A DNA stretch of 64,000 bases from Herbiconiux sp. GTDB taxonomy: Bacteria; Actinomycetota; Actinomycetes; Actinomycetales; Microbacteriaceae. This document shows, in pieces, positions 1 through 64,000 of the stretch. The DNA lies in NCBI RefSeq assembly GCF_023264855.1, contig NZ_JAHFUW010000003.1:62001-126000 (forward strand), read 5' to 3'. The notes beneath the pieces were generated by a model. That model did no database searches. It saw nothing but the letters and a program-made list of their open reading frames with translations, and was not told where the DNA came from. The translations under genes were made by a program, and so were the position numbers. Positions within the stretch are counted from its first letter, which is position 1. The number at the start of each line of letters is the position of its first letter.

Positions 1-50
1 TGAGCGACGACGCCTTCGTCGCGGAGCATCGGGACGAGTGGCTGCGGTGA
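1..50 (+). CDS. 3' end of an unidentified protein (partial)
   Basis: Only the last 15 codons are inside the window (frame 3, reading SDDAFVAEHRDEWLR, then TGA at 48-50). The fragment is too short to assign a family. It is probably real because its stop overlaps a GTG start of the next gene in a GTGA arrangement, the pattern used between most co-transcribed genes in this window. It is therefore likely the upstream member of the operon that continues with the hydroxyacid dehydrogenase. Confidence 0.5.
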   Translation, partial: SDDAFVAEHRDEWLR

Positions 51-1093
51 GCGTGGGTGGGCCCCGCGGCAGCGGCGGCGGGCCGGGCGGCGGCAGCGTC
101 GGCGGGCCCGCGGTGCTGGCGATCGTGGCCCCGGCACTTCGGGAAGCGCTGTTCGACGCCGAGTCGGAGGCTCTGCTGCACGGTGCGGGGAGCGTGCTGT
201 TCGCCGAGACGCTCGAGGAGGGTCTGCGGCGGGCGCCCGAGGGCGTGGCCGTGCTGATCACGAGCTGGGGGATGCCGTTGTTGACGGCACCCCTGCTCGA
301 CCGTTTGCCGCACCTGCGTCTGGTGGCGCACATCGGCGCCAGCGTGAAGCCGTTCGCCACCCCCGAGCTGTTCGCCCGCGGCGTGCGGATCACCCAGGCC
401 GGCGCGGCCATGGCGCCGCCGGTCGCCGAGGTGTCTCTCGCCTTCACCCTGGCGCTGCTGCACCGGCTGCCGCGCTTCGATCACGCCCTGCACGCGGGAG
501 CGGAGTGGGCCGACGCCGAGACACAGTCGCCGCGGCACGAGCTCGCCGGCTCGGTCGTGGGCGTGGTCGGCGCCTCGCGCACCGGCCGCGCCTACATCGC
601 GATGGTGCGGGCGCTCGGTGCGCGGGTGCTGCTGAGCGATCCGACCATCGATGCCGCGGAGGCCGCTGCGCTCGGTGCGACGCTCGTACCGCTGGATGAC
701 CTGCTCGCCGGCTCGCGCATCCTGGCCCTGCACGCCCCGAGCCTGCCGGGGACGCTCCGGATGATCGGAGCACGCGAGCTCGCCCTGCTGCCTGACGGCG
801 CGGGGCTGGTCAACACCGCGCGCTCGTGGCTGGTCGACGAGGGCGCACTGGTGGCCGAGCTCGCGAGCGGGCGGATCGACGCCGCGCTGGACGTGTTCGA
901 CGAGGAGCCCCTGCCGGTCGGGCATCCGCTGCGGAGCCTCCCGAACGTTCTCCTGGTGCCTCACCAGGCGGCCGGGACGGTCGAGGGCCGCCGGCGCCAG
1001 GGTGCACTGGTGGCATCGGAGGTGGCGGCGTTCCGCGCCGGTCGACCGCTCGCCCACGAGGTGCACGAGCGCGACCTGGAGACCATGGCGTGA
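47..1093 (+). CDS. D-2-hydroxyacid dehydrogenase, NAD(P)-dependent
   Basis: Probable cytosolic oxidoreductase interconverting a 2-hydroxy acid and a 2-oxo acid. The 348-residue protein has the family layout: a catalytic lid, then a Rossmann cofactor domain with the loop VGVVGASRTG (about 171-180). The catalytic trio is visible: Arg in NTARSW (about 259), Glu in DVFDEEP (about 287) and His in VPHQAAG (about 306). GTG 47 is chosen because it overlaps the preceding stop. Residues 4-21 are a Gly/Pro-rich tail with no domain, so a start at GTG 113 is also possible. The substrate is unknown. It overlaps the following Gfo/Idh/MocA gene by 4 bp, so both probably act on the same sugar acid or hydroxy acid. 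Confidence 0.85.
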   Translation: MSVGGPRGSGGGPGGGSVGGPAVLAIVAPALREALFDAESEALLHGAGSVLFAETLEEGLRRAPEGVAVLITSWGMPLLTAPLLDRLPHLRLVAHIGASVKPFATPELFARGVRITQAGAAMAPPVAEVSLAFTLALLHRLPRFDHALHAGAEWADAETQSPRHELAGSVVGVVGASRTGRAYIAMVRALGARVLLSDPTIDAAEAAALGATLVPLDDLLAGSRILALHAPSLPGTLRMIGARELALLPDGAGLVNTARSWLVDEGALVAELASGRIDAALDVFDEEPLPVGHPLRSLPNVLLVPHQAAGTVEGRRRQGALVASEVAAFRAGRPLAHEVHERDLETMA

Positions 1094-2025
1094 GCGCCGG
1101 TGGGCGTGCGATGCGGGCCGTACTCGCCGGAGCGGCGCACCATCACGCCGTGAGTGACGCGCGAGAGCTCGCGGCGCGCGGAGTCGACCTCGTAGGTGTG
1201 TGGGACGTCGATGATCCGCAGCGCCGCGACGCGCTCGCCGCCGAACTCGGAGTGCCCGTGGCCACCCGGCTCGAGGCGCTCTTCGACCGTGAGCACGAGC
1301 TGGTGATCGGCACGGTGCGCACGCCGCGCGTTCCGCAGCTGGTGCGGGCGGTGCCGGCCGCATCCTTCCTCTTCCTCAACAAGACGATCGCAGCGGGGGA
1401 GCGCGCATTCCGCGCCCTCGAAGCCGAGTGGCGCCCCGAGCGGATGGCCACGGCCTCGGTGCTTCGGTTCGCGCCGGCGGTCCGCGAGCTCGCCGAGCGG
1501 GTGCGCCTGTCGGGGGCGGTCGTGCAGTCGGTATCGGCCACCGCGCGACATGACATCGCCGCGTTCCTCACTCCGGAGCGGGCCTGGCAGGATTCGCCGT
1601 CCGGGGCCGGAGGCACCCTGGTGAATGTGGGCGTGCACGCCTGGGAACTCGTCGCCGCGGTGCTCGGCGACGACCCGGTATCGATCACCTCGGCGAGCCT
1701 GTGGCCCGATCCGCGCGGTTCCCTCTCGGAGGGCGGAGGTCGCGCGACCGCCGTGACGGAGAACGGTGTGCGGGTGGCCGTCGACGTCTCGGGCGCGCCC
1801 GCTCCCGATCGTTACACCGTGTCGGTGCGCACGGCCGTGGGCCATCACGAGGTGGTGCTCGACGCCGAGGCACCCGGCGCCGATCTCGGTTTCGGGGCCG
1901 TGATGGATGCCGTGCTCGCGTGGGTGTGCGGTGGCCCGCATCCGGCATCCTGGCCGCTGACCCGCGTGGTCTACGACGCCGCGCTGAGTGCTGCCGCCGT
2001 GGCCCGGTCAGCCGTTCCGGCCTGA
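1090..2025 (+). CDS. Gfo/Idh/MocA family oxidoreductase
   Basis: Predicted NAD(P)-dependent oxidoreductase acting on a sugar, polyol or sugar acid. About 311 residues: an N-terminal Rossmann fold (MRAVLAGAAHHHAV, then LVGVWDVDDPQRRDALAAEL) and a C-terminal alpha/beta domain. The usual EKP motif is replaced by NKT (FLFLNKTIAAGE), which keeps the Lys expected for catalysis. A later GGTLVNVGVHAWEL segment matches the family's G-G-x-hydrophobic-D/N-x-G-x-H region. GTG 1090 is chosen for its GTGA overlap with the dehydrogenase; ATG 1111 is an alternative. The substrate cannot be named from sequence. A convergent LysR gene follows after 44 bp. Confidence 0.8.
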   Translation: MSAGGRAMRAVLAGAAHHHAVSDARELAARGVDLVGVWDVDDPQRRDALAAELGVPVATRLEALFDREHELVIGTVRTPRVPQLVRAVPAASFLFLNKTIAAGERAFRALEAEWRPERMATASVLRFAPAVRELAERVRLSGAVVQSVSATARHDIAAFLTPERAWQDSPSGAGGTLVNVGVHAWELVAAVLGDDPVSITSASLWPDPRGSLSEGGGRATAVTENGVRVAVDVSGAPAPDRYTVSVRTAVGHHEVVLDAEAPGADLGFGAVMDAVLAWVCGGPHPASWPLTRVVYDAALSAAAVARSAVPA

Positions 2026-2069
2026 CCGGCGATGGAGCAGGAACGCGACCGTGCGCGTGAGCCCTCGCG

Positions 2070-2996
2070 TCACGGCTGCTCGAGCGAGGCGGCGGCCTGC
2101 CGGAAGATCTCGCGCATCCACACGTGCTCGGGATCGCGATTGTGCACCGGATGCCACCAGAGCGCGTTCAGGATGGGTGTCGCGTCGAAGGGCAGCCCGA
2201 CGGTGCGCACGCCCGGCAGGGCAGCCACCAGCGGTGCCAGTCCCGTCTGGATGAGCCCGATGCGCCGGGTGCCGACCACGAAGTGCGGCAGCGCGAGGAA
2301 GCTCTCGACCACCGCTTCGGTGTGGGGCTCGATGCCGAGCTGCTGCACCTGCCGGACGGCCGAGGTGAAGGCGGAGCGGGACTGGTAGGTGGTGACCCAG
2401 GGCAGCTCCGCCATGTTCTGCATGGTCAGCGTCTCGCCCACCTCGTCGTTGTCGTCGGCGACGACCGCCACCCACTGGTCGTGCCACAGGTCGTCGTAGG
2501 GCAGGTCGACGATGAACCCGTGCGGGATGATCAGGCCGTCGGCCGCCCGCAGACGGTTCGCGGCATCCTCGACGATGAGCGGGTTGTGCAGCACGAACCG
2601 GAAGCGAACCCCGGGAGCGATGTTCGCCGCCAGGTCGGAGACCGCCTTCGCGATCGTGGCGAATCCGTAGTCCGAGCCGAACACCGTGAACTCGCGGGTG
2701 GAGCCGGCCGGGCTCCAGCTGGTCTGGCTCTCGAACACGCGGCGGGAGGCCTCGAGGGCGATGGTCGTCAGCTCCGTGAGCCGGATGGCCAGCGGGGTGA
2801 GCTCGTAGTTGTTGCCCTGGCGGGCGAGCAGCGGATCGTCGAAATGCGAACGCAGGCGCGCCAAGGAGGCGCTGAGGGCGGGCTGGCTGAGCCGCAGGCG
2901 CTCGGCCGCCCGGGTGACGCTCCGCTCGGTGAGGAGCGCATCCAGCGACACCAGCAGATTGAGGTCGAGACGGGACAGCAGACGTTCATCGGTCAC
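2070..2996 (-). CDS. LysR-family transcriptional regulator
   Basis: 308-residue LysR-type regulator. The N-terminal winged helix-turn-helix is clear (about residues 8-65: LDLNLLVSLDALLTERSVT, AAERLRLSQPALSASLARLR), followed by a linker helix and a periplasmic-binding-protein-like effector domain. The N-terminus resembles NodD/LinR-type members. It is divergent from the extradiol dioxygenase operon starting at 3146 with 149 bp between them. LysR genes placed this way usually activate the facing operon in response to its substrate or an intermediate and repress themselves, so it is the likely aromatic-responsive activator of 3146-9326. That role is inferred from position only. Confidence 0.9.
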   Translation of the reverse strand: MTDERLLSRLDLNLLVSLDALLTERSVTRAAERLRLSQPALSASLARLRSHFDDPLLARQGNNYELTPLAIRLTELTTIALEASRRVFESQTSWSPAGSTREFTVFGSDYGFATIAKAVSDLAANIAPGVRFRFVLHNPLIVEDAANRLRAADGLIIPHGFIVDLPYDDLWHDQWVAVVADDNDEVGETLTMQNMAELPWVTTYQSRSAFTSAVRQVQQLGIEPHTEAVVESFLALPHFVVGTRRIGLIQTGLAPLVAALPGVRTVGLPFDATPILNALWWHPVHNRDPEHVWMREIFRQAAASLEQP

Positions 2997-3049
2997 GGCG
3001 GTGTGATCCTTCGGTCGGGGTCTTCGTCGTCATTCTTGCATAAACGAAA

Positions 3050-3106
3050 CTGATGACGACCATAGTCAGACTGCGATTCCCTGATACCCACCCCGGCATC
3101 GATAGT
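3050..3106 (+). promoter_or_regulatory. Candidate LysR site and promoter for the meta-cleavage operon
   Basis: The 149-bp divergent region holds an inverted repeat CTGA-N12-TCAG (3050-3069) and a GATAGT -10-like hexamer (3101-3106). No good -35 lies 16-18 bp upstream of it, which fits an activator-dependent promoter. The ribosome binding site AGAAAGGG (3132-3138) precedes ATG 3146. The repeat is short and not a textbook T-N11-A LysR box. Confidence 0.3.
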
Positions 3107-3145
3107 GGGGGAAGGGCCGACGGAGGCCCGCAGAAAGGGTCAACG

Positions 3146-4162
3146 ATGATCAAGCTCCTCTCCCACCTCTCGTACGTGGCGATCACCTCGCCCGACGTCG
3201 AAGCGTCGGTCGAGTTCTACGTGAACCAGGTCGGACTGACCGTGGTCGACCGCCAGGACGGCGCCGTGTATCTGCGCTGCTGGGGCGACTACTACCGCTA
3301 CAGCGTGGTCGTGCTGCCGGGCGACGAGCCCTCGCTCGCCACCATGGCCTGGCGCACCTCGAGCCCCGAGGCGCTCGAGGAGGCCGCGAAGCGACTCGAG
3401 GCCGCCGGTGTGGAGGGTGAATGGTTCGAAGGCGTCTCGATCGGCCGCGCCTTCCGTTTCACCGGTCCGTGGGGCCACAGCATGACGCTGCACTGGGACG
3501 TCGAGCGCCACCAGGCCGCCGGGCACGTCACCTCGATCTTCCCCGACCGCCCCGAGAAGCGCTCCACGGTCGCCGGCGCCCCGCGCCAGCTCGACCACGT
3601 GACCGTCGCCACGAGCGATGTCGACGCCTTCGCCGCCTGGTACAACGACGTGCTCGGCTTCCGCATCATGGCCCGCACCGTGCTCGACGAAGCGCCGATC
3701 TCGGTGTTCTCGGTGCTCACCACCAACGAGAAGTCGCACGACCTCGGTGTGGTGCTCGACGGCTCGAGCCGCGCCGGCCGTGTGAACCATTACGCGTTCT
3801 GGGTCGACACCCGCGAGGAGCTGCTGATCGCCGCCGACGTGCTGATGGAGAACGGCACGCCGATCGAGTACGGCCCGTCGATCCACGGCATCGGTGAGCA
3901 GAACTTCCTCTACTACCGCGAGCCCTCCTCGCTCCGGATCGAGCTGAACACCGGCGGCTACCGCAACTACGTGCCCGACTGGACGCCCAACACCTGGAAG
4001 CCCTCGCTCGGCTCGAACAACCTGTACCGCAACGGCGCCATGCCGATGTCGATGACCGAGTCGTTCCCGCCGGCCGACGGCCCGAGCGCCACCGAGGAAG
4101 GGGTGCCCGACGAGATCAAGGAGGCGCTCCTCAACCCCTACGCCACGCAGGGTCGCGGCTGA
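3146..4162 (+). CDS. Type I extradiol ring-cleavage dioxygenase (catechol 2,3-dioxygenase-like, VOC fold)
   Basis: Predicted Fe(II) enzyme that opens a catecholic ring next to the hydroxyl pair using O2. The 338 residues form two vicinal-oxygen-chelate domains (about 7-120 and 149-270). Metal ligands can be placed in the second domain: His151 (QLDHVTVAT), His215 (RVNHYAFW) and Glu266 (LRIELNTGG), a spacing almost identical to BphC (146/210/260). The second-sphere His198 (KSHDLG) and Tyr256/257 also fit. ATG 3146 is chosen because AGAAAGGG precedes it; an in-frame ATG at 3053 lacks such a site. The stop overlaps the next ATG (TGATG). A long tail after about residue 290 is unassigned. The exact catechol is not predictable. 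Confidence 0.88.
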   Translation: MIKLLSHLSYVAITSPDVEASVEFYVNQVGLTVVDRQDGAVYLRCWGDYYRYSVVVLPGDEPSLATMAWRTSSPEALEEAAKRLEAAGVEGEWFEGVSIGRAFRFTGPWGHSMTLHWDVERHQAAGHVTSIFPDRPEKRSTVAGAPRQLDHVTVATSDVDAFAAWYNDVLGFRIMARTVLDEAPISVFSVLTTNEKSHDLGVVLDGSSRAGRVNHYAFWVDTREELLIAADVLMENGTPIEYGPSIHGIGEQNFLYYREPSSLRIELNTGGYRNYVPDWTPNTWKPSLGSNNLYRNGAMPMSMTESFPPADGPSATEEGVPDEIKEALLNPYATQGRG

Positions 4163-5139
4163 TGGCCTTCGGTGAACTGCCCGACGCCGCCTTCTCGCTC
4201 GTGCGGGTGACGGTTCCGGATGCGGCCGAGCCGCGCGTCGGGCTGGTCGCCGGCGACCGGGTCACCCTGCTGAACGACGACGAGCTCGGCGGCGACGGCC
4301 TGAACGGGTTCCTCGAAGCGCCGGACTGGGATCGCCTCGCGGCGATCGCCCGCGCGGGCGACGATCGGGAGTGGTCGGAGCTGGCGGACGTGACCCTGAG
4401 CGCTCCGGTCGCTCCGCGCCAGGTGCTGCAGACCGGCGCGAACTACCGCACGCACGTGATCGATCTCGTGGTCTCCGGTCTCGCGGCCGACGACCCGCGA
4501 TCGCCCGAGGAGGCCCGCGCCTGGGCCGGCCGGATGATGGACGACCGGCGGGAGAACGGCGAGCCGTATTTCTTCATCGGCCTTCCGGCCTGCGTCGTCG
4601 GCCCCGACGAGGCGCTCGCCCTGCCGGCCTACAGCGAGAAGCACGACTGGGAGCTCGAGCTCGCGGTGGTGATCGGGGCCCGCGCCTTCCGCGTCTCGCG
4701 CGAGGAGGCGATGGATCACGTCGCCGGCTACACGATCGTCAACGACATCACCACCCGCGACCTCGTGTTCCGCAAGGACATGAAAGAGATCGGCACCGAC
4801 TGGTACCGCGGCAAGAACGCCCCGGGCTTTCTGCCCACCGGGCCGTTCCTGGTGCCCGCGCCGTTCGTCGACCCCGCAGCCCTCGGCATCCGTCTCGACC
4901 TGAACGGCCAGACGATGCAGGATGCCTCCACCAGCGACCTGCTGTTCGACATCCCGGCCCTGGTGTCGGGAGCGTCGCAGACCATGCCGCTGCTGCCCGG
5001 CGACCTGCTGCTCACGGGCAGCCCCGCCGGCAACGGGGCGCACTGGGGACGGCTCCTGCGCGCGGGCGACGAGATGGTCGGCTCGATCGAGGGGCTCGGC
5101 AGCCAGACGGTGCGCTGTGTCGAGGAGGCAGCCCGGTGA
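4162..5139 (+). CDS. Fumarylacetoacetate hydrolase family protein
   Basis: 325 residues with the FAH fold in the C-terminal half. The metal site reads as E164-x-E166 (HDWELELAVVIG) and Asp195 in GYTIVNDITTRD, the E-x-E...D pattern of this family. Members hydrolyse, hydrate or decarboxylate 2-oxo acids such as oxopentenoates and acylpyruvates. Directly after an extradiol dioxygenase the expected job is C-C cleavage or hydration of the ring-fission product. It is co-translated with both neighbours (overlaps of 1 and 4 bp). The operon holds a second FAH-fold enzyme at 8337, so the two probably handle successive intermediates. Hydrolase, hydratase and decarboxylase cannot be separated here. Confidence 0.85.
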   Translation: MAFGELPDAAFSLVRVTVPDAAEPRVGLVAGDRVTLLNDDELGGDGLNGFLEAPDWDRLAAIARAGDDREWSELADVTLSAPVAPRQVLQTGANYRTHVIDLVVSGLAADDPRSPEEARAWAGRMMDDRRENGEPYFFIGLPACVVGPDEALALPAYSEKHDWELELAVVIGARAFRVSREEAMDHVAGYTIVNDITTRDLVFRKDMKEIGTDWYRGKNAPGFLPTGPFLVPAPFVDPAALGIRLDLNGQTMQDASTSDLLFDIPALVSGASQTMPLLPGDLLLTGSPAGNGAHWGRLLRAGDEMVGSIEGLGSQTVRCVEEAAR

Positions 5140-6131
5140 CGCGGCCCACCGAGAACCCCGCCGAACTCGATCGCTCCGACCCCGAGTCGGAGATCGCCCG
5201 GGCCGCCGAGGCCTTCCGCAACTGGGGGCGCTGGGGCGCGGACGACGCGCTCGGCACCCTCAACCTGATCGACGGCGCGAAGCGGATCGAGGCCGCCGCG
5301 CTCGTGCGCGAGGGCCTCTCGGTGTCGCTGGCGCAGAGCTTCGACATGAACGGCCCGCAGAAGGGCTGGCGCCGGCGCACCAATCCGGTGCACACCATGC
5401 TCGACACGGGAACGGATGCCGAGCGCGGCAACCAGGGGTTCCCGCACGGCATCGGGGGAGCCGACGACATCGTGGCGATGCCCCTGCAGTGCTCCACGCA
5501 GTGGGACGGGCTCGGCCACATCTTCGACCACGGCCGGGCCTGGAACGGCCGCGCCGCCGGCGACGTGGTGACCAGCGACGGTGACCTGGTGACCGGCATC
5601 GAGCACGCGGCCTCGGCCATCGTGTCGCGCGGCGTGCTGCTGGATCTCGGCCGCTTCCTCGAGCCGGAGTCGGGCGAGCTCGCCGACGGCTACGCCATCA
5701 CCGTGGCCGATCTCGAGGGGTGCATCGCCGCTCAGGGCGCGAGCAGCCGGGTGGGCGCGGGCGACATCGTGCTGGTGCGCACCGGCCGGCTCGCCCGGGC
5801 GCGCCGCGAGGGCTGGGGCGACTACGCCGGCGGCGACAGCCCCGGCCTGTCGTTCACGACGGCCGGCTGGCTGCACTGCAGCGACCTTGCGGCGATCGCC
5901 ACCGACACCTGGGGGTTCGAGGTGCGGCCGAACGAGTTCGACGTGGCCTTCCAGCCCCTGCACCAGGTGGCCATCCCGAACATCGGCCTCACCATCGGCG
6001 AGATGTGGGACCTCGACGAGCTCGCCCGGCTGTGCCGCGATCGAGCCCGCTACGACTTCCTGCTCGCGGCCCCACCGCTGCCCATCACGGGCGCGGTCGG
6101 CTCGCCGATCAATCCCGTCGCCGTGCTCTGA
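5136..6131 (+). CDS. Cyclase-family metal-dependent hydrolase
   Basis: 331-residue member of the cyclase superfamily (kynurenine formamidase-like fold). The metal-binding motif is present in the long bacterial form: CSTQWDGLGH at about 119-128, in place of the short HGTHxDxPxH. The N-terminal segment NWGRWGADDALGTLNLI is characteristic of this subfamily. GTG 5136 overlaps the preceding stop (GTGA). Members hydrolyse amide, lactone or ester bonds. In this operon a lactone or acyl intermediate formed after hydroxylation or ring cleavage is a reasonable substrate, but that is inference. Confidence 0.78.
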   Translation: MTRPTENPAELDRSDPESEIARAAEAFRNWGRWGADDALGTLNLIDGAKRIEAAALVREGLSVSLAQSFDMNGPQKGWRRRTNPVHTMLDTGTDAERGNQGFPHGIGGADDIVAMPLQCSTQWDGLGHIFDHGRAWNGRAAGDVVTSDGDLVTGIEHAASAIVSRGVLLDLGRFLEPESGELADGYAITVADLEGCIAAQGASSRVGAGDIVLVRTGRLARARREGWGDYAGGDSPGLSFTTAGWLHCSDLAAIATDTWGFEVRPNEFDVAFQPLHQVAIPNIGLTIGEMWDLDELARLCRDRARYDFLLAAPPLPITGAVGSPINPVAVL

Positions 6132-6188
6132 CGACGCCGGCACGCTCACCGCATGACCGCACCACCCCGGAACAGAGAGGTTCTGACA

Positions 6189-6209
6189 ATGACCGAGGAC
6201 ACCAAGTGA
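6189..6209 (+). CDS. Possible six-codon leader ORF (MTEDTK) overlapping the monooxygenase start
   Basis: ATG 6189 opens a six-codon frame ending at TGA 6207-6209, which overlaps the GTG start (6206) of the monooxygenase as GTGA. It has its own purine-rich site (AGAGAGG, 6174-6180), while the GTG itself has no good site. It may therefore deliver ribosomes to the GTG by translational coupling, or be the remnant of an older start. It could also be chance. Confidence 0.35.
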   Translation: MTEDTK

Positions 6210-7339
6210 CCGCCGTACGAACGGTGGCGATCGCGGGCAGCGGCGCCTCCGGCATGGCCGCCGCCATCCTGCTCGCCCAAGGAGGCGTCGAGGTCGACGT
6301 CTTCGAGCTGAGGGGCGGGCTGAACGAACACGGCTCCGGCATCACGCTGCAGGGCAACGCCCTGCGCGTGCTCGACCGGCTGGGGGTGTGGAACGAGGCG
6401 CGCGAGCTCGGCCACCCCTTCGAGGGGTTGTCGCTCCGAGCGCCCGGCCCCGACGCCCCGGTTGTCGCCGAACTGCCCGAAGTGAAGACCGGCGGACCCG
6501 ACTACCCCGCGGGGATGGGGATGTACCGTCCCGACCTCGCCCGGGTGCTGCTGCGCCGTGCCCTGGAGCTCGGGGTGCGCGTGCACTTCGGCGCCCCCGT
6601 CACGAACCTCTCGCAGACGGCCACGGGCGTCGAGCTCGAGATCGCGGATGCGCCCGCGGGCACCTTCGACCTGCTCATCGGCGCCGACGGCGTGCACTCG
6701 CTGGTGCGCTCGCTGGTCGGCATCCCGACCGGGCCCGAGCCCACCGGCATGGGCATCTGGCGCACCTTCGTGTCGCGGCCCGCCGAGGTGGAGCACACCG
6801 AGCTCTACTACGGCGGCCCCTCCTACATCGCCGGCTACACGCCCACGGGCGACGACACGATGTACGCGTTCCTGGTGGAGAAGGCGCAAGACCGCTCCGG
6901 CGTCTCCGAGGCCGAGGCCGTCGAGATCATGCGGCAGCAGTCGCTCGCCTACGGGGGTCCGTGGGAATCGATCCGCGCCGATCTCGAGGCCGGCTCCCGG
7001 GTGAACTACACCTGGTTCACCTCGCACGTGGTGCCGGCGCCCTGGAATCGCGGGCGCGTGGTCGTGATCGGCGACGCCGCCCACAGCTGCCCGCCCACCA
7101 TCGCGCAGGGCGCCGCGCAGGCCCTCGAAGACGCCCTCGTGCTGAGTGAACTGCTGCTCGCCGCCGACGAGCTCGACGACGACCTGTGGAACGCCTTCCA
7201 CTCCCGCCGCATCCCGCGGGCGACCGCGGTGGTCGAGGCCTCCGTGCAGCTCGGGAGATGGCAGATCGAGGCCGATCGTGAGGCCGACGCCCCGGGCCTG
7301 CTGTTCGGGATCGCGCACCGGATGGCGGAACCCGCATGA
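6206..7339 (+). CDS. FAD-dependent class A monooxygenase (salicylate hydroxylase-like)
   Basis: 377-residue PHBH-fold flavoprotein expected to hydroxylate an aromatic ring with NAD(P)H and O2. Visible motifs: the FAD dinucleotide fingerprint GSGASG (11-16), the DG motif in LIGADGVHSLVR (mid-protein) and the GD motif GDAAHSCPP (289-297). GTG 6206 is the only sensible start, placing GSGASG close to the N-terminus as usual. It overlaps the amidohydrolase by 4 bp. It would most simply produce the catechol cleaved by the dioxygenase at 3146. Confidence 0.87.
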   Translation: MTAVRTVAIAGSGASGMAAAILLAQGGVEVDVFELRGGLNEHGSGITLQGNALRVLDRLGVWNEARELGHPFEGLSLRAPGPDAPVVAELPEVKTGGPDYPAGMGMYRPDLARVLLRRALELGVRVHFGAPVTNLSQTATGVELEIADAPAGTFDLLIGADGVHSLVRSLVGIPTGPEPTGMGIWRTFVSRPAEVEHTELYYGGPSYIAGYTPTGDDTMYAFLVEKAQDRSGVSEAEAVEIMRQQSLAYGGPWESIRADLEAGSRVNYTWFTSHVVPAPWNRGRVVVIGDAAHSCPPTIAQGAAQALEDALVLSELLLAADELDDDLWNAFHSRRIPRATAVVEASVQLGRWQIEADREADAPGLLFGIAHRMAEPA

Positions 7340-8340
7340 TCACCGACGTGCACGCGCACCTGCTGCTTCCTCAGCTGCATGCCGCCGTGGAGAGTCGCGA
7401 CCCGGCCGGTGCGGCCGAGGCCGCCGCGCTCGAGCGCCGCCGCAACGGCCTGCCGAGCCTGGAGGCGTCGGGCCGGATGATCGGGGAACGCTTCGCGAAG
7501 CTCACCGACCTCGGCGCGCGGCTCGCCGCCATGGACGCCCAGGGTGTGCAGCGCCAATGGGTGAGTGCCTCGCCGAGCCACTTCTACCCCTGGGCGAACG
7601 AGGGGCTGGCGGTGTGGATCGCCGCCGAGGCGAACCGGCTGATCGCCGAGCACGTGGCCCAGGCATCCGGCCGGCTCACCGGCCTCGGCCTGGTGCCGCT
7701 GCAGCATCCGGCCCGCTTGGTGGAGCTGCTCGACGACGCGGTGCTCGGCCGCGGGCTCGCCGGTGTGGAGATCTCGTCGTTCGCGGGCGACGTCGAACTC
7801 TCGGATGACCGCCTGGAGCCGTTCTGGGCCCGGGCCGCCGAGCTCGGCGCGGTGGTGTTCCTGCATCCCTTCGGCTGCAGCCTCGACGAGCGCCTCGACC
7901 GGTTCTACCTGGCCAACACGGTGGGGCAGCCGGCCGAGAACGCGGTAGCGCTCTCGCACCTCATCTTCTCGGGGGTGCTCGACCGGCATCCGGGGCTCCG
8001 CCTGGTGGCGGCGCACGGCGGCGGCTACCTGCCCACCGTGATCGGCCGTTCCGATCACGCCTGGCGGGTGCGGCCCGAGGCGCGGCAGTGCGCCCACGAG
8101 CCCTCGAGCTACCTCACGAAGCTCTGGTACGACACCGTCGTGCACGACGAGCGCACGCTCCGCGCGCTGATCGAGGTGGCCGGGGCGTCACGGGTGCTGC
8201 TCGGCAGCGACTTCCCGTTCGACATGGGGCTCGACGACCCGGTCGCCACGGTGCGGGCGGCCGGGCTGCCCGATGAGGTGCTGGCCGCCGTGCTCGGTGA
8301 GAACGCCGAGGCACTCCTGCCAGGCGGGGTGCGCTCATGA
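7336..8340 (+). CDS. ACMSD-like amidohydrolase (probable nonoxidative decarboxylase)
   Basis: 334 residues of the amidohydrolase 2 family. The residues match aminocarboxymuconate-semialdehyde decarboxylase closely: His6 and His8 (DVHAHL), His177 (VFLHPFG), His227 (AAHGGG) and Asp292 (GSDFPF). Pseudomonas ACMSD uses 9, 11, 177, 228 and 294. The zinc site is therefore complete and a metal-dependent decarboxylation is likely. Possible substrates are a carboxylated muconate semialdehyde from the ring-cleavage step or a hydroxybenzoate upstream of it. ATG 7336 overlaps the monooxygenase stop, and its own stop overlaps the next gene. Confidence 0.82.
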   Translation: MITDVHAHLLLPQLHAAVESRDPAGAAEAAALERRRNGLPSLEASGRMIGERFAKLTDLGARLAAMDAQGVQRQWVSASPSHFYPWANEGLAVWIAAEANRLIAEHVAQASGRLTGLGLVPLQHPARLVELLDDAVLGRGLAGVEISSFAGDVELSDDRLEPFWARAAELGAVVFLHPFGCSLDERLDRFYLANTVGQPAENAVALSHLIFSGVLDRHPGLRLVAAHGGGYLPTVIGRSDHAWRVRPEARQCAHEPSSYLTKLWYDTVVHDERTLRALIEVAGASRVLLGSDFPFDMGLDDPVATVRAAGLPDEVLAAVLGENAEALLPGGVRS

Positions 8341-9326
8341 GGATCGCGCGCTGGCGGCACCGGGACGTCCTGGGTGAAGGGTTCGTCGTCGGTGATGAGG
8401 TGATCGGCTTCGCCGACGGCTCCACGGTGGCCGAGGTTCTGGCCGCCGGCCTCGACGCCGCCCGAGTGCTCGAGCGCGAGACGGCACAGGCGCACGCGCC
8501 GGGGCGGGTGCCGGGGGTGCCTCTCGACGAAGTGACCCTGCTCGCCCCGCTGGTGCCCACCGCCATCCGCGACTTCGTGGCGTTCGAGGAGCACGTCGAG
8601 GGCGTCAGCGCCTCGGTCGACGGCCGCAGCGAGGTGGTGCCCGAGTGGTACGAGGCCCCCACCTTCTATTTCACGAACCCGCACACGGTGCGGGCCAGCG
8701 GCGAGACCGTGCGGCCGCCCGAGACGGCCCGGCTCGACTTCGAGCTCGAGCTCGCCGCCGTGATCGGGGGCGTACCCGGTCGGCCGGGAGAGAGCCTCAC
8801 GGTCGACGAGGCGGGTTCGCACATCTTCGGTTACACCGTGATGAACGACTGGTCGGCCCGCGATCTGCAGTCCCGTGAGATGAAGGTGCGGCTGGGGCCC
8901 TGCAAGGGCAAGGACTTCGCCACGACCCTGGGCCCGTGGATCGTGACCGCCGACGAGCTGGAGGGTTTCGTCGACGACGAGGGCTTCCTGGCGGTGCGGG
9001 CCGAGGTGTTCGTGAACGGTGCCCTGATCGGGCACGACCTGGTGTCGAACATGGGCTGGCCGTTCGCGGCGCTGGTCGCCTACGCCTCCCGCAACTCCGT
9101 GGTCGTGCCGGGCGATGTGCTGGGCTCCGGCACGGTCGGCAACGGCGGATGCCTCGCCGAGCTCTGGGGGAGGACCGGCGGTCTCACGCCGCCGCCGCTC
9201 GTGGCGGGTGACGAGGTGCGGATGGTGGTCGAGGGCGTCGGTGAGATCGTGAACGTGGTCGGGCATCCGCTCGCCGCCCCCGCGATCGGCCACGCCTCGC
9301 TCCGCAGCCGGTCCCGCACCCGCTGA
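8337..9326 (+). CDS. Fumarylacetoacetate hydrolase family protein (second copy)
   Basis: 329-residue protein whose C-terminal domain is closer to true FAH than the first copy: E136-x-E138 (DFELELAAVIG) and Asp171 in GYTVMNDWSARDLQ, a block strongly conserved in fumarylacetoacetases. It is the last gene of the operon, with a strong hairpin 20 bp after the stop. It likely performs the terminal hydrolysis that releases central metabolites such as fumarate, pyruvate or oxaloacetate. The N-terminal 65 residues differ from the first copy, so the two are not a recent duplication. Confidence 0.85.
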   Translation: MRIARWRHRDVLGEGFVVGDEVIGFADGSTVAEVLAAGLDAARVLERETAQAHAPGRVPGVPLDEVTLLAPLVPTAIRDFVAFEEHVEGVSASVDGRSEVVPEWYEAPTFYFTNPHTVRASGETVRPPETARLDFELELAAVIGGVPGRPGESLTVDEAGSHIFGYTVMNDWSARDLQSREMKVRLGPCKGKDFATTLGPWIVTADELEGFVDDEGFLAVRAEVFVNGALIGHDLVSNMGWPFAALVAYASRNSVVVPGDVLGSGTVGNGGCLAELWGRTGGLTPPPLVAGDEVRMVVEGVGEIVNVVGHPLAAPAIGHASLRSRSRTR

Positions 9327-9345
9327 GTCGCACCCTCCGCACGAA

Positions 9346-9381
9346 TCAGCCCCCATCACCGCCGAGCGGGATGGGGGCTGA
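9346..9381. terminator. Bidirectional terminator hairpin between convergent operons
   Basis: Perfect 12-bp stem (TCAGCCCCCATC at 9346-9357, GATGGGGGCTGA at 9370-9381) with a 12-nt loop, lying between the convergent ends of the FAH gene and the MFS gene. There is no T-run on either side, so it may act as a stem-only terminator or a 3'-end stabiliser for both transcripts. Confidence 0.7.
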
Positions 9382-9402
9382 AGCGTGTTCGCGGCGGACG
9401 GC

Positions 9403-10662
9403 TCAGTGGGCGGCCACCACCGGGGTGCGCGTCGCCGCGGCCGAACGGGAGAGCACGAGGGCGAGCACGACCGCGATCACCAGGGCGGCCACCCCCAGCG
9501 CTCCGAGCGCGGCCGGCAGGGTGCCCACGCCGCCTTGGATGGCGAGGATGAGGAGCGGGCAGGCGAACTGGCCGAAGAAGAGGAAGCCGGTCCACAATCC
9601 GGTGCCCCGGCCGCGCTGCTCGAACGCGAGCCCCGAGATCGCCCAGGTGACCAGGGTCGGAAGCAGGATGCCGTTGCCGAACGAGGTGATGATCGCCCCG
9701 ACGACGGCGACGGGCGTCGAGGGCGCGAACCAGATCACCACCAGTCCGATCCCGCCGAGGCCGAGGGCGATCGGCAGCAGCCGGTGGGCTCCGAAGCGCG
9801 CGATCCAGCGGAACAGGATGGCGCCGATCGCCGTCGCCAGCGAGGCCGCGGCCGTCACCGCGCCGATCACCGCCACCTCGGTGATGCCTTGCCCGGCGAG
9901 CACGTAGGGCATCTCGACGATCAGCGAGTAGAACAGGATGCCGCCGAACAGCGTGACCGCGAGCGGCAGGGCCAGCGCGCGCCACGGGATCGGGGGCAGC
10001 TTCGCCTTCACCCCGGAGGCGGCCTTCTGCACCCGCGGCTGCCAGATCAGGAACGCGACCGGGATCACCAGCACGAGGCTCACGGCGTAGAGCCAGAACG
10101 GCGTGCGCCATCCGTTCGCTCCCAGAGCGCCACCGAGCACGAAGAAGGCGGTCGCCGCCAGAGAGGTGACGACCGTCTGCAGCCCGAAGTACTTGTTCCG
10201 CCGCGCTCCGACGAAGTAGTCGGCGAGCAGGGTGGTGCAGCAGGTCATGATCGCGGCCTCGGTGATGCCCACGCCGACGCGGCTGATCACGATGCCGCCG
10301 AGGCTGTCGAGGTAGAGGGGCGCGGTGCCCAGCAGGGCGTACGCGATCAGGGCCACGACGAGCAGGCGCTTGCGGCCCAGCCGGTCGACGATGGCGCCCG
10401 CGAAGGGCGCGATCAGGGCGATCATCAGCGCCGGGATGGTGAGCACGAGGGGCACGAGGGCGTCGGATCCCGGCACCGACGCGAAGACGCCGGTGAGCGT
10501 GGGCAGGATCGGCGCCAGCAGCACCGCGCCGAGCACAGGAAGGCAACTGCCGATCAGCAGCAGCACCCCCTGGATCGTGGTGGCGGGTCGGCCGGTGAGG
10601 GGGTTGACCACCGCGTCGCGCATGGTGCGCGGAGCGTCGGTGAGTGAGGCGCTGTTCGTCAT
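9403..10662 (-). CDS. MFS transporter
   Basis: 419-residue inner-membrane protein with about twelve hydrophobic segments and the family loop between helices 2 and 3 (GAIVDRLGRKRLLV). The site AAAGGG lies just upstream of ATG 10662. It is the last gene of a minus-strand operon with the esterase and the GH3 glycosidase under the TetR gene at 13508. A role in moving the glycoside or its aglycone across the membrane is inferred from that context; import and export cannot be distinguished. Confidence 0.88.
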   Translation of the reverse strand: MTNSASLTDAPRTMRDAVVNPLTGRPATTIQGVLLLIGSCLPVLGAVLLAPILPTLTGVFASVPGSDALVPLVLTIPALMIALIAPFAGAIVDRLGRKRLLVVALIAYALLGTAPLYLDSLGGIVISRVGVGITEAAIMTCCTTLLADYFVGARRNKYFGLQTVVTSLAATAFFVLGGALGANGWRTPFWLYAVSLVLVIPVAFLIWQPRVQKAASGVKAKLPPIPWRALALPLAVTLFGGILFYSLIVEMPYVLAGQGITEVAVIGAVTAAASLATAIGAILFRWIARFGAHRLLPIALGLGGIGLVVIWFAPSTPVAVVGAIITSFGNGILLPTLVTWAISGLAFEQRGRGTGLWTGFLFFGQFACPLLILAIQGGVGTLPAALGALGVAALVIAVVLALVLSRSAAATRTPVVAAH

Positions 10663-10752
10663 TGAACACCCTTTCTGGACTGTTACCCGATGGTGGTCGC
10701 GCGGCAGTTCATCAGGGAAGACGCTTTAGGGGATACGGCTGATAGCTCCTGC

Positions 10753-11736
10753 TTATAGTGCCTCCGTGGGCAGACCCAGCTGCTCCCGCAGAAAACGCAC
10801 GGCCCGTTCCGCCTGCGGCCGGGGATCCGTGCCGGCGAAGACGTGGTCGGCACCCGGCACGGTCACCAGGGTCACCTCGGCTCCGGCCTCCGTGAGCAGG
10901 CTGTTCAGGCGCCGGCTCTGCTCCATGGGAACCAGCCGGTCGGCCTCGCCGTGCACCAGCAGGAACGGCGGCGCCTCGGCCGTCACGTGACTGACCGGCG
11001 AGAGCAGGCGCCGGGCCTCCTCGCGCGGGTACGGGGAGTGTTCGAGCAGGATGTCCACCGGTTCGGGCGGCAACGGCTGGCCCGAGGCGACGATCATCTC
11101 GCGCACGTGCACGGGAAGGGCGTCGCTCATCGGCGGCAGGGCGTCGACATCCGTCACCGGATAGAAGCAGACCGCCGCGCTGATCCGGCTCGAGACGCCG
11201 GTGACACCGACCGAGCCCTCCAGCTCCTGCTCGTGGACCAGGGCGACGAGCGCGGCCAGGTGGCCGCCGGCCGATTCGCCCCAGACGGCGATCCGCGACG
11301 GATCGACCCCGAGTTCCGGCGCGAAGTGCCTCAGGTAGCGGATCGCCGCCTTGGCGTCGTGCAGCTGGGCGGGGAACGCGGCCTCACGGGAGTGCCGGTA
11401 GTCGATCGTCGCGATGGCCATCCCCGCATCCAGCGCCGACTGGATGATGAGGTTCGCCGGCCACTCCAGCGGGAGCAGATCGCGCACCCCGAAGAGCCAC
11501 GCGCCGCCGTGCATCCACACCACCAGGGGAACGGGGCCCGGCGCCGCCTCGGGCACGTGCACGTCCAGCAGCAGGTGCCGGTACCCCTCGACGACCCCGT
11601 AGGTCAGCCCGATGAACGACCGGGCCCGCTCGGGGAGCACGGCGCGCTCCTCCGGTCGGAAGAACGGCGGGATGGAGCCGGTGTCGGGCCCCGGTGCGAA
11701 CTCGGCTGCGGGTGCGGGTGCGGGTGCGTCGGTCAT
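10753..11736 (-). CDS. Alpha/beta hydrolase, HSL/acetyl-esterase type
   Basis: 327-residue carboxylesterase-like enzyme. The oxyanion HGG (76-78, WMHGGAW), nucleophile Ser155 (GESAGG), Asp266 (HGEADRLVP) and His298 (GADHVFAG) form a complete hormone-sensitive-lipase-family triad. The first 20 residues are Ala/Pro-rich, encoded by a short GGGTGC repeat, and lie outside the domain. The start overlaps the GH3 stop (ATGA). Next to a glycosidase it could deacylate an acylated glycoside or hydrolyse an aglycone ester; the substrate is unknown. Confidence 0.85.
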   Translation of the reverse strand: MTDAPAPAPAAEFAPGPDTGSIPPFFRPEERAVLPERARSFIGLTYGVVEGYRHLLLDVHVPEAAPGPVPLVVWMHGGAWLFGVRDLLPLEWPANLIIQSALDAGMAIATIDYRHSREAAFPAQLHDAKAAIRYLRHFAPELGVDPSRIAVWGESAGGHLAALVALVHEQELEGSVGVTGVSSRISAAVCFYPVTDVDALPPMSDALPVHVREMIVASGQPLPPEPVDILLEHSPYPREEARRLLSPVSHVTAEAPPFLLVHGEADRLVPMEQSRRLNSLLTEAGAEVTLVTVPGADHVFAGTDPRPQAERAVRFLREQLGLPTEAL

Positions 11737-13511
11737 GTCGTCTCCGGATCGGTGGTGGGTCGGATGGTGAGAAGCAGGCCGCTTCCGGCGGCGAAGAGCG
11801 GGTCGAGCGTGTCGGAGGGGACATCTGGTCGGCTCGCGACGACGGCCGCCATGCTGCGCGGCAGTTCGAAGGGCAGGGTCCCCTCGGGGCGTACCACCCC
11901 GGTCAGGGCGGTGAGCACGGCGTCGTCGGATGCCCCGAACTCGCCCACCAGGGCCGTCACCGCGTGCACGACCGGGGTGAGCACGGCCGGCCGGGCCAGG
12001 TGGACGACCAGAACGACCGGCAGCCGCGCCGAGAGGGTGAGGATCTCCGCCATCACCGACTCGGGCAGCTCGAGCGATCCCTGGTTCATCCCGGCTTCGA
12101 GGAAGTAGTGGTCGCGGTGTTCGAAGGGTGAGGCGATCCGCACGATCGCGACCTCGGCCTCGTCGAGGCCGAGCGATCGCGCGCTCCAGGCCTCTCCGAA
12201 ACCGACGAGGTGCATCCGCGCCGAGGAGGCGAGCGGGAGCAGGGGGGTACCGTCGACCGCGCGGTCGACCAGCACCGTCATGGCACGCGCCTGCGTCATC
12301 CGCCCGAGCTCGATCTGCTCGCGGGTCGCCCTCGGCGTCTCCTCGCGTTCCGCATCACCGGCATCCAGGATCCCGAGATCGTGTTGCAGGGCGACGATCC
12401 GGCGCGCCGAGGCGGAGATGCGCTCGGGATCGACCCGACCCGCCTCGACCAGCCGCTGCAGGCGGGCGGTGTCGCTCTCGCCGCCGAGCTGATCGATCCC
12501 GGCGTGCAGCAGGCGCTCGAGCCGCTGATCCTCGTCGAGGTGCTCGACGCCCCAGGCCCGGGCGGGGAAGGGTTTGCCGAAGACCTCCTGATCGGTGATG
12601 AGGCCGAAGTCGCTGAGCACGACGCCCTCGAACCCGAGCTCCTCGCGCAGGAGCCCGGTGATCAGGCGCCGGTTGAACGCGAAGCCCACCTCCTCCACCG
12701 GGCGGCCGTCCAGCTCGAGCCCCACCGGCATGCCGTAGTAGGGCATGATCACGGCCGTTCCGGCGTCGATCGCCGCGCGGAACGGGGCGAGGTGCTCGGC
12801 GAAACGACCGCCGGGGTACACCTGCTCGCGGCCGTACGGGAAGTGCGGGTCTTCGCCGTCGAGCTGCGGCCCGCCGCCGGGGAAGTGCTTGGTGGTGGCG
12901 GCGATCCCGTCCGGCCCCAGCCGGTCACCGCCCTGCAGCGCGCGGATGTAGGCGACCGCCAGCTCGGAGGAGACCCCGTGGTCGGCCGCGAAGCTCTGCG
13001 CCTGGCGGGCCCACCGCGGCTCGGTGGCCAGGTCGACCTGCGGATGCAGCGCCAGGCGCACTCCCATCGCGAGGTAGTCGGTGCGCACGACGTCGGCGAA
13101 GGCGCGCACGGCGTCCGCATCCCGGAGCGCCCCGAATCCGATCGGCTCCGGCCACTGGGAGAGCCCGACGGCGGCGTGGGCGGCGGCCTCGTTCTGCACG
13201 AATCCGTGCCGCGGATCGGTCGAGAACACGGCCGGCAGGCGGGAGCCGACCGAGCGGGCGTACTCCTGCATCATCGTGGTCGCCGCGCGGATCGCATCCG
13301 GAGCTGCCCGACCGCCGATGCAGAAGAAGCGGATGCCCGATCCGCCGATCAGCTCGCGGGCCGACGGCCCACCCCACGGAGGCCTCGTGTCGAGATCGAA
13401 ATCCTCGCCGATCAGGATCATCGGCTGGTAGAGCAGGCCGATCTGCTGGTCGATCGGGAGGGCGTCGACGATCTGGTCGGCGGTGCGCGCCGTACCGAGC
13501 GCCGGCGTCAT
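11733..13511 (-). CDS. Glycoside hydrolase family 3 (beta-glucosidase / beta-N-acetylhexosaminidase-like)
   Basis: 592-residue GH3 enzyme without a signal peptide, so probably cytosolic and acting after uptake. The TIM barrel carries TDPRHG (about 98-103), the KHFPGGG motif (208-214) and the nucleophile Asp301 in GVVLSDFGL; the more usual SDW is SDF here. A second alpha/beta sandwich follows, with about 180 residues up to the C-terminus. ATG 13511 overlaps the TetR stop (ATGA). Neighbouring esterase and transporters, and the adjacent 4-hydroxybenzoate genes, make a plant phenolic glycoside an attractive substrate. That is inference. Confidence 0.85.
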   Translation of the reverse strand: MTPALGTARTADQIVDALPIDQQIGLLYQPMILIGEDFDLDTRPPWGGPSARELIGGSGIRFFCIGGRAAPDAIRAATTMMQEYARSVGSRLPAVFSTDPRHGFVQNEAAAHAAVGLSQWPEPIGFGALRDADAVRAFADVVRTDYLAMGVRLALHPQVDLATEPRWARQAQSFAADHGVSSELAVAYIRALQGGDRLGPDGIAATTKHFPGGGPQLDGEDPHFPYGREQVYPGGRFAEHLAPFRAAIDAGTAVIMPYYGMPVGLELDGRPVEEVGFAFNRRLITGLLREELGFEGVVLSDFGLITDQEVFGKPFPARAWGVEHLDEDQRLERLLHAGIDQLGGESDTARLQRLVEAGRVDPERISASARRIVALQHDLGILDAGDAEREETPRATREQIELGRMTQARAMTVLVDRAVDGTPLLPLASSARMHLVGFGEAWSARSLGLDEAEVAIVRIASPFEHRDHYFLEAGMNQGSLELPESVMAEILTLSARLPVVLVVHLARPAVLTPVVHAVTALVGEFGASDDAVLTALTGVVRPEGTLPFELPRSMAAVVASRPDVPSDTLDPLFAAGSGLLLTIRPTTDPETT

Positions 13512-14128
13512 GCCCGGTCCTCGTCGCTCTGCAGCATCCCGTGCGAGGCCAGCATCACGTCGAAGGCCCCACTCATCGAGAAGCCGGGCCGCATCAGCGC
13601 CTGCAGCTGGAGCCCGTCCATGGTGGCGAGCACCAGGGCGGCGAGGTCTTGGTTGGAGGCGCCGCTGGTGGCCCGGAAGTGCTCGCGGTCGAGCCCGTCG
13701 GCGATGAACCGGGTGAGGCGGTCGTACCGCTCGGTGAAGAACGCGTGGGCGGGATGCTCGGGCGAGACGGCCTCGGCGGCGAGCGTGGTGAACAGCCGCA
13801 TGAGTCCGGGGCTCGCCTCGTTGTCGGCGACGATGGCCCGGAGGCTGCCCGCGGTGTCGTGCGACTCGAGGTGGTGGGCGGCCGCATCGCGGCTGTGCTC
13901 GTCGCGATCGGCCAGCACGGCGACGAGCAGCTGCTCCTTCGACCCGAAGTGGTGCAGGATCGCGCCCGGCGTCACCGCCAGCGATTTGGCGACGTCGCGC
14001 AGCGATCCGCCGCGGTAGCCGTCCCGGGCGAAGACGTCGGTGGCGGCCTCGAGGATCTCCTGCCGGCGTGCTCGCCCGGCCCGGTAGGGCCCCCTCGATG
14101 CCGGTGTGCCGTCGGCCTGCACTGTCAT
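13508..14128 (-). CDS. TetR-family regulator of the GH3/esterase/MFS operon
   Basis: 206-residue TetR protein; the helix-turn-helix is near residues 20-65 (EILEAATDVFARDGYRGGSL, VAKSLAVTPGAILHHFGSKE). The start at ATG 14128 is supported by AAGGAG 8 bp upstream; longer in-frame starts run into the promoter of the divergent gene. It is the first gene of its operon and divergent from the GPH-type transporter, with a candidate operator between them, so it probably represses both directions. The effector is unknown. Confidence 0.88.
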   Translation of the reverse strand: MTVQADGTPASRGPYRAGRARRQEILEAATDVFARDGYRGGSLRDVAKSLAVTPGAILHHFGSKEQLLVAVLADRDEHSRDAAAHHLESHDTAGSLRAIVADNEASPGLMRLFTTLAAEAVSPEHPAHAFFTERYDRLTRFIADGLDREHFRATSGASNQDLAALVLATMDGLQLQALMRPGFSMSGAFDVMLASHGMLQSDEDRA

Positions 14129-14183
14129 CCTGCTCCTTCGCATGGGGGCGCTTCCGCCGGCCGGGCCGGCAGGATCGCGCTGC

Positions 14184-14212
14184 TTGTTGCTTCGTGTCAA
14201 AAGCACTATAGT
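14184..14212 (+). promoter_or_regulatory. Sigma70-type promoter of the GPH-type transporter
   Basis: TTGTTG (14184-14189) and TATAGT (14207-14212) are separated by exactly 17 bp, one of the best housekeeping-type promoters in the window. Transcription would start near 14219, 55 bp before ATG 14274. Confidence 0.65.
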
Positions 14213-14230
14213 CCTGAAACACCCGAACAC

Positions 14231-14251
14231 TGAACACTCGATCAGGGTTCA
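14231..14251. promoter_or_regulatory. Candidate TetR operator
   Basis: Inverted repeat TGAAC-N11-GTTCA (14231-14251), just downstream of the predicted transcription start of the transporter and inside the divergent TetR-transporter interval. The position suits repression by blocking early elongation. The repeat is short, so this is a candidate only. Confidence 0.45.
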
Positions 14252-14273
14252 AATGCTGAAACGAAGGAGTTTC

Positions 14274-15563
14274 ATGACCACCGCAGACCCCGGCCTCGAA
14301 CCGGTCGCCGTCCCCGCCGTCGAGGGACTCCCCAAGGACTCGCGCACGCTCTTCTCGGTGCCGCTGGTGCTGGCGCAGTTCTTCGTGCTGTTCTCGATCC
14401 TCACCCCCGTGGTGGTCGCGCTGTCGATCAAGCTCACGACGATCGTGCCGCCCGAGGAGGTCGCCGGAGCCCAAGGACTGGTGGGCGGGCTGACCGCCCT
14501 GTGCTCGATCATCGCCACCCCGATCGTGGGCAACCTGTCCGACCGCACGCGATCGCGATTCGGCCGCCGCCGCCCCTGGCTGATCGGCGGCGTGCTGCTC
14601 GGAACCGCGGCGCTGTTCGTCGTCGGAACGGCGAACACCGTGCTGCTCGTGCTGCTGGGCTCGATCCTCGCCGGTGTCGGCTTCAACGCGACCGCGGCGG
14701 CCATCGGCGGGCTCTACGCCGACCGCGTGCCCACGAAGTGGCACGGCCGGGTGGGGGCGCTGATCGGCGTGGCCACGAACTTCGCCGCCATCGCCGGCGC
14801 GGCCATCGCGACGCTGCTGGCGCCGAACATCGTGCTGATCTTCGTGATCCCCGGCATCCTCGCCATCGTGGTGGTCGCGATCCTCGCCGCCGTCATCAAG
14901 GACTCCAAAGACGACGTGCAGGGCGTGGAGCGCTTCTCCTTCGGCCAGGTGTTCAAGAGCTTCACCTGGCCAGTGCGGCAGAGCCATGACTTCACCGTCA
15001 ACCTGGTGAGCCGCTTTCTGATCTGGATGGGCTACACCGCGATCATCGCGTTCCAGGCGCTGCTGTTCATCCAGCACTTCGGGATCGCGCCCACCGAGGT
15101 GGCCGGCTACCTGCTCGCGGCGACGGGCCTGTCCGGCATCGCGACGCTGGTCGGATCGGTCGGCGGCGGCTGGATCACGGATAAGACCGACAAGCGGCGC
15201 GGATTCGTGATCTTCTCAGGCCTCCTGATGGGGGCGGCGCTGGTGATCTATGCCTTCGCGCCGACGGTGGAGTTCGCAATCGGTGCCGGTGTGCTGATCG
15301 GCCTGGGCCTCGGCGTCTACCTCGCCGTCGACCTCGCCCTGGCGACCCGGCTCATCCCCGATCCGCGCTTCACCGGCCGCTACATGGGCATCGTGCAGCT
15401 GGCCAGCAACCTGCCGCAGTCGATCATGCCGTTCTTGGCGCCCCTGCTGCTGGCCATCGGCGCCGCTCAGGCGGGCCCGAACTTCCTGCTGCTGTTCGTG
15501 GTGGCCGGCGTGCTCTCCATCGTCGGTGCCTTGGTGATGCTGCTGATGCGCTCCACGCGCTGA
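14274..15563 (+). CDS. MFS transporter, GPH (glycoside-pentoside-hexuronide) type
   Basis: 429-residue membrane protein with about twelve transmembrane segments. The cytoplasmic loop NLSDRTRSRFGRRRPW (about 83-98) is the hallmark of GPH cation-symporter-like proteins that import glycosides. ATG 14274 has GAAGGAG 4 bp upstream; an earlier in-frame ATG at 14253 lacks it. It is divergent from the TetR/GH3 operon and shares its candidate operator, so it is the likely importer for the glycoside cut by the GH3 enzyme. The 3' end overlaps the convergent pobA gene by 97 bp. Confidence 0.87.
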   Translation: MTTADPGLEPVAVPAVEGLPKDSRTLFSVPLVLAQFFVLFSILTPVVVALSIKLTTIVPPEEVAGAQGLVGGLTALCSIIATPIVGNLSDRTRSRFGRRRPWLIGGVLLGTAALFVVGTANTVLLVLLGSILAGVGFNATAAAIGGLYADRVPTKWHGRVGALIGVATNFAAIAGAAIATLLAPNIVLIFVIPGILAIVVVAILAAVIKDSKDDVQGVERFSFGQVFKSFTWPVRQSHDFTVNLVSRFLIWMGYTAIIAFQALLFIQHFGIAPTEVAGYLLAATGLSGIATLVGSVGGGWITDKTDKRRGFVIFSGLLMGAALVIYAFAPTVEFAIGAGVLIGLGLGVYLAVDLALATRLIPDPRFTGRYMGIVQLASNLPQSIMPFLAPLLLAIGAAQAGPNFLLLFVVAGVLSIVGALVMLLMRSTR

Positions 15564-16732
15564 GGCCAGCCGGTGTACGCCTCGGCCAGGTAGGTTCGGC
15601 CGGCCTCGGACTCGACCACGGTGCGCAGCTCACCGAGCTGCCGCCGGCGGTCGAAGTCGCCGGCATCGGGGGCGGTGTGCAACAGGCTCGTCATCCACCA
15701 CGAGAAGTGCTGAGCCTTCCAGGTGCGGTCGAGGGCTCGCTCGGCGTAGGTGTCGATGAGCCGCTCGTCGCCCTCGCCGAGCAGCGCGCGCAGGGCCTCG
15801 GCGAGCAGCACGACGTCGGCGATGGCGAGGTTCATGCCCTTGGCGCCGGTGGGCGGCACCGTGTGCGCGGCGTCGCCGACCAGGGCCACCCGGTCGCGGC
15901 GCAGCTCGTGCGCCACGAAACTGCGGAAGCGCAGCACGTCGCGCTGGATGATCGGGCCCTCGTGGAGGGTGGTGCCGGGCACCCGTGCCTGCAGGGCGTC
16001 CCAGATCTCCGCATCGCTCGGCGCGGCCGCGTCGGCGTCGGGGTCGCATTGGAAGTACATCCGCTGCACCTGGGGGCTGCGCTGGCTGATCAGCGCGAAG
16101 CCCTGGTCGGAGTTGCTGTAGATGAGCTCCTGGGAGCTGGGCGGCGCCTCGCACAGGATGCCGAACCAGGCGAACGGGTACTCCCGCAGGTACCCGCCCG
16201 AGCGCGAGCCGGTGACGGTCGCGCGCACGACGCTCCGCGATCCGTCGGCGCCCACCACGAAATCGGCGTCGATCCGCAGGGGCTCGCCCTGCGCATCCGT
16301 GGCGACGACCGCCGGGTGCAGCGCGTTCGAGTCGTCGACGCTCTCCACGGTCGCCCCGAAACGGATGTCCTGACCGGCGCCGAGCCGGAGCGCGAGCAGG
16401 TCTTTCAGCACCTCGTGCTGCGGGTAGAGCCAGACGCTGCGGCCCACGAGCGACGGGAAGTCGATGCGATGGCCTTCTCCGTGGAAGCGCAGCTCGATGC
16501 CGTCGTGCCGGTGGCCGACGGTGTCGACGCGGGTGGCCGGATCGATCGCGCGCAGCAGATCGACGGTGCCCTGTTCCAGGATGCCGGCGCGGATGGTCGA
16601 CTCGATCTCGGCGCGCGAGCGGGAGTCGACGATCACCGACTCGATGCCGGCGTCGGCCAGCAGCTGGGACAGGATGAGCCCGGCGGGCCCGGCGCCGACG
16701 ATGGCGACGCGGGTGCGGATGGTGGTGGACAT
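15467..16732 (-). CDS. pobA: 4-hydroxybenzoate 3-monooxygenase
   Basis: Flavoprotein converting 4-hydroxybenzoate to protocatechuate with NAD(P)H and O2, feeding the pca genes next door. 421 residues: FAD motif GAGPAG (13-18), the PobA-specific RAGILEQGTVDLL (48-60), DG motif at 161-165, substrate-site SQR (216-218) and Tyr386 in EAYTGWP, GD motif with PPTGAKG (286-299). ATG 16732 has GAAGGAG upstream. The family normally ends a few residues after the Tyr386 region (about 394), but here the frame continues about 26 residues further, antisense to the MFS gene. A TTCCC-N7-GGGAA repeat 62 bp upstream links it to the iclR/pca regulator. Confidence 0.95.
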   Translation of the reverse strand: MSTTIRTRVAIVGAGPAGLILSQLLADAGIESVIVDSRSRAEIESTIRAGILEQGTVDLLRAIDPATRVDTVGHRHDGIELRFHGEGHRIDFPSLVGRSVWLYPQHEVLKDLLALRLGAGQDIRFGATVESVDDSNALHPAVVATDAQGEPLRIDADFVVGADGSRSVVRATVTGSRSGGYLREYPFAWFGILCEAPPSSQELIYSNSDQGFALISQRSPQVQRMYFQCDPDADAAAPSDAEIWDALQARVPGTTLHEGPIIQRDVLRFRSFVAHELRRDRVALVGDAAHTVPPTGAKGMNLAIADVVLLAEALRALLGEGDERLIDTYAERALDRTWKAQHFSWWMTSLLHTAPDAGDFDRRRQLGELRTVVESEAGRTYLAEAYTGWPQRVERISSITKAPTMESTPATTNSSRKFGPA

Positions 16733-16793
16733 GGCGTCTCCTTCGACGATGGTGTCGCCATTGTGCGAGGCGGGTGCGCATCCGGAGTCCATG

Positions 16794-16812
16794 ATTCCCG
16801 TTGATCGGGAAT
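16794..16812. promoter_or_regulatory. IclR-type operator upstream of pobA
   Basis: Perfect inverted repeat ATTCCC-N7-GGGAAT between pobA and iclR. A near-identical 17-bp site (2 differences, both in the spacer) lies between iclR and pcaH at 17599-17615. The recurrence at the two places where the regulon's genes start makes a shared binding site for the local IclR protein likely. Confidence 0.7.
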
Positions 16813-16817
16813 CGGCG

Positions 16818-17570
16818 TCAGAAGCGATAGCCGAGCGACCGCGCGATGTCGCCGGCCGCCCGGTGCAGCTCCACCACCGCGAAGTCGGCCTCCGCGTCGC
16901 GCGGCAGCACCACCGAGAGGGCGGCGATCACGCTTCCGGTCTCGTCGCGCACGGGAACGGCGATGCCGGTGGAGACCTCCTCGATGGAGCCCGGCGCGAT
17001 GGCGTGGCCGAGCTGCCGCACCTCGGCGAGCTTGCGGCGAACGGCCTCCGGATCGCTCAGGGTCGCCCGGGTGAACGGCGCGAGCCGTGACGAGAGCACC
17101 CGTTCCTGCAGATCGGGCGGACCGAACGCGAGCAGCACCAGGCCCGAGCTCGAGGCGTGCAAGGGCAGCCGGCCGGCCACGCGGGTGATGTTCGAGCCCG
17201 AGTCGGGGCTGCTGAGGCGCTCGAGGAAGAGTGCCTCGTCCTGCTCCAGGATGGCGAGCTGGGTGTGCTCGCGCACCCGCGACTGCACCCGCTCCATGAA
17301 CGGCATCGCGGCCTGGCGCAGGCGCAGCGCGTGCGAGGAGCGGGTCGAGAGCTCCCAGAGCCGCATGCCGATGCGCACCCGGCGCTCCTCATCGCGCTCC
17401 AGTAGCCCGGCCTCGACGAGCTCGTTCACGATGCGGTGCGCGGTGGAGCTCGGCAGGCCGGCACGGCGGCCGATCTCGGTGGCGGTCTGCACCGTGCGCG
17501 TGGGGGTGAAGGTGTCCAGGATGCGCACCAGGCGGTCGGTCGCGGAGTCGCCCGTGGGGGAGTTTGCCAT
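16818..17570 (-). CDS. IclR-family regulator of the pob/pca genes
   Basis: 250-residue IclR protein: an N-terminal winged helix-turn-helix (about 10-70, TATEIGRRAGLPSSTAHRIVNEL) and a C-terminal effector domain ending with the typical AVPVRDETGSVIAALSVVLP block. ATG 17570 has CTGGAG just upstream; ATG 17585 is possible. It sits between pobA and pcaHGBDC, divergent from the latter. IclR proteins commonly control protocatechuate genes (PcaR, PobR, PcaU), so it probably senses protocatechuate, 4-hydroxybenzoate or beta-ketoadipate. Activator versus repressor cannot be told from sequence. Confidence 0.88.
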   Translation of the reverse strand: MANSPTGDSATDRLVRILDTFTPTRTVQTATEIGRRAGLPSSTAHRIVNELVEAGLLERDEERRVRIGMRLWELSTRSSHALRLRQAAMPFMERVQSRVREHTQLAILEQDEALFLERLSSPDSGSNITRVAGRLPLHASSSGLVLLAFGPPDLQERVLSSRLAPFTRATLSDPEAVRRKLAEVRQLGHAIAPGSIEEVSTGIAVPVRDETGSVIAALSVVLPRDAEADFAVVELHRAAGDIARSLGYRF

Positions 17571-17598
17571 GCTCCAGGATGACATGCCGGCGCCGTCG

Positions 17599-17615
17599 TT
17601 CCCATTCATCGGGAA
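17599..17615. promoter_or_regulatory. IclR-type operator in the iclR-pcaH interval
   Basis: Inverted repeat TTCCC-N7-GGGAA centred in the 115-bp divergent region, 71 bp before the pcaH start and 28 bp before the iclR start. It matches the pobA site at 16794 in both arms and 5 of 7 spacer positions. Confidence 0.7.
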
Positions 17616-17685
17616 GCCCGCACATCCGGTCCGCCCGATGGCGCACCATGGATGCACCCCGTTCCGAGGCGTCGAAGGAGACACC

Positions 17686-18495
17686 GTGACCGCATCCACC
17701 ACTGTGGCCCCCGAGAGCCTGCTGGCCGCGCCCGACCGGGCTTCGCAGACCGAGATCACCGCCGAGATCGGCGAACGGCACGCTGACCTGGCCCGCCGTG
17801 AATGGGCCGGGGAGAGCATCCGGGCGACGGTGCACGACTTCCCGCCGTATCGATCGAGCCTCCTTCGGCACCCCACCAAGAACCTCAAGCTGGTCGATCC
17901 CGAGACCATCGAGCTGCTTTCACCGGCCTTCGGGCAGCGCGACGTGGCCGCGGTGGAGAGCGACCTCACCGTGCAGCACGCGGGGGAGCCGCTGGGCGAG
18001 CGGATGACGGTGCGCGGGCGTCTCACCGATTCGTGGGGCCGGCCCCTGGCCAACCAGCTGATCGAGATCTGGCAGGCCAACTCGGCCGGCCGGTACATCC
18101 ATCAGCGCGACCAGCATCCGGCACCGCTCGACCCGAACTTCACCGGGGCGGGGCGGGCCGTCACCAACGACGCCGGCGAGTATGCGTTCACCACCATCAA
18201 ACCCGGCCCGTATCCGTGGAAGAACCACGTCAACGCCTGGCGCCCCGCACACATCCACTTCTCGGTGTTCGGCAGCTCGTTCACGCAGCGGCTGGTGACG
18301 CAGATGTATTTCCCGGGCGACCCGCTGTTCGCCCTCGACCCCATCTTCAACACCATCTGGCGACCGAAGGACCGCGAGAGCCTGATCGGCGTCTACGACC
18401 ACGACCTCACCTCGCCCGAGTGGGCCACGGGGTATCGTTTCGACATCGTGGTCGACGGGCCGGATGCCACGTGGTTCGAGAACGAGAGCGAGTGA
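17686..18495 (+). CDS. pcaH: Protocatechuate 3,4-dioxygenase beta subunit
   Basis: Intradiol dioxygenase subunit carrying the Fe(III) that opens protocatechuate to 3-carboxy-cis,cis-muconate. All four ligands are in place in the 269 residues: Tyr137 (GRYIHQ), Tyr176 (PGPYPW), His189 and His191 (AHIHFS). The spacing of 39, 13 and 2 is the same as in Pseudomonas PcaH (108/147/160/162). The tail LIGVYDHDLT...GYRFDIVV is also typical. GTG 17686 has GAAGGAG upstream. It is the first gene of the pca operon; pcaG begins 3 bp after its stop. Confidence 0.96.
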   Translation: MTASTTVAPESLLAAPDRASQTEITAEIGERHADLARREWAGESIRATVHDFPPYRSSLLRHPTKNLKLVDPETIELLSPAFGQRDVAAVESDLTVQHAGEPLGERMTVRGRLTDSWGRPLANQLIEIWQANSAGRYIHQRDQHPAPLDPNFTGAGRAVTNDAGEYAFTTIKPGPYPWKNHVNAWRPAHIHFSVFGSSFTQRLVTQMYFPGDPLFALDPIFNTIWRPKDRESLIGVYDHDLTSPEWATGYRFDIVVDGPDATWFENESE

Positions 18496-18497
18496 CC

Positions 18498-19058
18498 ATG
18501 TCCGTTCCCGCACGCACCCTGCGGCCGACGCCCGGCCAGACGGTCGGTCCGTTCTTCGCCTACGGCGTGGCCTACGAGCGGATGAACCAGGTCGTCGACC
18601 CCTATGCCCCCGGTGCCGTGCTGCTCGGCGGCACGGTCTTCGACGGGGCGGGCGAGCCCGTGCCCGACGCCTTCGTGGAGATCTTCGGCGCCGATCCGGA
18701 TGGCGTCGTGCCCCGCTCCCGGGGCGCATTCCGGCGCGACGACCACACCTTCACCGGGTTCGGCCGGGCGTTCACGAACGACGACGGCCGCTACGAGTTC
18801 TTCACCCGCGCGCCCGGGGCCGCACCGGGCCGGGCCGCGTTCTTCGCCGCCATCGTCTACGCCCGCGGGCTGCCCGACAAGCTGCACACCCGCATCTACC
18901 TGCCCGATGACGCCGCCGCTCTGGCGGCCGATCCGTTCCTCGCCACGCTCGACGCGGGGGAGCGGGCGACGCTCGTCGCCTCGCGCGCGGCCGACGATCA
19001 GCTGCACCATGACATCCGCCTGCAGGGCGAGCGAGAGACGGTGTTCCTTGCCTTCTGA
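18498..19058 (+). CDS. pcaG: Protocatechuate 3,4-dioxygenase alpha subunit
   Basis: 186-residue partner of PcaH in the (alpha-beta-Fe)n complex. It starts with the family sequence TPGQTVGPFFAYG and contains FGRAFTNDDGRYEFFTRAPG and DKLHTRIYLPDD, but lacks the Tyr/His iron set, as expected for the alpha chain. ATG 18498 is the annotated start; GTG 18492, overlapping the pcaH stop, is equally possible. Its end overlaps the TTG start of pcaB by 11 bp. Confidence 0.94.
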   Translation: MSVPARTLRPTPGQTVGPFFAYGVAYERMNQVVDPYAPGAVLLGGTVFDGAGEPVPDAFVEIFGADPDGVVPRSRGAFRRDDHTFTGFGRAFTNDDGRYEFFTRAPGAAPGRAAFFAAIVYARGLPDKLHTRIYLPDDAAALAADPFLATLDAGERATLVASRAADDQLHHDIRLQGERETVFLAF

Positions 19059-20433
19059 GGCCTTCGACCACGGACTGCTCTCGCCGGTGACAGTGGGGCA
19101 CGACGCCCTCGTCTCCGACGACGCCGTGCTCGCCGCGCTGGTGCGTGCCGAACTCGGCCTGGTGCAGGCCTGGTCGGCGCTGGGCGCCCTGCCCGCCGAG
19201 ACGGCCGGGATGATCGCCGCCGCTTGGGGCTCGGAGGCCGAGGCCACGGCCGGGTCCGGGTCCGGGGACGGGTCTGCGTCGATGCCGGTGCTCGCGATCG
19301 ACGTGGCCGGGCTCGCGGTGGCGGCGGTCGACGGCGGCAACCCCGTGATCCCGCTCGTGGGTCTGCTCAAGAATGCGCTCCCCGCCGAGGAGCGCCGCTG
19401 GGTGCATCGCGGCGCCACCAGCCAGGACGTGCTCGACACCGCGCTCATGCTCGTCGCGCGACGCGCGATCGACGCCGTGCTCATCGACCTCGCGCGCGCC
19501 GAGGCGTCACTGGCCGCCTTCGCCGCCGAGTACCGCGACCTCGTCGCGGCCGGCCGCACCCTCGGCCAGCACGCCGTGCCCACCACCGTCGGGCTCCGTG
19601 CCGTGGTCTGGCTCGGCGGCATCCGGCGCTCCCGCCTCCGTCTTCAGCAGCTCACCCTGCCGGTTCAGCTCGGCGGGGCCGCCGGAACCCGGGCCTCGTT
19701 CCTCGAGATCGGCGGCCCCGATGCCGCGCTGCTGCCGGCCCGGTACGCCGAGGTGCTCGGGCTCGACGACGCGCACGACGTCTGGCACACCAGCCGCTGG
19801 CCCGTCACCGAGCTCGCCGACGCCCTCACCCAGACCACGGATGCGCTGGGCAAGCTGGCCGGTGACGTCGTGACCCTCTCGCGCACCGAGATCGCCGAGG
19901 TCTCGACCGGGGCCGGCGGCGGATCGTCGGCCATGCCGCAGAAGAGCAACCCCGTGTCGGCCGTGCTCATCCGCTCGGCCGCCCTGCGCGCCCCGCAGCT
20001 GGCGGCGACCCTGCACCTGTGCGCCGCGCTCGCCGACGACGAGCGCCCGTCCGGAGCCTGGCACGCCGAGTGGCCGACGTTGCGCGAACTGCTGCGGGTG
20101 GCGCTGGGTGCGAGCGCTCAGGCGGCGAGGCTCACGGCCGCCCTGCGCGTCGACCGAGACGCGGTGGCCCGGAATCTCGCGGTCACTCGCGGACTCATCC
20201 TGGCCGAGCGGCTGTCGATCGTGCTCACGCCCCTCATCGGCGCGGAACGGATGAGTGCCCTGGTGGCCGCGGCGGCCGCGGGCGGCGACCTGGCGGTGCT
20301 GCTCGCCGACCTGCCCGAGGCGGGCGACATCGACGTCGCCGCGCTCCTGGACCCGGCGACCTACTCCGGCGACGCCGCGGCCGCCGTCGATCGTGCCACC
20401 ACCCACAACGACACCGGGGAGGCGCGGCGATGA
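19048..20433 (+). CDS. pcaB: 3-carboxy-cis,cis-muconate cycloisomerase
   Basis: Fumarase/argininosuccinate-lyase superfamily enzyme that lactonises carboxymuconate to 4-carboxymuconolactone. The superfamily signature GSSAMPQKSNP is intact, with RGATSQDVLDTA and GQHAVPTT marking the other active-site segments. The start is taken as TTG 19048 inside pcaG; no ATG exists before the domain, so a TTG or a slightly later GTG must be used. A Gly/Ser/Asp-rich insertion of about 15 residues after about residue 60 (encoded by GGGTCC-type repeats) is unusual. 461 residues, normal for the family. Overlaps pcaD by 4 bp. Confidence 0.93.
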   Translation: MPSEAFDHGLLSPVTVGHDALVSDDAVLAALVRAELGLVQAWSALGALPAETAGMIAAAWGSEAEATAGSGSGDGSASMPVLAIDVAGLAVAAVDGGNPVIPLVGLLKNALPAEERRWVHRGATSQDVLDTALMLVARRAIDAVLIDLARAEASLAAFAAEYRDLVAAGRTLGQHAVPTTVGLRAVVWLGGIRRSRLRLQQLTLPVQLGGAAGTRASFLEIGGPDAALLPARYAEVLGLDDAHDVWHTSRWPVTELADALTQTTDALGKLAGDVVTLSRTEIAEVSTGAGGGSSAMPQKSNPVSAVLIRSAALRAPQLAATLHLCAALADDERPSGAWHAEWPTLRELLRVALGASAQAARLTAALRVDRDAVARNLAVTRGLILAERLSIVLTPLIGAERMSALVAAAAAGGDLAVLLADLPEAGDIDVAALLDPATYSGDAAAAVDRATTHNDTGEARR

Positions 20434-21233
20434 CCGTTCCCACGTTGACCATCCGGGAGCTCGGCGGAGACGCCGGGCTGCCGCTGCTCGTGCTCGGGCC
20501 GTCGCTCGGCACCTCGACGGTGCTGTGGGAGGCCGCGGCACCCGCTCTCGCCGAGCACCACCGCCTGCTGGCGTGGGATCTGCCCGGGCACGGTGAGTCT
20601 CCCGCAGCCACCGACGCCTTCACCGTGGCCGAGCTGGCCGACGCGGTCGTCGCCGCGGTGGACGGTACGAGTGCCGGCGAGGAGCCGTTCTTCATGGCCG
20701 GTGTCTCCCTCGGCGGCGCGACCGGCCTCGAACTGCTGCTGCGGCACGGCGAGCGGGTGCGCGCGGCGGCGATCGTCGCCTCCGCGGCCCGGCTCGGTGA
20801 ACCACAGGCCTGGCACGAGCGGGCATTCAAGGTGCGGGCGGAGAGCACCTCCAGCCTCATCATCGCCTCGGCGGAGCGCTGGTTCGCCCCGGGGTCGGTG
20901 GCCGCGCATCCGGAGCTCACCGGGCGCCTGCTGCATGCCTTGCAGGACGCCGACGACGAGTCGTACGCCCAGTGCTGCGAGGCGCTCGCCGCCTACGACG
21001 TGCGGGAGCGGCTCGGAGAGGTCCCGGATCGCGTTCCGGTGCTGGCACTGTGGGGGCGTCACGACGCCGTCGCACCCGAGTCGTCGGCGGTCGAGATCGC
21101 CACCGGGGTGCCGAACGGGGAGTCGGCCGTGACCGAGGGCGCCGCACATCTGCCGCCTGCCGAGCAGTCGGAGGCCACCGCGGCCGCCCTGATCGAGTTC
21201 TTCGCCCGCCACACCGAGGGAGCACGTCCATGA
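20430..21233 (+). CDS. pcaD: 3-oxoadipate enol-lactonase
   Basis: 267-residue alpha/beta hydrolase opening beta-ketoadipate enol-lactone to beta-ketoadipate. The fold begins at LLVLGPSLGTSTVLW (oxyanion region), the nucleophile elbow is GVSLGG, the acid is in LWGRHDAVAP and the His in GAAHLPPAEQ. ATG 20430 overlaps the pcaB stop. The separate pcaC follows with a 4-bp overlap, whereas several actinobacteria carry pcaD and pcaC fused as pcaL. Confidence 0.92.
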   Translation: MTVPTLTIRELGGDAGLPLLVLGPSLGTSTVLWEAAAPALAEHHRLLAWDLPGHGESPAATDAFTVAELADAVVAAVDGTSAGEEPFFMAGVSLGGATGLELLLRHGERVRAAAIVASAARLGEPQAWHERAFKVRAESTSSLIIASAERWFAPGSVAAHPELTGRLLHALQDADDESYAQCCEALAAYDVRERLGEVPDRVPVLALWGRHDAVAPESSAVEIATGVPNGESAVTEGAAHLPPAEQSEATAAALIEFFARHTEGARP

Positions 21234-21631
21234 CCCGATCCGAGAGCGACGGCCTCACCGACGCCGAGCGCTGGGAGCAGGGCATGGCCGTGCGCCGCGC
21301 GGTGCTCTCCGACGCGCACGTCGATCGCGCCACGGCGGCCACGACCGATCTGACCTCCGATTGGCAGGACTTCATCACCCGCGTGGCCTGGGGTGACGTG
21401 TGGTCGCGCCCCGGACTGGACCGCCGCTCGCGTTCGATCGCGGTGCTCAGCTCGCTCATCGCCCACGGCCACGAGGAGGAGCTCGCGATGCATCTGCGCG
21501 CCGCTCGGCGCAACGGGCTGACGGTGCAGGAGATCGGCGAGGTCATCCTGCAGTCGGCGATCTACTCGGGGGTCCCGGCCGCCAACACCGCGTTCCGCAT
21601 CGCGTCCACGGTGTTCGCGGAGAACGCCTGA
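21230..21631 (+). CDS. pcaC: 4-carboxymuconolactone decarboxylase
   Basis: 133-residue AhpD-like/CMD family enzyme that decarboxylates 4-carboxymuconolactone to the enol-lactone used by PcaD. The conserved core RSRSIAVLSSLIAHGHEEEL and HLRAARRNGLTVQEIGEVI is present. ATG 21230 overlaps pcaD. It is the last gene of the operon. The beta-ketoadipate CoA-transferase and thiolase genes (pcaIJ, pcaF) do not follow and must lie elsewhere. Confidence 0.93.
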   Translation: MTRSESDGLTDAERWEQGMAVRRAVLSDAHVDRATAATTDLTSDWQDFITRVAWGDVWSRPGLDRRSRSIAVLSSLIAHGHEEELAMHLRAARRNGLTVQEIGEVILQSAIYSGVPAANTAFRIASTVFAENA

Positions 21632-21792
21632 GGCGTGTCTCGTAAAGCGTTGGTGGATTCCGCGGCGTGAACCTCCATGCACCTCTCCGTCCGGCCCGAA
21701 GTAGAGGACATATCCCTTAGCGGCCGGGGACCGCAACTCGTCCAGATCAGCCACCCCACAGGGCCATCTCCTCGCAAACTATTCGAGCTTTC

Positions 21793-21808
21793 ATCAGGTC
21801 TTTCTGAT
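21793..21808. promoter_or_regulatory. Inverted repeat before the DUF222 gene
   Basis: ATCAG-N6-CTGAT lies 12 bp before ATG 21820, in the 188-bp gap between pcaC and the HNH gene. The hexamer TAGAAT overlaps it (21808-21813) and could be a -10. The remainder of the gap shows no gene; its lower GC than the flanking pca genes is apparent by eye. Confidence 0.35.
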
Positions 21809-21819
21809 AGAATCTCAGT

Positions 21820-23217
21820 ATGCAGATAGCCACTCGATTCCAAGGGATCGCCGCCGATCTCCGTGGTGACGCGGGCGAGAAGGATGCCGCGATGGCGGGG
21901 CTCGGTGACGAGGATCTGCTCGAGGTCATGGCCGCGATTGAGGCGGCCGGGCGGGCGCTCTCGGCCTGGCAGATTCGGGTGGCCGGCGAGGTCGGGGTGC
22001 GGTCCCGCAGCGAGCTAGGTGATGAGGGCTTGAGCCGGTCGCAGAACTTCACCAGCCCCGTGAAACTGGTCTCTACGGTCACGGGCACGTCGGCGCGGGA
22101 GAGCAAGGCGCGACTCGAGGTCGGGCGACGTTTGCGCGGTGCCGTGCTTCTGGGTGGCGGTGAAGGGCCGGCCCCGTTCCCGGCCGTCGGTTTGGCCCTT
22201 GATAGCGGCATCCTCGCGGTTGAGACGGCGTCGATCATCGTCAGCCGGTGCGCCGAACTTGCAGAGCGCGGGTGTGCCCCTGATGTGGTGGCCTGTGCCG
22301 AGCAGACACTCGTCGACGAGACCATCACGAAGCACCTGACTGCGGATCAGACCTCCAGGCTCGCCATCCACCTGCGTGAGGTGATCGATCCCGATGGTGC
22401 GGAGCCTCGGGATGACCGGCTCCAGCAGCAGCGCTCCCTCACCATCGGCCAGGCCAGCGACGGGATGATCCGGGGCCGGTTCGCCCTCACACCCGAACAG
22501 GGCGCGGTGTGGCTGGCGAGCATCCAGGCGATGCAAAGCCCCCGCATTGCAGGTTCGCCCTCCAGTGGGCCGCGGTTCCTGACCGAGGACGAATACGTGG
22601 CGCAGACCGCTACCGCTGATATCCGTTCGCAGGTGCAGAAGAACGCCGATACGATTACCGAACTCATCGCTCGCGCCGCTGGCGCCCCGGACATGCCTCG
22701 CCTCAACGGCGCCACCACCACCCTCAACGTGCACATCACTCTCGACAACATCGAAACAGGGCGCGGGGTCGGCTGGATCGACGGCATCGACGAGCCCGTT
22801 CCCGCCTCCACCATCGCGCAACTGCGCTGCACCTCCCCCACCGCCGCAACCCTATTCAACGATCGCGGTGCGGTGCTCTACCACGGCAAAACGGAGCGCC
22901 TCTTCACTCCGGCCCAGAACCGGGCACTCGCAGCGCGAGACGGCGGATGTGTGTGGCCCGACTGCGACCGACCACCGTCTTTCTGCGAAACACATCATGC
23001 AGACGAGTGGGTTTCCGCCGATCATCCACCGGGTCGTACCGACATCGACAACGGTGTGCTGCTCTGCCATTTCCATCACTCGCACCTGCATAAGTCATCC
23101 TGGAAACTAACCATGCATTCGGGTGTGCCTCACCTGATCCCGCCGAGGTGGATCGATATCGAGCAGACGCCGATCCCGACCACCCGCCGACGCACCACCC
23201 AACGCCCAGCCGCCTAA
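21820..23217 (+). CDS. DUF222 / 13E12-repeat family HNH endonuclease
   Basis: 465-residue protein with an N-terminal DUF222 region (about 15-330) and a C-terminal HNH nuclease domain. The HNH core is readable from GGCVWPDCDRPPSFCETHHAD to GVLLCHFHHSHLHKS: two Cys pairs and the His-Asn-His set. This family is multicopy in mycobacteria and Microbacteriaceae and behaves like a mobile or selfish gene; its biological role is not established. Codon use contains more A/T-ending codons than the neighbouring pca genes, suggesting separate origin. It is followed by a perfect 31-bp inverted repeat and an IS remnant. Confidence 0.9.
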   Translation: MQIATRFQGIAADLRGDAGEKDAAMAGLGDEDLLEVMAAIEAAGRALSAWQIRVAGEVGVRSRSELGDEGLSRSQNFTSPVKLVSTVTGTSARESKARLEVGRRLRGAVLLGGGEGPAPFPAVGLALDSGILAVETASIIVSRCAELAERGCAPDVVACAEQTLVDETITKHLTADQTSRLAIHLREVIDPDGAEPRDDRLQQQRSLTIGQASDGMIRGRFALTPEQGAVWLASIQAMQSPRIAGSPSSGPRFLTEDEYVAQTATADIRSQVQKNADTITELIARAAGAPDMPRLNGATTTLNVHITLDNIETGRGVGWIDGIDEPVPASTIAQLRCTSPTAATLFNDRGAVLYHGKTERLFTPAQNRALAARDGGCVWPDCDRPPSFCETHHADEWVSADHPPGRTDIDNGVLLCHFHHSHLHKSSWKLTMHSGVPHLIPPRWIDIEQTPIPTTRRRTTQRPAA

Positions 23218-23250
23218 CCACGCACGCCCATTTCCCCGAACCGGGCATAG

Positions 23251-23354
23251 TCATCGAGGGCAAGCGCGAAGCGCGCGGCAGACCATCACCAGGCCAAGCA
23301 TCCGGGCACCGAACCGTACGGGGCTGCCGCGCGCTTCGCGCTTGCCCTCGATGA
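23251..23354. repeat. Perfect 31-bp inverted repeat with 42-bp spacer
   Basis: Left arm 23251-23281 begins TCATCGAGGGCAAGC; right arm 23324-23354 is its exact reverse complement. The arms are GC-rich with an internal GCGCGAAGCGCGC palindrome. It lies 33 bp after the HNH stop. It could fold into a strong 3'-end hairpin for that transcript, or be a REP/MITE-like element or the inverted ends of a deleted insertion. Confidence 0.85.
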
Positions 23355-23569
23355 TCATGGCTGGGTCGACAAAAGCTTGGTCCGGTAAGAGCCTGATCGC
23401 ACTCGGGGCAGGCGAAGGTCGCCAGTGAGAGTCCCGGCCGGCCGGGCACGCGAGCCGATTCTGCTGACGAGCCACGGCATGCGCACCACGGTCTGATTCT
23501 GTCGCGCCTCTCCACTCGGGACATCGTCGCGGTGATGCCGCAGGCTCCGACCAGATCGACCACAGAAGA

Positions 23570-23662
23570 CGGCAACTGCGGGCCATCGCGTATCGCCGCG
23601 ACAAACTCGCCCTCACCTATCGACGAGGCGCTCTCCTCCGAGCCATCACCATCTCGACACAC
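23570..23662 (+). pseudogene. Remnant of an IS5-family transposase C-terminus
   Basis: Read in frame from 23570, the sequence gives RQLRAIAYRRDKLALTYRRG followed by ALLRAITIST. This resembles the conserved end of IS5-group transposases (WRxIATRYDKLAxxYxxGxxLAAIxIW). No upstream DDE domain, start or terminal repeats are seen, so only the tail survives. The match is by pattern recall over about 30 residues. Confidence 0.5.
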
Positions 23663-23724
23663 GCATCAGGAGACGCGCCCTCTGGTCCGCTCCGAGACGG
23701 CGATCGAGCGACACGGTCTGCCGG

Positions 23725-24348
23725 TCAGTGGTCGTTCGTGGGTGACGTCGGCAGGGCGGCGATCAGGCGTTCGGCGCTGCGCCGGGCGGAGGCCGTGCGC
23801 TGCGCCGAGACCTCGAGGTCGGCCATGAAGACGTTGCCGATGGCCAGGGTCAGGATGCCGTACGCGGCGTCGGCACGGGCATCCGGTTCGCATTCGGGGT
23901 GTGTGGTGGCGAGGATCGCGGCCAGCTCGCTCTGCGACGACAGGTAGGCGTCGACCACGATCGCGTGGATGCTCGGATTCGTGCGCGCGGCGTCGACGAA
24001 GGCCAGGGCCACGGTGTTCTCGGGGCCGGGCTCGGCGAAGTCGCCGAAGAGGTAGTCGAGCGCCGCCTCGATGGTGGCGGTGTCTTCCGGCAGGAAGGTT
24101 CCGCCGTGCGCGGCGACGGGATCCTCGGCCCCGGCCTCCGGCACCTCGCCGAAGTACAGCAGCACGGCGGCATCCGTCAGCACCGCATCGCGGTTGCCGG
24201 CGTAGTGGCGTACGTGACCGCGCGCCATGCCCGCTTCTTCGGCGATGCCGTCGAGGGTCGTGGCCGCCAGGCCGTGCGCGGCGATGCAGCGGATGGCCGC
24301 TTCGAGGATCTGACGGCGGCGCTCGGTGGCGAGGGAGGGGCGGCCCAC
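23725..24348 (-). CDS. TetR-family regulator
   Basis: 207 residues with a clear N-terminal TetR helix-turn-helix (RRQILEAAIRCIAAHGLAAT, GIAEEAGMARGHVRHYAG) and a variable ligand domain. The GTG start at 24348 is supported by AGGAG (in TCAGGAGTCACC) upstream. It is divergent from the CocE-type hydrolase operon, and the short interval contains an 18-bp inverted repeat, so it probably represses that operon and itself. Confidence 0.87.
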   Translation of the reverse strand: MGRPSLATERRRQILEAAIRCIAAHGLAATTLDGIAEEAGMARGHVRHYAGNRDAVLTDAAVLLYFGEVPEAGAEDPVAAHGGTFLPEDTATIEAALDYLFGDFAEPGPENTVALAFVDAARTNPSIHAIVVDAYLSSQSELAAILATTHPECEPDARADAAYGILTLAIGNVFMADLEVSAQRTASARRSAERLIAALPTSPTNDH

Positions 24349-24367
24349 GGTGACTCCTGAAAAGTTA

Positions 24368-24385
24368 TTAGTCGGACTTGACTAA
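24368..24385. promoter_or_regulatory. TetR operator between tetR and the CocE-type hydrolase operon
   Basis: Perfect inverted repeat TTAGTC-N6-GACTAA, 18 bp, in the 87-bp divergent interval. A TTGACT -35-like hexamer (24378-24383) overlaps the right arm. Size and place match TetR-family sites. Confidence 0.6.
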
Positions 24386-24435
24386 AAACTATCAGAGTGT
24401 CTACCGTGTGGAAACCGCAACTTCGGAAGGATGCC

Positions 24436-26085
24436 GTGATCGAGATCGAGAAGGTCGGGCCGGGGCCCGTCAGCCCCCTGGCCCGCGAGGAGTCCGTGCG
24501 GATGCGCGACGGCGTGCGCCTGGCCACCGACGTGTATCTGCCGGGCGGCGATGATGCCCCCGGCGACACCATCCTCATCCGCCTGCCCTACGACAAGAGC
24601 GGCGCGTACACCTTCATCCCACTGATCGCCGAGTACTTCATGCGCTCGGGCTACCGTGTGGTGGCGCAGGACGTGCGGGGCAAGTTCCGCTCCGAGGGCG
24701 AGACGCTGCTGTTCGTGAACGAGGCCTACGACGGCTACGACACGATCGACTGGGTGGCGCAGCAGCCCTGGTCGAACGGCCGCGTGGCGATGTGGGGCGA
24801 CAGCTACTACGGCTACACCCAGTGGGCGGCGGTGTCGACGCAGCATCCGGCCCTCAAGGCCATCGCGCCGCGGGTGACCGGCACCCAGCTCGGCGAACCG
24901 GTGCAGAAGACGGCCGACGACGTGGTGCGCCGGGTCGAGTGGGCCATCACCTACCTCTACCCGCTGTCGTACTTCCACTCCCAAGACGCCTACTTCTGGC
25001 CGCTCGATCCGGAACGCCGGCCGTTCAGCGATCAGGCCGAGCAGGCGATCGCCGCCATCGGCTCCCGCTCCCTCTCGTACGACCAGTGGTTCCCGCGGCC
25101 CGTGCATCTGCGCCGATTCCCGGCGGGCAGCCCTTTCGACGCCCGCCCCGTGCCGACGCTGCACACCATCGGCCTTTGGGACAACTGCGCGCCGCTGTCG
25201 TGGGCCGACGTGGCCGAGATTCAGAAGCGGCCGGCCTGGGCGATGAACCACTTCCTGCGCCTGGAGGCGATGGATCACGAGTCGTTCTACCTCGACGACC
25301 CGCTCGAGGCCCGCGGCGAAGAGCGGCCCGAGGCGCAGATCCGGGCCGAGCTGCCGCGGATGCTGCAGCCCGCCCTCGACTTCTTCGAAGTGTTCGTGCG
25401 CGGCAACGGCGGAGTCGACGACATCCCGCGCGTCACCTGGGCGCTCGCCGGAACCGACGAGGTGCGCACCGCCGACTCCTGGCCGCCCGCGCAAACCGCC
25501 GAGCTCACGTTCTTCGCCACTGCCGAGGGTCTGCTGGCAACGGCTCCGGATGCCACGACCACCGAACGCGGGTGGACGCACGACCCCGCCGACCTCGTGC
25601 CGTCCAGCGTGCAGAACGCCTTCGCCTTCCTCGCCGCGCAGCCCGACGAGGCTCCGCTCGGCGACCGCGACGACGTGCTCGTGTTCACGGGTGAACCGCT
25701 CGAGCAGCAGCTCGACCTGGTGGGCCCGGTCACCGCGACCGCGCGCATCCACTCCGACGGACCGGTCATGGACTTCTTCGTGCGCCTGCTCGATGTCGCC
25801 GCCGACGGTACCGCGCTGCGGATCGCGCGCGGCCAGGTGCAGCTCGCCGATGCCCGGCGGGCGACCGATGTCGTCGTCGACCTCGGTCAGGTGGCCTACC
25901 GGCTGGCTCCCGGCCACCGCCTGCGCCTGCACGTGAGCAGCAGCGATCACCCCGAGTTCATCCCGCAGCCGGGCACCGGCGAGGATCCCTGGTCGGCGGT
26001 CGAGACCCGGCCCAACCACCAGACCCTCGTTCTCGGCCCCGAGGCCGGATTCGCCCTGACCATCACCACCCTGGAGGACCGATGA
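24436..26085 (+). CDS. CocE/NonD-family (X-Pro dipeptidyl-peptidase-like) hydrolase
   Basis: 549-residue serine hydrolase. The N-terminal alpha/beta domain has Ser123 (MWGDSYYGY), Asp249 (GLWDNC) and His281 (MDHESF), the triad order and spacing of cocaine-esterase-type enzymes. A C-terminal jelly-roll domain begins near residue 330. No signal peptide. GTG 24436 is chosen because GGAAGG lies 5 bp upstream; in-frame GTG 24397 and 24406 lack such a site. Substrates in the family are acyl esters, amides or X-Pro peptides. It is co-translated with a DUF3237 protein and a YtcJ-like amidohydrolase. Confidence 0.87.
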   Translation: MIEIEKVGPGPVSPLAREESVRMRDGVRLATDVYLPGGDDAPGDTILIRLPYDKSGAYTFIPLIAEYFMRSGYRVVAQDVRGKFRSEGETLLFVNEAYDGYDTIDWVAQQPWSNGRVAMWGDSYYGYTQWAAVSTQHPALKAIAPRVTGTQLGEPVQKTADDVVRRVEWAITYLYPLSYFHSQDAYFWPLDPERRPFSDQAEQAIAAIGSRSLSYDQWFPRPVHLRRFPAGSPFDARPVPTLHTIGLWDNCAPLSWADVAEIQKRPAWAMNHFLRLEAMDHESFYLDDPLEARGEERPEAQIRAELPRMLQPALDFFEVFVRGNGGVDDIPRVTWALAGTDEVRTADSWPPAQTAELTFFATAEGLLATAPDATTTERGWTHDPADLVPSSVQNAFAFLAAQPDEAPLGDRDDVLVFTGEPLEQQLDLVGPVTATARIHSDGPVMDFFVRLLDVAADGTALRIARGQVQLADARRATDVVVDLGQVAYRLAPGHRLRLHVSSSDHPEFIPQPGTGEDPWSAVETRPNHQTLVLGPEAGFALTITTLEDR

Positions 26086-26582
26086 CGAACGCACCCACGA
26101 CCGCCGCCGAAACCACACCTCCGGCCCTGCCCGACCCCGTTCTCGAGTTCGCCTTCGAGATCCGCGCCGGCATCGACCCCTTCGTGCGGATCGGCCGCAG
26201 CGCCGACGAGGAGCTCACCTTCACGCCGGTCAGCGGCGGCACCGTGGCGGGCCCGCTGCTGAGCGGCGTCGTGCTCGCGGGCGGCGGCGACTGGGCGGTC
26301 GAGCGCAGCGGCACCGCCCAGCTCGAGGCGCGTTACCTGATCCGGGCCGACGACGGCACCGTGATCGACATCCTGAACCGCGGCTACTACCGGGCCTCCG
26401 AGGAGGTCATGGCGCGCGTGCAGGCGGGCGAGAACGTGTCCGAGAGTGAGTACTACTTCCGCACCGCGCCGGTGTTCCAGACGGATGCTCCGGCCCACCG
26501 CTGGCTCGCCGAGCACCAGTTCGTGGGGCTCGCGCGGGACGAAGACGGCCAGGTCTGCATCCGCATCTTCGTGGTGCGCTGA
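26082..26582 (+). CDS. DUF3237 protein (copy 1)
   Basis: 166-residue beta-rich protein of the DUF3237 family. Conserved stretches: LEFAFEIRAGIDPFVRIG, SGGTVAGPLLSG, LEARYLIRADDGTVIDILNR and YYFRTAPVFQT. Its function is not established. ATG 26082 overlaps the hydrolase stop (ATGA). A paralogue at 35654 follows an amidase in the same way, so the protein seems tied to hydrolase-based catabolism. The first 15 residues are Ala/Thr/Pro-rich and likely disordered. Confidence 0.85.
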   Translation: MTNAPTTAAETTPPALPDPVLEFAFEIRAGIDPFVRIGRSADEELTFTPVSGGTVAGPLLSGVVLAGGGDWAVERSGTAQLEARYLIRADDGTVIDILNRGYYRASEEVMARVQAGENVSESEYYFRTAPVFQTDAPAHRWLAEHQFVGLARDEDGQVCIRIFVVR

Positions 26583-26583
26583 G

Positions 26584-28263
26584 ATGACCGGGATGTTCGA
26601 CACCATCTACGTCGGCGGCCGAGCCTTCACCGCCGGCTGGGACGCCTCGCGCGCGCTCGGTGTGGGCGTGCGCGACGGCCGGATCGCGGCCGTCGCCGCC
26701 GACGACGAGCTGCGCGCGGCCGGGGCCGCCGAGGTGGTGGAGCTGCGCGGCGGCCTCGTGCTGCCGGCCTTCCACGACGCCCACGCGCATCCGATCGCCG
26801 GGGCCGTCGAGCTGCTGCAGTGCGATCTCGCCGAGGCGGTCGACGCCGACGACTGCCTGGCCCGCATCGAGCGCTACGCCGCTTCGCTCGCCGAGGACGA
26901 GTGGGTGCTCGGCGGCGGCTGGTCGATGCCGCACTTCCCGGGCGGCACGCCCACCCGTCAGCAACTCGACCGGGTCGTGGGCGGTCGCCCGGTCATGCTG
27001 CACAACCGCGACCACCACGGCGTCTGGGTGAGCACCCGCACGCTCGAGCTCGCCGGGATCACCGCTCTGACCGAGGATCCGGCCGACGGGCGGATCGAGC
27101 GCGAGGCCGACGGCTTCCCGAGCGGCGTGCTGCACGAGGGGGCGGTGCAGCTGATCGACGACGTCGTTCCGGGCACCAGCCCCGAGCTCGCGGCCCGCGC
27201 GCTCGACCGGGCCCAGAGCGAGTTCTTCGCCCGAGGGCTCTCCGGCTGGCAGGACGCCTGGGTCGGTCGCACGGCCGGCGTCGACGACCTGCTCGACACC
27301 TACGTCGCCGCGGTGCAGGACGGTACGCTCCGAGCGCGCATCACCGCCGCGCTGTGGTGGGAGCGCGACGGCGGCCTCGCCCAGCTGGCGGGCCTGCGCG
27401 AGCGGCGTGCCCGCGTCGAGGCGCTCGGCCGGCCCGATCTGCTGATCGCCGACACCGTCAAGATCATGGTCGACGGGGTGGCCGAGAACTTCACGGCCGC
27501 GCTCAGCGAGCCGTACCGCGATGCCTGCGGGCACACGACCGGCAACAGCGGTCTCACCTTCCTGTCTCCGGCCGACCTCACCGAGGCGGTCGTGGCTCTG
27601 GATGCCGAGGGCTTCGTGGTGCACTTCCACGCGCTCGGCGACCGGGCGGTCACCCTCGCGCTCGACGCCCTCGAGGCGGCGCGCGCGGCCAACGGGGTGC
27701 GTGCCTCCCGCCACCACCTGGCCCACCTGCAGCTCGTGCAGAGCTCCGACGTGCCGCGCTTCGCCGCACTGGAGGCGACCGCCAACCTGCAGATGCTGTG
27801 GGGCGCGGTCGACGACCAGCTCGACGAGCTGACCTTCCCGTTCATCGACCCGCGACTGGTCGGGCGGCACTACCCGTTCCGCGAGTTGCGGGATGCGGGG
27901 GCGCGGCTCGCGGCCGGCTCCGACTGGCCGGTGTCGACGCAGGACCCGATCGAGGCCGTCCACATCGCCGTCAACCGCGCGGCGCCGGGGGACGAGCCCG
28001 ACGACCGTATCCGCACCGATCAGGCCCTGGACCTGTCCGACGCGCTGGCCGCCTACACGGCCGGATCGGCATTCGTCGGCGGACGGAGCGGGATGTCCGG
28101 GGCGCTAGTTCCGGGGCTGGCCGCCGACCTCGTCGTGCTCGATGCCGATCCCTTCGCCGTGCCGCGCGACGAGCTGCACCGCGTGCGCGTGCGGGAGACC
28201 CGGGTGGCGGGGGAGTGCGTCTACAGCGCCGAGGGCGACGCCGACGCCGCGGGCGCCTCGTGA
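26584..28263 (+). CDS. YtcJ-like amidohydrolase (amidohydrolase 3 family)
   Basis: 559-residue metal-dependent hydrolase of the imidazolonepropionase/YtcJ group. Metal-site elements: HDAHAH (64-69), NRDHHGVW, the Lys in TVKIMVDG, FHALGDRAV, and Asp in AAGSDWPVSTQDP, which is strongly conserved in this family. ATG 26584 follows the DUF3237 stop by 1 bp; ATG 26593 is an alternative. It probably cleaves an amide or cyclic amide within the same pathway. Its 3' end overlaps the convergent TetR gene by 43 bp. Confidence 0.88.
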   Translation: MTGMFDTIYVGGRAFTAGWDASRALGVGVRDGRIAAVAADDELRAAGAAEVVELRGGLVLPAFHDAHAHPIAGAVELLQCDLAEAVDADDCLARIERYAASLAEDEWVLGGGWSMPHFPGGTPTRQQLDRVVGGRPVMLHNRDHHGVWVSTRTLELAGITALTEDPADGRIEREADGFPSGVLHEGAVQLIDDVVPGTSPELAARALDRAQSEFFARGLSGWQDAWVGRTAGVDDLLDTYVAAVQDGTLRARITAALWWERDGGLAQLAGLRERRARVEALGRPDLLIADTVKIMVDGVAENFTAALSEPYRDACGHTTGNSGLTFLSPADLTEAVVALDAEGFVVHFHALGDRAVTLALDALEAARAANGVRASRHHLAHLQLVQSSDVPRFAALEATANLQMLWGAVDDQLDELTFPFIDPRLVGRHYPFRELRDAGARLAAGSDWPVSTQDPIEAVHIAVNRAAPGDEPDDRIRTDQALDLSDALAAYTAGSAFVGGRSGMSGALVPGLAADLVVLDADPFAVPRDELHRVRVRETRVAGECVYSAEGDADAAGAS

Positions 28264-28841
28264 TCGGCGCCGGAGCGCGGCAGACCCGCCAGCGTCGCCT
28301 GCACCAGGTCGCGAACGCGCGTCTCGTCCCAGTGCTCCGAGTCCTCCATGGTGGCGATGTACGCCCCGCGCACCAGCACGTAGAGCAGCTCGGCCACGTG
28401 CCGGGGGTCGGTGAATCCCGACTCGCGCGCGGTCGATTCCAGAACATCCTGGAACTCGCGCGACTCCCGCTGCAGCGAGGCTCGCAGCTCGGGCTCGACG
28501 CCCGCGTTGGCCACGATCTCGAGGATGAGCGTGCGCAGCACGGCGTCGTCGGGGCTCGAGCTGAGCGACCAGTCGACCAGGCCGGCGAGGCGCTCGGAGG
28601 GCGGCAGGGCGGCGACGGCGGCGCTGCGCTCCTCGAGCCAGCGGTCACGCCCCTGATCGAGCGCGTTCATGATGAGCGCGGCCCGGGACGGCAGGTAGTT
28701 CGTTACGAGCGTCGTGGAGCCGCCGAGCTCGCGGGCCACCGAACGGATGGTCACCGCCTGCGCTCCCGCGGTGCGGGCCACCCGGATGGTCGCCGCCGCG
28801 ATGTCGGCGTAGCGCTGACCGGTATCCACCTCACGAGGCAT
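28221..28841 (-). CDS. TetR-family regulator of the peptide-type ABC/amidase operon
   Basis: 206 residues; the TetR DNA-binding domain is at about 8-60 (AAATIRVARTAGAQAVTIRS, TLVTNYLPSRAAL). It is divergent from the ABC transporter operon with a perfect 15-bp palindrome between them, making it that operon's likely repressor. It is also convergent with the amidohydrolase and overlaps its end, so transcription from one may interfere with the other. ATG 28841 has no strong binding site; TTGTTG and TGTATA 17 bp apart upstream suggest a short leader. Confidence 0.86.
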   Translation of the reverse strand: MPREVDTGQRYADIAAATIRVARTAGAQAVTIRSVARELGGSTTLVTNYLPSRAALIMNALDQGRDRWLEERSAAVAALPPSERLAGLVDWSLSSSPDDAVLRTLILEIVANAGVEPELRASLQRESREFQDVLESTARESGFTDPRHVAELLYVLVRGAYIATMEDSEHWDETRVRDLVQATLAGLPRSGADHEAPAASASPSAL

Positions 28842-28886
28842 GTCACCAACTCTATACAGCGCCGTAACATGAATGCAACAATGATG

Positions 28887-28901
28887 TACAACACTGTTGT
28901 A
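28887..28901. promoter_or_regulatory. TetR operator upstream of the ABC/amidase operon
   Basis: Perfect 15-bp palindrome TACAACA-C-TGTTGTA in the 131-bp divergent interval. The low local GC and central position suit a repressor site controlling both the tetR gene and the transporter operon. Confidence 0.65.
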
Positions 28902-28972
28902 TTACAGTGGGAAGGTCACGGCAACGCCGCCGTGGCCGTCGAACCCGCTGTGAGAATCCGAAAGGGAACGAG

Positions 28973-30640
28973 ATGAGAATCCGAGGCACAGCCGCCGCGG
29001 TCGTCGCAGTCGGAGCGGCCGTCGTGCTGCTCGCGGGATGCACGCCCCGGGACAACGGTACCGGCACTCCCACGGGAGCGCCCGCATCCTCCACCCCCGT
29101 CGACCTCGTCTCGTCGTTGCCCGCGGGCACGACGGCGGTCGACGAGGTCACCTGGGGCCTGGCCGAAGGGGAGCCGGCGCTGCTCGCCCCGGGCGGCGAC
29201 TACAACTTCGTCACCCCCAACCTGTGCGACAGCCTGCTGCGCGTGACGCCCGACTTCGGCGTGGAGCCCGGAATCGCCGAGAGCGCCGAGTTCGTCGACC
29301 CGGTGACCTTCGTCATCGACATCCGCCCGGGCGTCACCTTCTGGGACGGCTCGCCCGTGACCCGGGACGACGTGGTCTACAGCCTCGAACGCGACCGCGA
29401 TCAGCGCTCGGCGTTCTACGGCGCGACCGTGCTGATCGTGCCCGGCGCCGACGGCATCGCCGTCACGGGCGAGAACCAGGTGACCGTGCGCTTCGTGGCG
29501 CCCGACTCCACCTTCCGCGACGCGATCGCGGGCGGCGCCGGCGCGGTGCTGAGCAAGGCCTTCGGCGAGCAGGCCGGAGCGGCCCTCGGCACCTCGGCGG
29601 GCGGCGTTCTCTGCGCGGGGCCCTACAAGCTCGACTCGTGGACGCCGGGCCAGGACATCGTCACGGTGGCGAACGACACCTACTGGGGCGGCGCTCCCGA
29701 GGTGAAGAAGATCACCTACAAGTTCGTGCCCGACGGCACCACCCTCACCAACGCCCTGCTGGCGGGGGAGATCGACGGGGCGTACAACGTGCCGCCGGCC
29801 AATCGCGGCGAGTTCGAGTCATCCGGCACCGGCACCTTCGTGGTCGGCCCGTCGACCGCCTCGTTCTCGTTCGGCCCCACGCGCAGCGAGGGCCTGGGGG
29901 CGAACCCGAAGATCCGCCAGGCGCTCAGCCTCGCCATCGACCGCGACCAATACATCCAGACCGTGCTCAACGGCCTGGGCGAGGCGCAGTCGACCTTCGT
30001 CGCTCCCTTCTCCTGGGAGAGCTCGGATGCCGCGGCCACCTACAAGGCCGGATACGACGCCCTCGAGGCGCCCACCACCGACATCGCCGCCGCCAAGGAG
30101 CTGGTGCAGGAGTCGGGTGAAGACACTTCGGTGCCGCTGCGGATCGTGATCCCGGCCGGCTCGACCGAGCTCTCGCAGACCGCTGCCATCATGCAGAGCG
30201 CCGCGCAGCAGATCGGCCTCACCGCCGAGATCGACGAGCGGCAGGCGGCCGACTACGCCGCGATGTTCTCCGACCCGTTCAACGAGAGCCTGCGCGCCGA
30301 CACCGACCTGATCGCCGCGACCGGCTACACCGAGACGCCGGGCGTGCTGGCCTACCCGCAGCTGTTCCTGCTACCCGTCGACCAGGGCGGCATCTTCAAC
30401 TGGAGCGACTACGCCGACGCCGACGTGACCGCCGCGCTCCAGACGGCACGCACGACACCGGATGCCGAGGGCGCCGCCGCGGCCTACGTCGATGCGCAGG
30501 CGATCTTCGCACCCGACCAGCTGCAGGTCACCCTCGCCGGGGCGTACCACACCACGTTCCTGTCGAACGATCTCACCGGTGTCGTGACCTCGATCGCCGC
30601 GTACTCCAGCCCCTGGGCGCTCGCGCTGGGTGGCAAGTGA
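28973..30640 (+). CDS. ABC transporter substrate-binding lipoprotein, family 5 (peptide/nickel type)
   Basis: 555-residue extracellular solute receptor. The signal peptide ends in a lipobox LLAGC with Cys23 as lipidation site. The mature protein has family-5 features such as ITFVIDIRPGVTFWDGSPVT-like and RDDVVYSLERD segments, AGPYKLDSWTPGQDI and RQALSLAIDRDQYIQTVLNG. AAAGGGA upstream supports ATG 28973. It heads an operon with permeases, a fused ATPase and an amidase, so it likely binds an amide- or peptide-like compound rather than nickel. Confidence 0.92.
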   Translation: MRIRGTAAAVVAVGAAVVLLAGCTPRDNGTGTPTGAPASSTPVDLVSSLPAGTTAVDEVTWGLAEGEPALLAPGGDYNFVTPNLCDSLLRVTPDFGVEPGIAESAEFVDPVTFVIDIRPGVTFWDGSPVTRDDVVYSLERDRDQRSAFYGATVLIVPGADGIAVTGENQVTVRFVAPDSTFRDAIAGGAGAVLSKAFGEQAGAALGTSAGGVLCAGPYKLDSWTPGQDIVTVANDTYWGGAPEVKKITYKFVPDGTTLTNALLAGEIDGAYNVPPANRGEFESSGTGTFVVGPSTASFSFGPTRSEGLGANPKIRQALSLAIDRDQYIQTVLNGLGEAQSTFVAPFSWESSDAAATYKAGYDALEAPTTDIAAAKELVQESGEDTSVPLRIVIPAGSTELSQTAAIMQSAAQQIGLTAEIDERQAADYAAMFSDPFNESLRADTDLIAATGYTETPGVLAYPQLFLLPVDQGGIFNWSDYADADVTAALQTARTTPDAEGAAAAYVDAQAIFAPDQLQVTLAGAYHTTFLSNDLTGVVTSIAAYSSPWALALGGK

Positions 30641-30671
30641 CCGGGGCGCTGGCCGGGAAGGGGGCGGGCGG

Positions 30672-31628
30672 ATGAACCGCGCCACGATCCGGCCCCTGCT
30701 GGGCAAGCTGGGCGGGCTGCTGCTCACCCTCTTCCTGGCCAGCGTCGTCATCTTCGCCGCCCTCCAGCTCACCGGCGACCCGATCGCCGCCATCACCGGC
30801 GGTGTGCGGCCCACGCCCGAGCTGATCGAGACGATCCGGGCGCAGTACCACCTCGACGATCCGATCTGGCTGCAGTACCTGCGCTGGCTGGGCGGCATCG
30901 TCACCGGCGACCTCGGCACCTCGTTCGTCTACAAGACGCCCGTGGTCGACCTGATCGCGCCGCGCATCGGCATCACGGTGCTGCTGGTGCTGTACACCGT
31001 GGTGCTGATCGTGGTGTTCGGCATCGGCAGCGGCATCCTCGCCGCCCGCCGGGGCGGTGCGACCGACAAGGCGGTGCTCGTCGCCACCTCGGTCGGCGTG
31101 GCGCTGCCCACCTTCGTGGTGGCGATCCTGCTGATCTGGCTGTTCGGCCGCGAACTCGGCTGGTTCCCGGTGTACGGCGCGGGGGAGGGGCTGCTCGACA
31201 ACCTCTACCATCTGACCCTGCCGGCCATCTCGCTCTCGGTGCTCTACATCGCCTACCTCAGCCGCATCACCCGCGGCGCCGTGGTGGCGCAGCTCGGTTC
31301 CGAGCACGTCGACACCGCCCGGGTGCGCGGCATCCCTTCGGAGCAGATCTTCCGCCGGCACGTGTTCCTGAACGCCTCTCCACAGGTGCTCTCCATCTCG
31401 GGGGCCACCATCGCCGGCCTGTTCGCGATCTCGGCGATCGCCGAAGTGGCGTTCGGGATCGGCGGGCTCGGCTCGCTGCTCACCGAGGCCGCCGCCCGCA
31501 AAGACCTGCCGGTCGTGCAGGTGATCTCGCTGATGCTCGTGGCGCTGTTCGTGGTGGTGAACGCCGTCGTCGACGTGATCATCGCCGCGATCGATCCGGA
31601 CTCCGCCAAACCGAGGAGGAACGCATGA
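30672..31628 (+). CDS. ABC permease, DppB type
   Basis: 318-residue inner-membrane permease with about six helices. The N-terminus is typical of DppB/OppB (LLLTLFLASVVIFAALQLTG, then the DPxxxI periplasmic loop), and the EAA loop lies at VDTARVRGIPSEQIFRRHVF. ATG 30672 is preceded by GGGCGG; the gene begins 31 bp after the receptor. It pairs with the DppC-type protein to form the channel and overlaps it by 4 bp. Confidence 0.92.
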   Translation: MNRATIRPLLGKLGGLLLTLFLASVVIFAALQLTGDPIAAITGGVRPTPELIETIRAQYHLDDPIWLQYLRWLGGIVTGDLGTSFVYKTPVVDLIAPRIGITVLLVLYTVVLIVVFGIGSGILAARRGGATDKAVLVATSVGVALPTFVVAILLIWLFGRELGWFPVYGAGEGLLDNLYHLTLPAISLSVLYIAYLSRITRGAVVAQLGSEHVDTARVRGIPSEQIFRRHVFLNASPQVLSISGATIAGLFAISAIAEVAFGIGGLGSLLTEAAARKDLPVVQVISLMLVALFVVVNAVVDVIIAAIDPDSAKPRRNA

Positions 31629-32488
31629 GCGTCGCACAACTCGCCGGCGGCCGTGTTCCGCGGGTCGCCCGCCGGGCCGCCCAGCGCGAATGGCTCTTCA
31701 TCGTCGCGGCCGTGGTGCTGCTCGGCATCGTCGTGATGGCGCTGTTCGGGCCGCTGCTCGCCCCCTACGACCCCGATCAGCTCTTCGTGGGACCGTCGAA
31801 CGGCGCCGTCTCGGCCTCCCACATCATGGGCACCGACGACCTCGGCCGCGACATCTTCTCGCGGGTGCTCAGCGGGGCGGCCGCCAGCGTGTTCGCCCCG
31901 GTCGTGGTGGTCGTGCTCTCCGGTGTGCTGGGCGCCACCCTCGCGGTCGTGGCGGCCTGGTTCGGCGGCTGGGTCGACGGCGTGAGCAACCGCATCATCG
32001 ACGTGATCTTCGCCATCCCCGGCCTCGTGCTGGCCATCCTCGCGGTCGCGATGTTCGGCAAGGGGCTCGTCGCCCCGGTGCTCGCCCTCTCGATCGCCTA
32101 CCTGCCGATCGTCTCGCGGCTCGTGCGCGGCGGTGCCCGGGCCGAGCTCGGCAAGCCGTACATGGCCGCGCTGCGGATTCAGGGCGTGAGCTCGGGCGCC
32201 ATCGCGTTCCGGCACCTCGTGCCGGCGCTGCTGCCGATGATCATCGCGCAGTCGACCATCGGCTTCGGCTACGCGATGCTCGACCTGGCCGCGATCTCGT
32301 TCCTCGGCCTCGGCGCCCAGCCGCCGGCATCCGACTGGGGTGTGATGATCTCGGCCGGCCAGGCCTCGCTGCTCACGGGCGCGCCCGAGCAGTCGGTGTT
32401 CCCGGCGCTGCTGGTCGTCGTGACGGTGCTGGCGGTCAACATCCTCGGCGCGCGGGTGACCGCGTGGGCGGAAGGAAAGGACTCATGA
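31625..32488 (+). CDS. ABC permease, DppC type
   Basis: 287-residue partner permease. DppC signatures: LLAPYDPDQLF, HIMGTDDLGRDIFSRVLSGA, and the EAA loop LGKPYMAALRIQGVSSG, ending with SDWGVMISAGQ. About six membrane helices. Start and stop both overlap neighbours by 4 bp, indicating tightly coupled expression with the other permease and the ATPase. Confidence 0.93.
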   Translation: MSVAQLAGGRVPRVARRAAQREWLFIVAAVVLLGIVVMALFGPLLAPYDPDQLFVGPSNGAVSASHIMGTDDLGRDIFSRVLSGAAASVFAPVVVVVLSGVLGATLAVVAAWFGGWVDGVSNRIIDVIFAIPGLVLAILAVAMFGKGLVAPVLALSIAYLPIVSRLVRGGARAELGKPYMAALRIQGVSSGAIAFRHLVPALLPMIIAQSTIGFGYAMLDLAAISFLGLGAQPPASDWGVMISAGQASLLTGAPEQSVFPALLVVVTVLAVNILGARVTAWAEGKDS

Positions 32489-34230
32489 GCGACCTCGTGC
32501 TCGAACTCGACCACCTCTCGATCGCCGCACCGGCTCCTCTCGCCGCTCCAGGCGCGGGGCCGCGCACGATCGTGCACGACGTGACCCTGCAGGTGAGCGC
32601 CGGCGAGTCGGTGGGCCTCGTGGGGGAGTCCGGATCGGGCAAGACCCTGTCGGTGCGCTCGGTGGCGGGCCTGCTGCCCGCCGGGTTCACCACGACCGGG
32701 GCCATCCGGGTCGAAGGTCATGACCTCGCGCAGCTGCCCAAGGCGGAACTGCGGCGGCTGCGCGCCACCCGCATCGGCATGGTGTTCCAGACACCCCGGG
32801 CGCACCTGAACCCGCTGCGCACCATCGGCGACTTCATGACCGAAGCGCTGATCGCGGTGGCCAAGGAGAGACCGGATGCGGCGCGCCGGCGGGCGGTCGA
32901 CCTGCTCGCCGAGGTGGGCATCCCCGACCCCGAGCGGCGGATGCGCCAACGGCCCGCCGAACTCTCGGGCGGGCTGCTGCAGCGCGTGATGATCGCCGCC
33001 ACCCTGGCGATGGATCCGCCCATCCTGCTCGCCGACGAGATCACGACCGCCCTCGACGTGACCACCCAAGAGGAGGTGATGGCGGTGATCGCCGACCTGC
33101 GCAAGCACCGCGACCTCACCCTGCTGTTCATCACGCACGACCTCGCGCTCGCCGGCGCCGTCTGCGACCGAGTGGCGGTGATGCAGCACGGCCGGGTGGT
33201 CGAGACGCTGAACGCGGCGACCATGCGCCAGGATGCCACCGACCCGTACACGAAGCGGCTGCTGTCGGCGTCGCTGCCGGGCGAGGTCTCGGCCGAGCGG
33301 CCGACGGATGCCGCCGATCCGGTGCTCGTTGTGCAGAGTCTGCGCAAGGTGTTCTCGGTGCTTTCGCCGAAGGGCCGCCGTGAGGAGTTCGTGGCCGTCG
33401 ACGACGTGGGTTTCCGCCTGGAGCCGGGCGGATCGCTCGGCATCGTGGGCGAGTCGGGTTCCGGCAAATCGACGACGGCACGCGTCATCTGCGGTCTCGA
33501 AGCGGCCGACGCGGGAACGGTGCTCGTCAAGGGCGAGGACTGGACCAAGGCGGCGCGGGGCACGAAGGCCCGGCGTCATCGTGCCCGGATCGCGCAGATG
33601 GTGTTCCAAGACCCGTATCAGTCGCTGGATCGCCGCCAGACGGTGCGCGAGTGCCTTTCGGAGGCGGTGGCCGTGCATCGGCCCCGCGCGAGCCGGGTCG
33701 AGCTGACCGCCCGGGTCGACGAGCTGCTCACGGCCGTCACCCTCGACCTCGACCTCGCCGGGCAGCGGCCCCGTTCGCTCTCGGGCGGCCAGCGCCAGCG
33801 CGTGGCGATCGCCCGGGCGCTCGCGGCCGATCCCGAGATCCTCGTGCTCGACGAGGCCGTGTCGGCGCTCGACGTGACGACGCAGGTCGAGATCCTCACC
33901 CTGCTCGACCGCATCCGGCGCGAGACCGGCGTCGCTCTGCTGATGATCTCGCACGACCTCACCACAGTGCGGCGGGTGTGCGACCAGGTCGTGGTGATGA
34001 AGTCCGGCAGGGTGATCGAGCAGGGGCCCATCGCCGACGTGCTCGACGACCCGCGCGCCGACTACACACGCACCCTGCTCGACTCCATCCCGCGGGAGGG
34101 ATGGGTGCCCAGACGCCGCATCCCGACCCGCACCGCGTCGCTCCCGGCCGTGGCCACGCGGGCGACCCGCATCATCCCCGCCGAATCCGTTGCCCCCGAA
34201 TCCATTCCCCGTCGAGGAGAGAAGACATGA
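32485..34230 (+). CDS. Fused DppD-DppF type ABC ATPase (two nucleotide-binding domains)
   Basis: 581 residues with two complete ATPase domains energising the importer. Domain 1: Walker A GESGSGKT (47-54), Q-loop FQTPRAHLNP, signature LSGGLLQRV, Walker B LLADEITTALD. Domain 2: Walker A GESGSGKST (322-330), Q-loop FQDPYQSLD, signature LSGGQRQRV, Walker B LVLDEAVSALD. The Pro usually following Walker B Glu in domain 1 is Ile. Fusion of the two ATPases is common in actinobacterial Dpp-like systems. The tail after about residue 540 is low complexity. Overlaps both neighbours by 4 bp. Confidence 0.93.
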   Translation: MSDLVLELDHLSIAAPAPLAAPGAGPRTIVHDVTLQVSAGESVGLVGESGSGKTLSVRSVAGLLPAGFTTTGAIRVEGHDLAQLPKAELRRLRATRIGMVFQTPRAHLNPLRTIGDFMTEALIAVAKERPDAARRRAVDLLAEVGIPDPERRMRQRPAELSGGLLQRVMIAATLAMDPPILLADEITTALDVTTQEEVMAVIADLRKHRDLTLLFITHDLALAGAVCDRVAVMQHGRVVETLNAATMRQDATDPYTKRLLSASLPGEVSAERPTDAADPVLVVQSLRKVFSVLSPKGRREEFVAVDDVGFRLEPGGSLGIVGESGSGKSTTARVICGLEAADAGTVLVKGEDWTKAARGTKARRHRARIAQMVFQDPYQSLDRRQTVRECLSEAVAVHRPRASRVELTARVDELLTAVTLDLDLAGQRPRSLSGGQRQRVAIARALAADPEILVLDEAVSALDVTTQVEILTLLDRIRRETGVALLMISHDLTTVRRVCDQVVVMKSGRVIEQGPIADVLDDPRADYTRTLLDSIPREGWVPRRRIPTRTASLPAVATRATRIIPAESVAPESIPRRGEKT

Positions 34231-35657
34231 CCGATCGTTCCCTGTGGAAGCTGAGCGTGCGCGAGCTCGCCGAAGCCATCCGCTCCCGTTCCACGACGGC
34301 GCGAGCCGTGGTCGATGCCCACCTGGCCCGCATCGAGGAGGTCAACCCCGTCGTGAACGCGCTCACCGTCGTGTTCGCCGACCGCGCCCGTTCCCACGCC
34401 GACGAGGTCGACCGCCGGCTCGACGAGGGAGAGGAGGTGGGCCCGCTCGCGGGCGTGCCGTTCACCGTGAAGGAGAACATCGACCTCACCTGGTCGGCCA
34501 CGACGAGCGGATGGCCGTTCCTGGCCGAGGCCGTGCCCGCGCAGGACGCCACGCTGGTGCGGCGCCTGCTCGAGGCCGGCGCCATCCCGGTGGGGCGCGG
34601 CAACATGCCCGACTGGGGGCTGCGTTGGGACACCGACAACGACCTGTTCGGCCGCACGATCAACCCGTGGGACCCGAGCCGGGTGCCCGGTGGATCCAGC
34701 GGCGGGGATGCCGTCGCGGTCGCGACGGGCATGACCCCGCTCGGGCTCGGCAACGACTACGGCGGATCGCTGCGACTGCCGGCCTATGCCGCCGGTGTGT
34801 GCGCTCTGCGGCCTTCGGCCGGGCGCATCCCGGCTCCCATGGTCGAGGTCACCGAGCCGGTGGCGCTGTCGTTGCAGTTCTTCGCGGTGAACGGGCCGAT
34901 CGCGCGCCGCGTCGACGACCTCGACACCGCCTTCGGTCTCATGCACGGTGCCGACGGATCCGACCCGACCGCGGTGACCATCCCTCATCCGTCCTCGTAT
35001 GACGGGCCGAAGCGCGTGGCCGTGGTGCGCGATCCGCTCGGCTGGGGCGTCGACCCCCAGGTCGCGGCCGCCGTCGACCGGGCCGCTGCGGCGCTGGCCT
35101 CCGCCGGCTGGGAGATCGTCGAGGCCGAGCCGCCGATGATCGAGGAGGCCGCCACCCTGTGGCGCCAGATCTCGACCACCGAGATGGTGGGCGCGTTCCT
35201 GCCGGGGGCTCTGCCGATGCCGCTGTCGGAGGGGTCGACGCAGTACTTCCTCGACAACGCGAAGGAGACGACCGTGCTCGAGTCGGGTCAGGAGTACGGC
35301 GGCGCCTGGGCGCGCCGAGCGCTCGTGGCGGGCGCGTGGGAGAAGTTCCAGGCGCAGTACCCCATCGTGCTCGGCCCGGTGTCGGCGCGACGGATGCCCG
35401 AGATCGGCTTCGACCTGTCGGGCCCGGCGGCCACGACCGAGCTGTGGAAGGCGCACCGGCTGCTCGTGACGGTGAACTTCCTGGGCCTGCCCTCGGTGGC
35501 GCTGCCCACCGGGCTCGACGACGACGGGCTGCCGACCGGCGTGCAGCTGATCGGGCCGCGCAACGGCGAGCACGTGGCGCTCGCCGCGGCGCGCGCGGTG
35601 GAGGCGGCGCTCGGCACGCTCACACCCGTGGATGCGCGTCAGGCGGTCGTCGCGTGA
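34227..35657 (+). CDS. Amidase (amidase-signature family)
   Basis: 476-residue amide hydrolase. The Ser-Ser-Lys triad can be placed: Lys82 (FTVKENID), cis-Ser157 (GGSSGG) and nucleophile Ser181 (YGGSLRLPA); the spacing of 75 and 24 equals that of fatty acid amide hydrolase. ATG 34227 overlaps the ATPase stop. Being in a transporter operon, it probably hydrolyses the imported amide in the cytosol. The substrate is unknown. A DUF3237 gene overlaps its end. Confidence 0.92.
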   Translation: MTDRSLWKLSVRELAEAIRSRSTTARAVVDAHLARIEEVNPVVNALTVVFADRARSHADEVDRRLDEGEEVGPLAGVPFTVKENIDLTWSATTSGWPFLAEAVPAQDATLVRRLLEAGAIPVGRGNMPDWGLRWDTDNDLFGRTINPWDPSRVPGGSSGGDAVAVATGMTPLGLGNDYGGSLRLPAYAAGVCALRPSAGRIPAPMVEVTEPVALSLQFFAVNGPIARRVDDLDTAFGLMHGADGSDPTAVTIPHPSSYDGPKRVAVVRDPLGWGVDPQVAAAVDRAAAALASAGWEIVEAEPPMIEEAATLWRQISTTEMVGAFLPGALPMPLSEGSTQYFLDNAKETTVLESGQEYGGAWARRALVAGAWEKFQAQYPIVLGPVSARRMPEIGFDLSGPAATTELWKAHRLLVTVNFLGLPSVALPTGLDDDGLPTGVQLIGPRNGEHVALAAARAVEAALGTLTPVDARQAVVA

Positions 35658-36160
35658 GCGGGGCCGGTGGCGTCGGTGGGACCGATGAGCAGGGTGTCAC
35701 GCCCGTCTTCGAACCCTCGCTCGAGTTCGTGTTCGAGCTCCGCGTCGCGGTGAGCGAGCCGATCCGTGTCGGGCGCACCGCATCCGAAGACCTGAACGTG
35801 ACGCCGATCGTGGGCGGCACGGTCACCGGCCCGCGGCTCACCGGTGAGGTTCTGCCGGTGGGCGCGGACTGGTGGGTCACGCGGGGCGCGACCACGCAGC
35901 TCGACGCCCGCTACCTCATCCGTGCCGCCGACGGTGCCGCGATCGACGTGGTGAACCGCGGATACTGGCACGCGGATGCCGCGGTCGAGCAGCGCCTGTA
36001 CGGCGGCGAGGCGGTGCCCGAGTCCGACCTCTACTACCGCACGGCCTTCGTGTTCCAGACCGGCGCCGAGCAGCACCGCTGGCTCACCGAGGCGCAGTTC
36101 GTGGGTTACGCCCGCCCCGAGCCCGGCACCGTGGCCATCCGCGTCTTCCGCCTGGCCTGA
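35654..36160 (+). CDS. DUF3237 protein (copy 2)
   Basis: 168 residues, roughly half identical by eye to the DUF3237 protein at 26082: shared blocks GGTVTGPRLTGEVL, LDARYLIRAADGAAIDVVNR, YYRTAFVFQTG and QHRWLTEAQFVGYAR. GTG 35654 overlaps the amidase stop. Function unestablished. It is the last gene of the ABC/amidase operon and ends near a hairpin shared with the convergent esterase gene. Confidence 0.85.
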   Translation: MSGAGGVGGTDEQGVTPVFEPSLEFVFELRVAVSEPIRVGRTASEDLNVTPIVGGTVTGPRLTGEVLPVGADWWVTRGATTQLDARYLIRAADGAAIDVVNRGYWHADAAVEQRLYGGEAVPESDLYYRTAFVFQTGAEQHRWLTEAQFVGYARPEPGTVAIRVFRLA

Positions 36161-36174
36161 GTCCTCCGTCCGCC

Positions 36175-36191
36175 CTGACGGGAATCGTCAG
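36175..36191. terminator. Hairpin between convergent DUF3237 and esterase genes
   Basis: CTGACG-GGAAT-CGTCAG forms a perfect 6-bp stem with a 5-nt loop, 14 bp after the DUF3237 stop and overlapping the esterase stop codon (36188-36190). No T-run. It may act on both transcripts. Confidence 0.45.
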
Positions 36192-37132
36192 CCGAGGCCG
36201 AGGTGGCGGTGCACGAAGGAGCGGGTCTCGAGCGTGACGGCCAGCTCCTCCGGTGCGTTCCCGAACCCCGCGTGCGGACGGCCGTCGAAGATGTGCAGAT
36301 CGGCATCCACCCCCGCTTCCCGGAGGCGCCGGTGCATGCGCACGGTGTTGGAGAGGAAGAGGTCGCGGGTGCCGCCGGTGAGCAGCGTGGGCGGGAAGCC
36401 GGTCAGATCACCGAACAGCGGCGAGAGGTAGGGCTCGTCGAGGGCGTGGCCGCCCGCGTAGAGCAGGTTCGCCTCGCGCAGGCTCTGCAGGCCCACGCTG
36501 ACATCGGCGAGGGTGGTGAAGCTGTCGCCCGACTCGGTGAGGTCGACCTCGGGGGTGTTGAGCACGAGGGCCGCGGGCATCGGCAGCCCCTCGTCTTTCG
36601 CGCGCAGCAGCAGGGCGGCGGCGAGGTTGCCTCCGGCGGAACCGCCCCCGACGACGATCGCGTCGGGCGACTTCACGGCCAGCAGAGCGCGGTAGACGGT
36701 CGCCACGTCGTCGAGTGCGGCCGGGAACGGATGCAGCGGCGGCATCCGGTAGTCGGGCGCCCAGTTGACCACGCCGTTGCCCGCCGCACCGATCTCGGTC
36801 ATCACGCGGGTGAGGTCGCCGGCACCCATGATGAGGCCGCCGCCGTGGATGTTCAGGAACACCGGGGCGTCATCGCCGGTGGGGGCTCCCGGCGGGGTGA
36901 CGACGTAGGTCGGAACCCCGTCGGCGTCGATCAGGGCGGATTCGGCGAGGGAGGGCATACCGGCGAGCATGCCCGTGACCATGGTGTCGACCTGCCCGAT
37001 GAACTCCTGCCAGGCGGCCGAGTCGTCCAGCGGCGGGTAGGGGGTTCGGGTGATCGGAACCTCGAGGCCGGCGCGGGCCTCGGGGCTGAGCCAGCTCGGG
37101 GCGGCCGGCGGGTTGACGGTCGAATCGGTCAT
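36188..37132 (-). CDS. Alpha/beta hydrolase, HSL family esterase
   Basis: 314-residue esterase. HGGG oxyanion motif (96-99), nucleophile Ser165 (GGGSAGGN), Asp257 (GGTRDLF) and His287 (GRPHAGF) give a complete triad. ATG 37132 is supported by GAAGGAG upstream. It is divergent from a TetR gene and near an EthA-like Baeyer-Villiger monooxygenase, whose ester products would be natural substrates; that link is inference. Confidence 0.88.
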   Translation of the reverse strand: MTDSTVNPPAAPSWLSPEARAGLEVPITRTPYPPLDDSAAWQEFIGQVDTMVTGMLAGMPSLAESALIDADGVPTYVVTPPGAPTGDDAPVFLNIHGGGLIMGAGDLTRVMTEIGAAGNGVVNWAPDYRMPPLHPFPAALDDVATVYRALLAVKSPDAIVVGGGSAGGNLAAALLLRAKDEGLPMPAALVLNTPEVDLTESGDSFTTLADVSVGLQSLREANLLYAGGHALDEPYLSPLFGDLTGFPPTLLTGGTRDLFLSNTVRMHRRLREAGVDADLHIFDGRPHAGFGNAPEELAVTLETRSFVHRHLGLG

Positions 37133-37152
37133 CGCATCTCCTTCGATGGAAC

Positions 37153-37169
37153 GTATCGATATTGAATAC
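37153..37169. promoter_or_regulatory. Candidate TetR operator between esterase and tetR
   Basis: Inverted repeat GTAT-N9-ATAC in the 82-bp divergent interval. Similar GTAT/ATAC arms recur before the TetR gene at 38742 (38707-38718, 4-bp spacer), so the two regulators may bind related sites. Confidence 0.4.
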
Positions 37170-37214
37170 TCTCCGTCTCCTAAATGCAAGAGGCGGCTCG
37201 GCTACGCTCGGGAT

Positions 37215-37808
37215 GTGAGCGTCGAAGCCGGTGACCGACCGCGGGGGAGGCCCCGCGACGAGTCGCTGCGTGCGCGGGTTCTCGCGGTCGTGGCGGATCA
37301 GCTGGCGTCGACCGGCTTCGCCGCGATGACCATGGACGGCGTGATCGCCGAGTCGGGTGCGGCCAAAAGGACTCTGTACCGGTGGTGGCCGTCGAAGGCG
37401 TCGCTGGTCGCCGACGCGCTGCTGCAGGGATTCATCGAGGTGCCGGCCAACGTGCTGCCCGAGTCGCCCGACGTCTGGGCTGATCTCGACCTCTGGCTGC
37501 AGCGCTGCGCCCGTGCGATGCGCGGCCCGTACGGAGAGGTGCTTCGGGCGGCGACCGCCATCAGCGCCACCGAGCCGGCCATCGCCGTCGCGCTGGAGCA
37601 GGCCTTCGCCCGGCCGGCCCACGAGAACCTCGTGGCCCGGCTGGAGCGCGGCGTCGCCGACGGCCAGCTGCGCGCGGATGCCGACGTCGAGTCCGTCGTG
37701 CACCTCCTCCTGGCGGCGATCACCTACGTCGGCATCTCCCGCGCCGATCCGGACCGTTTCACCGCGACCCTCGCCGTGCTGAGGGACGGCATCAGCGCCC
37801 GGGTGTGA
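37215..37808 (+). CDS. TetR-family regulator
   Basis: 197 residues, TetR helix-turn-helix at about 14-60 (DGVIAESGAAKRTLYRWWPSKASLV), with a TetR_C-type domain. GTG 37215 is chosen; TACGCT (37203-37208) lies 6 bp before it and no ribosome site is seen, suggesting a leaderless transcript. It shares the RWWxSK recognition-helix end with the TetR at 38742. It probably controls the divergent esterase. Its stop is 1 bp from the end of the convergent SDR gene. Confidence 0.86.
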   Translation: MSVEAGDRPRGRPRDESLRARVLAVVADQLASTGFAAMTMDGVIAESGAAKRTLYRWWPSKASLVADALLQGFIEVPANVLPESPDVWADLDLWLQRCARAMRGPYGEVLRAATAISATEPAIAVALEQAFARPAHENLVARLERGVADGQLRADADVESVVHLLLAAITYVGISRADPDRFTATLAVLRDGISARV

Positions 37809-37809
37809 G

Positions 37810-38646
37810 TCACTCCTGCAGGGCGCCGGAGAGCACGGCTGCGACGACGCCGCCATCGACGAGCAGATCGGTCCCGGTGATGAACGACGAGTCGGGGCCG
37901 AGCAGGAACAGGGCGGCACTCAGGATGTCGTCCGGTGAGCCCAGACGACCGGTTCCGGATGCGGCGACCATCGCGCGCATCTGGGCGCCGTTCGCGCCGG
38001 CGAGCTCCTGATCGCCCATCGGGGTGCTGATCACTCCCGGGCTGATGGAGTTGATGCGCGCGCCGCGCGCGCCCCAGCTGAGGCTCGCGCTGCGCACCCG
38101 CAGCTGATTGGAGCGCTTGGCGATGCCGTAGGCCGCGCCCGGGTCGGGGAGGGCGGCGGGAGAGAGGAAAGGCAGGCCGAGCAGGTCGTCGGAGGGCGTG
38201 TGCTGGAGCGCGACGCCGAGCTCCGCCGGCAGCTGTTCGCCCGTCATGGTGCCCGCCATGCTGGCGATCACGACACCGGCACCCCCGTCGGCTATCACCG
38301 CGGCGAATTCGTCGAGCCCATAGGCCACACCCGCGAGGTCGACCGCGAGGATGGCCTCGGCCGAGGCCTGTACCGGAGACAGCCCGGCGGTCCAGGCGAC
38401 CTTCGTCACCGGGCCGAGCGCGGCGGCATCCTGGGCCAGGGCCGCGACGGAGGCGCGCGACGAGACGTCGACCAGATGGGAGGAGGTGGCGATGCCGTCG
38501 GCCTGCAGGGCGGCGGACACGCGATCGAGTGCGGTCTGACTGAAATCGGCGAGCACGACGTGCACATTCTCACCCGTCCCCGCTGCGCGCGCGATGGCTT
38601 CACCCATTCCGCCGACTCCGACGACGACCACGATGTCGTTCGACAT
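37810..38646 (-). CDS. Short-chain dehydrogenase/reductase (atypical glycine motif)
   Basis: 278-residue SDR. The cofactor loop VGVGGMGEAIA (9-19) departs from TGxxxGxG. The catalytic Tyr-Lys is YGIAK (AAYGIAKRSNQ), and INSISPGVISTPM and LVDGG mark the C-terminal core. Asp in LADFS after beta-2 suggests NAD(H). ATG 38646 has GAAGGGAA upstream. It is divergent from the TetR at 38742. Likely oxidises or reduces an alcohol/ketone in the local Baeyer-Villiger pathway. Confidence 0.85.
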   Translation of the reverse strand: MSNDIVVVVGVGGMGEAIARAAGTGENVHVVLADFSQTALDRVSAALQADGIATSSHLVDVSSRASVAALAQDAAALGPVTKVAWTAGLSPVQASAEAILAVDLAGVAYGLDEFAAVIADGGAGVVIASMAGTMTGEQLPAELGVALQHTPSDDLLGLPFLSPAALPDPGAAYGIAKRSNQLRVRSASLSWGARGARINSISPGVISTPMGDQELAGANGAQMRAMVAASGTGRLGSPDDILSAALFLLGPDSSFITGTDLLVDGGVVAAVLSGALQE

Positions 38647-38706
38647 GTGCACTTCCCTTCTCGGTCGACCCGCCGGCGAAGACGTACGCCGATTAACGAG
38701 TCACCT

Positions 38707-38718
38707 GTATCGTAATAC
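38707..38718. promoter_or_regulatory. Candidate TetR operator between SDR and tetR
   Basis: GTAT-CGTA-ATAC inverted repeat in the 95-bp divergent interval, 23 bp before GTG 38742. A direct repeat AAGGTCC follows immediately (38723-38729 and 38732-38738) and may serve as ribosome site and/or second motif. Confidence 0.4.
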
Positions 38719-38741
38719 CATGAAGGTCCAAAAAGGTCCCC

Positions 38742-39317
38742 GTGGCTGAGCGCGGTCGCCCCCGCAGTGAGCAGGCGCGGCACGCCATCCTGCTCGCCGC
38801 CCGCGATCTGCTGGCCGAGGTGGGCTACGAGCAGCTCTCCATTCAGGGGATAGCCGCCCGGGCAGGGAGCGGACGGGCCACCGTGCAGCGCTGGTGGAGT
38901 TCCAAAGCGCTGATCGTGGCTGATCTGGTCATCGCCGGAGAACTCGACCTGCCGCGGTCGCCGGTGCCGGATTCGGGGCACCTCGCCGCCGACCTCACCG
39001 CTTGGCTCGACGGCGTTCTCGTCTCGCTCGCCGAGCCGCGCCTGCGAGCCGTGATGCTCGGCCTGGTCACGGCCGCCTCCGACGACGAGCAGGAGAGCCG
39101 ACTGCTGTACGACACGAGCACGGGTCCGTTCTTCCGGGCTCTCGTCGAGCGCCTGGAACGCGGTGCGCAGCTCGGGCAGCTCGGCGCATCCGGGGATCCC
39201 GAGGCGATCGCCGAGGCCCTGATCGGCACCGTGCTCTTCCGTGCGCTGACACCGGCCGCTCGGCCCGCGCCTGCGTCCGCCGTGGTTCGAACCCTGCTCG
39301 GAGGCGCGTCGGCCTAG
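38742..39317 (+). CDS. TetR-family regulator
   Basis: 191 residues; helix-turn-helix at about 12-58 (HAILLAARDLLAEVGYEQLS, IAARAGSGRATVQRWWSSKA). Related in its DNA-binding end to the TetR at 37215. Divergent from the first SDR and convergent with the second, whose stop it shares through a CTAG palindrome (3-bp overlap at 39315). Probably the repressor of the SDR at 37810. Confidence 0.86.
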   Translation: MAERGRPRSEQARHAILLAARDLLAEVGYEQLSIQGIAARAGSGRATVQRWWSSKALIVADLVIAGELDLPRSPVPDSGHLAADLTAWLDGVLVSLAEPRLRAVMLGLVTAASDDEQESRLLYDTSTGPFFRALVERLERGAQLGQLGASGDPEAIAEALIGTVLFRALTPAARPAPASAVVRTLLGGASA

Positions 39318-40138
39318 CCGAAGGTGCGCTTGTCCCAGGCGGCGACGACTCGGGGGTACGACTGGGGGAAGGCGCGTACGAGGCGGTCGACCGCGACGGT
39401 CTGGCCGAGGCGCAGGCGCCCCTTGCCGGCGGCGACGGCCTTGAGGATGCGGGCGGCCGCGTCTTCGGCGGTCATCCGGAACAGCTTCGTGTTGTAGACC
39501 TCGGCCTGCCGGCGCTCGACGGCCGACACGGTCGCCGACGCCGGGATCTCGGCGATGCTCGTGCGCACGCCGCCGGGATGGATCACCGTCACCTTCACGG
39601 GCGCGCCCAGCCGGATCAGCTCGGAACGCACCGCCTCGGTGAAGCCCCGCACCGCGAACTTCGACGTGACGTAGGCTGCCAGCCGCGGCTGCGCCATGAT
39701 GCCGTTCAGGCTCGAGACGTTGATCAGGTGCCCGTCGCCGGAGGCGATGAGGCGCGGCAGGAACTCCTTGGTGCCGGTGATCACCCCGCCCAGGTTCACG
39801 GCCAGAACCCGGTCGATGATCTCGTACGAGGTGTCGACCAGCGGCCGCGAGCTCGCCCCGATGCCCGCGTTGTTGTAGAGCTGGTGCACCACCCCGAAGT
39901 GCTGGGAGACGGCTTCGGCATAGGCGGCGAAGGCGGCCCGGTCGCTCACGTCCAGGGGCAGGGCGTGCACGTCGATCCGCTCCGCCCGCAGCTCGGCCTC
40001 GACCGTGGCGAGGTTCGCCGGGTTCACGTCGCTGATGGCGACCCGGGCGCCCGCCGCCCCGAGTGCGTGGGCGAGGGCGCGGCCGATGCCCGAGCCCGCC
40101 CCCGTGACGACCGCGACCTTGCCGGTGAAAGTGCTCAT
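39314..40138 (-). CDS. Short-chain dehydrogenase/reductase
   Basis: 274-residue classical SDR: TGAGSGIG (12-19), NNAGIGASS, catalytic Ser in INVSSLNGI and Tyr-Lys in YVTSK, followed by VIHPGGVRTSI. ATG 40138 overlaps the stop of the monooxygenase gene upstream (ATGA), so the two are co-translated. Similar SDRs accompany EthA/BVMO genes in actinobacteria, where they make the ketone from a secondary alcohol or process products. Confidence 0.9.
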   Translation of the reverse strand: MSTFTGKVAVVTGAGSGIGRALAHALGAAGARVAISDVNPANLATVEAELRAERIDVHALPLDVSDRAAFAAYAEAVSQHFGVVHQLYNNAGIGASSRPLVDTSYEIIDRVLAVNLGGVITGTKEFLPRLIASGDGHLINVSSLNGIMAQPRLAAYVTSKFAVRGFTEAVRSELIRLGAPVKVTVIHPGGVRTSIAEIPASATVSAVERRQAEVYNTKLFRMTAEDAAARILKAVAAGKGRLRLGQTVAVDRLVRAFPQSYPRVVAAWDKRTFG

Positions 40139-41652
40139 GAGGCGCTGTCCGTTCTGGGAGTGGGTGAAGGGGAAGGGGCGGCCTTCCGCGGGCCCGCCGC
40201 TGTCGCGGTGCGGCGCCCGAAGCGGAGGGCGGGGTCGACCACGGAGGCGCGCCGCAGCACCTTCACGTCGGCCCGGTAGTCGGCCGAGGTCAGCCAGGGT
40301 GGTTCCGAGCCCTGGCGGGGGAGCGTGTCCGCGACGCGCCGGATGTAGCCGGCGCCGAAGTCGAGCAGCGGCCGGGTCTCGAGCCCGGCGGGGGCGACCG
40401 GGGTGCAGGTGGCGAGGTCCTTCTCGTCCATGAGGTCGAGCAGCTTCACGAAGTGCTCGCAGATCAGGCCCACCTTCAGGGTCCAGGAGGCGTTGGTGTA
40501 GCCGATCGCGTAGGCGAAGTTCGGCACGCCGCTCAGCATCATGCCCTTGAACGACACCCGGCTCGACACGTCGACGGGCTCGCCGTCGAGGCTGAGCGCG
40601 ATGCCGCCGAGCGGCTGCACGCTCAGGCCGGTGGCGGTGACGACGATGTCGGCGTCGATCCGTCCGCCCGACTCGAGTTGCACGCCGTCGGCGTCGAAGG
40701 TGCGGATGCGATCGGTCACCACCTCGGCGGCGCCGCTGCGGATCGAGGCGAAGAAGTCGCCGTCGGGCACGAAGCAGAGCCGCTGGTCCCACGGCCGGTA
40801 GGGCGGGTTGAAATGGGTGTCGACCGGATAGCCCGCGGGCAGGCTCTTCACGTTCGCCCAGCGGATGAACTGCCGCATGCGGTTCGGGAAGCGCCGGCTG
40901 AGCTGCCAGACCACGCGCTGCCGGGCCACGTTCTTCCGCCGGATGATCGGGTACGCGATCCGGTCGCCGAGCACTCTGCGCAGCCGCAGCGCCGGCTCGT
41001 CGCGCGAGGCGAGGGGCAGGATGTAGCTCGGCGTACGCTGCAGCATCACCACCTTGGCGGCCTTCGCAGCCAGGGTGGGCACCAGGGTGACGGCCGTGGC
41101 CCCGCTGCCGATGACGAGCATCCGTGTGCCGGCGTAGTCGAGGTCGGCGGGCCAGAACTGCGGATGCACGACCCGGCCTTCGAATGCGTCGAGGCCCGGC
41201 AATTCGGGGGAGTAGCCCTGGTCGTAGCGGTAGTAGCCGCCGGCCGAGAACACCCAGCGCGAGCGGATGGTCTGCCGCTCGCCCGTCGCGACGAGCTCGA
41301 GCTCGGTGGTCCACAGCTGCTCGCTGCTGCTCCAGTCGGAGGAGATCACCCGCCGGCCGAAGCGGATGCGGTCGGCCAGCCCGTACTCGTCGACCGTCTC
41401 GCGCAGGTAGGCCAGGATGCGGTCACCGTTCGCGATCGACTCGTCGTCGCGCCAGGGCTTGAACGCGTAGCCGAAGGTGTAGAGGTCGGAGTCGGAACGC
41501 ACGCCGGGGTACCGGAAGAGATCCCAGGTGCCGCCGATGTGCTCCCGCGCCTCGACGACGGCGAAAGTGGTGCCGGGCCGGCGCATCGTGAGATAGCACG
41601 CCGCGCCGATCCCCGAGATGCCGGCTCCGATGATCAGAACGTCGAGGTCCAT
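40135..41652 (-). CDS. EthA-like Baeyer-Villiger monooxygenase
   Basis: 505-residue FAD/NADPH enzyme inserting oxygen next to a ketone carbonyl. FAD motif GAGISG (9-14), then GGTWDLFRYPGVRSDSD; the BVMO fingerprint F-x-G-x3-H-x3-W is exact (FEGRVVHPQFW, 157-167); NADPH motif GSGATA (182-187). It aligns by recall along its length with mycobacterial EthA (YKGMMLSG, IGYTNASWTLK-like blocks). ATG 41652 is the only suitable start. A Ser/Pro/Arg-rich tail of about 30 residues follows the domain. Operon with an SDR. Confidence 0.92.
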   Translation of the reverse strand: MDLDVLIIGAGISGIGAACYLTMRRPGTTFAVVEAREHIGGTWDLFRYPGVRSDSDLYTFGYAFKPWRDDESIANGDRILAYLRETVDEYGLADRIRFGRRVISSDWSSSEQLWTTELELVATGERQTIRSRWVFSAGGYYRYDQGYSPELPGLDAFEGRVVHPQFWPADLDYAGTRMLVIGSGATAVTLVPTLAAKAAKVVMLQRTPSYILPLASRDEPALRLRRVLGDRIAYPIIRRKNVARQRVVWQLSRRFPNRMRQFIRWANVKSLPAGYPVDTHFNPPYRPWDQRLCFVPDGDFFASIRSGAAEVVTDRIRTFDADGVQLESGGRIDADIVVTATGLSVQPLGGIALSLDGEPVDVSSRVSFKGMMLSGVPNFAYAIGYTNASWTLKVGLICEHFVKLLDLMDEKDLATCTPVAPAGLETRPLLDFGAGYIRRVADTLPRQGSEPPWLTSADYRADVKVLRRASVVDPALRFGRRTATAAGPRKAAPSPSPTPRTDSAS

Positions 41653-41728
41653 GAACCCACTCTCCACCCGCTCCCTGATCGGGCGGAATGTCGGGAGAAC
41701 GGATGGCCCGTCACCGCATCCTGAGCAG

Positions 41729-42436
41729 TCACGGCTGCCCGGCGGCGTCGGTGGGGGCCGCACGGCCGTCGGACCGCGCGGTCAGTGCGTCGATGCGGGC
41801 CAGGGCCCGGTCGAGATCGCCGACGGCCGACCAGAGCTCCGGCTCGGCGTCGTGGATCTCGGGGAGCGTCAGGCCGGTGGAGCGCAGCGATCCGAGGTCG
41901 AAGCTCACGTTGGTGCGGGCGCCGGCGAGGGCGGCGCGCAGGGCACCGAGCCCCACCACCACGTCGGAGATCAGTGCAGGATTGCCGTGCTCGGCGAGCC
42001 AGGCCAGGTCATCGATGGCCTCGATCGCCCGTCGTCCGAGGTCGGCCGAGCTGCGGGCCGCGGCGAGGGATGCCTCGCGGATCGCGCGGGTGCGCTCCTC
42101 GCCCTTCCCGAGCCGGAAGGCCGCGCCGAAGGCGTTGGAGGCGTCGGCATCGGCATCCGCCAGCCGGAGGGCCGTCTCGCGCAGGGCGCGGGCGCGGGAG
42201 CGGATGGTGTCGACCGGCGACTCGTGTGCCGGCTCCGCCTGCTCCTGCTCCTGCTCCTGCGCCTCCGTGTAGCCGGCCACCATCGAGGTGAGCGAGGCCG
42301 CGATGGCCAGCATCAGCCCGGCCCCGGCGCCGCCCCCGGGCGATCCCGTCGACTCCGCCAGTTCGCGCGTCCACTCCTGCACGGTCGATCCGCCGGTCGT
42401 CACCGTCCGGGCCTGCGACGTCTGCTCCGTCTCCAT
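41729..42436 (-). CDS. Formiminotransferase-cyclodeaminase-like protein (FTCD_C domain)
   Basis: 235-residue all-helical protein. Family features: the STGSPGGGAGAGL segment near the N-terminus and a run of helices with AFGAAFRLGKGEERTRAIREAS. Known members remove ammonia from formimino-tetrahydrofolate or, in serine-cycle organisms, act as methenyl-THF cyclohydrolase. No partner gene is nearby, so the role here is open. ATG 42436 is chosen over 42472 because the protein then begins just before the domain. A short QEQEQEQ repeat sits near residue 65. Confidence 0.75.
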   Translation of the reverse strand: METEQTSQARTVTTGGSTVQEWTRELAESTGSPGGGAGAGLMLAIAASLTSMVAGYTEAQEQEQEQAEPAHESPVDTIRSRARALRETALRLADADADASNAFGAAFRLGKGEERTRAIREASLAAARSSADLGRRAIEAIDDLAWLAEHGNPALISDVVVGLGALRAALAGARTNVSFDLGSLRSTGLTLPEIHDAEPELWSAVGDLDRALARIDALTARSDGRAAPTDAAGQP

Positions 42437-42553
42437 CCGTCCACCCTGGCCCAACCTGTAGCCCGGGGCCATCGCTCACCACTCTGATCGGGCCGCGCGC
42501 CGAGCGCGCTTGAGCTGTCATAGATCCGCAGATGCGGCCCTAGACTTGCACCC

Positions 42554-42958
42554 ATGTCGCAGATTCGGATCAAGGATGCCGCGAGCTTTCTTGGGGTGAG
42601 CGACGACACGGTTCGGCGGTGGATCGATCAGGGCGTGCTGCCCAGCTCGAAAGACGACTCCGGGCGCAGCGTCGTCGACGCTCTGGCGATGGCCGAGCTG
42701 GCCCGTGAGAACGCGGTGCTGCCCGTGGATCCCTCCGAGATCGGCCGCTCGGCCCGCAACCGGCTCGTCGGCATCGTGACGGAGATCACGATGGACACGG
42801 TGATGGCCCAAGTGGAGCTGCAGTGCGGCCCGCACCGGATCGTCTCCCTGATGAGCAGCGAGGCCGTGCGCGAGCTCGGTCTCGAGCCCGGATCCGTGGC
42901 CATCGCCGTCGTCAAAGCCACGACGGTGATCATCGAGACCCCTGCCGGAAAGGCCTGA
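42554..42958 (+). CDS. Molybdate-responsive HTH-Mop (TOBE) protein
   Basis: 134 residues: an N-terminal excisionase/MerR-like helix-turn-helix (about 5-45, [20 protein letters not shown]) and a C-terminal Mop/TOBE domain (about 65-132, [20 protein letters not shown]) that binds molybdate. It precedes modA by 2 bp, so it is the likely sensor/regulator of molybdate uptake, a small analogue of ModE. TAGACT at 42541-42546 lies 7 bp before the ATG and no ribosome site is seen, suggesting a leaderless message. Confidence 0.87.
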
Positions 42959-42960
42959 GC

Positions 42961-43776
42961 ATGACCCGCACCACCACGATCGCCGCCGCAGTCCTCTCGG
43001 CAGCCGTCGCCCTCACCCTCGCCGCGTGTTCGAGCGGAAGCACCGGTGCACCGGCCACCAGCGCAGCCCCCGCCGCGACCGAGACCGCCGCCGCCCTCGA
43101 AGGCTCGATCACGGTGTTCGCCGCCGCCTCGCTGAAGAGCACCTTCACCGAGCTGGCCGACGAGTTCGAGGCCGCGAACCCGGGCGTCACCGTCGAGCTG
43201 AACTTCGCCGGCTCCTCCGACCTGGTCACCCAGATCACCGAGGGCGCCCCGGCCGACGTGTTCGCCTCAGCCGACGAGAAGAACATGGCCAAGCTCACCG
43301 ACGGCGGCCTGATCGAGGCGGATGCCCCGGTCGACTTCGCCACGAACGTGCTGACCATCGCCGTGCCGCCGGGCAACCCCGCCGGCATCGCCGCCTTCTC
43401 CGACCTCGCGAAGCCCGAGGTCAAGACGGTCATCTGCGCCGCCCAGGTGCCCTGTGGCTCGGCCACGGTCACCGTCGAAGAGGCCACCGGCGTCACCCTC
43501 ACGCCCGTCTCGGAGGAGTCCTCGGTCACCGACGTGCTCGGCAAGGTCACCAGCGGCGAAGCGGATGCCGGCCTCGTCTACGTCACCGACGTGATCGCCG
43601 CGGGCGACGCCGTCGAGGGAATCGAGTTCCCGGAGTCGGGCGAAGCGGTCAACACCTACCCGATCGCCCCGGTCACCGCGTCGGCGAACGCCGAGATCGC
43701 TCAGGCGTTCATCGACTTCGTCACCGGCAGCACCGGCCAGGGCGTGCTCTCCGCCGCCGGGTTCGGCAAGCCGTAA
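42961..43776 (+). CDS. modA: Molybdate ABC transporter substrate-binding lipoprotein
   Basis: 271-residue lipoprotein receptor; signal peptide with lipobox LAAC, Cys23 lipidated. The mature protein shows the ModA core: [44 protein letters not shown] and [13 protein letters not shown]. It captures molybdate (or tungstate) outside the membrane and hands it to ModBC. The tract after Cys23 is Ser/Ala/Thr-rich, a normal tether. Confidence 0.95.
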
Positions 43777-43784
43777 TCGGGCCA

Positions 43785-44609
43785 GTGTCCTCCCGCAGCA
43801 GCGACACCTACGCCGGGGTCCCCGGCTGGGTGGTGACCCTCGCCATCATCGGCGCCGGCTTCGTGCTGCTGCCGCTGATCGCGATGGCCACGCGGGTCAA
43901 CTGGGGTGAGTTCATCCCGCTGGTCACCTCCGAGTCGTCGGTCGCCGCCCTCTGGCTGAGCCTGCGCACCTCCCTGACCGCGACCGCGCTCTGCGTGCTG
44001 CTGGGTGTGCCGATGGCGGTCGTGCTGGCGCGCACCGAGTTCTGGGGGCAGAAGATCCTGCGCTCCCTCGTGCTGCTGCCGCTCGTGCTGCCCCCGGTGG
44101 TGGGGGGCATCGCGCTGCTCTACACCTTCGGGCGGCGGGGCCTGCTCGGCCAGAGCTTCGAGGCGCTCGGCATCACCATCGCCTTCTCCACCACCGCGGT
44201 GGTGCTCGCGCAGACCTTCGTGGCCCTGCCGTTCCTGGTGCTGAGCCTGGAGGGCGCGCTGCGCACGGTCGGCACGCGCTACGAGGCCGTCGGCGCCACG
44301 CTCGGCGCCCGCCCCACGACCGTGCTGCGGCGCATCACGCTGCCGCTCGTGCTGCCGGCGCTCATCTCGGGCGCGGTGCTCTCGTTCGCCCGGGCGCTCG
44401 GCGAGTTCGGGGCCACGCTCACCTTCGCCGGGTCGCTGCAGGGCGTCACCCGCACCCTGCCGCTGGAGATCTACCTGCAGCGGGAGACCGATCCGGATGC
44501 CGCGGTCGCCCTCTCGCTGGTGCTGGTCGTCGTCGCCGTGATCGTGGTGGCCATCGCCCACCAGGCCGGCGAGGCCGATGGATTCCGGTTGCGCAGGACC
44601 GCCCCGTGA
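43785..44609 (+). CDS. modB: Molybdate ABC transporter permease
   Basis: 274-residue permease with five to six helices. The ModB segments [42 protein letters not shown] and the EAA loop [20 protein letters not shown] are present. GTG 43785, 8 bp after the modA stop, is the only reasonable start. It overlaps modC by 4 bp. Confidence 0.94.
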
Positions 44610-45904
44610 CCGGCCGATCGGAGCCCGGGCCCGCACGCGGGTTCGAGTACGGAGCCGGCTCGGAGCCCGGGTCCGGGCCCGCGATCGGGCCGATGCCGGG
44701 TGCATCGCCGGGACCGGTGTTCGAGATCGAGGCCGAGGTGCGCGCCCGGGGGTTCGCCGTCTCGCTGGCGGTGCAGCCGGGCGAGACCGTGGCCGTGCTC
44801 GGCCCGAACGGTGCCGGCAAGTCGACGCTGCTCACCCTGATCGCCGGTCTGCTCAGGCCCGATGCCGGCCACGCCCGGCTCGGCGAGCGGGTGCTCTTCG
44901 ACGTGGGGGCGCAGCACCGCTCCCGGTGGCTGCCGCCGCACGCCCGCGGGGTGTCGATGCTGGCGCAGGACGCCCTGCTCTTCCCGCACCTCAGCGCTCT
45001 CGACAACGTGGCGTTCGGGCCGCGCAGCCAGGGCAGCTCGCGCGCCTCGGCGAACGCCCGGGCCGCCGAGTGGCTCGAGCGGGTGGGGGCGGAGGATCTC
45101 GCCTCCCGAAAGCCCGCACAGCTCTCCGGAGGTCAGGCGCAGCGCATCGCCGTTGCTCGCGCCCTCGCCTCTGAGCCCGATCTGCTGCTGCTCGACGAGC
45201 CGATGGCCGCGCTCGACGTCTCGGTGGCGCCGGCCCTCCGCCGGATGCTGCGCGAGGTGTTGGCCGACCGCACCGCGATCATCGTGACCCACGACGTGCT
45301 CGACGCGTTCACATTGGCCGACCGCGTGCTCGTGCTGGAGGCCGGCCGCGTGGTCGAGGCCGGCCCGACGCGCGAGGTGCTCGACCGCCCGCGAACGCCG
45401 TTCGCGGCCGGTCTCGCCGCGCTGAACCTGCTCGTCGGCGTGCGCGACGGCGACGCGGTGCTCACCGACGGCGGCCACCGCATCCGCGTCTCGGGCCTCG
45501 CGGCACCGCCCACGGAATCGGCGTTGGACCTCGGCGCGCCGCCCGAGAATCCGGCACCTGCATCGGCACCGCCGTCGGTGCCGGGAGCCCGCGTGGGCGT
45601 CTCGGTGCGACCGTCGCGGGTGAGTGTCGAGCTGCCGGATGGATCACCGGCATCCGGTTCCACCCCCGGTTCTGTCACCGCTCTGCACCCGCACTCCCAC
45701 CCCGCCGCCACGTCCGATCCCACGCGGAACGTGCTTCGGGCGACCATCACCGACCTCGAGCCGCGCGGCGACCTCGTGCGCGTGCGCTCGGCCGAGATCG
45801 CCGCCGACGTCGAGCCCGGCCTCGTGGCCGACCTCGACCTGGCTCCCGGTCGCGAGGTCGTGTTCTCGTTCCCCGCCGACGCGGCCCTCGCCTACCCCCT
45901 CTGA
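44606..45904 (+). CDS. modC: Molybdate ABC transporter ATPase
   Basis: 432-residue ATPase. Walker [10 protein letters not shown] (66-74), signature LSGGQAQR, Walker [15 protein letters not shown] and switch His in IVTHD. The C-terminal third has the TOBE part ([16 protein letters not shown], then [20 protein letters not shown]), which in ModC senses molybdate; a His/Pro-rich linker (around 350-375) interrupts it. GTG 44606 overlaps modB, but the first 37 residues are a Pro/Gly repeat from duplicated GGAGCCCGGG units; ATG 44693 would start closer to the domain. Confidence 0.93.
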
Positions 45905-45928
45905 CGCGGCCGGTGCGCCGAGGTGCGG

Positions 45929-46001
45929 GTTCACTCGAGCGAGTTCCAGGCCGACCTCGCGCACTATGGCAGAGTTTCGCCTGAAACTCGCTGGAGTGAA
46001 C
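45929..46001. repeat. Dispersed intergenic hairpin repeat, copy A
   Basis: Arms 45929-45951 and 45979-46001 (23 nt, 2 mismatches) pair GTTCACTC...CAGGC with GCCTG...GAGTGAAC around a 27-nt loop. The right arm and following bases (CGCCTGAAACTCGCTGG through GAACGCCGCT) are identical to a second copy at 56543-56615. It sits in the 240-bp gap between modC and tRNA-Cys. A 7-bp palindrome CGCCGCT-C-AGCGGCG follows at 46001-46015. Confidence 0.8.
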
Positions 46002-46144
46002 GCCGCTCAGCGGCGCAGCGCCTTGCGGGCCAGCGCGTCGCCGACCGTCGTGTCGCCATCCACCGCGTAACAAGCCGGAACAGGGTGACCTCGGGTGACA
46101 TGTTCGACTCGTGTCGAGCGCGATTCGTGCAGAGTGGACTGCAT

Positions 46145-46215
46145 CGCGGCGTGCCCGAGTGGTCAGGGAGCGGACTGCAAATCCGTCTACACCGGTTCGA
46201 ATCCGGTCGCCGCGT
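46145..46215 (+). tRNA. tRNA-Cys (GCA)
   Basis: 71-nt cloverleaf. The acceptor stem CGCGGCG (46145-46151) pairs with CGCCGCG (46208-46214). D-stem CCC/GGG; anticodon stem GCGGA/TCCGT around loop CTGCAAA with anticodon GCA at 46177-46179; T-arm ACCGG-TTCGAAT-CCGGT. The 3' CCA is not encoded. It reads cysteine codons. Confidence 0.95.
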
Positions 46216-46220
46216 CTCTT

Positions 46221-46236
46221 GGAGGCTTACGCCTCC
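46221..46236. terminator. Hairpin after tRNA-Cys
   Basis: GGAGGC-TTAC-GCCTCC, a perfect 6-bp stem 5 bp after the tRNA and 8 bp before the end of the convergent DJ-1/PfpI gene. There is no strong T-run; probable shared 3' end signal. Confidence 0.5.
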
Positions 46237-46244
46237 GCCCCGAC

Positions 46245-46838
46245 TCAGACGGGCGGCTCGGGGTCGTACTGGATGCCGCGGCGGGTTTCGAGCGCGCGCT
46301 CGCGGCCTGCGAGGCGGTCGACCAGGTGCAGGGCCATGTCGATGCCGGCCGAGACGCCCGACGAGGTGATGAGGTCGCCATCGTCGACGTAGCGGTCGTC
46401 GGGGCGCACCCGGATGCTCGGGTCGAGCTCGGCCAGCAGGTCGAGCGAGCCCCAGTGCGTGGTGGCGGGGCGGCCGGCCAGCACGCCGGCGGCGGCGTAG
46501 ACGAGCGATCCGGTGCAGACGCTGGTGAGCAGCGGCACGGTCGCGCGCTGGCCGCGCACCCACTCGAGCTCGGCCGGGTCATTCAGCCGCGGCCGGGTGC
46601 CCTGCCCGCCCGGGTAGAGCAGCACCTCGAGCGGGGGTGCCTCGGCGACGGTGGTATCGGGCAGCAGCCGCAAGCCCTTGGCGGCGCGCACCGGGTCGAG
46701 GGTCTCGGCCAGCATCCGCACCTCGTAGCCGTCTTCGGGATGCGCCAGGGTCCAGTAGGAGAGCACCTCCCAGGGCCCGACGGCGTCGAGCTCCTCCACA
46801 CCGTCGAAGAGCAGAATGCCGATGGTCTTGACTGTCAT
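46245..46838 (-). CDS. DJ-1/PfpI family protein
   Basis: 197-residue type 1 glutamine-amidotransferase-like fold. It begins KTIGILLFDGVEELDAVGPWEVL, with nucleophile-elbow Cys108 (TSVCTGSLV) and Glu in the DGVEELD segment, typical of the stand-alone DJ-1 group similar to the sensory part of GlxA/FtrA-type regulators and to isonitrile hydratases. No DNA-binding domain is attached. TGGAGG lies before ATG 46838. Substrate unknown. It lies between two tRNA genes. Confidence 0.85.
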   Translation of the reverse strand: MTVKTIGILLFDGVEELDAVGPWEVLSYWTLAHPEDGYEVRMLAETLDPVRAAKGLRLLPDTTVAEAPPLEVLLYPGGQGTRPRLNDPAELEWVRGQRATVPLLTSVCTGSLVYAAAGVLAGRPATTHWGSLDLLAELDPSIRVRPDDRYVDDGDLITSSGVSAGIDMALHLVDRLAGRERALETRRGIQYDPEPPV

Positions 46839-46941
46839 GCCTCCACGGTACGGGCCCACCGCCCGTGGGCGCGCCCGTTTTTGGAATGGCCGGGCGGATA
46901 GGCTACTGTAGATCTTCGGCCCGGGCTTCGGTTCTGGCCAG

Positions 46942-47013
46942 TGGGGTATGGTGTAATTGGCAACACGGCTGATTCTGGTTCAGTTGTTCTTGGTTCGAGT
47001 CCAGGTACCCCAG
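46942..47013 (+). tRNA. tRNA-Gln (CTG)
   Basis: 72-nt cloverleaf: acceptor TGGGGTA (46942-46948) with TACCCCA (47006-47012), D-stem GTG/CAC, anticodon stem GCTGA/TCAGT around loop TTCTGGT with anticodon CTG at 46975-46977, T-arm CTTGG-TTCGAGT-CCAGG (one G-T pair). CCA not encoded. Decodes CAG, the dominant Gln codon in such GC-rich genomes. Confidence 0.95.
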
Positions 47014-47021
47014 CAAGATCC

Positions 47022-47046
47022 GGCTCCTCTCCGAGGGGCCTTTTTT
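47022..47046 (+). terminator. Intrinsic terminator of tRNA-Gln
   Basis: Stem GGCTCCTC (47022-47029) / GAGGGGCC (47033-47040) with one G-T pair, loop TCC, followed by TTTTTT (47041-47046). A classical rho-independent terminator 9 bp after the tRNA. Confidence 0.93.
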
Positions 47047-47097
47047 GTTGCCCGGCGCCGGCGTGGTGTCGCGGCGCGAATCCGCTAGCGTCGGAGC

Positions 47098-48171
47098 ATG
47101 CGTGCGATCAGGTTCGACCGGTTCGGGGAGCGGCCCGTGCTCCAGGAGGTGCCGGATCCGCGGCCGAGTACCCGAGGCGTGGTGCTGCGAGTGGAGGCCT
47201 CGGGGCTCTGCCGCAGCGACGTGCACGGGTGGCTGGGGCACGACGACGGGATCGCCCTGCCGCACGTGCCCGGGCACGAGGTGGTGGGCGTCATCGACGA
47301 GGTGGGGCCGGAGGTCGAGCGCTTCCGGGTGGGGCAGCGGGTCACCACGCCGTTCGTGTGCGCCTGCGGGCGCTGCGCGGAGTGCGCCTCCGGCAACGGG
47401 CAGGTGTGCCGCAACCAGACCCAGCCGGGGTTCACGCACTGGGGTTCGTTCGCCGAGCGGGTGGCGTTGCACGACGCCGATGTGAACCTGATCGAGGTGC
47501 CCACCGGGCTCGACGCCGGCGCGGCCGCCCTGCTCGGCTGCCGGTTCGCCACCGCCTACCGGGGCCTCATCCACCAGGCGGAGCTCGCCCGCGACGAGAG
47601 CCTGGTGGTGGTCGGATGCGGCGGCGTCGGCCTCAGTGCGGTGATGATCGGCGTCGCCGTGGGTGCTCGGGTGATCGCGGTGGATGTCGACCCGGTCGCG
47701 CTCGAGCGGGCTCTGAGCCTGGGCGCGAGCGGCGTCGTGAACAGCGCGGGCCGGCCCGACGACGAGGTCGTGGACGAGATCCGCCGGCTGGCCCGCGGCG
47801 GCCGCGCCGGCGCCGGCCACGGCGCAGACGGCGCCGACGTGTCGGTCGAGGCTCTCGGGCGGGAGTCGACCGTGCGCACCGCCATCCGTTCGCTGGGGGC
47901 TCGCGGACGCCACGTGCAGATCGGGCTGTTCGCCGACGACCCCCGCGTGCCGCTCGGCGAGGTGATCGCCCGCGAGCTGCAGCTGTTCGGCAGCCACGGC
48001 ATGCCCGCCCCGGCCTACGCGGGACTGCTCGAGCTGGTGCTCACGGGCGCTCTGAAGCCCGAGCTGCTCATCTCGCGCCGCATCGGCCTCGCCGAGGTTC
48101 CGGATGCGCTGGTCGCCATGGCCTCGGGCGCACCGGCCGCGGGCGTGACGATGATCGACGTCTCCCGCTGA
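47098..48171 (+). CDS. Zinc-dependent alcohol/polyol dehydrogenase (MDR family)
   Basis: 357-residue medium-chain dehydrogenase. Catalytic zinc ligands Cys38 (GLCRSD) and His60-Glu61 (PGHEVVG); structural zinc cysteines at 90, 93, 96 and 104 (CGRCAECASGNGQVC); cofactor loop VGCGGVG (about 178). An Asp at the end of beta-2 (AVDVDPVALERA) favours NAD(H). A Gly/Ala-rich insertion (around 235-245) is slightly unusual. ATG 47098 follows TAGCGT by 6 bp, so the message may be leaderless. Substrate not predictable. Confidence 0.88.
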   Translation: MRAIRFDRFGERPVLQEVPDPRPSTRGVVLRVEASGLCRSDVHGWLGHDDGIALPHVPGHEVVGVIDEVGPEVERFRVGQRVTTPFVCACGRCAECASGNGQVCRNQTQPGFTHWGSFAERVALHDADVNLIEVPTGLDAGAAALLGCRFATAYRGLIHQAELARDESLVVVGCGGVGLSAVMIGVAVGARVIAVDVDPVALERALSLGASGVVNSAGRPDDEVVDEIRRLARGGRAGAGHGADGADVSVEALGRESTVRTAIRSLGARGRHVQIGLFADDPRVPLGEVIARELQLFGSHGMPAPAYAGLLELVLTGALKPELLISRRIGLAEVPDALVAMASGAPAAGVTMIDVSR

Positions 48172-48205
48172 GGACCCGGAGTTGGCACCGGAGTCGGACG
48201 CTCGA

Positions 48206-49111
48206 TCACAGCGCGGAATCGGGGATGCCGGCTCCCACGCGGCTCACCACGATCCCGGCGATGCGGGCCGCTTCGGCCCCGATCGCCTCGAGGTCGTCGC
48301 GCTCGAGCCGCGCCACCCGCCCGCGCGTGACACCGCGCTTCAGCAGCTCGGCGATCAGCACGGCCATGAACGAGTCGCCGGCACCGATGGTGTCGGCCAC
48401 CTCGACCTCGGCGGCCGCGATGTCGACGCTCAGCGCGGGTGTGCGAAGCGTCGACCCCTCGGCACCCCGGGTCAGCACCACCAGGCCCGGCCCCATCGCG
48501 AGCAGACGGTCGAGCGTCGATCCGGGATCGCCGTCGTGCGGGTAGAGCCACGCGGCATCCGCGTCGCTCAGCTTCACCACGTCGGACTGGCGGGCGAGGG
48601 CCTCGAAACGACCGAGCGCGGCAGCATGATCGGGCAGCAGGGCCGGCCGGATGTTCGGATCGAAGCTGCGCACGGTGCCGGCCTCCGCGACCCACCGCAG
48701 CAGAGCGTCGACCGCTCGGGAGCCGGGTGCGAGGAAAGCCCCGATCGATCCGACGTGCAGCGCCTGCCACGGGCGCTCCGGCACAGCGGAGACCTGCGGC
48801 TCCCAGCGCAGCTCGAACACGTACTCGGCCGAACCGGTGCGGTCCAGGCGCGGGTGCGCCAGGGAGGACACGCCACGCGGCTCGGCCAGCACGGTGACGC
48901 CCGCCGCCTCGAGCCGCCGCCGCAGGAGGGCGCCGTCGGCGTCGGTGCCCAGATCGGTGAGGAACGACACCGAGGCGCCGGGGACGAGCCGGGCCAGTGC
49001 GGTGGCGATGTTCAGCGACGCCGCGCCGGCGGTGCGGCTTGCGATACCCGCCGCGCCGTGCACCACGTCGATCAGCGATTCGCCCACCACAAGGGCCTGC
49101 GCGGTGCTCAT
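48206..49111 (-). CDS. PfkB-family sugar kinase (probable fructokinase)
   Basis: 301-residue cytosolic kinase. N-terminal GESLIDVVHG and GAASLNIATALARL, middle FDPNIRPALLP (typical of fructokinases), and C-terminal DTIGAGDSF (240-248) with catalytic Asp246. The start overlaps the GH32 stop (ATGA). As the last gene of the fructan/sucrose operon it most likely phosphorylates the fructose released by the two GH32 enzymes. Confidence 0.88.
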   Translation of the reverse strand: MSTAQALVVGESLIDVVHGAAGIASRTAGAASLNIATALARLVPGASVSFLTDLGTDADGALLRRRLEAAGVTVLAEPRGVSSLAHPRLDRTGSAEYVFELRWEPQVSAVPERPWQALHVGSIGAFLAPGSRAVDALLRWVAEAGTVRSFDPNIRPALLPDHAAALGRFEALARQSDVVKLSDADAAWLYPHDGDPGSTLDRLLAMGPGLVVLTRGAEGSTLRTPALSVDIAAAEVEVADTIGAGDSFMAVLIAELLKRGVTRGRVARLERDDLEAIGAEAARIAGIVVSRVGAGIPDSAL

Positions 49112-50619
49112 GCTCCGGCCTCCTGCCGCGCTGCCACCGGTATCGGTGTCGCAGTCACTCGTCCGCTGCCGCCGTCGGTCGCGACGACGACCGCGGCGGA
49201 TCCGGATGCCGCGAACACCAGATCCGTGAACACCACCGTTCCGCCGCCCGCGACGATCTCGACCACGCACCCGTCGACGACGACGAGCAGGCGCAGGCGG
49301 CCGTCGTCGAGTGCGACGGCGGCCCGGCCCACAGCGGCGAAACCGGGGTGCACGGAGGGGGAGGGGTCCGCGCGCTCCACCGACAGCTCCCCGCTCGCCT
49401 TCGCGTAGCGAACTCGGATGCTCCCGAGCAGATCGATCTCGAGGCCCGCCCCCGGCGCCGGATCCCAGTCGACCTCCAGCACGACGTAACGCCCCGCATC
49501 GAGGCGCACGGGCGTGCCCGGCGCGAGCAGCACGTCGCGACCATCCGCGCCGCCGGCCGTCAGAGCGCGGCTCTCGGGCGGGAGCGATCGGCGCAGGACG
49601 AGCCCGTCCGCGGTCCGCGTCAGGCCCAGCTCCCACGGCAGCGACATCGCTCCTCGCCACGGCGCCGTCGGTGTGCGCGCGGCGTACTGCCAGTTGCCGG
49701 CCCAGGCCAGCGCGATCCGGCGGTCGGCGGGAGCGTCGTGGAACGTGACGGCGGCGTAGAAGTCGCGCCCGTGATCCAGCGTCGGCCAGGCCTCCGCGTC
49801 ATCCGGAACGAAACGATGGCCGTCGAAGTCGCCGATCAGGTACGTCATCGAGGAGTCGACCGCGTCGCCGGCCTCGTCGAGCCGATTGGTGCTGAGCAGC
49901 ATCACCCACGTCTCCCGACCGGGTTCGCCGTCGATCGGGAGCGGAAAGAGGTCGGGGCATTCCCACACCACCCCTTCCGGTCCGAGCGGGCCGACGGCCG
50001 ATTCGAAGACCCAGCTGCGTAGGTCGGGGGAGCTGTAGACGAGCACCTGCCGGTCGACGGCTTCGACGGCCACCATGATCCACAGGGTCTCGCCGTCGCC
50101 CCCTGCCGGCGTGTACGCGAACACCTTCGGGTCGCGGAACTCGCGCGAACCCCGGTCGAGAACCGGGTTCCCGGCGTACTTCTGCCAGACGTCCCCGCCG
50201 TCGTGGCTGAAGGCGAGCGCCTGCGCCTGCGTGCCGCCCGCGTCGACGCTCGTGTACACCGCGACCAGCAGTGGGGGAGCATCCGGGGCCGGTGACGGAG
50301 CACCCAACCCCGAGCTGTTCTGCCGGTCGATCACGACCGACCCCGAGTAGATCTGCTCGTCGGGCGCACAGGGAATGGCCACCGGCAGCTCCCGCCAGTG
50401 CAGCAGGTCGCGGCTGGTCGCGTGCCCCCAGCTCATGTTGCCCCAGTCGTGCCCCAGCGGGTTGTGCTGAAAGAAGAGGTGGTACACGCCGTCGAGGTGC
50501 ACGAGCCCGTTCGGGTCGTTCATCCAGTCGCGGGCAGGGCTGAAGTGCACGCGGGGCCGGTGGATGCCGGCCGCGTGCGGATGCTCGGTGCTCAGGAGTC
50601 GGCCCTCAGATCGATTCAC
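49108..50619 (-). CDS. Glycoside hydrolase family 32 (levanase/invertase/sucrose hydrolase)
   Basis: About 503 residues, no signal peptide. All three catalytic motifs are intact: WMNDPNG with nucleophile Asp35, FRDP (161-164) with the transition-state stabiliser, and ECPD with acid/base Glu220. The beta-propeller is followed by the C-terminal beta-sandwich (from about 370). The start is uncertain: GTG 50619 lies inside the lacI 3' end; a CTG codon at 50592, just before the conserved region and preceded by GAGGG, is a possible alternative. Hydrolyses beta-fructosides, probably intracellular sucrose or fructo-oligosaccharides. Confidence 0.9.
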   Translation of the reverse strand: MNRSEGRLLSTEHPHAAGIHRPRVHFSPARDWMNDPNGLVHLDGVYHLFFQHNPLGHDWGNMSWGHATSRDLLHWRELPVAIPCAPDEQIYSGSVVIDRQNSSGLGAPSPAPDAPPLLVAVYTSVDAGGTQAQALAFSHDGGDVWQKYAGNPVLDRGSREFRDPKVFAYTPAGGDGETLWIMVAVEAVDRQVLVYSSPDLRSWVFESAVGPLGPEGVVWECPDLFPLPIDGEPGRETWVMLLSTNRLDEAGDAVDSSMTYLIGDFDGHRFVPDDAEAWPTLDHGRDFYAAVTFHDAPADRRIALAWAGNWQYAARTPTAPWRGAMSLPWELGLTRTADGLVLRRSLPPESRALTAGGADGRDVLLAPGTPVRLDAGRYVVLEVDWDPAPGAGLEIDLLGSIRVRYAKASGELSVERADPSPSVHPGFAAVGRAAVALDDGRLRLLVVVDGCVVEIVAGGGTVVFTDLVFAASGSAAVVVATDGGSGRVTATPIPVAARQEAGA

Positions 50620-51637
50620 GGGGAACAGGTGGGCAGGAGATGTGCAGGGGCTTGGTGGCGGGAGCCGCCTCCAGGCCGAGCAGCACACGCACCCCAGCGG
50701 CGCCGAGCTCGTAGTGCGGCAGCGCCACCGTCGACAGCGGCGGCCTCAGGTGGGCCGCGATCACCTCCTGGTTGTCGAAGCCCACCACCGCGATGTCGCC
50801 GGGGATCGAGAGCCCGCGCTCGCGGAGGCCGTCGTAGAGTCCCATCGCCACGCGGTCGTTGTGACAGAACACGGCCGTGGTCCGCAGCGCGAGCAGAGCA
50901 TCCGTCGCGGCGTACCCGCCCTGCTGCTCGGGCTGCGCCGACAGCACGAGCGACTCGTCGAACTCGAGCCCGGCCTCCCCGAGCGCCCGGCGGTACCCCG
51001 CGAGCCGGCCCGAGCGCGCGGGCGAGGGGGTGGTGGTGTTGACGAAGGCGATGCGGCTGTGACCGGCGTCGAGCAGCATCCGAGTGGCGGCGTAGCCTCC
51101 CGCCACCTCGTCGGGCACCACGGCCGGCGCGGGCATCCCGGGGTCGAAGCAGTCGACGAGCACGTACTCGGTCTCCTGCAGAGCCACGGGCGCGGTGACC
51201 GCCCGGTGGTACCAGGTCGAGTACAGGATGCCGCGCACCTTGTGCTCGAGCATCATCGAGATCGCCGCCTCCTCGGCCGCCGCATCGCCCTCGGTGTTGG
51301 CCACCAAGAGCACGAAGCCGTGCTTCCACGCCTCGTCCTGCGCACCGTGGATGATCTGGCCGGCGAACGGGGTGGTGGCGATCGCATCCGCCACCAGCCC
51401 GATGAAGTTCGAGCTGCCGCTGGAGAGCGTCTTGGCCAGGGCGTTCGGGCGGTAGCCGAGCTGCTGCACGGCCGCGAGCACCCGCTCGCGCGCCTCCGGC
51501 CCGATCCGCGCCCCCCGTTTGTCGTTCAGCACGTAGGAGACCGTGGCGATGGAGACGCCGGCCGCTTCGGCGACCTCGCGCATGGTGACGGGGTGGCCGG
51601 CGCGTTCGCTGCTCATGGGGTCACTCGATTCGGGCAC
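50606..51637 (-). CDS. LacI-family regulator of the fructan/sucrose operon
   Basis: Up to 343 residues; lambda-repressor-like headpiece (TMREVAEAAGVSIATVSYVL, then hinge helix PNALAKTLSSG) and a sugar-binding core with VVGFDNQEV near the end. The start is GTG 51637 or ATG 51616. It is the fourth gene of the operon (after GH32, receptor and two permeases), so it is autoregulated; two LacI-type sites flank the operon promoter at 56439-56496. Probably releases DNA on binding fructose or a fructoside. Confidence 0.9.
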   Translation of the reverse strand: MPESSDPMSSERAGHPVTMREVAEAAGVSIATVSYVLNDKRGARIGPEARERVLAAVQQLGYRPNALAKTLSSGSSNFIGLVADAIATTPFAGQIIHGAQDEAWKHGFVLLVANTEGDAAAEEAAISMMLEHKVRGILYSTWYHRAVTAPVALQETEYVLVDCFDPGMPAPAVVPDEVAGGYAATRMLLDAGHSRIAFVNTTTPSPARSGRLAGYRRALGEAGLEFDESLVLSAQPEQQGGYAATDALLALRTTAVFCHNDRVAMGLYDGLRERGLSIPGDIAVVGFDNQEVIAAHLRPPLSTVALPHYELGAAGVRVLLGLEAAPATKPLHISCPPVPRESI

Positions 51638-51644
51638 ATGACGA

Positions 51645-52550
51645 TCATCCCTTGGTCGCGCCGCTGGCGAGGCTGTAGGTCATGGCTTTGTTCAGCAGCA
51701 GGAACACCAGCAGCAGTGGGGTGATGCTGACGCACACGGCCGCGAAGGTGGCCGTCCAGTCGACCTTGCCCATGGCGCCGATGTAGTTCTGCAGGCCGAG
51801 CGGGATCGTCTTCAGGTCGTCGGTCAGCACGAAGGTGTTGGCGAAGATGAAGTCGTTCCAGATGAAGATGCTGTTCACCATCGCCACGGTCACCATCGTG
51901 TTCACCGAGAGCGGCAGGGTGATCTGCGCGAAGATGCGGTAGGGGCCGGCGCCGTCCAGCGATGCCGCCTCGTAGATCTCGCCCGGGATGTACTCGTAGA
52001 ACGACGAGAACAGGTAGATCGAGGTGGGCAGCGCGAACCCGGCGAGCGGGATGATGATCGACTGGTAGGTGTCGAGCAGGTTCACCGCCGCGTAGTCGAC
52101 GAACAGCGGCACGAGCGCCACCTGAACGGGCACGATGATGCCGACCAGGAACAGCGCGCGCACGAACCGGCTGAAGCGGAAGCCGAGCACCTGCAGGGCG
52201 TAGGCGCCCATCATCCCGAGGAAGACGATCACCACGATCGAGCCCAGCGTCACGATCAGCGAGTTCAGGATGTTGAGACCGAGGTTTCCGGTGGCGAAGG
52301 CGCGCGCGTAGTTGTCGAACGTGATCTCGGTGGGCAGGGCGAACGGGTTCCCGCCCGCGAAGTCCTGCTCGGTGCGCACGCTGGTGATGAACAGCCAGGC
52401 CAGCGGATAGACCTGCACGATCACGATCAGGGCCACGATCACGCCGGTGATCTTGCGCTGCAGGTGCAGCTGCCGACGCCGGGGCCGAGGCAGGCCCGGC
52501 TCCTCGAACTGCGGGCGGGTGGCCCGTGGGGGAGCGGTGAGGGCGGTCAT
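51645..52550 (-). CDS. CUT1 sugar ABC permease, MalG type
   Basis: 301-residue permease with six helices. The EAA loop EIYEAASLDGAGPYRIFAQI is the CUT1 signature, and the end LLLNKAMTYSLASGATKG is typical of MalG-like partners. The N-terminal 30 residues are Pro/Arg-rich and cytoplasmic. ATG 52550 overlaps the MalF-type gene. No ATPase gene is present in this operon, as is common where a shared MsiK-type ATPase serves many CUT1 importers. Confidence 0.92.
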   Translation of the reverse strand: MTALTAPPRATRPQFEEPGLPRPRRRQLHLQRKITGVIVALIVIVQVYPLAWLFITSVRTEQDFAGGNPFALPTEITFDNYARAFATGNLGLNILNSLIVTLGSIVVIVFLGMMGAYALQVLGFRFSRFVRALFLVGIIVPVQVALVPLFVDYAAVNLLDTYQSIIIPLAGFALPTSIYLFSSFYEYIPGEIYEAASLDGAGPYRIFAQITLPLSVNTMVTVAMVNSIFIWNDFIFANTFVLTDDLKTIPLGLQNYIGAMGKVDWTATFAAVCVSITPLLLVFLLLNKAMTYSLASGATKG

Positions 52551-53428
52551 GCGTCGGCCTTCCGTCGGAGCAGCACGAAGATCAGGCCCACGGCCACGAG
52601 GCACTCCACCACCACGAACACCGAGATGGCGCTCGCGTAGCCGTAGTTCGTGCTGGTGAACGCGGTCTTGTACATGTAGGTGGTGAGCAGCTCCGACGAC
52701 TGGCCGGGGCCGCCGTTGGTGAGCAGGTAGGGGATGTCGAAGCCGCGCAGCGCATTGGTGGTGGCGATGATGGTCGTGGTGATCCAGACCGGGCGGATGT
52801 AGGGGAAGCGGATGCGCCAGAAGGTCTGCCACCACGAGGCGCCGTCGAGCTTCGCCGCCTCCTCCAGCTCGGCCGGCACCGCGAGCAGGGCCGCGTAGAT
52901 GATCAGCATGTAGAGGCCCGTGAACCGCCAGCCCTCGGGAATGGAGACGGCGGCCAGCACGGTGTTCACATCCGAGAGCCAGGCGTGCTGCAGGCCGCCG
53001 AGCCCGACGAACTCGAGCACCTGGTTGATCAGGCCCTCGGGATCCAGCGAGTAGATGCGCTGGAACAGGAAGGCGATGGCGACCGTGGAGATGACCGCCG
53101 GCAGGATGTACAGCGTCTTGACCAGCTCGCGGCCCCGCCGGAGCAGGGTCAGCAGGCTCGCCACGATCAGCGCCCCTCCGAGCTGGAGCACCAGGCAGAT
53201 CGCCACGTAGCCGAGGGTGTTGCGGAACGCCGTCCAGAACACGGCGTCGCCGGTGAACATGTGCACGTAGTTCTCGACGCCCACGAAGAGCATCGGGCTG
53301 ATGCCGTCCCACTCGAAGAAGCTGAGGAACAGCGACTGGAAGATGGGCAGCAGCACGGCGATGCCGTACAGGGCCAGCGGCGGCACGAGGAAGACCAGCA
53401 CGGAGAGGCGTGATCGTTGGGGGAGCAT
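52547..53428 (-). CDS. CUT1 sugar ABC permease, MalF type
   Basis: 293-residue permease with six helices; N-terminus LSVLVFLVPPLALYGIAVLL and EAA loop LEEAAKLDGASWWQTFWRIR. It partners the MalG-type protein. Two stable hairpins lie in the 84 bp between its start and the receptor gene upstream. Start overlap is none; GGAAAGAGACC precedes ATG 53428. Confidence 0.92.
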   Translation of the reverse strand: MLPQRSRLSVLVFLVPPLALYGIAVLLPIFQSLFLSFFEWDGISPMLFVGVENYVHMFTGDAVFWTAFRNTLGYVAICLVLQLGGALIVASLLTLLRRGRELVKTLYILPAVISTVAIAFLFQRIYSLDPEGLINQVLEFVGLGGLQHAWLSDVNTVLAAVSIPEGWRFTGLYMLIIYAALLAVPAELEEAAKLDGASWWQTFWRIRFPYIRPVWITTTIIATTNALRGFDIPYLLTNGGPGQSSELLTTYMYKTAFTSTNYGYASAISVFVVVECLVAVGLIFVLLRRKADA

Positions 53429-53442
53429 GAGGTCTCTTTCCC

Positions 53443-53483
53443 GTGGGGCCCGAAGGCCCCACGTCAGGAGGGCCCGGAGGCCC
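53443..53483 (-). other. Two intercistronic hairpins between receptor and permease genes
   Basis: On the mRNA (minus) strand, GTGGGGCC-TTCG-GGCCCCAC (53443-53462) is a perfect 8-bp stem closed by a C(UUCG)G tetraloop, and GGGCC-TCCG-GGCCC (53470-53483) is a 5-bp relative; both sit in tandem GACGTGGGGCC units. Such hairpins behind a receptor gene can protect its mRNA 3' end or attenuate downstream permease expression. Confidence 0.65.
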
Positions 53484-53512
53484 CACGTCGGGAGGGACGT
53501 GCGGAACGCCGG

Positions 53513-54862
53513 TTACTGGAAGGCCTTGGGCCCGTTGTCGGCGATCACACCGTCCATCGTGGAGATGAACTCGTCGGGGGCGACCTCGCCCTGCAGCAGC
53601 AGGGTCAGCTCCTGCTGCAGCCGGGTGTTCGAGGTGGGGTCGAGCTGGGTGTCCCAGGGCATCGCCGTCTTCTCGCCCACGTCGTTCGCCTGGTCGACGG
53701 CCCGCTGGTAGAGCGGGGTCGCGTTGGCCGGGATGGTGGTCTCGGCGGTCGTGGTGGGCGACAGGGCGCCGGTCGCGGCGTAGACCTCCGGGTAGCGCTT
53801 GAGGGCGAAGCCCAGGAAGTCGCGCACCAGCGGGTCGTAGGTCTTGCTGTTGACCGCCATGCCGATTCCCGAGGGGGAGACGTACTCGTTCGCGGCCGTG
53901 ACGGAGTCGGCGGTCACGGGGAGCGTGAAGTAGTCGATGTCGTCGCGCACCGCGGGATCGAGGGCGTCGGTGGCGAGGCTGTTCAGCTCCCAGGTGCCGA
54001 TGTTGTAGACCGCGGCCTTGCCCGAGGTGAACGAGGCCTGCGCATCCGAGTAGCCGGTCGACGAGAAGCCGTCCTGGAAGCATCCGGCCGATCCCAGGTC
54101 GCTCAGCCACTGCACGGCCTGCTCGCCCGTTGAGTCGCTGAGCGTGGCGTCGCCCTTCTTCAGCTGCTGCACGTAGTCGGGGCCGGCCGTGCGGAACGGG
54201 TAGTACGCCATGTAGCGCTCGAGCGGCCACTGGTCTTGGCCGTCGAGGGCGATCGGGGTGATCCCGGCATCGCGGAGGGCGGTGCACATGGCGGGGAAGT
54301 CGTCGAGCGTCTTCGGCACCTGCACACCCGCCTGCTCGAACAGCGCCTTGTTGTACCAGAAGAACTCCAGCTGGAACTCGAACGGCACCATGTAGAGCGA
54401 CCCGTCGTCGAAGCGCTGGTAGTTCAGCGCCGCCGGGCGGTAGTCGTCGTAGACGCCGAGGTCTTTCAGCAGCGCCTCGGCATCCATCATCGTGCCGTTG
54501 GCGGCGAGCTTCTGGGCGAACGGGGTGGCATCCGTGTCGAACAGCTCGGGCAGCTTGTTCGCGGCGGCGAGCGTCTCGTACTTCTGGATGTAGGAGGGGC
54601 GGTCGGGCGTGGTGATCAGGTTGAGCGCGAAGCCGGGGTGGTCTTTCGCGTACTCGTCGGCGATCTGCTCCATCGCCGTGATGACGCCGCCGTCGGCCGG
54701 CCGCGAGAGCAGCCAGGAGATCTCGTGCGGCGTGATCTCGCCCTCGGGATCGACGTTCGTGGGGTCGGCGCTGGTGCCGGAGCCGGCGGCGCAGCCGGTG
54801 AGCAGAAGGCCGAAGGCGGCCACGGTGGCCGCTACTGCGAGCCGTGCACGGTTGGTTCTCAT
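53513..54862 (-). CDS. CUT1 sugar ABC substrate-binding lipoprotein
   Basis: 449-residue extracellular receptor; signal peptide with lipobox LLLTGC. The mature chain has family-1 features: ITAMEQIADEYAKDHPGFAL, PELFDTDATPFAQKL, WYNKALFEQAGVQVPKTLDD and FTSGKAAVYNIGTWEL. ATG 54862 is preferred because GGAG lies 9 bp upstream; ATG 54871 is too close to it. Between GH32 (upstream) and the permeases it probably binds a fructo-oligosaccharide or sucrose. Confidence 0.93.
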   Translation of the reverse strand: MRTNRARLAVAATVAAFGLLLTGCAAGSGTSADPTNVDPEGEITPHEISWLLSRPADGGVITAMEQIADEYAKDHPGFALNLITTPDRPSYIQKYETLAAANKLPELFDTDATPFAQKLAANGTMMDAEALLKDLGVYDDYRPAALNYQRFDDGSLYMVPFEFQLEFFWYNKALFEQAGVQVPKTLDDFPAMCTALRDAGITPIALDGQDQWPLERYMAYYPFRTAGPDYVQQLKKGDATLSDSTGEQAVQWLSDLGSAGCFQDGFSSTGYSDAQASFTSGKAAVYNIGTWELNSLATDALDPAVRDDIDYFTLPVTADSVTAANEYVSPSGIGMAVNSKTYDPLVRDFLGFALKRYPEVYAATGALSPTTTAETTIPANATPLYQRAVDQANDVGEKTAMPWDTQLDPTSNTRLQQELTLLLQGEVAPDEFISTMDGVIADNGPKAFQ

Positions 54863-54908
54863 GGTTTCCATCTCCGTTGATCGAATGTGTCGGGATTGGT
54901 GGTGCGGT

Positions 54909-54934
54909 GGGGTGGGTGGTGCGGGGTGGTGGGG
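54909..54934 (+). other. G-quadruplex motif between GH32 and receptor genes
   Basis: Four G-runs with short loops (G4-T-G3-TGGTGC-G4-TGGT-G4) directly abut the GH32 stop codon, on the strand opposite to the mRNA. The whole 72-bp intercistronic stretch is G-rich. It fits the standard quadruplex pattern; a role is unproven. Confidence 0.5.
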
Positions 54935-56422
54935 TCAGGCGTACTGGTTCTGCGGATGCCGCGTCTCGACGGGGCCGGTGGACGCGACGTGCACGGCCAC
55001 CCGCAGGTCGCGGACGGTCACGGCGCCCTCGCCGGCGAAGACGCCGAGGCGGCCGCGCGGGTGGTCGTAGAGGCGCGTGCTCAGGGTCGTGCGGCCGTCC
55101 AGGTTCACGACGCAGAGGTCGCCGTCGACGATCACCTCGAGGAGATGCGCGCCGGGCGCGAGGTCGCACGAGCGCTCGAGCTCCACGAAGAACGGCACGT
55201 CGCCGGAGATCTCCCACTGGCCGGCCCCGGTGCGGCGGCGCGGCCAGCGGTCGAACACCATTCGGCCGCGCTTGGGCTCGAGGCGCACCACGTACGAGGT
55301 GTCGCCGTCGGCGCTGGAGCGCAGCAGCAGGCCGCATTCGGTGGTGCCGGCGTCGATGTCGAGCGTCACGGAGGCGTGGAAGGCATCCGGCAGCTCCTGC
55401 TCCGAGACCAAGGCGCGGTAGCCGTCTCCGGCGTCGATCACGACGGCCGCATCCGCTGCTGGGGTGCCCGCGAGGGTGAGAGGAACGGATTCGGTGAAGC
55501 TCGCGCGGGTCTCCGGGGTGAAGCCGAACGACAGCGTGCCGTCGGCGTTCTGCCGCGCCTCGAGCACCGACAGGGTGCCGGCCCACTGCCAGGCGCCGTC
55601 GTCACGCGAACCCTCCCGGCTGGCGATCCAGCCGAAGAAGAAGCGGCGGCCGTCGCGCTCGGCGGTCTTCGAGGCGTAGTAGGCCCGGCCGTCGATGCTG
55701 TCGTGCTCGGGAGCGATCCACGGGCCCTCGAGCGAGCGTGCCATCCGGTAGCGGGTGGTGAACGCGTCGGAGAACTCCGAGTAGACCAGGTACCACCACT
55801 CGCCCCACTGGAACACGTCGGGGCACTCGTGGGCCACGTAGCGGCGTGGGTCCCAGAACGGCTCGGCGATCCGCCAGGTCACCAGGTCGTCGGACACGCA
55901 CTGGGCGATCACGCCTCGGCGGCGTTCCGGGCCGTCGGTGTGGCGGGCGGCGATCAGCATCCGCCACAGTCCCGCCTCCTCGTCGCGGAAGACGAAGGGA
56001 TCGCGCCAGTCACCCGACTCGTAGCCGTGCGGGGCGCCGAAGGTATGCTGCGGATGCCGCGTCCAGGTGCGCATCCCATCGGTGCTCGTGGCATGCATCA
56101 CGAGCTGCAGGGGGAGGCCGTCCGCGCCGAGACGGCGGGGGTTCTGTCCGGTGGAGAACAGGTGGTGCGTCTCGCCGTCGCGCACGATGCTGCCGGTGTA
56201 CACGTTGAAGTCGGGATCGCTGTCGGAGCCGTGCTCGAAGGCGAGCCCCCTGTCCTCGAACGTCACCAGGTCGCGGGTGGAGACCGCGTGCCACGGCGTA
56301 CCCGGCTTAGGGTCGGCGCGCTCCTCGTGCAGGTAGAAGAGGGTGAACTCGCCGTCCTGTTCGAAGGGGATGATGTCTCCGACCCACGCCTCGCGCGGGC
56401 GGAAGAAGATCTGCTGGGGCAT
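54935..56422 (-). CDS. GH32-like beta-fructosidase without the WMNDPNG motif
   Basis: 495 residues, no signal peptide. The five-bladed propeller starts immediately: VGDIIPFEQDGEFTLFYLHE, where Asp16 is the probable nucleophile in place of WMNDPNG. The stabiliser WRDP (139-142) and acid/base HECPD (Glu199) are intact. A C-terminal sandwich follows from about 330. It is the first gene after the operon promoter. The altered nucleophile region suggests a substrate different from that of the second GH32 enzyme in the same operon. Confidence 0.8.
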   Translation of the reverse strand: MPQQIFFRPREAWVGDIIPFEQDGEFTLFYLHEERADPKPGTPWHAVSTRDLVTFEDRGLAFEHGSDSDPDFNVYTGSIVRDGETHHLFSTGQNPRRLGADGLPLQLVMHATSTDGMRTWTRHPQHTFGAPHGYESGDWRDPFVFRDEEAGLWRMLIAARHTDGPERRRGVIAQCVSDDLVTWRIAEPFWDPRRYVAHECPDVFQWGEWWYLVYSEFSDAFTTRYRMARSLEGPWIAPEHDSIDGRAYYASKTAERDGRRFFFGWIASREGSRDDGAWQWAGTLSVLEARQNADGTLSFGFTPETRASFTESVPLTLAGTPAADAAVVIDAGDGYRALVSEQELPDAFHASVTLDIDAGTTECGLLLRSSADGDTSYVVRLEPKRGRMVFDRWPRRRTGAGQWEISGDVPFFVELERSCDLAPGAHLLEVIVDGDLCVVNLDGRTTLSTRLYDHPRGRLGVFAGEGAVTVRDLRVAVHVASTGPVETRHPQNQYA

Positions 56423-56438
56423 CGTCGTCGAGTCCTTT

Positions 56439-56496
56439 GGTTAATCGCTTGAGCACGACCATAAGGGTCCCCGAAACCATGATCAAGCGGTTAACC
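56439..56496 (-). promoter_or_regulatory. Fructan operon promoter with two LacI-type operators
   Basis: On the minus strand TTGATC (56481-56486) and TATGGT (56458-56463) are 17 bp apart. O1 (GGTTAATCGCTTGA, 56439-56452) lies at the predicted start site and O2 (TCAAGCGGTTAACC, 56483-56496) overlaps the -35. The two are inverted copies with one mismatch, each containing the LacI-family core AANCGNTT. Repression by the operon's own LacI protein is strongly suggested. Confidence 0.75.
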
Positions 56497-56542
56497 AGAT
56501 TTAATCAGATCCGCGTCTTCTCCCGCGCGGACAGCGGGCGCG

Positions 56543-56615
56543 GTTCACTCCAGCGAATCTCGGCGCAGGCTCACTCATAGTGCACGAGGTGCGCCTGAAA
56601 CTCGCTGGAGTGAAC
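56543..56615. repeat. Dispersed intergenic hairpin repeat, copy B
   Basis: Perfect 14-bp outer arms GTTCACTCCAGCGA (56543-56556) and TCGCTGGAGTGAAC (56602-56615). About 30 bp of the right side are identical to copy A at 45929-46001. The central CATAGTGC is the reverse complement of the GCACTATG in copy A, as expected for a flipping hairpin tip. It lies between the fructan promoter and the end of araA. Confidence 0.8.
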
Positions 56616-56645
56616 GCCGCTACCTCGTCACGCGCTCCGCCGGGG

Positions 56646-58163
56646 TCACAGACCCTGCGCGAGGCGGTAGTACGCCTGGTTCCAGCGCACCTCGTTCGCG
56701 AAGCCCTTGCGGGTCGTGTCGGCGTCGATGGTGAGCAGCTCGGTCTTCGCGATGGCGGCGAAATCCTCGAACACCTCGATGCCGACGGCGGTCGACATCA
56801 CGGTGTGGTGGGCGGCTCCGGCGGTGAGCCAGGCGGCGGCCGAGACGGCGAACGAAGGCTCTGGGCGCCAGACGGCGCGGCCCACCGGCAGGTTCGGCAG
56901 GGGAGCGCGCGGCTCGACGACCTCCACGACGTTCGCCACGAGGCGGAAGCGGTCGCGCATGTCCGACAGGGCCACCACCACGGCGGGACCCGGGTCGGCC
57001 GTGAACACCAGGCGCACCGGGTCGTCCTTGCCGCCGATGCCGAGCGGGTGGATCTCCAGCGTCGGCCGGGCCGTGGTGAGCGAGGGGCTCACCTCGAGCA
57101 TGTGCGCGCCCAGGATGGTCTCGGCACCCTCGACGAGGTCGTAGGTGTAGTCCTCCATGAGCGACGCCCCGCCGGGCAGGCCCGCACCCATGACGTTCGC
57201 GGCGCGCACCAGGATGGCGGTCTTCCAGTCGCCCTCGGCGCCGAAGCCGTAGCCCTCGGCCATCAGGCGCTGCACGGCGAGCCCGGGCAGCTGCTTCAGC
57301 GCGCCCAGGTCTTCGAAGCTCGTGGTGAACGCTCCGAAGCCTCCTTCTTCCAGGAAGGAGCGGAGCCCGAGCTCGATCGCGGCGCCGTCGCGAAGGGACT
57401 GGTTCCGCTCACCGCCGCTCCGGAGCTCGGGCACCACATCGTAGAGATCTTCGTACTCGGCCACCAGCGCGTCGACATCCGCCGACGACGCCGCGGCCAC
57501 GGCATCCGCCAGCTCGTTCACGCCCCAGGTGTTCACCTGCACGCCGAAGCGCAGCTCGGCCTCGGTCTTGTCGCCCTCGGTCACCGCCACGTAGCGCATG
57601 TTGTCGCCGAAGCGGGCCAGCTTGAGGGTCTTCACGGCCTGCCAGCCGGCGGATGCGCGGGCCCAGTCGGCGATCTGCTTCTGCACCAGCGGGTTGCTCG
57701 CGTGGCCGACCGCGGTCTTGCGGGCCACGCCCAGCCGGGTCTGGATGTAGCCGAACTCGCGGTCGCCGTGGGCGGCCTGGTTGAGGTTCATGAAGTCGAA
57801 GTCGATGTCGGCGTAGGGCAGCTCGACGTTCGCCTGGGTGTGCAGGTGCAGCAGCGGCTTGGCGAGGGCGTCGAGGCCGGCGATCCACATCTTCGCGGGG
57901 CTGAAGGTGTGCATCCAGGCCATCACGCCGATCACGCGGTCGTCGGCGTTCGCGTCGAGGGCGGCGCGACGGATCGACTCGCTGTCCTTCAGCACGGGCT
58001 TCCAGACGATCTTCACGGGGATCGCGGATGCGTCATCCAGCGTCGCCACGATCTGCTGCGACTGCTCGGCGACCTGGCGGAGGGTCTCTTCGCCGTAGAG
58101 GTTCTGGCTGCCGGTGAAGAACCAGATCTCGTACGGGGAGAGGTCGGTGCTGAGGCGGGTCAT
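56646..58163 (-). CDS. araA: L-arabinose isomerase
   Basis: 505-residue enzyme converting L-arabinose to L-ribulose. Family landmarks: [20 protein letters not shown] at the N-terminus, [28 protein letters not shown], and [16 protein letters not shown] followed by [10 protein letters not shown], which carry the Mn-site glutamates and histidines. Length is normal. The start overlaps the kinase-epimerase fusion gene (ATGA), so isomerase, kinase and epimerase are made from one transcript. Confidence 0.96.
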
Positions 58164-60643
58164 GCGAGGGATCCTGTCGGGTCTTGTCCGTAGACGTTCT
58201 GATAGCGGGTGAAGAGGGAGTCGACGGCGTCGGCGGCGATCGGCGGTGGGGTCTCGCCGCCGCCGAGCTGACGGGAGAACAGCACCGAGCGGGCCACGTC
58301 CTCCACCATCACGGCGGCTTTCACGGCATCGCGGGCGTCCTTGCCGATGGTGAACGGGCCGTGGCTCTTCATCAGCACGGCCCGCGACCGGTGGCCGCGG
58401 AGGGTCTCGACGATGCCCCGGCCGATCGAGTCGTCACCGATGATCGCGAACGGCCCGATCGGCACCTCGCCGCCGAACTCGTCGGCCATCGCCGTGGTGA
58501 CGCAGGGGATCGGCTCGCCCCGGGCGGCCCAGGCGACGGCATAGGGGGAGTGGGTGTGCACCACCCCGCCGACCTCGGGCATCTCCCGGTACACGTAGGC
58601 GTGGGCGGCGGTGTCACTCGAAGGGGAGCGGTCCGAGCCCTCGGTGCCGGGGATGACGCGGCCGTCGAGGTCGCAGAGGATCATGTTCTGCGGCGCCAGC
58701 GCGTCGTAGTCGACGCCGCTCGGCTTGATGACGAAGAGGTCGGCGCCCGGCACACGGCCCGAGATGTTGCCGCCGGTCCACTGCACGAGGTTGTACCGGG
58801 TGAGCTGGGCGTGCAGGTCGCTGACCTCCTGGCGCACCCGGTCGATGGTGGCCTGCAACTCGGGGCCGGGAGCGAAGGCTCCGGATGCCACGGCCGGGCC
58901 GGTCTCGGTCGAGGTGCCGCCGGGCGCGGTGCCGGTGGGCGCGGTGGGCGCGCTCGAGGACGACGGGCCGGCGGGTGAGGTGCTCGGGGAGCCGGCGGGC
59001 GCGGTGGTGGAGGTGGCGGGCAGCGGAAGCGCCTCGACCGCGGCGGCCTCGACGGCCAGTCCGGCTCGGTAGCGCTCGAGGTAGGCGGCGAAGCCGGCCA
59101 CATCGGCGGGTTCGGGATCGACGCTTCGCAGGTCGGCGCCGGCGAACACTTCGCTCGCCAGGAACGCGTCGAGGGCGACTCCGGATGCGGCGGGTCGCAG
59201 GTAGGCGGCCAGCACGGCGACGCCCCAGGCACCGCCCTCCGAGGCGGTCTCGGTCACGGTCACGGGAGCGTCGAGCGCGCCGGCCAGGAACCGCTGGGCG
59301 ACGCCGGCGGTGCGGAACAGCCCGCCGTGCGCGAACATCCGGTCGATCGCCACGCCCTCCTCGGTGAGCACGCGCAGGCCGAGTGCCAGGGTGCCGAAGA
59401 CGCCGTAGAGCTGGGCGCGCGCGAAGTCGGCGAGCGTGAGGGCGCTGCCGGGGCTCCGCACGACCAGCGGGCGCCCCTCGGCGAGGCCGGCGATGGGCTC
59501 GCCGGCCAGATGGTTGTAGGCGAGCACGCCCCCCGCATCCGGAGCGCCGAGCAGTGCCTCGCGGAACAGCACGTCGAACACCGCGTCGCCCTCGACCGGC
59601 GCGCCGGCCGCCGCCGAGAACCGCTCGAACAGGCCGGCCCAGGCGGCGAGTTCACTCGCGCCGTTGTTGCAGTGAACCATGGACACCGGGTCGCCGGCGG
59701 GTGTGGTCACCAGGTCGAGTTCGTGGTGCACCTCACGCAGCGGATGCTCGAGCACCACCATCGCGAAGATGCTCGTACCCGCGCTCACGTTGCCGGTGCG
59801 CGGAGCCACGGCTCCGGTGGCGACCATGCCGGTTCCCGCGTCGCCCTCGGGCGGGCAGAGCGGTGCGCCCGGCTGCAGTGCGCCGCTCGGGTCGAGCAGG
59901 GCCGCGCCCTCGGCGGTGAGCTCGCCCGCCGGCTGTCCGGCCACGAGAACCTCGGGCAGCAGCGCGCGCAGGTCGTGAGGCAGCTCGGGAGCGGTCTCGG
60001 CGAGCAGCCCGTCGTATCGGGCGAGTATCTCGGCGTCGTAGTCGTTCGTGCGGGCGTCGATCGGGAACATCCCCGAGGCATCGCCGACCCCGAGCACGCG
60101 CCGGCCGGTGAGGCGCTCGTGCACGTGCCCGGCCAGGGTCGTGAGGTGCCGGATGTGCGGCACGTGCGCCTCGTGATCGAGCACGGCCTGGTGCAGATGG
60201 GCTACCGACCAGCGCAGTGGGATGTTCACCCCGAACAGCTCGGAGAGTGCGGCCGCCGCGGGGCCGGTGCTGGTGTTGCGCCAGGTGCGGAACGGCGTGA
60301 GCAGCTCGCCGGCCGCGTCGAACGCCAGGTAGCCGTGCATCATCGCCGAGACGCCGATGGCTCCGTAACCGGCCGGATGCACGCCGTAGCGCGTCGCGAC
60401 GTCGGCGGCGAGGTCGGCGTAGGCGGCCTGGAGGCCCGCCCAGACGGCGTCGAGGGGGTAGGTCCAGACGCCCTCGTGGAACTCGTTCTCCCAGCTGTGG
60501 CTGCCGACCGCGAGCACGGCGTGGTCGTCGCCGATCAGGCAGGCCTTGATGCGCGTGGAGCCCAGCTCGATGCCGAGGACGGCGCGACCGGAGGCAATCG
60601 TCTCGCGGGCGGCCTCGTGCTCGGGGGCGGCGGGCTGGCTCAT
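58160..60643 (-). CDS. araB-araD: Fused ribulokinase-like FGGY kinase and L-ribulose-5-phosphate 4-epimerase
   Basis: 827-residue single frame covering both later steps of L-arabinose catabolism. Residues 22-535 are an FGGY kinase ([17 protein letters not shown] at 24-40; [25 protein letters not shown]). Residues about 541-588 are a Ser/Thr/Pro/Ala/Gly linker. Residues about 595-827 are a class II epimerase: [14 protein letters not shown], Asp677 (PSSDTAAH), zinc ligands His696/His698 (VVHTHSP) and His761 (KSHGPF), and C-terminal Tyr818 (NVYGQ). The Asp-to-His spacing of 19 equals E. coli AraD (76/95). ATG 60643 is preceded by GAAGGAG. No stop or start separates the domains. Confidence 0.9.
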
Positions 60644-60667
60644 GCTCGTGGACTCCTTCGGCTTGGC

Positions 60668-60733
60668 ATGTGATCGCTCATGTGATCGCTCACATTGGAG
60701 TCGAGCATACACGCCCGGGGGGCGATGTGTCAG
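60668..60733 (-). promoter_or_regulatory. Arabinose operon promoter with tandem LacI-type operators
   Basis: On the minus strand CTGACA (60728-60733) and TATGCT (60704-60709) are 18 bp apart, the -35 overlapping the lacI stop codon. Just downstream, a 12-bp unit CATGTGATCGCT is repeated (60667-60678, 60679-60690). The second unit completes a 16-bp operator, ATGTGA-TCGC-TCACAT (60680-60695), of LacI type. Confidence 0.75.
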
Positions 60734-61797
60734 TGCGGGGGCGGTGCGGAGGAGCCGCGCAGCACGAGGGCGGGCTCCACCGAGGGCGGGGCCTCGGCCT
60801 GCCCGAGCAGACGGGCGAGGGCCCGGCGCCCGGCCTCGGCGAAGTTCTGCCGCACCGTCGTCAGCCCCGGCCGGTAGTGGCGTGCCTCAGGGGTGTCGTC
60901 GAAGCCGACCACGCTGAGGTCGTCCGGCACCGCGAGGCCGCACTCGGCGGCCGCGTGCAGCAGTCCGAGAGCCATCTGGTCGTTCGCCGAGAACACGGCG
61001 GTGACCCCGGGTCGCAGCAGGGCGCGGGCGGCCTCGTAGCCCGAGTCGGCGCTCCAGTCGCCCGCCTCGACGGCGGCGGCCCGCAGCCCGCGGGAGGCGA
61101 GTTCTGCGCGGAATCCGGAGTCCCGCGATTCGGCGTCGATCCAGTCGGCCGGCCCCGCGAGGTGGGCGATCGCAGTGTGGCCGAGATCGGCCAGATGGGC
61201 GGTGGCGAGGCGTGCGCCGTGATGCTGGTCGAGGGCGACGGTGGAACCGTCGAGGGTGCTGAGCGTCTGCAGGGTCACGAAGGGCACGCCGATCGGCAGT
61301 CGTTCCAGCGTCGCCAGAACCGGTGTCTGCGGTGCGACGACCACGAGGCCCTCCACCGAGAGCGCGAGCAGGTGCTCGAGTGCTTCGTTCACCGAGGCCG
61401 GATCGAATCCGTCGGCCGTGGCGATGCTCACGCTGTAGCCGCGCGCCCTGGCCGCCGCTTCGACGGCCGCGATGCTCGACGCCGGCCCGTATTCGCCGTG
61501 CGCGGTCGAGAGGATGCCGATGATGCGCGAGCGGCTGGTCACCAGTGCCCGGGCGGCCAGGTTGGGCCGGTAGCCGAGCTCGCGCATGGCGTCGAGCACC
61601 TTCTGCCGGGTGGCGGGGCGCAGGCTCGGATGGTCGTTGAGCACGCGCGACACGGTCTGATGCGACACACCGGCGGCCTTCGCCACGTCGAACACGCTCG
61701 GCCCGCGCGGTTTGGTGCCGGACGCGCCGGACGTCGCGCCGGTCGCATCCGGCGTCGTGCCCACCGGATCCGGGGGAGGGGTTTCGGTGCGGCTCAT
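60730..61797 (-). CDS. LacI-family regulator of the arabinose genes
   Basis: 355-residue repressor: a 30-residue Pro/Thr/Gly-rich N-terminal tail, then the headpiece SVFDVAKAAGVSHQTVSRVL, hinge PNLAARALVTSRS, and a sugar-binding core ending VVGFDDTPEARHYRPGLTTV. CTGGAGC precedes ATG 61797. It lies directly upstream of the kinase-epimerase gene, whose promoter carries LacI-type operators. It is the functional counterpart of AraR, probably released by L-arabinose or an intermediate. Confidence 0.9.
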   Translation of the reverse strand: MSRTETPPPDPVGTTPDATGATSGASGTKPRGPSVFDVAKAAGVSHQTVSRVLNDHPSLRPATRQKVLDAMRELGYRPNLAARALVTSRSRIIGILSTAHGEYGPASSIAAVEAAARARGYSVSIATADGFDPASVNEALEHLLALSVEGLVVVAPQTPVLATLERLPIGVPFVTLQTLSTLDGSTVALDQHHGARLATAHLADLGHTAIAHLAGPADWIDAESRDSGFRAELASRGLRAAAVEAGDWSADSGYEAARALLRPGVTAVFSANDQMALGLLHAAAECGLAVPDDLSVVGFDDTPEARHYRPGLTTVRQNFAEAGRRALARLLGQAEAPPSVEPALVLRGSSAPPPH

Positions 61798-61859
61798 GAT
61801 GCTCCAGTATCCCGTGCAGCCCGCGCTCGCGTGAGAGGCGGCGGATGCGCGGCTACTCC

Positions 61860-61888
61860 TTGTGCCCGGCTAAAGGCTGATCGATAAT
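61860..61888 (+). promoter_or_regulatory. Promoter giving a leaderless iclR transcript
   Basis: TTGTGC (61860-61865) and GATAAT (61883-61888) are 17 bp apart. The expected start, 6-8 bp downstream, coincides with GTG 61897, which has no ribosome binding site. Confidence 0.55.
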
Positions 61889-61896
61889 CTTCCACT

Positions 61897-62706
61897 GTGA
61901 AGAAAAATCAGATCCAGCAGAAGCCGCCGTACCCGATCGAGTCGGTCGACAACGCCCTGCGGATCCTGCAGATGATGCGCGACGAGGGCGAGGTGCGCAT
62001 CACGGATGTCGCCACCGCACTGGGCGTTGCGCCGTCGACGGCGCACCGGCTGATGGCCATGCTGATCTACCGGGGCTTCGCCATCCGCGACGACTCCCGG
62101 CACTACTCCGCGGGGCCGGCGCTCGGCGCCAGCGCGATCGGGTCGTCGTGGACCAAGACGCTGAGGGTCGCCGTGGAGCCGACCCTGGAGATCCTCAGCT
62201 CGCGGCTCGCCGAGACCGTGAACCTGATCGTGCGGGTGGGCGTGAGCGCCCGGTTCCTCACCTCGATCGAGTCCAGCACGTTGCTGCGCGTGGGCGACCG
62301 CACCGGCTCGGTGCTGCCGGCGCGCTCCGCCTCGGGCGGCAAGGTGCTGCTCGCCTTCGAGCCGCTGGCGCAGCTCGAACGGCTCTACCGCGGCAAGAGC
62401 GCCGAACTCGGCGGCGATGCGTTGAACGACGACGACTTCGCGCTCCTGGTCGCCGACATGGCCGCGATCCGGCGCCGCGGATACGCGATCAACCGGGAGG
62501 AGACCGAGACCGGCGTCGGAGCCATCGGCATCCCGGTTCTCACCCCCGACGGCCGCCCGGTCGCGTCGTTCTCGGTGGCGACGCCGGTCGGCCGGCTCGA
62601 ACGGCTGCTCGAACCCGGCAAACTCGAGCTGATGTTCGCGGCGCGCGACGACATGACCGAGGCACTGCGCGGCACCTCCCTGGATCGGCCCGCGGTTTCT
62701 GGCTAG
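61897..62706 (+). CDS. IclR-family regulator
   Basis: 269 residues. The winged helix-turn-helix is at about 12-75 (IESVDNALRILQMMRDEGEV, ATALGVAPSTAHRLMAMLIY) and the effector domain contains LPARSASGGKVLLAFEP, NREETETGVGAIGIPVL and ASFSVATP, all typical. GTG 61897 begins an unusually Lys/Gln-rich stretch (MKKNQIQQK). It is co-directional with the ThDP enzyme 73 bp downstream and likely controls it. It is divergent from the arabinose regulator. Confidence 0.9.
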   Translation: MKKNQIQQKPPYPIESVDNALRILQMMRDEGEVRITDVATALGVAPSTAHRLMAMLIYRGFAIRDDSRHYSAGPALGASAIGSSWTKTLRVAVEPTLEILSSRLAETVNLIVRVGVSARFLTSIESSTLLRVGDRTGSVLPARSASGGKVLLAFEPLAQLERLYRGKSAELGGDALNDDDFALLVADMAAIRRRGYAINREETETGVGAIGIPVLTPDGRPVASFSVATPVGRLERLLEPGKLELMFAARDDMTEALRGTSLDRPAVSG

Positions 62707-62779
62707 CAGAATGCGTTCCGTTCCGGGCCGCGCCGCGGGCTAGCGTGGCCGGGAGCGTCAGAGAAGCGGAGTTGCTGCC

Positions 62780-64000
62780 ATGGGTCGTACAACGGAGTCG
62801 AATCCCCCTCACCAGGTCAACGGGCCCGAACAGGTGAACGGGGCGGAGCTGCTGGTGCGCACCCTCGTGCGGCTGGGGGTCGAAGACGCCTTCAACATCG
62901 TGGGTCTCGGACTGTTCCCGCTCGCCGAGGCCTTCTACCGTCACCGCGACGACGTGCGCTACATCTCGGCGCTGAACGAGACCAATCTCGGCCTGATCGC
63001 CGCCGGCTACGCCCGCGCCAAGCGCTCGGCCTCGTTCGTGAACGTGTACCACGCCTCCGGCACGGCTCTCGGCATGATGGCCATCACCACGGCCTGGGCC
63101 GAGAGCGTGCCGCTGGTCTTCACCAGCACCACGTCCAGTCGCAAACTCGAGGGGCGCGACCAGTACGCCGCCGTGCCGCGCGCGGTCACCGAGATGAGCA
63201 GCCAGTTCACCAAGTGGAGCGCCGAGATCCCGAGCGCCGAACGCATCCCGGAGTTCGTCGAGCGCGCGTTCCAGATTGCGAACACCCCGCCGTACGGCCC
63301 CGTGCACCTTGCCTTCCCGATGGACGTCTGGCTCGAGCAGACCGACGACCTGTCGACGGATGCCGCCCCCACCGAGCTGCTCGCCGCATCCGGAGCCTCG
63401 GCCGAGGCCGTCACCCGCATCGCCGACGCCCTCCGGCGCAGCGAGAAACCCCTGATCGTGGCCGGCAGCGAGCCGGCCCGCTACGACGGGGTCGACGCGG
63501 TCGTGGCCCTCGCCGAGACGCTCGGGGCGGCGGTGGTGACCGAAGACAAGATCTCCGACCTCGGCTTCCCGACGACGCATCCCCAGTTCGTCGGCAAGCT
63601 CAGCATGAACCGGGCGCTGGTGGCCGAGAGCGACCTGGTGCTGCTGCTCGGCGTGGAGCTGACCGAGTCGGGGCTCACCGCGCCCGTCGACTTCGGCGAC
63701 GCCACGGTCGTGATGCTGAGCGTCGACCCGCTGCTGCTCACCCGTCAGATCCGCCCCGCCGTCGCGGCCCTGGGCCTGCCGGGGCCGACGCTCACGGCGG
63801 TCACGGCGGCGCTCGCCGCCGACCCGATCCCGGATGCGCGGCGCGAGCGGAACGCGGCGGCCGCCCGCGAGCGGCATGAGGCCCGGGCTGTGAGAAACGA
63901 GCAGATCCGCGCCATCCGCTTCGACGAGTCGCCCCTCGCGATCGGCCGGATCGTCACCGAGGTCGCCGCGGCGATGCCCGAGGGCGCGATCGTGGTGAAC
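62780..64000 (+). CDS. ThDP-dependent enzyme, acetolactate synthase-like (truncated by window end)
   Basis: 407 codons are visible and the frame runs off the window. The N-terminal pyrimidine-binding domain (about 20-190) has the activating Glu in SALNETNLGLIAAGYARAK, and the middle domain is about 205-340 (KPLIVAGSEPARYDGVDAVV, VTEDKISDL). The PP-binding domain with the GDG...NN motif would lie beyond 64000. GCGGAG lies before ATG 62780. Subfamily (benzoylformate decarboxylase, oxalyl-CoA decarboxylase, acetolactate synthase) cannot be fixed. The IclR gene just upstream suggests a catabolic role. Confidence 0.88.
   Translation, partial: MGRTTESNPPHQVNGPEQVNGAELLVRTLVRLGVEDAFNIVGLGLFPLAEAFYRHRDDVRYISALNETNLGLIAAGYARAKRSASFVNVYHASGTALGMMAITTAWAESVPLVFTSTTSSRKLEGRDQYAAVPRAVTEMSSQFTKWSAEIPSAERIPEFVERAFQIANTPPYGPVHLAFPMDVWLEQTDDLSTDAAPTELLAASGASAEAVTRIADALRRSEKPLIVAGSEPARYDGVDAVVALAETLGAAVVTEDKISDLGFPTTHPQFVGKLSMNRALVAESDLVLLLGVELTESGLTAPVDFGDATVVMLSVDPLLLTRQIRPAVAALGLPGPTLTAVTAALAADPIPDARRERNAAAARERHEARAVRNEQIRAIRFDESPLAIGRIVTEVAAAMPEGAIVVN

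Follow-up and report, generated by a model that had tools for sequence, protein, structure and literature searches.

A probable natural fusion of a putative ribulokinase gene and araD in an arabinose operon of Herbiconiux

Introduction

Bifunctional fusions of consecutive sugar-catabolic enzymes exist, for example that of a class II aldolase with a short-chain dehydrogenase. In the available portions of two accounts of arabinose use in Bifidobacterium and C. glutamicum (PMC5928203, PMC5956887), araB, araD and araA are treated as separate genes, and the predicted Bifidobacterium regulator AraQ is of the LacI type. The accessible part of a paper on Herbiconiux (PMC10011130) mentions arabinose, and neither a fusion nor a ribulokinase appears in that part. 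No report of an AraB-AraD fusion (FGGY kinase plus class II epimerase) was found in the open-access literature by title and abstract start; to that extent only, this agrees with the first-pass annotation of the DNA studied here, according to which such an enzyme is not known to have been described.

Here we describe a locus in a 64,000-nucleotide stretch of a Herbiconiux sp. genome (the whole stretch is hereafter called the window). Judging by its sequence, the gene araBD is very probably a genuine natural araB-araD fusion in the Herbiconiux arabinose operon, with a predicted bifunctional AraBD translated from one ribosome-binding site. As far as the available portions of those accounts go, the araBDA operons of C. 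glutamicum ATCC 31831 and Bifidobacterium hold the same three enzymes in the same named order under a regulator, but araB and araD are separate there and one gene in the window. In the aldolase/dehydrogenase fusion, too, a single chain covers two steps of a pathway and contains a class II aldolase-fold domain, although with another partner and in another pathway. araBD is a real, rare and recurrent fusion, and the enzymes that it joins most likely act one after the other in a known pathway. Knowledge of the arabinose pathway itself is unchanged by it, and its interest lies in offering a natural, testable case of two consecutive catabolic enzymes turned into a single chain.

Results

A single frame encodes a kinase and an epimerase

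The features of the locus, listed in the direction of transcription, are as follows.

60730..61797, minus strand: LacI-family regulator upstream of araBD (domain matches; conserved neighbour)
60681..60694, minus strand: LacI-type operator-like palindrome TGTGAGCGATCACA (upstream scan)
60653..60659, minus strand: Shine-Dalgarno site GAAGGAG before the ATG, the sole such site found for both domains (sequence)
58160..60643, minus strand: araBD, fused FGGY pentulose kinase (putative L-ribulokinase) and L-ribulose-5-phosphate 4-epimerase, 827 aa (domain matches; single-frame homologues L103 in genome G010 and L180 in genome G140)
59024..60643, minus strand: kinase domain, residues 1-540 (Pfam FGGY_N 22-249, FGGY_C 285-481; AlphaFold2 model)
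58862..59023, minus strand: interdomain linker, residues 541-594, in frame and without a Shine-Dalgarno motif
58163..58861, minus strand: epimerase domain, residues 595-827 (Pfam Aldolase_II 605-786; NCBIfam PRK06557 595-820)
56649..58163, minus strand: araA, L-arabinose isomerase (Pfam/NCBIfam match, 781.6 bits, cut-off 622)

The frame runs from an ATG at 60643-60641 to a stop at 58162-58160 through 827 codons with no internal stop, so that the coordinates and length given by the first-pass annotation were correct, with the minus strand to be added. Its description of an FGGY kinase joined to a complete class II epimerase also holds, as FGGY_N (43.6 bits, cut-off 28.8), FGGY_C (108.1 bits, cut-off 27), Aldolase_II and PRK06557 all exceed their cut-offs, and the linker, put at roughly 50 Ser/Thr/Pro/Ala/Gly residues, measures 54, 93% of them S, T, P, A or G (A 11, P 11, S 10, T 10, G 8). 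Third-position GC is 0.93 in the linker, compared with 0.82-0.98 in windows along the araBD frame. A chance GC-rich open reading frame is ruled out as the source of the frame, given the strong homology of each half and a linker that continues the reading phase of the two.

Two further fusions and their unfused relatives

The search for other single chains in which an FGGY kinase precedes Aldolase_II, suggested along with the initial reading, was run on sets of genomes and yielded two. One is in another Herbiconiux species (G010), with a linker of 14 residues and a protein 80% identical to that of the window; the other is in another Microbacteriaceae genus (G140; L143/L180), with a linker of 21 residues including SASASASASA and 67% identity, and came to light when 398 genomes across the family Microbacteriaceae, 261 of them with a match, were searched with the G010 protein.

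Among the 16 sampled Herbiconiux genomes, araB and araD were readable at this place in 15 (in G011 split over two contigs); for G009, which is 88% complete, only the contig of the best Aldolase_II match was examined, and such a kinase is absent from that contig. The first-pass annotation had held that separate genes at the same place in close relatives, with no homologous fusion among them, would speak against its reading. Separate genes are indeed found in 13 of the 15 readable loci, but the remaining two, the window and G010, carry the single frame. In all 13 readable unfused junctions (12 scanned and that of G011 read by eye at the contig end), araB ends in its own stop codon and araD begins at a start codon with a Shine-Dalgarno site ahead of it. 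At the three fused junctions, the scanned stretch holds no stop, no Shine-Dalgarno-preceded start and no ATG in the araD frame, and a lone in-frame GTG occurs at each (residue 585 in the window), with no Shine-Dalgarno motif ahead of it; a GGAGG in G140 lies 85 nt before the epimerase, too distant from the GTG of that genome. Nine genomes of the genus of G140 were searched and eight gave a match, seven of which, all except G140, show separate kinase and epimerase matches.

The epimerase half

Residues 595-820 match the L-ribulose-5-phosphate 4-epimerase model PRK06557 of NCBIfam with 347.4 bits (cut-off 251), and the classical AraD model TIGR00760 scores 153 bits on this half, below its cut-off of 389.1. 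H696, H698, H761 and D721, which we take to be the zinc and catalysis positions of AraD, align with E. coli AraD (1jdi) and are invariant in the three fusions; in the D721 column 1k0w differs from 1jdi. Y818 is also invariant in the three fusions, the position of the E. coli Tyr being outside the 1jdi/1k0w alignment shown. The proposal that both active sites look intact thus stands for the epimerase, with its four residues matched to E. coli AraD, and for the kinase only as far as FGGY family membership goes. Relative to E. coli AraD (1jdi/1k0w; PRK06557), the araBD epimerase is full-length, with the zinc and catalytic columns conserved, but it forms the C-terminal part of a longer chain, lacks a start codon of its own and falls below TIGR00760. 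Elsewhere in the genome of the window, a second AraD-like class II protein (L115, G000:C78:47586-48152) passes Pfam Aldolase_II and is 58% identical over 200 residues to the fused epimerase.

The kinase half and its operon

The kinase reaches no curated ribulokinase cut-off: PRK04123 gives 31.9 bits against 428, and TIGR01234 has no listed match. Its best NCBIfam match is xylulokinase (XylB; 88 bits, cut-off 380), and a profile search of the PDB places the xylulokinases 5vm1 and 2itm first. An AlphaFold2 model of the domain (mean pLDDT 86.5) has FGGY kinases as its nearest folds, xylulokinases first and a ribulokinase, 3qdk, for the first time at rank 11. Like other FGGY carbohydrate kinases (xylulokinase, ribulokinase), the araBD kinase has both Pfam FGGY domains and the corresponding nearest folds, but it is divergent, lies below the curated cut-offs for ribulokinase and xylulokinase and carries a fused epimerase. 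Since it passes none of the curated ribulokinase models, we infer from context, namely the adjacent araD and araA, that it is an L-ribulokinase. The AraB-AraD identity first proposed therefore holds for the epimerase through PRK06557 and for the kinase by context, no curated AraB cut-off being reached. The genome of the window has 12 FGGY_C matches, and none of the nine scanned besides araBD (two partial ones were omitted) reaches a ribulokinase cut-off. One FGGY kinase of this genome (G000:C27:3499-4967; L229, L008) is nearest to rhamnulokinase models, below their cut-offs, and a class II aldolase match in a different frame follows it after about 140 nt, the two being an unfused neighbour pair.

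The start of araA overlaps the stop of araBD by 4 nt (ATGA), and the LacI and araA neighbours are kept in all 12 other loci tested (11 Herbiconiux and G140). A LacI-type operator-like site was present upstream of araB in each of the 14 Herbiconiux loci scanned; the operator pattern was searched for upstream in G140 and was not found there. Directly after the operator of the window, 60669-60680 holds a second copy of most of the operator sequence (TGAGCGATCACA), forming a 12-nt tandem repeat.

The fusion is rare

At least 3 of the 398 Microbacteriaceae genomes carry the fusion, a lower bound because the match of the G010 query split at the window's own 54-residue linker and because the figure covers the matches listed. 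The order and phylum samples, searched with an alignment of the three fusions and overlapping each other and the family sample, comprised 396 genomes each, with 252 giving a match at 1e-60 in the order and 11 at 1e-150 in the phylum; a match without stops over both domains was found in the window only, for the order among the matches listed. The order search also revealed at least 23 genomes that have both genes in one frame with one to three stops between them (one stop in at least 10), so that fusion needs little.

Among 80 relatives picked for similarity, two Herbiconiux genomes included, none has a frame holding both domains. There, araB precedes araD in 30, follows it in 36 and points in the opposite direction in 2, and the examined stretch contains no araD in 12. 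The small operon is thus reshuffled within the group, the order of araB and araD flipping across loci L009-L088 (36 araD-first, 30 araB-first). Ten large-frame kinase matches of the family search, examined for fusions hidden by long linkers, included no fused gene. A fusion in the order araD-araB, which would not show as one match in the family search, occurs neither in the loci of the 80 relatives nor in the family loci inspected.

A mobile origin was considered and discarded: 11 stretches of viral contigs matched a pattern and none encodes a relative. Nine plasmid and five phage-labelled records cover at least 80% of the query, all of them distant; the four inspected (two of each kind) have two separate frames, with the kinase 52-57% and the epimerase 38-40% identical. 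These plasmid- and phage-labelled records are probably bacterial DNA.

Origin of the fusion and selection on its domains

The end of the window linker resembles the araD leader of the unfused genome G002 (ASGAPFAPSPEL), and the G010 linker closes with AAPVFDPEPEL, similar to the araD leader AAPFDPSPEL of G006. A likely course of events is that, where a spacer separated the genes, araB lost its stop and araD its start codon and Shine-Dalgarno site, the leader of araD being kept as the linker end and, in the window, the former spacer forming the linker beginning.

Trees of the individual genes differ in how they place the two Herbiconiux fusions. The window and G010 are joined in the epimerase tree (UFBoot 97) and weakly in the kinase tree (57), whereas in the araA tree the partner of the window is G002 and not G010 (67), and in the tree of the rpoB 5' end the window and G010 are not joined, with low support. 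In a set of 3981 columns from mechanically chosen marker ORFs, with G009 left out, the support for the window with G010 is 29. The G140 fusion is most simply a separate event because its genus mates are unfused, and the fusion probably arose in at least two lineages.

Both araBD domains are under purifying selection, since a comparison of the window with G010 (NG86) gives the kinase a dN/dS of 0.275 and the epimerase one of 0.148; the value for araA is 0.116. Constraint on the kinase may be weaker, because its dN/dS exceeds that of araA in this pair and is 0.21-0.40 in pairs with a fused member versus 0.129 in the single unfused pair computed, which is a closer pair.

Discussion

Predicted function of AraBD

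In the proposed pathway, AraA would convert L-arabinose to L-ribulose, the N-terminal kinase would phosphorylate L-ribulose with ATP, and the C-terminal zinc-dependent epimerase would turn L-ribulose-5-phosphate into D-xylulose-5-phosphate. AraD enzymes are tetramers and FGGY kinases are usually dimers; the linker is probably a flexible tether, which would let each domain hold its own oligomeric state. The full-length AlphaFold model, with a mean pLDDT of 36 from a 3-row alignment, is uninformative about how the domains are arranged and was set aside. The benefit of the fusion, if there is one, most likely lies in a fixed 1:1 amount and the proximity of both enzymes, the fixed synthesis following from the single frame provided that no free AraD is made. 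Direct passage of ribulose-5-phosphate within the predicted AraBD is possible. With close relatives that are unfused at the same locus, the fused enzyme can be compared cleanly with its split counterparts in terms of flux, intermediate build-up and enzyme ratio, and the natural linkers are available for engineering arabinose use.

Alternative explanations

The initial reading named, as its main alternative, a sequencing or assembly indel that merged two overlapping genes into one apparent frame. In many relatives araB and araD do overlap or lie close together, a pair that one indel could join, and araD is in another frame in 10 of the 30 araB-araD loci, but after a single indel the start codon and its Shine-Dalgarno site should still be present in the DNA, and neither is found; the 54 linker codons, moreover, are in phase and have the third-position GC given above. 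We reject this merger, to which we give scarcely any credence, because two other genomes are fused with linkers of other lengths and because the start and Shine-Dalgarno site of all 13 unfused junctions are missing. Unlikely, though far less so than an indel, is that the gene is truly fused and free AraD is nevertheless made, either by initiation at the internal GTG of residue 585 or by protease cleavage within the linker, with separate enzymes persisting as a result. That GTG stands in frame 30 nt before the epimerase homology, G010 and G140 have one each, and S/T/P/A/G-rich linkers such as these can be protease-sensitive; yet none of the three GTGs is preceded by a Shine-Dalgarno motif. Slightly less probable still is that the kinase half acts on another pentulose, in which case the fusion would not join strictly consecutive steps. 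The unreached ribulokinase cut-offs and the xylulokinases nearest in profile and fold favour it. In the tested loci, however, the kinase has araD, araA and a LacI regulator as neighbours; it shares the examined stretch with araD in 68 of the 80 relatives, and none of the nine other kinases scanned reaches a ribulokinase cut-off. In addition, C. glutamicum ATCC 31831, whose sequence was outside this comparison, has an araBDA cluster and grows on arabinose according to the available part of PMC5956887.

If araBD is accepted as a genuine fusion, it may still be neutral, a stop loss fixed by drift with no gain from tethering; we give this a little short of an even chance, and it is compatible with the preferred explanation of araBD as a natural fusion. 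The fusion occurs seldom and in scattered places (2 of the 15 Herbiconiux genomes that could be read, 1 of 8 matched genomes in the genus of G140), its linkers of 14, 21 and 54 residues have little in common, and it arises easily, as the one-frame gene pairs of the order indicate. Against neutrality stand the probable origin in two or more lineages, each of which lost the internal start together with its Shine-Dalgarno site, and the purifying selection on both domains. A more doubtful possibility is that the fusion evolved at least twice in Microbacteriaceae as tethering pays: a tetrameric epimerase core would carry four kinases on flexible linkers, keeping L-ribulose-5-phosphate, which is toxic on build-up, local and the enzyme ratio fixed.

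Surrounding genes

Beyond araA, 53513-56422 on the same strand encodes a GH32-family hydrolase (Pfam) and, by eye, an apparent sugar-binding lipoprotein, which suggests a neighbouring sugar uptake cluster. A minus-strand frame of 1313 codons spans 51645-55586; by eye, its last ~290 codons resemble an ABC-transporter permease and the rest looks like a mechanical GC-rich extension through neighbouring genes in another frame.
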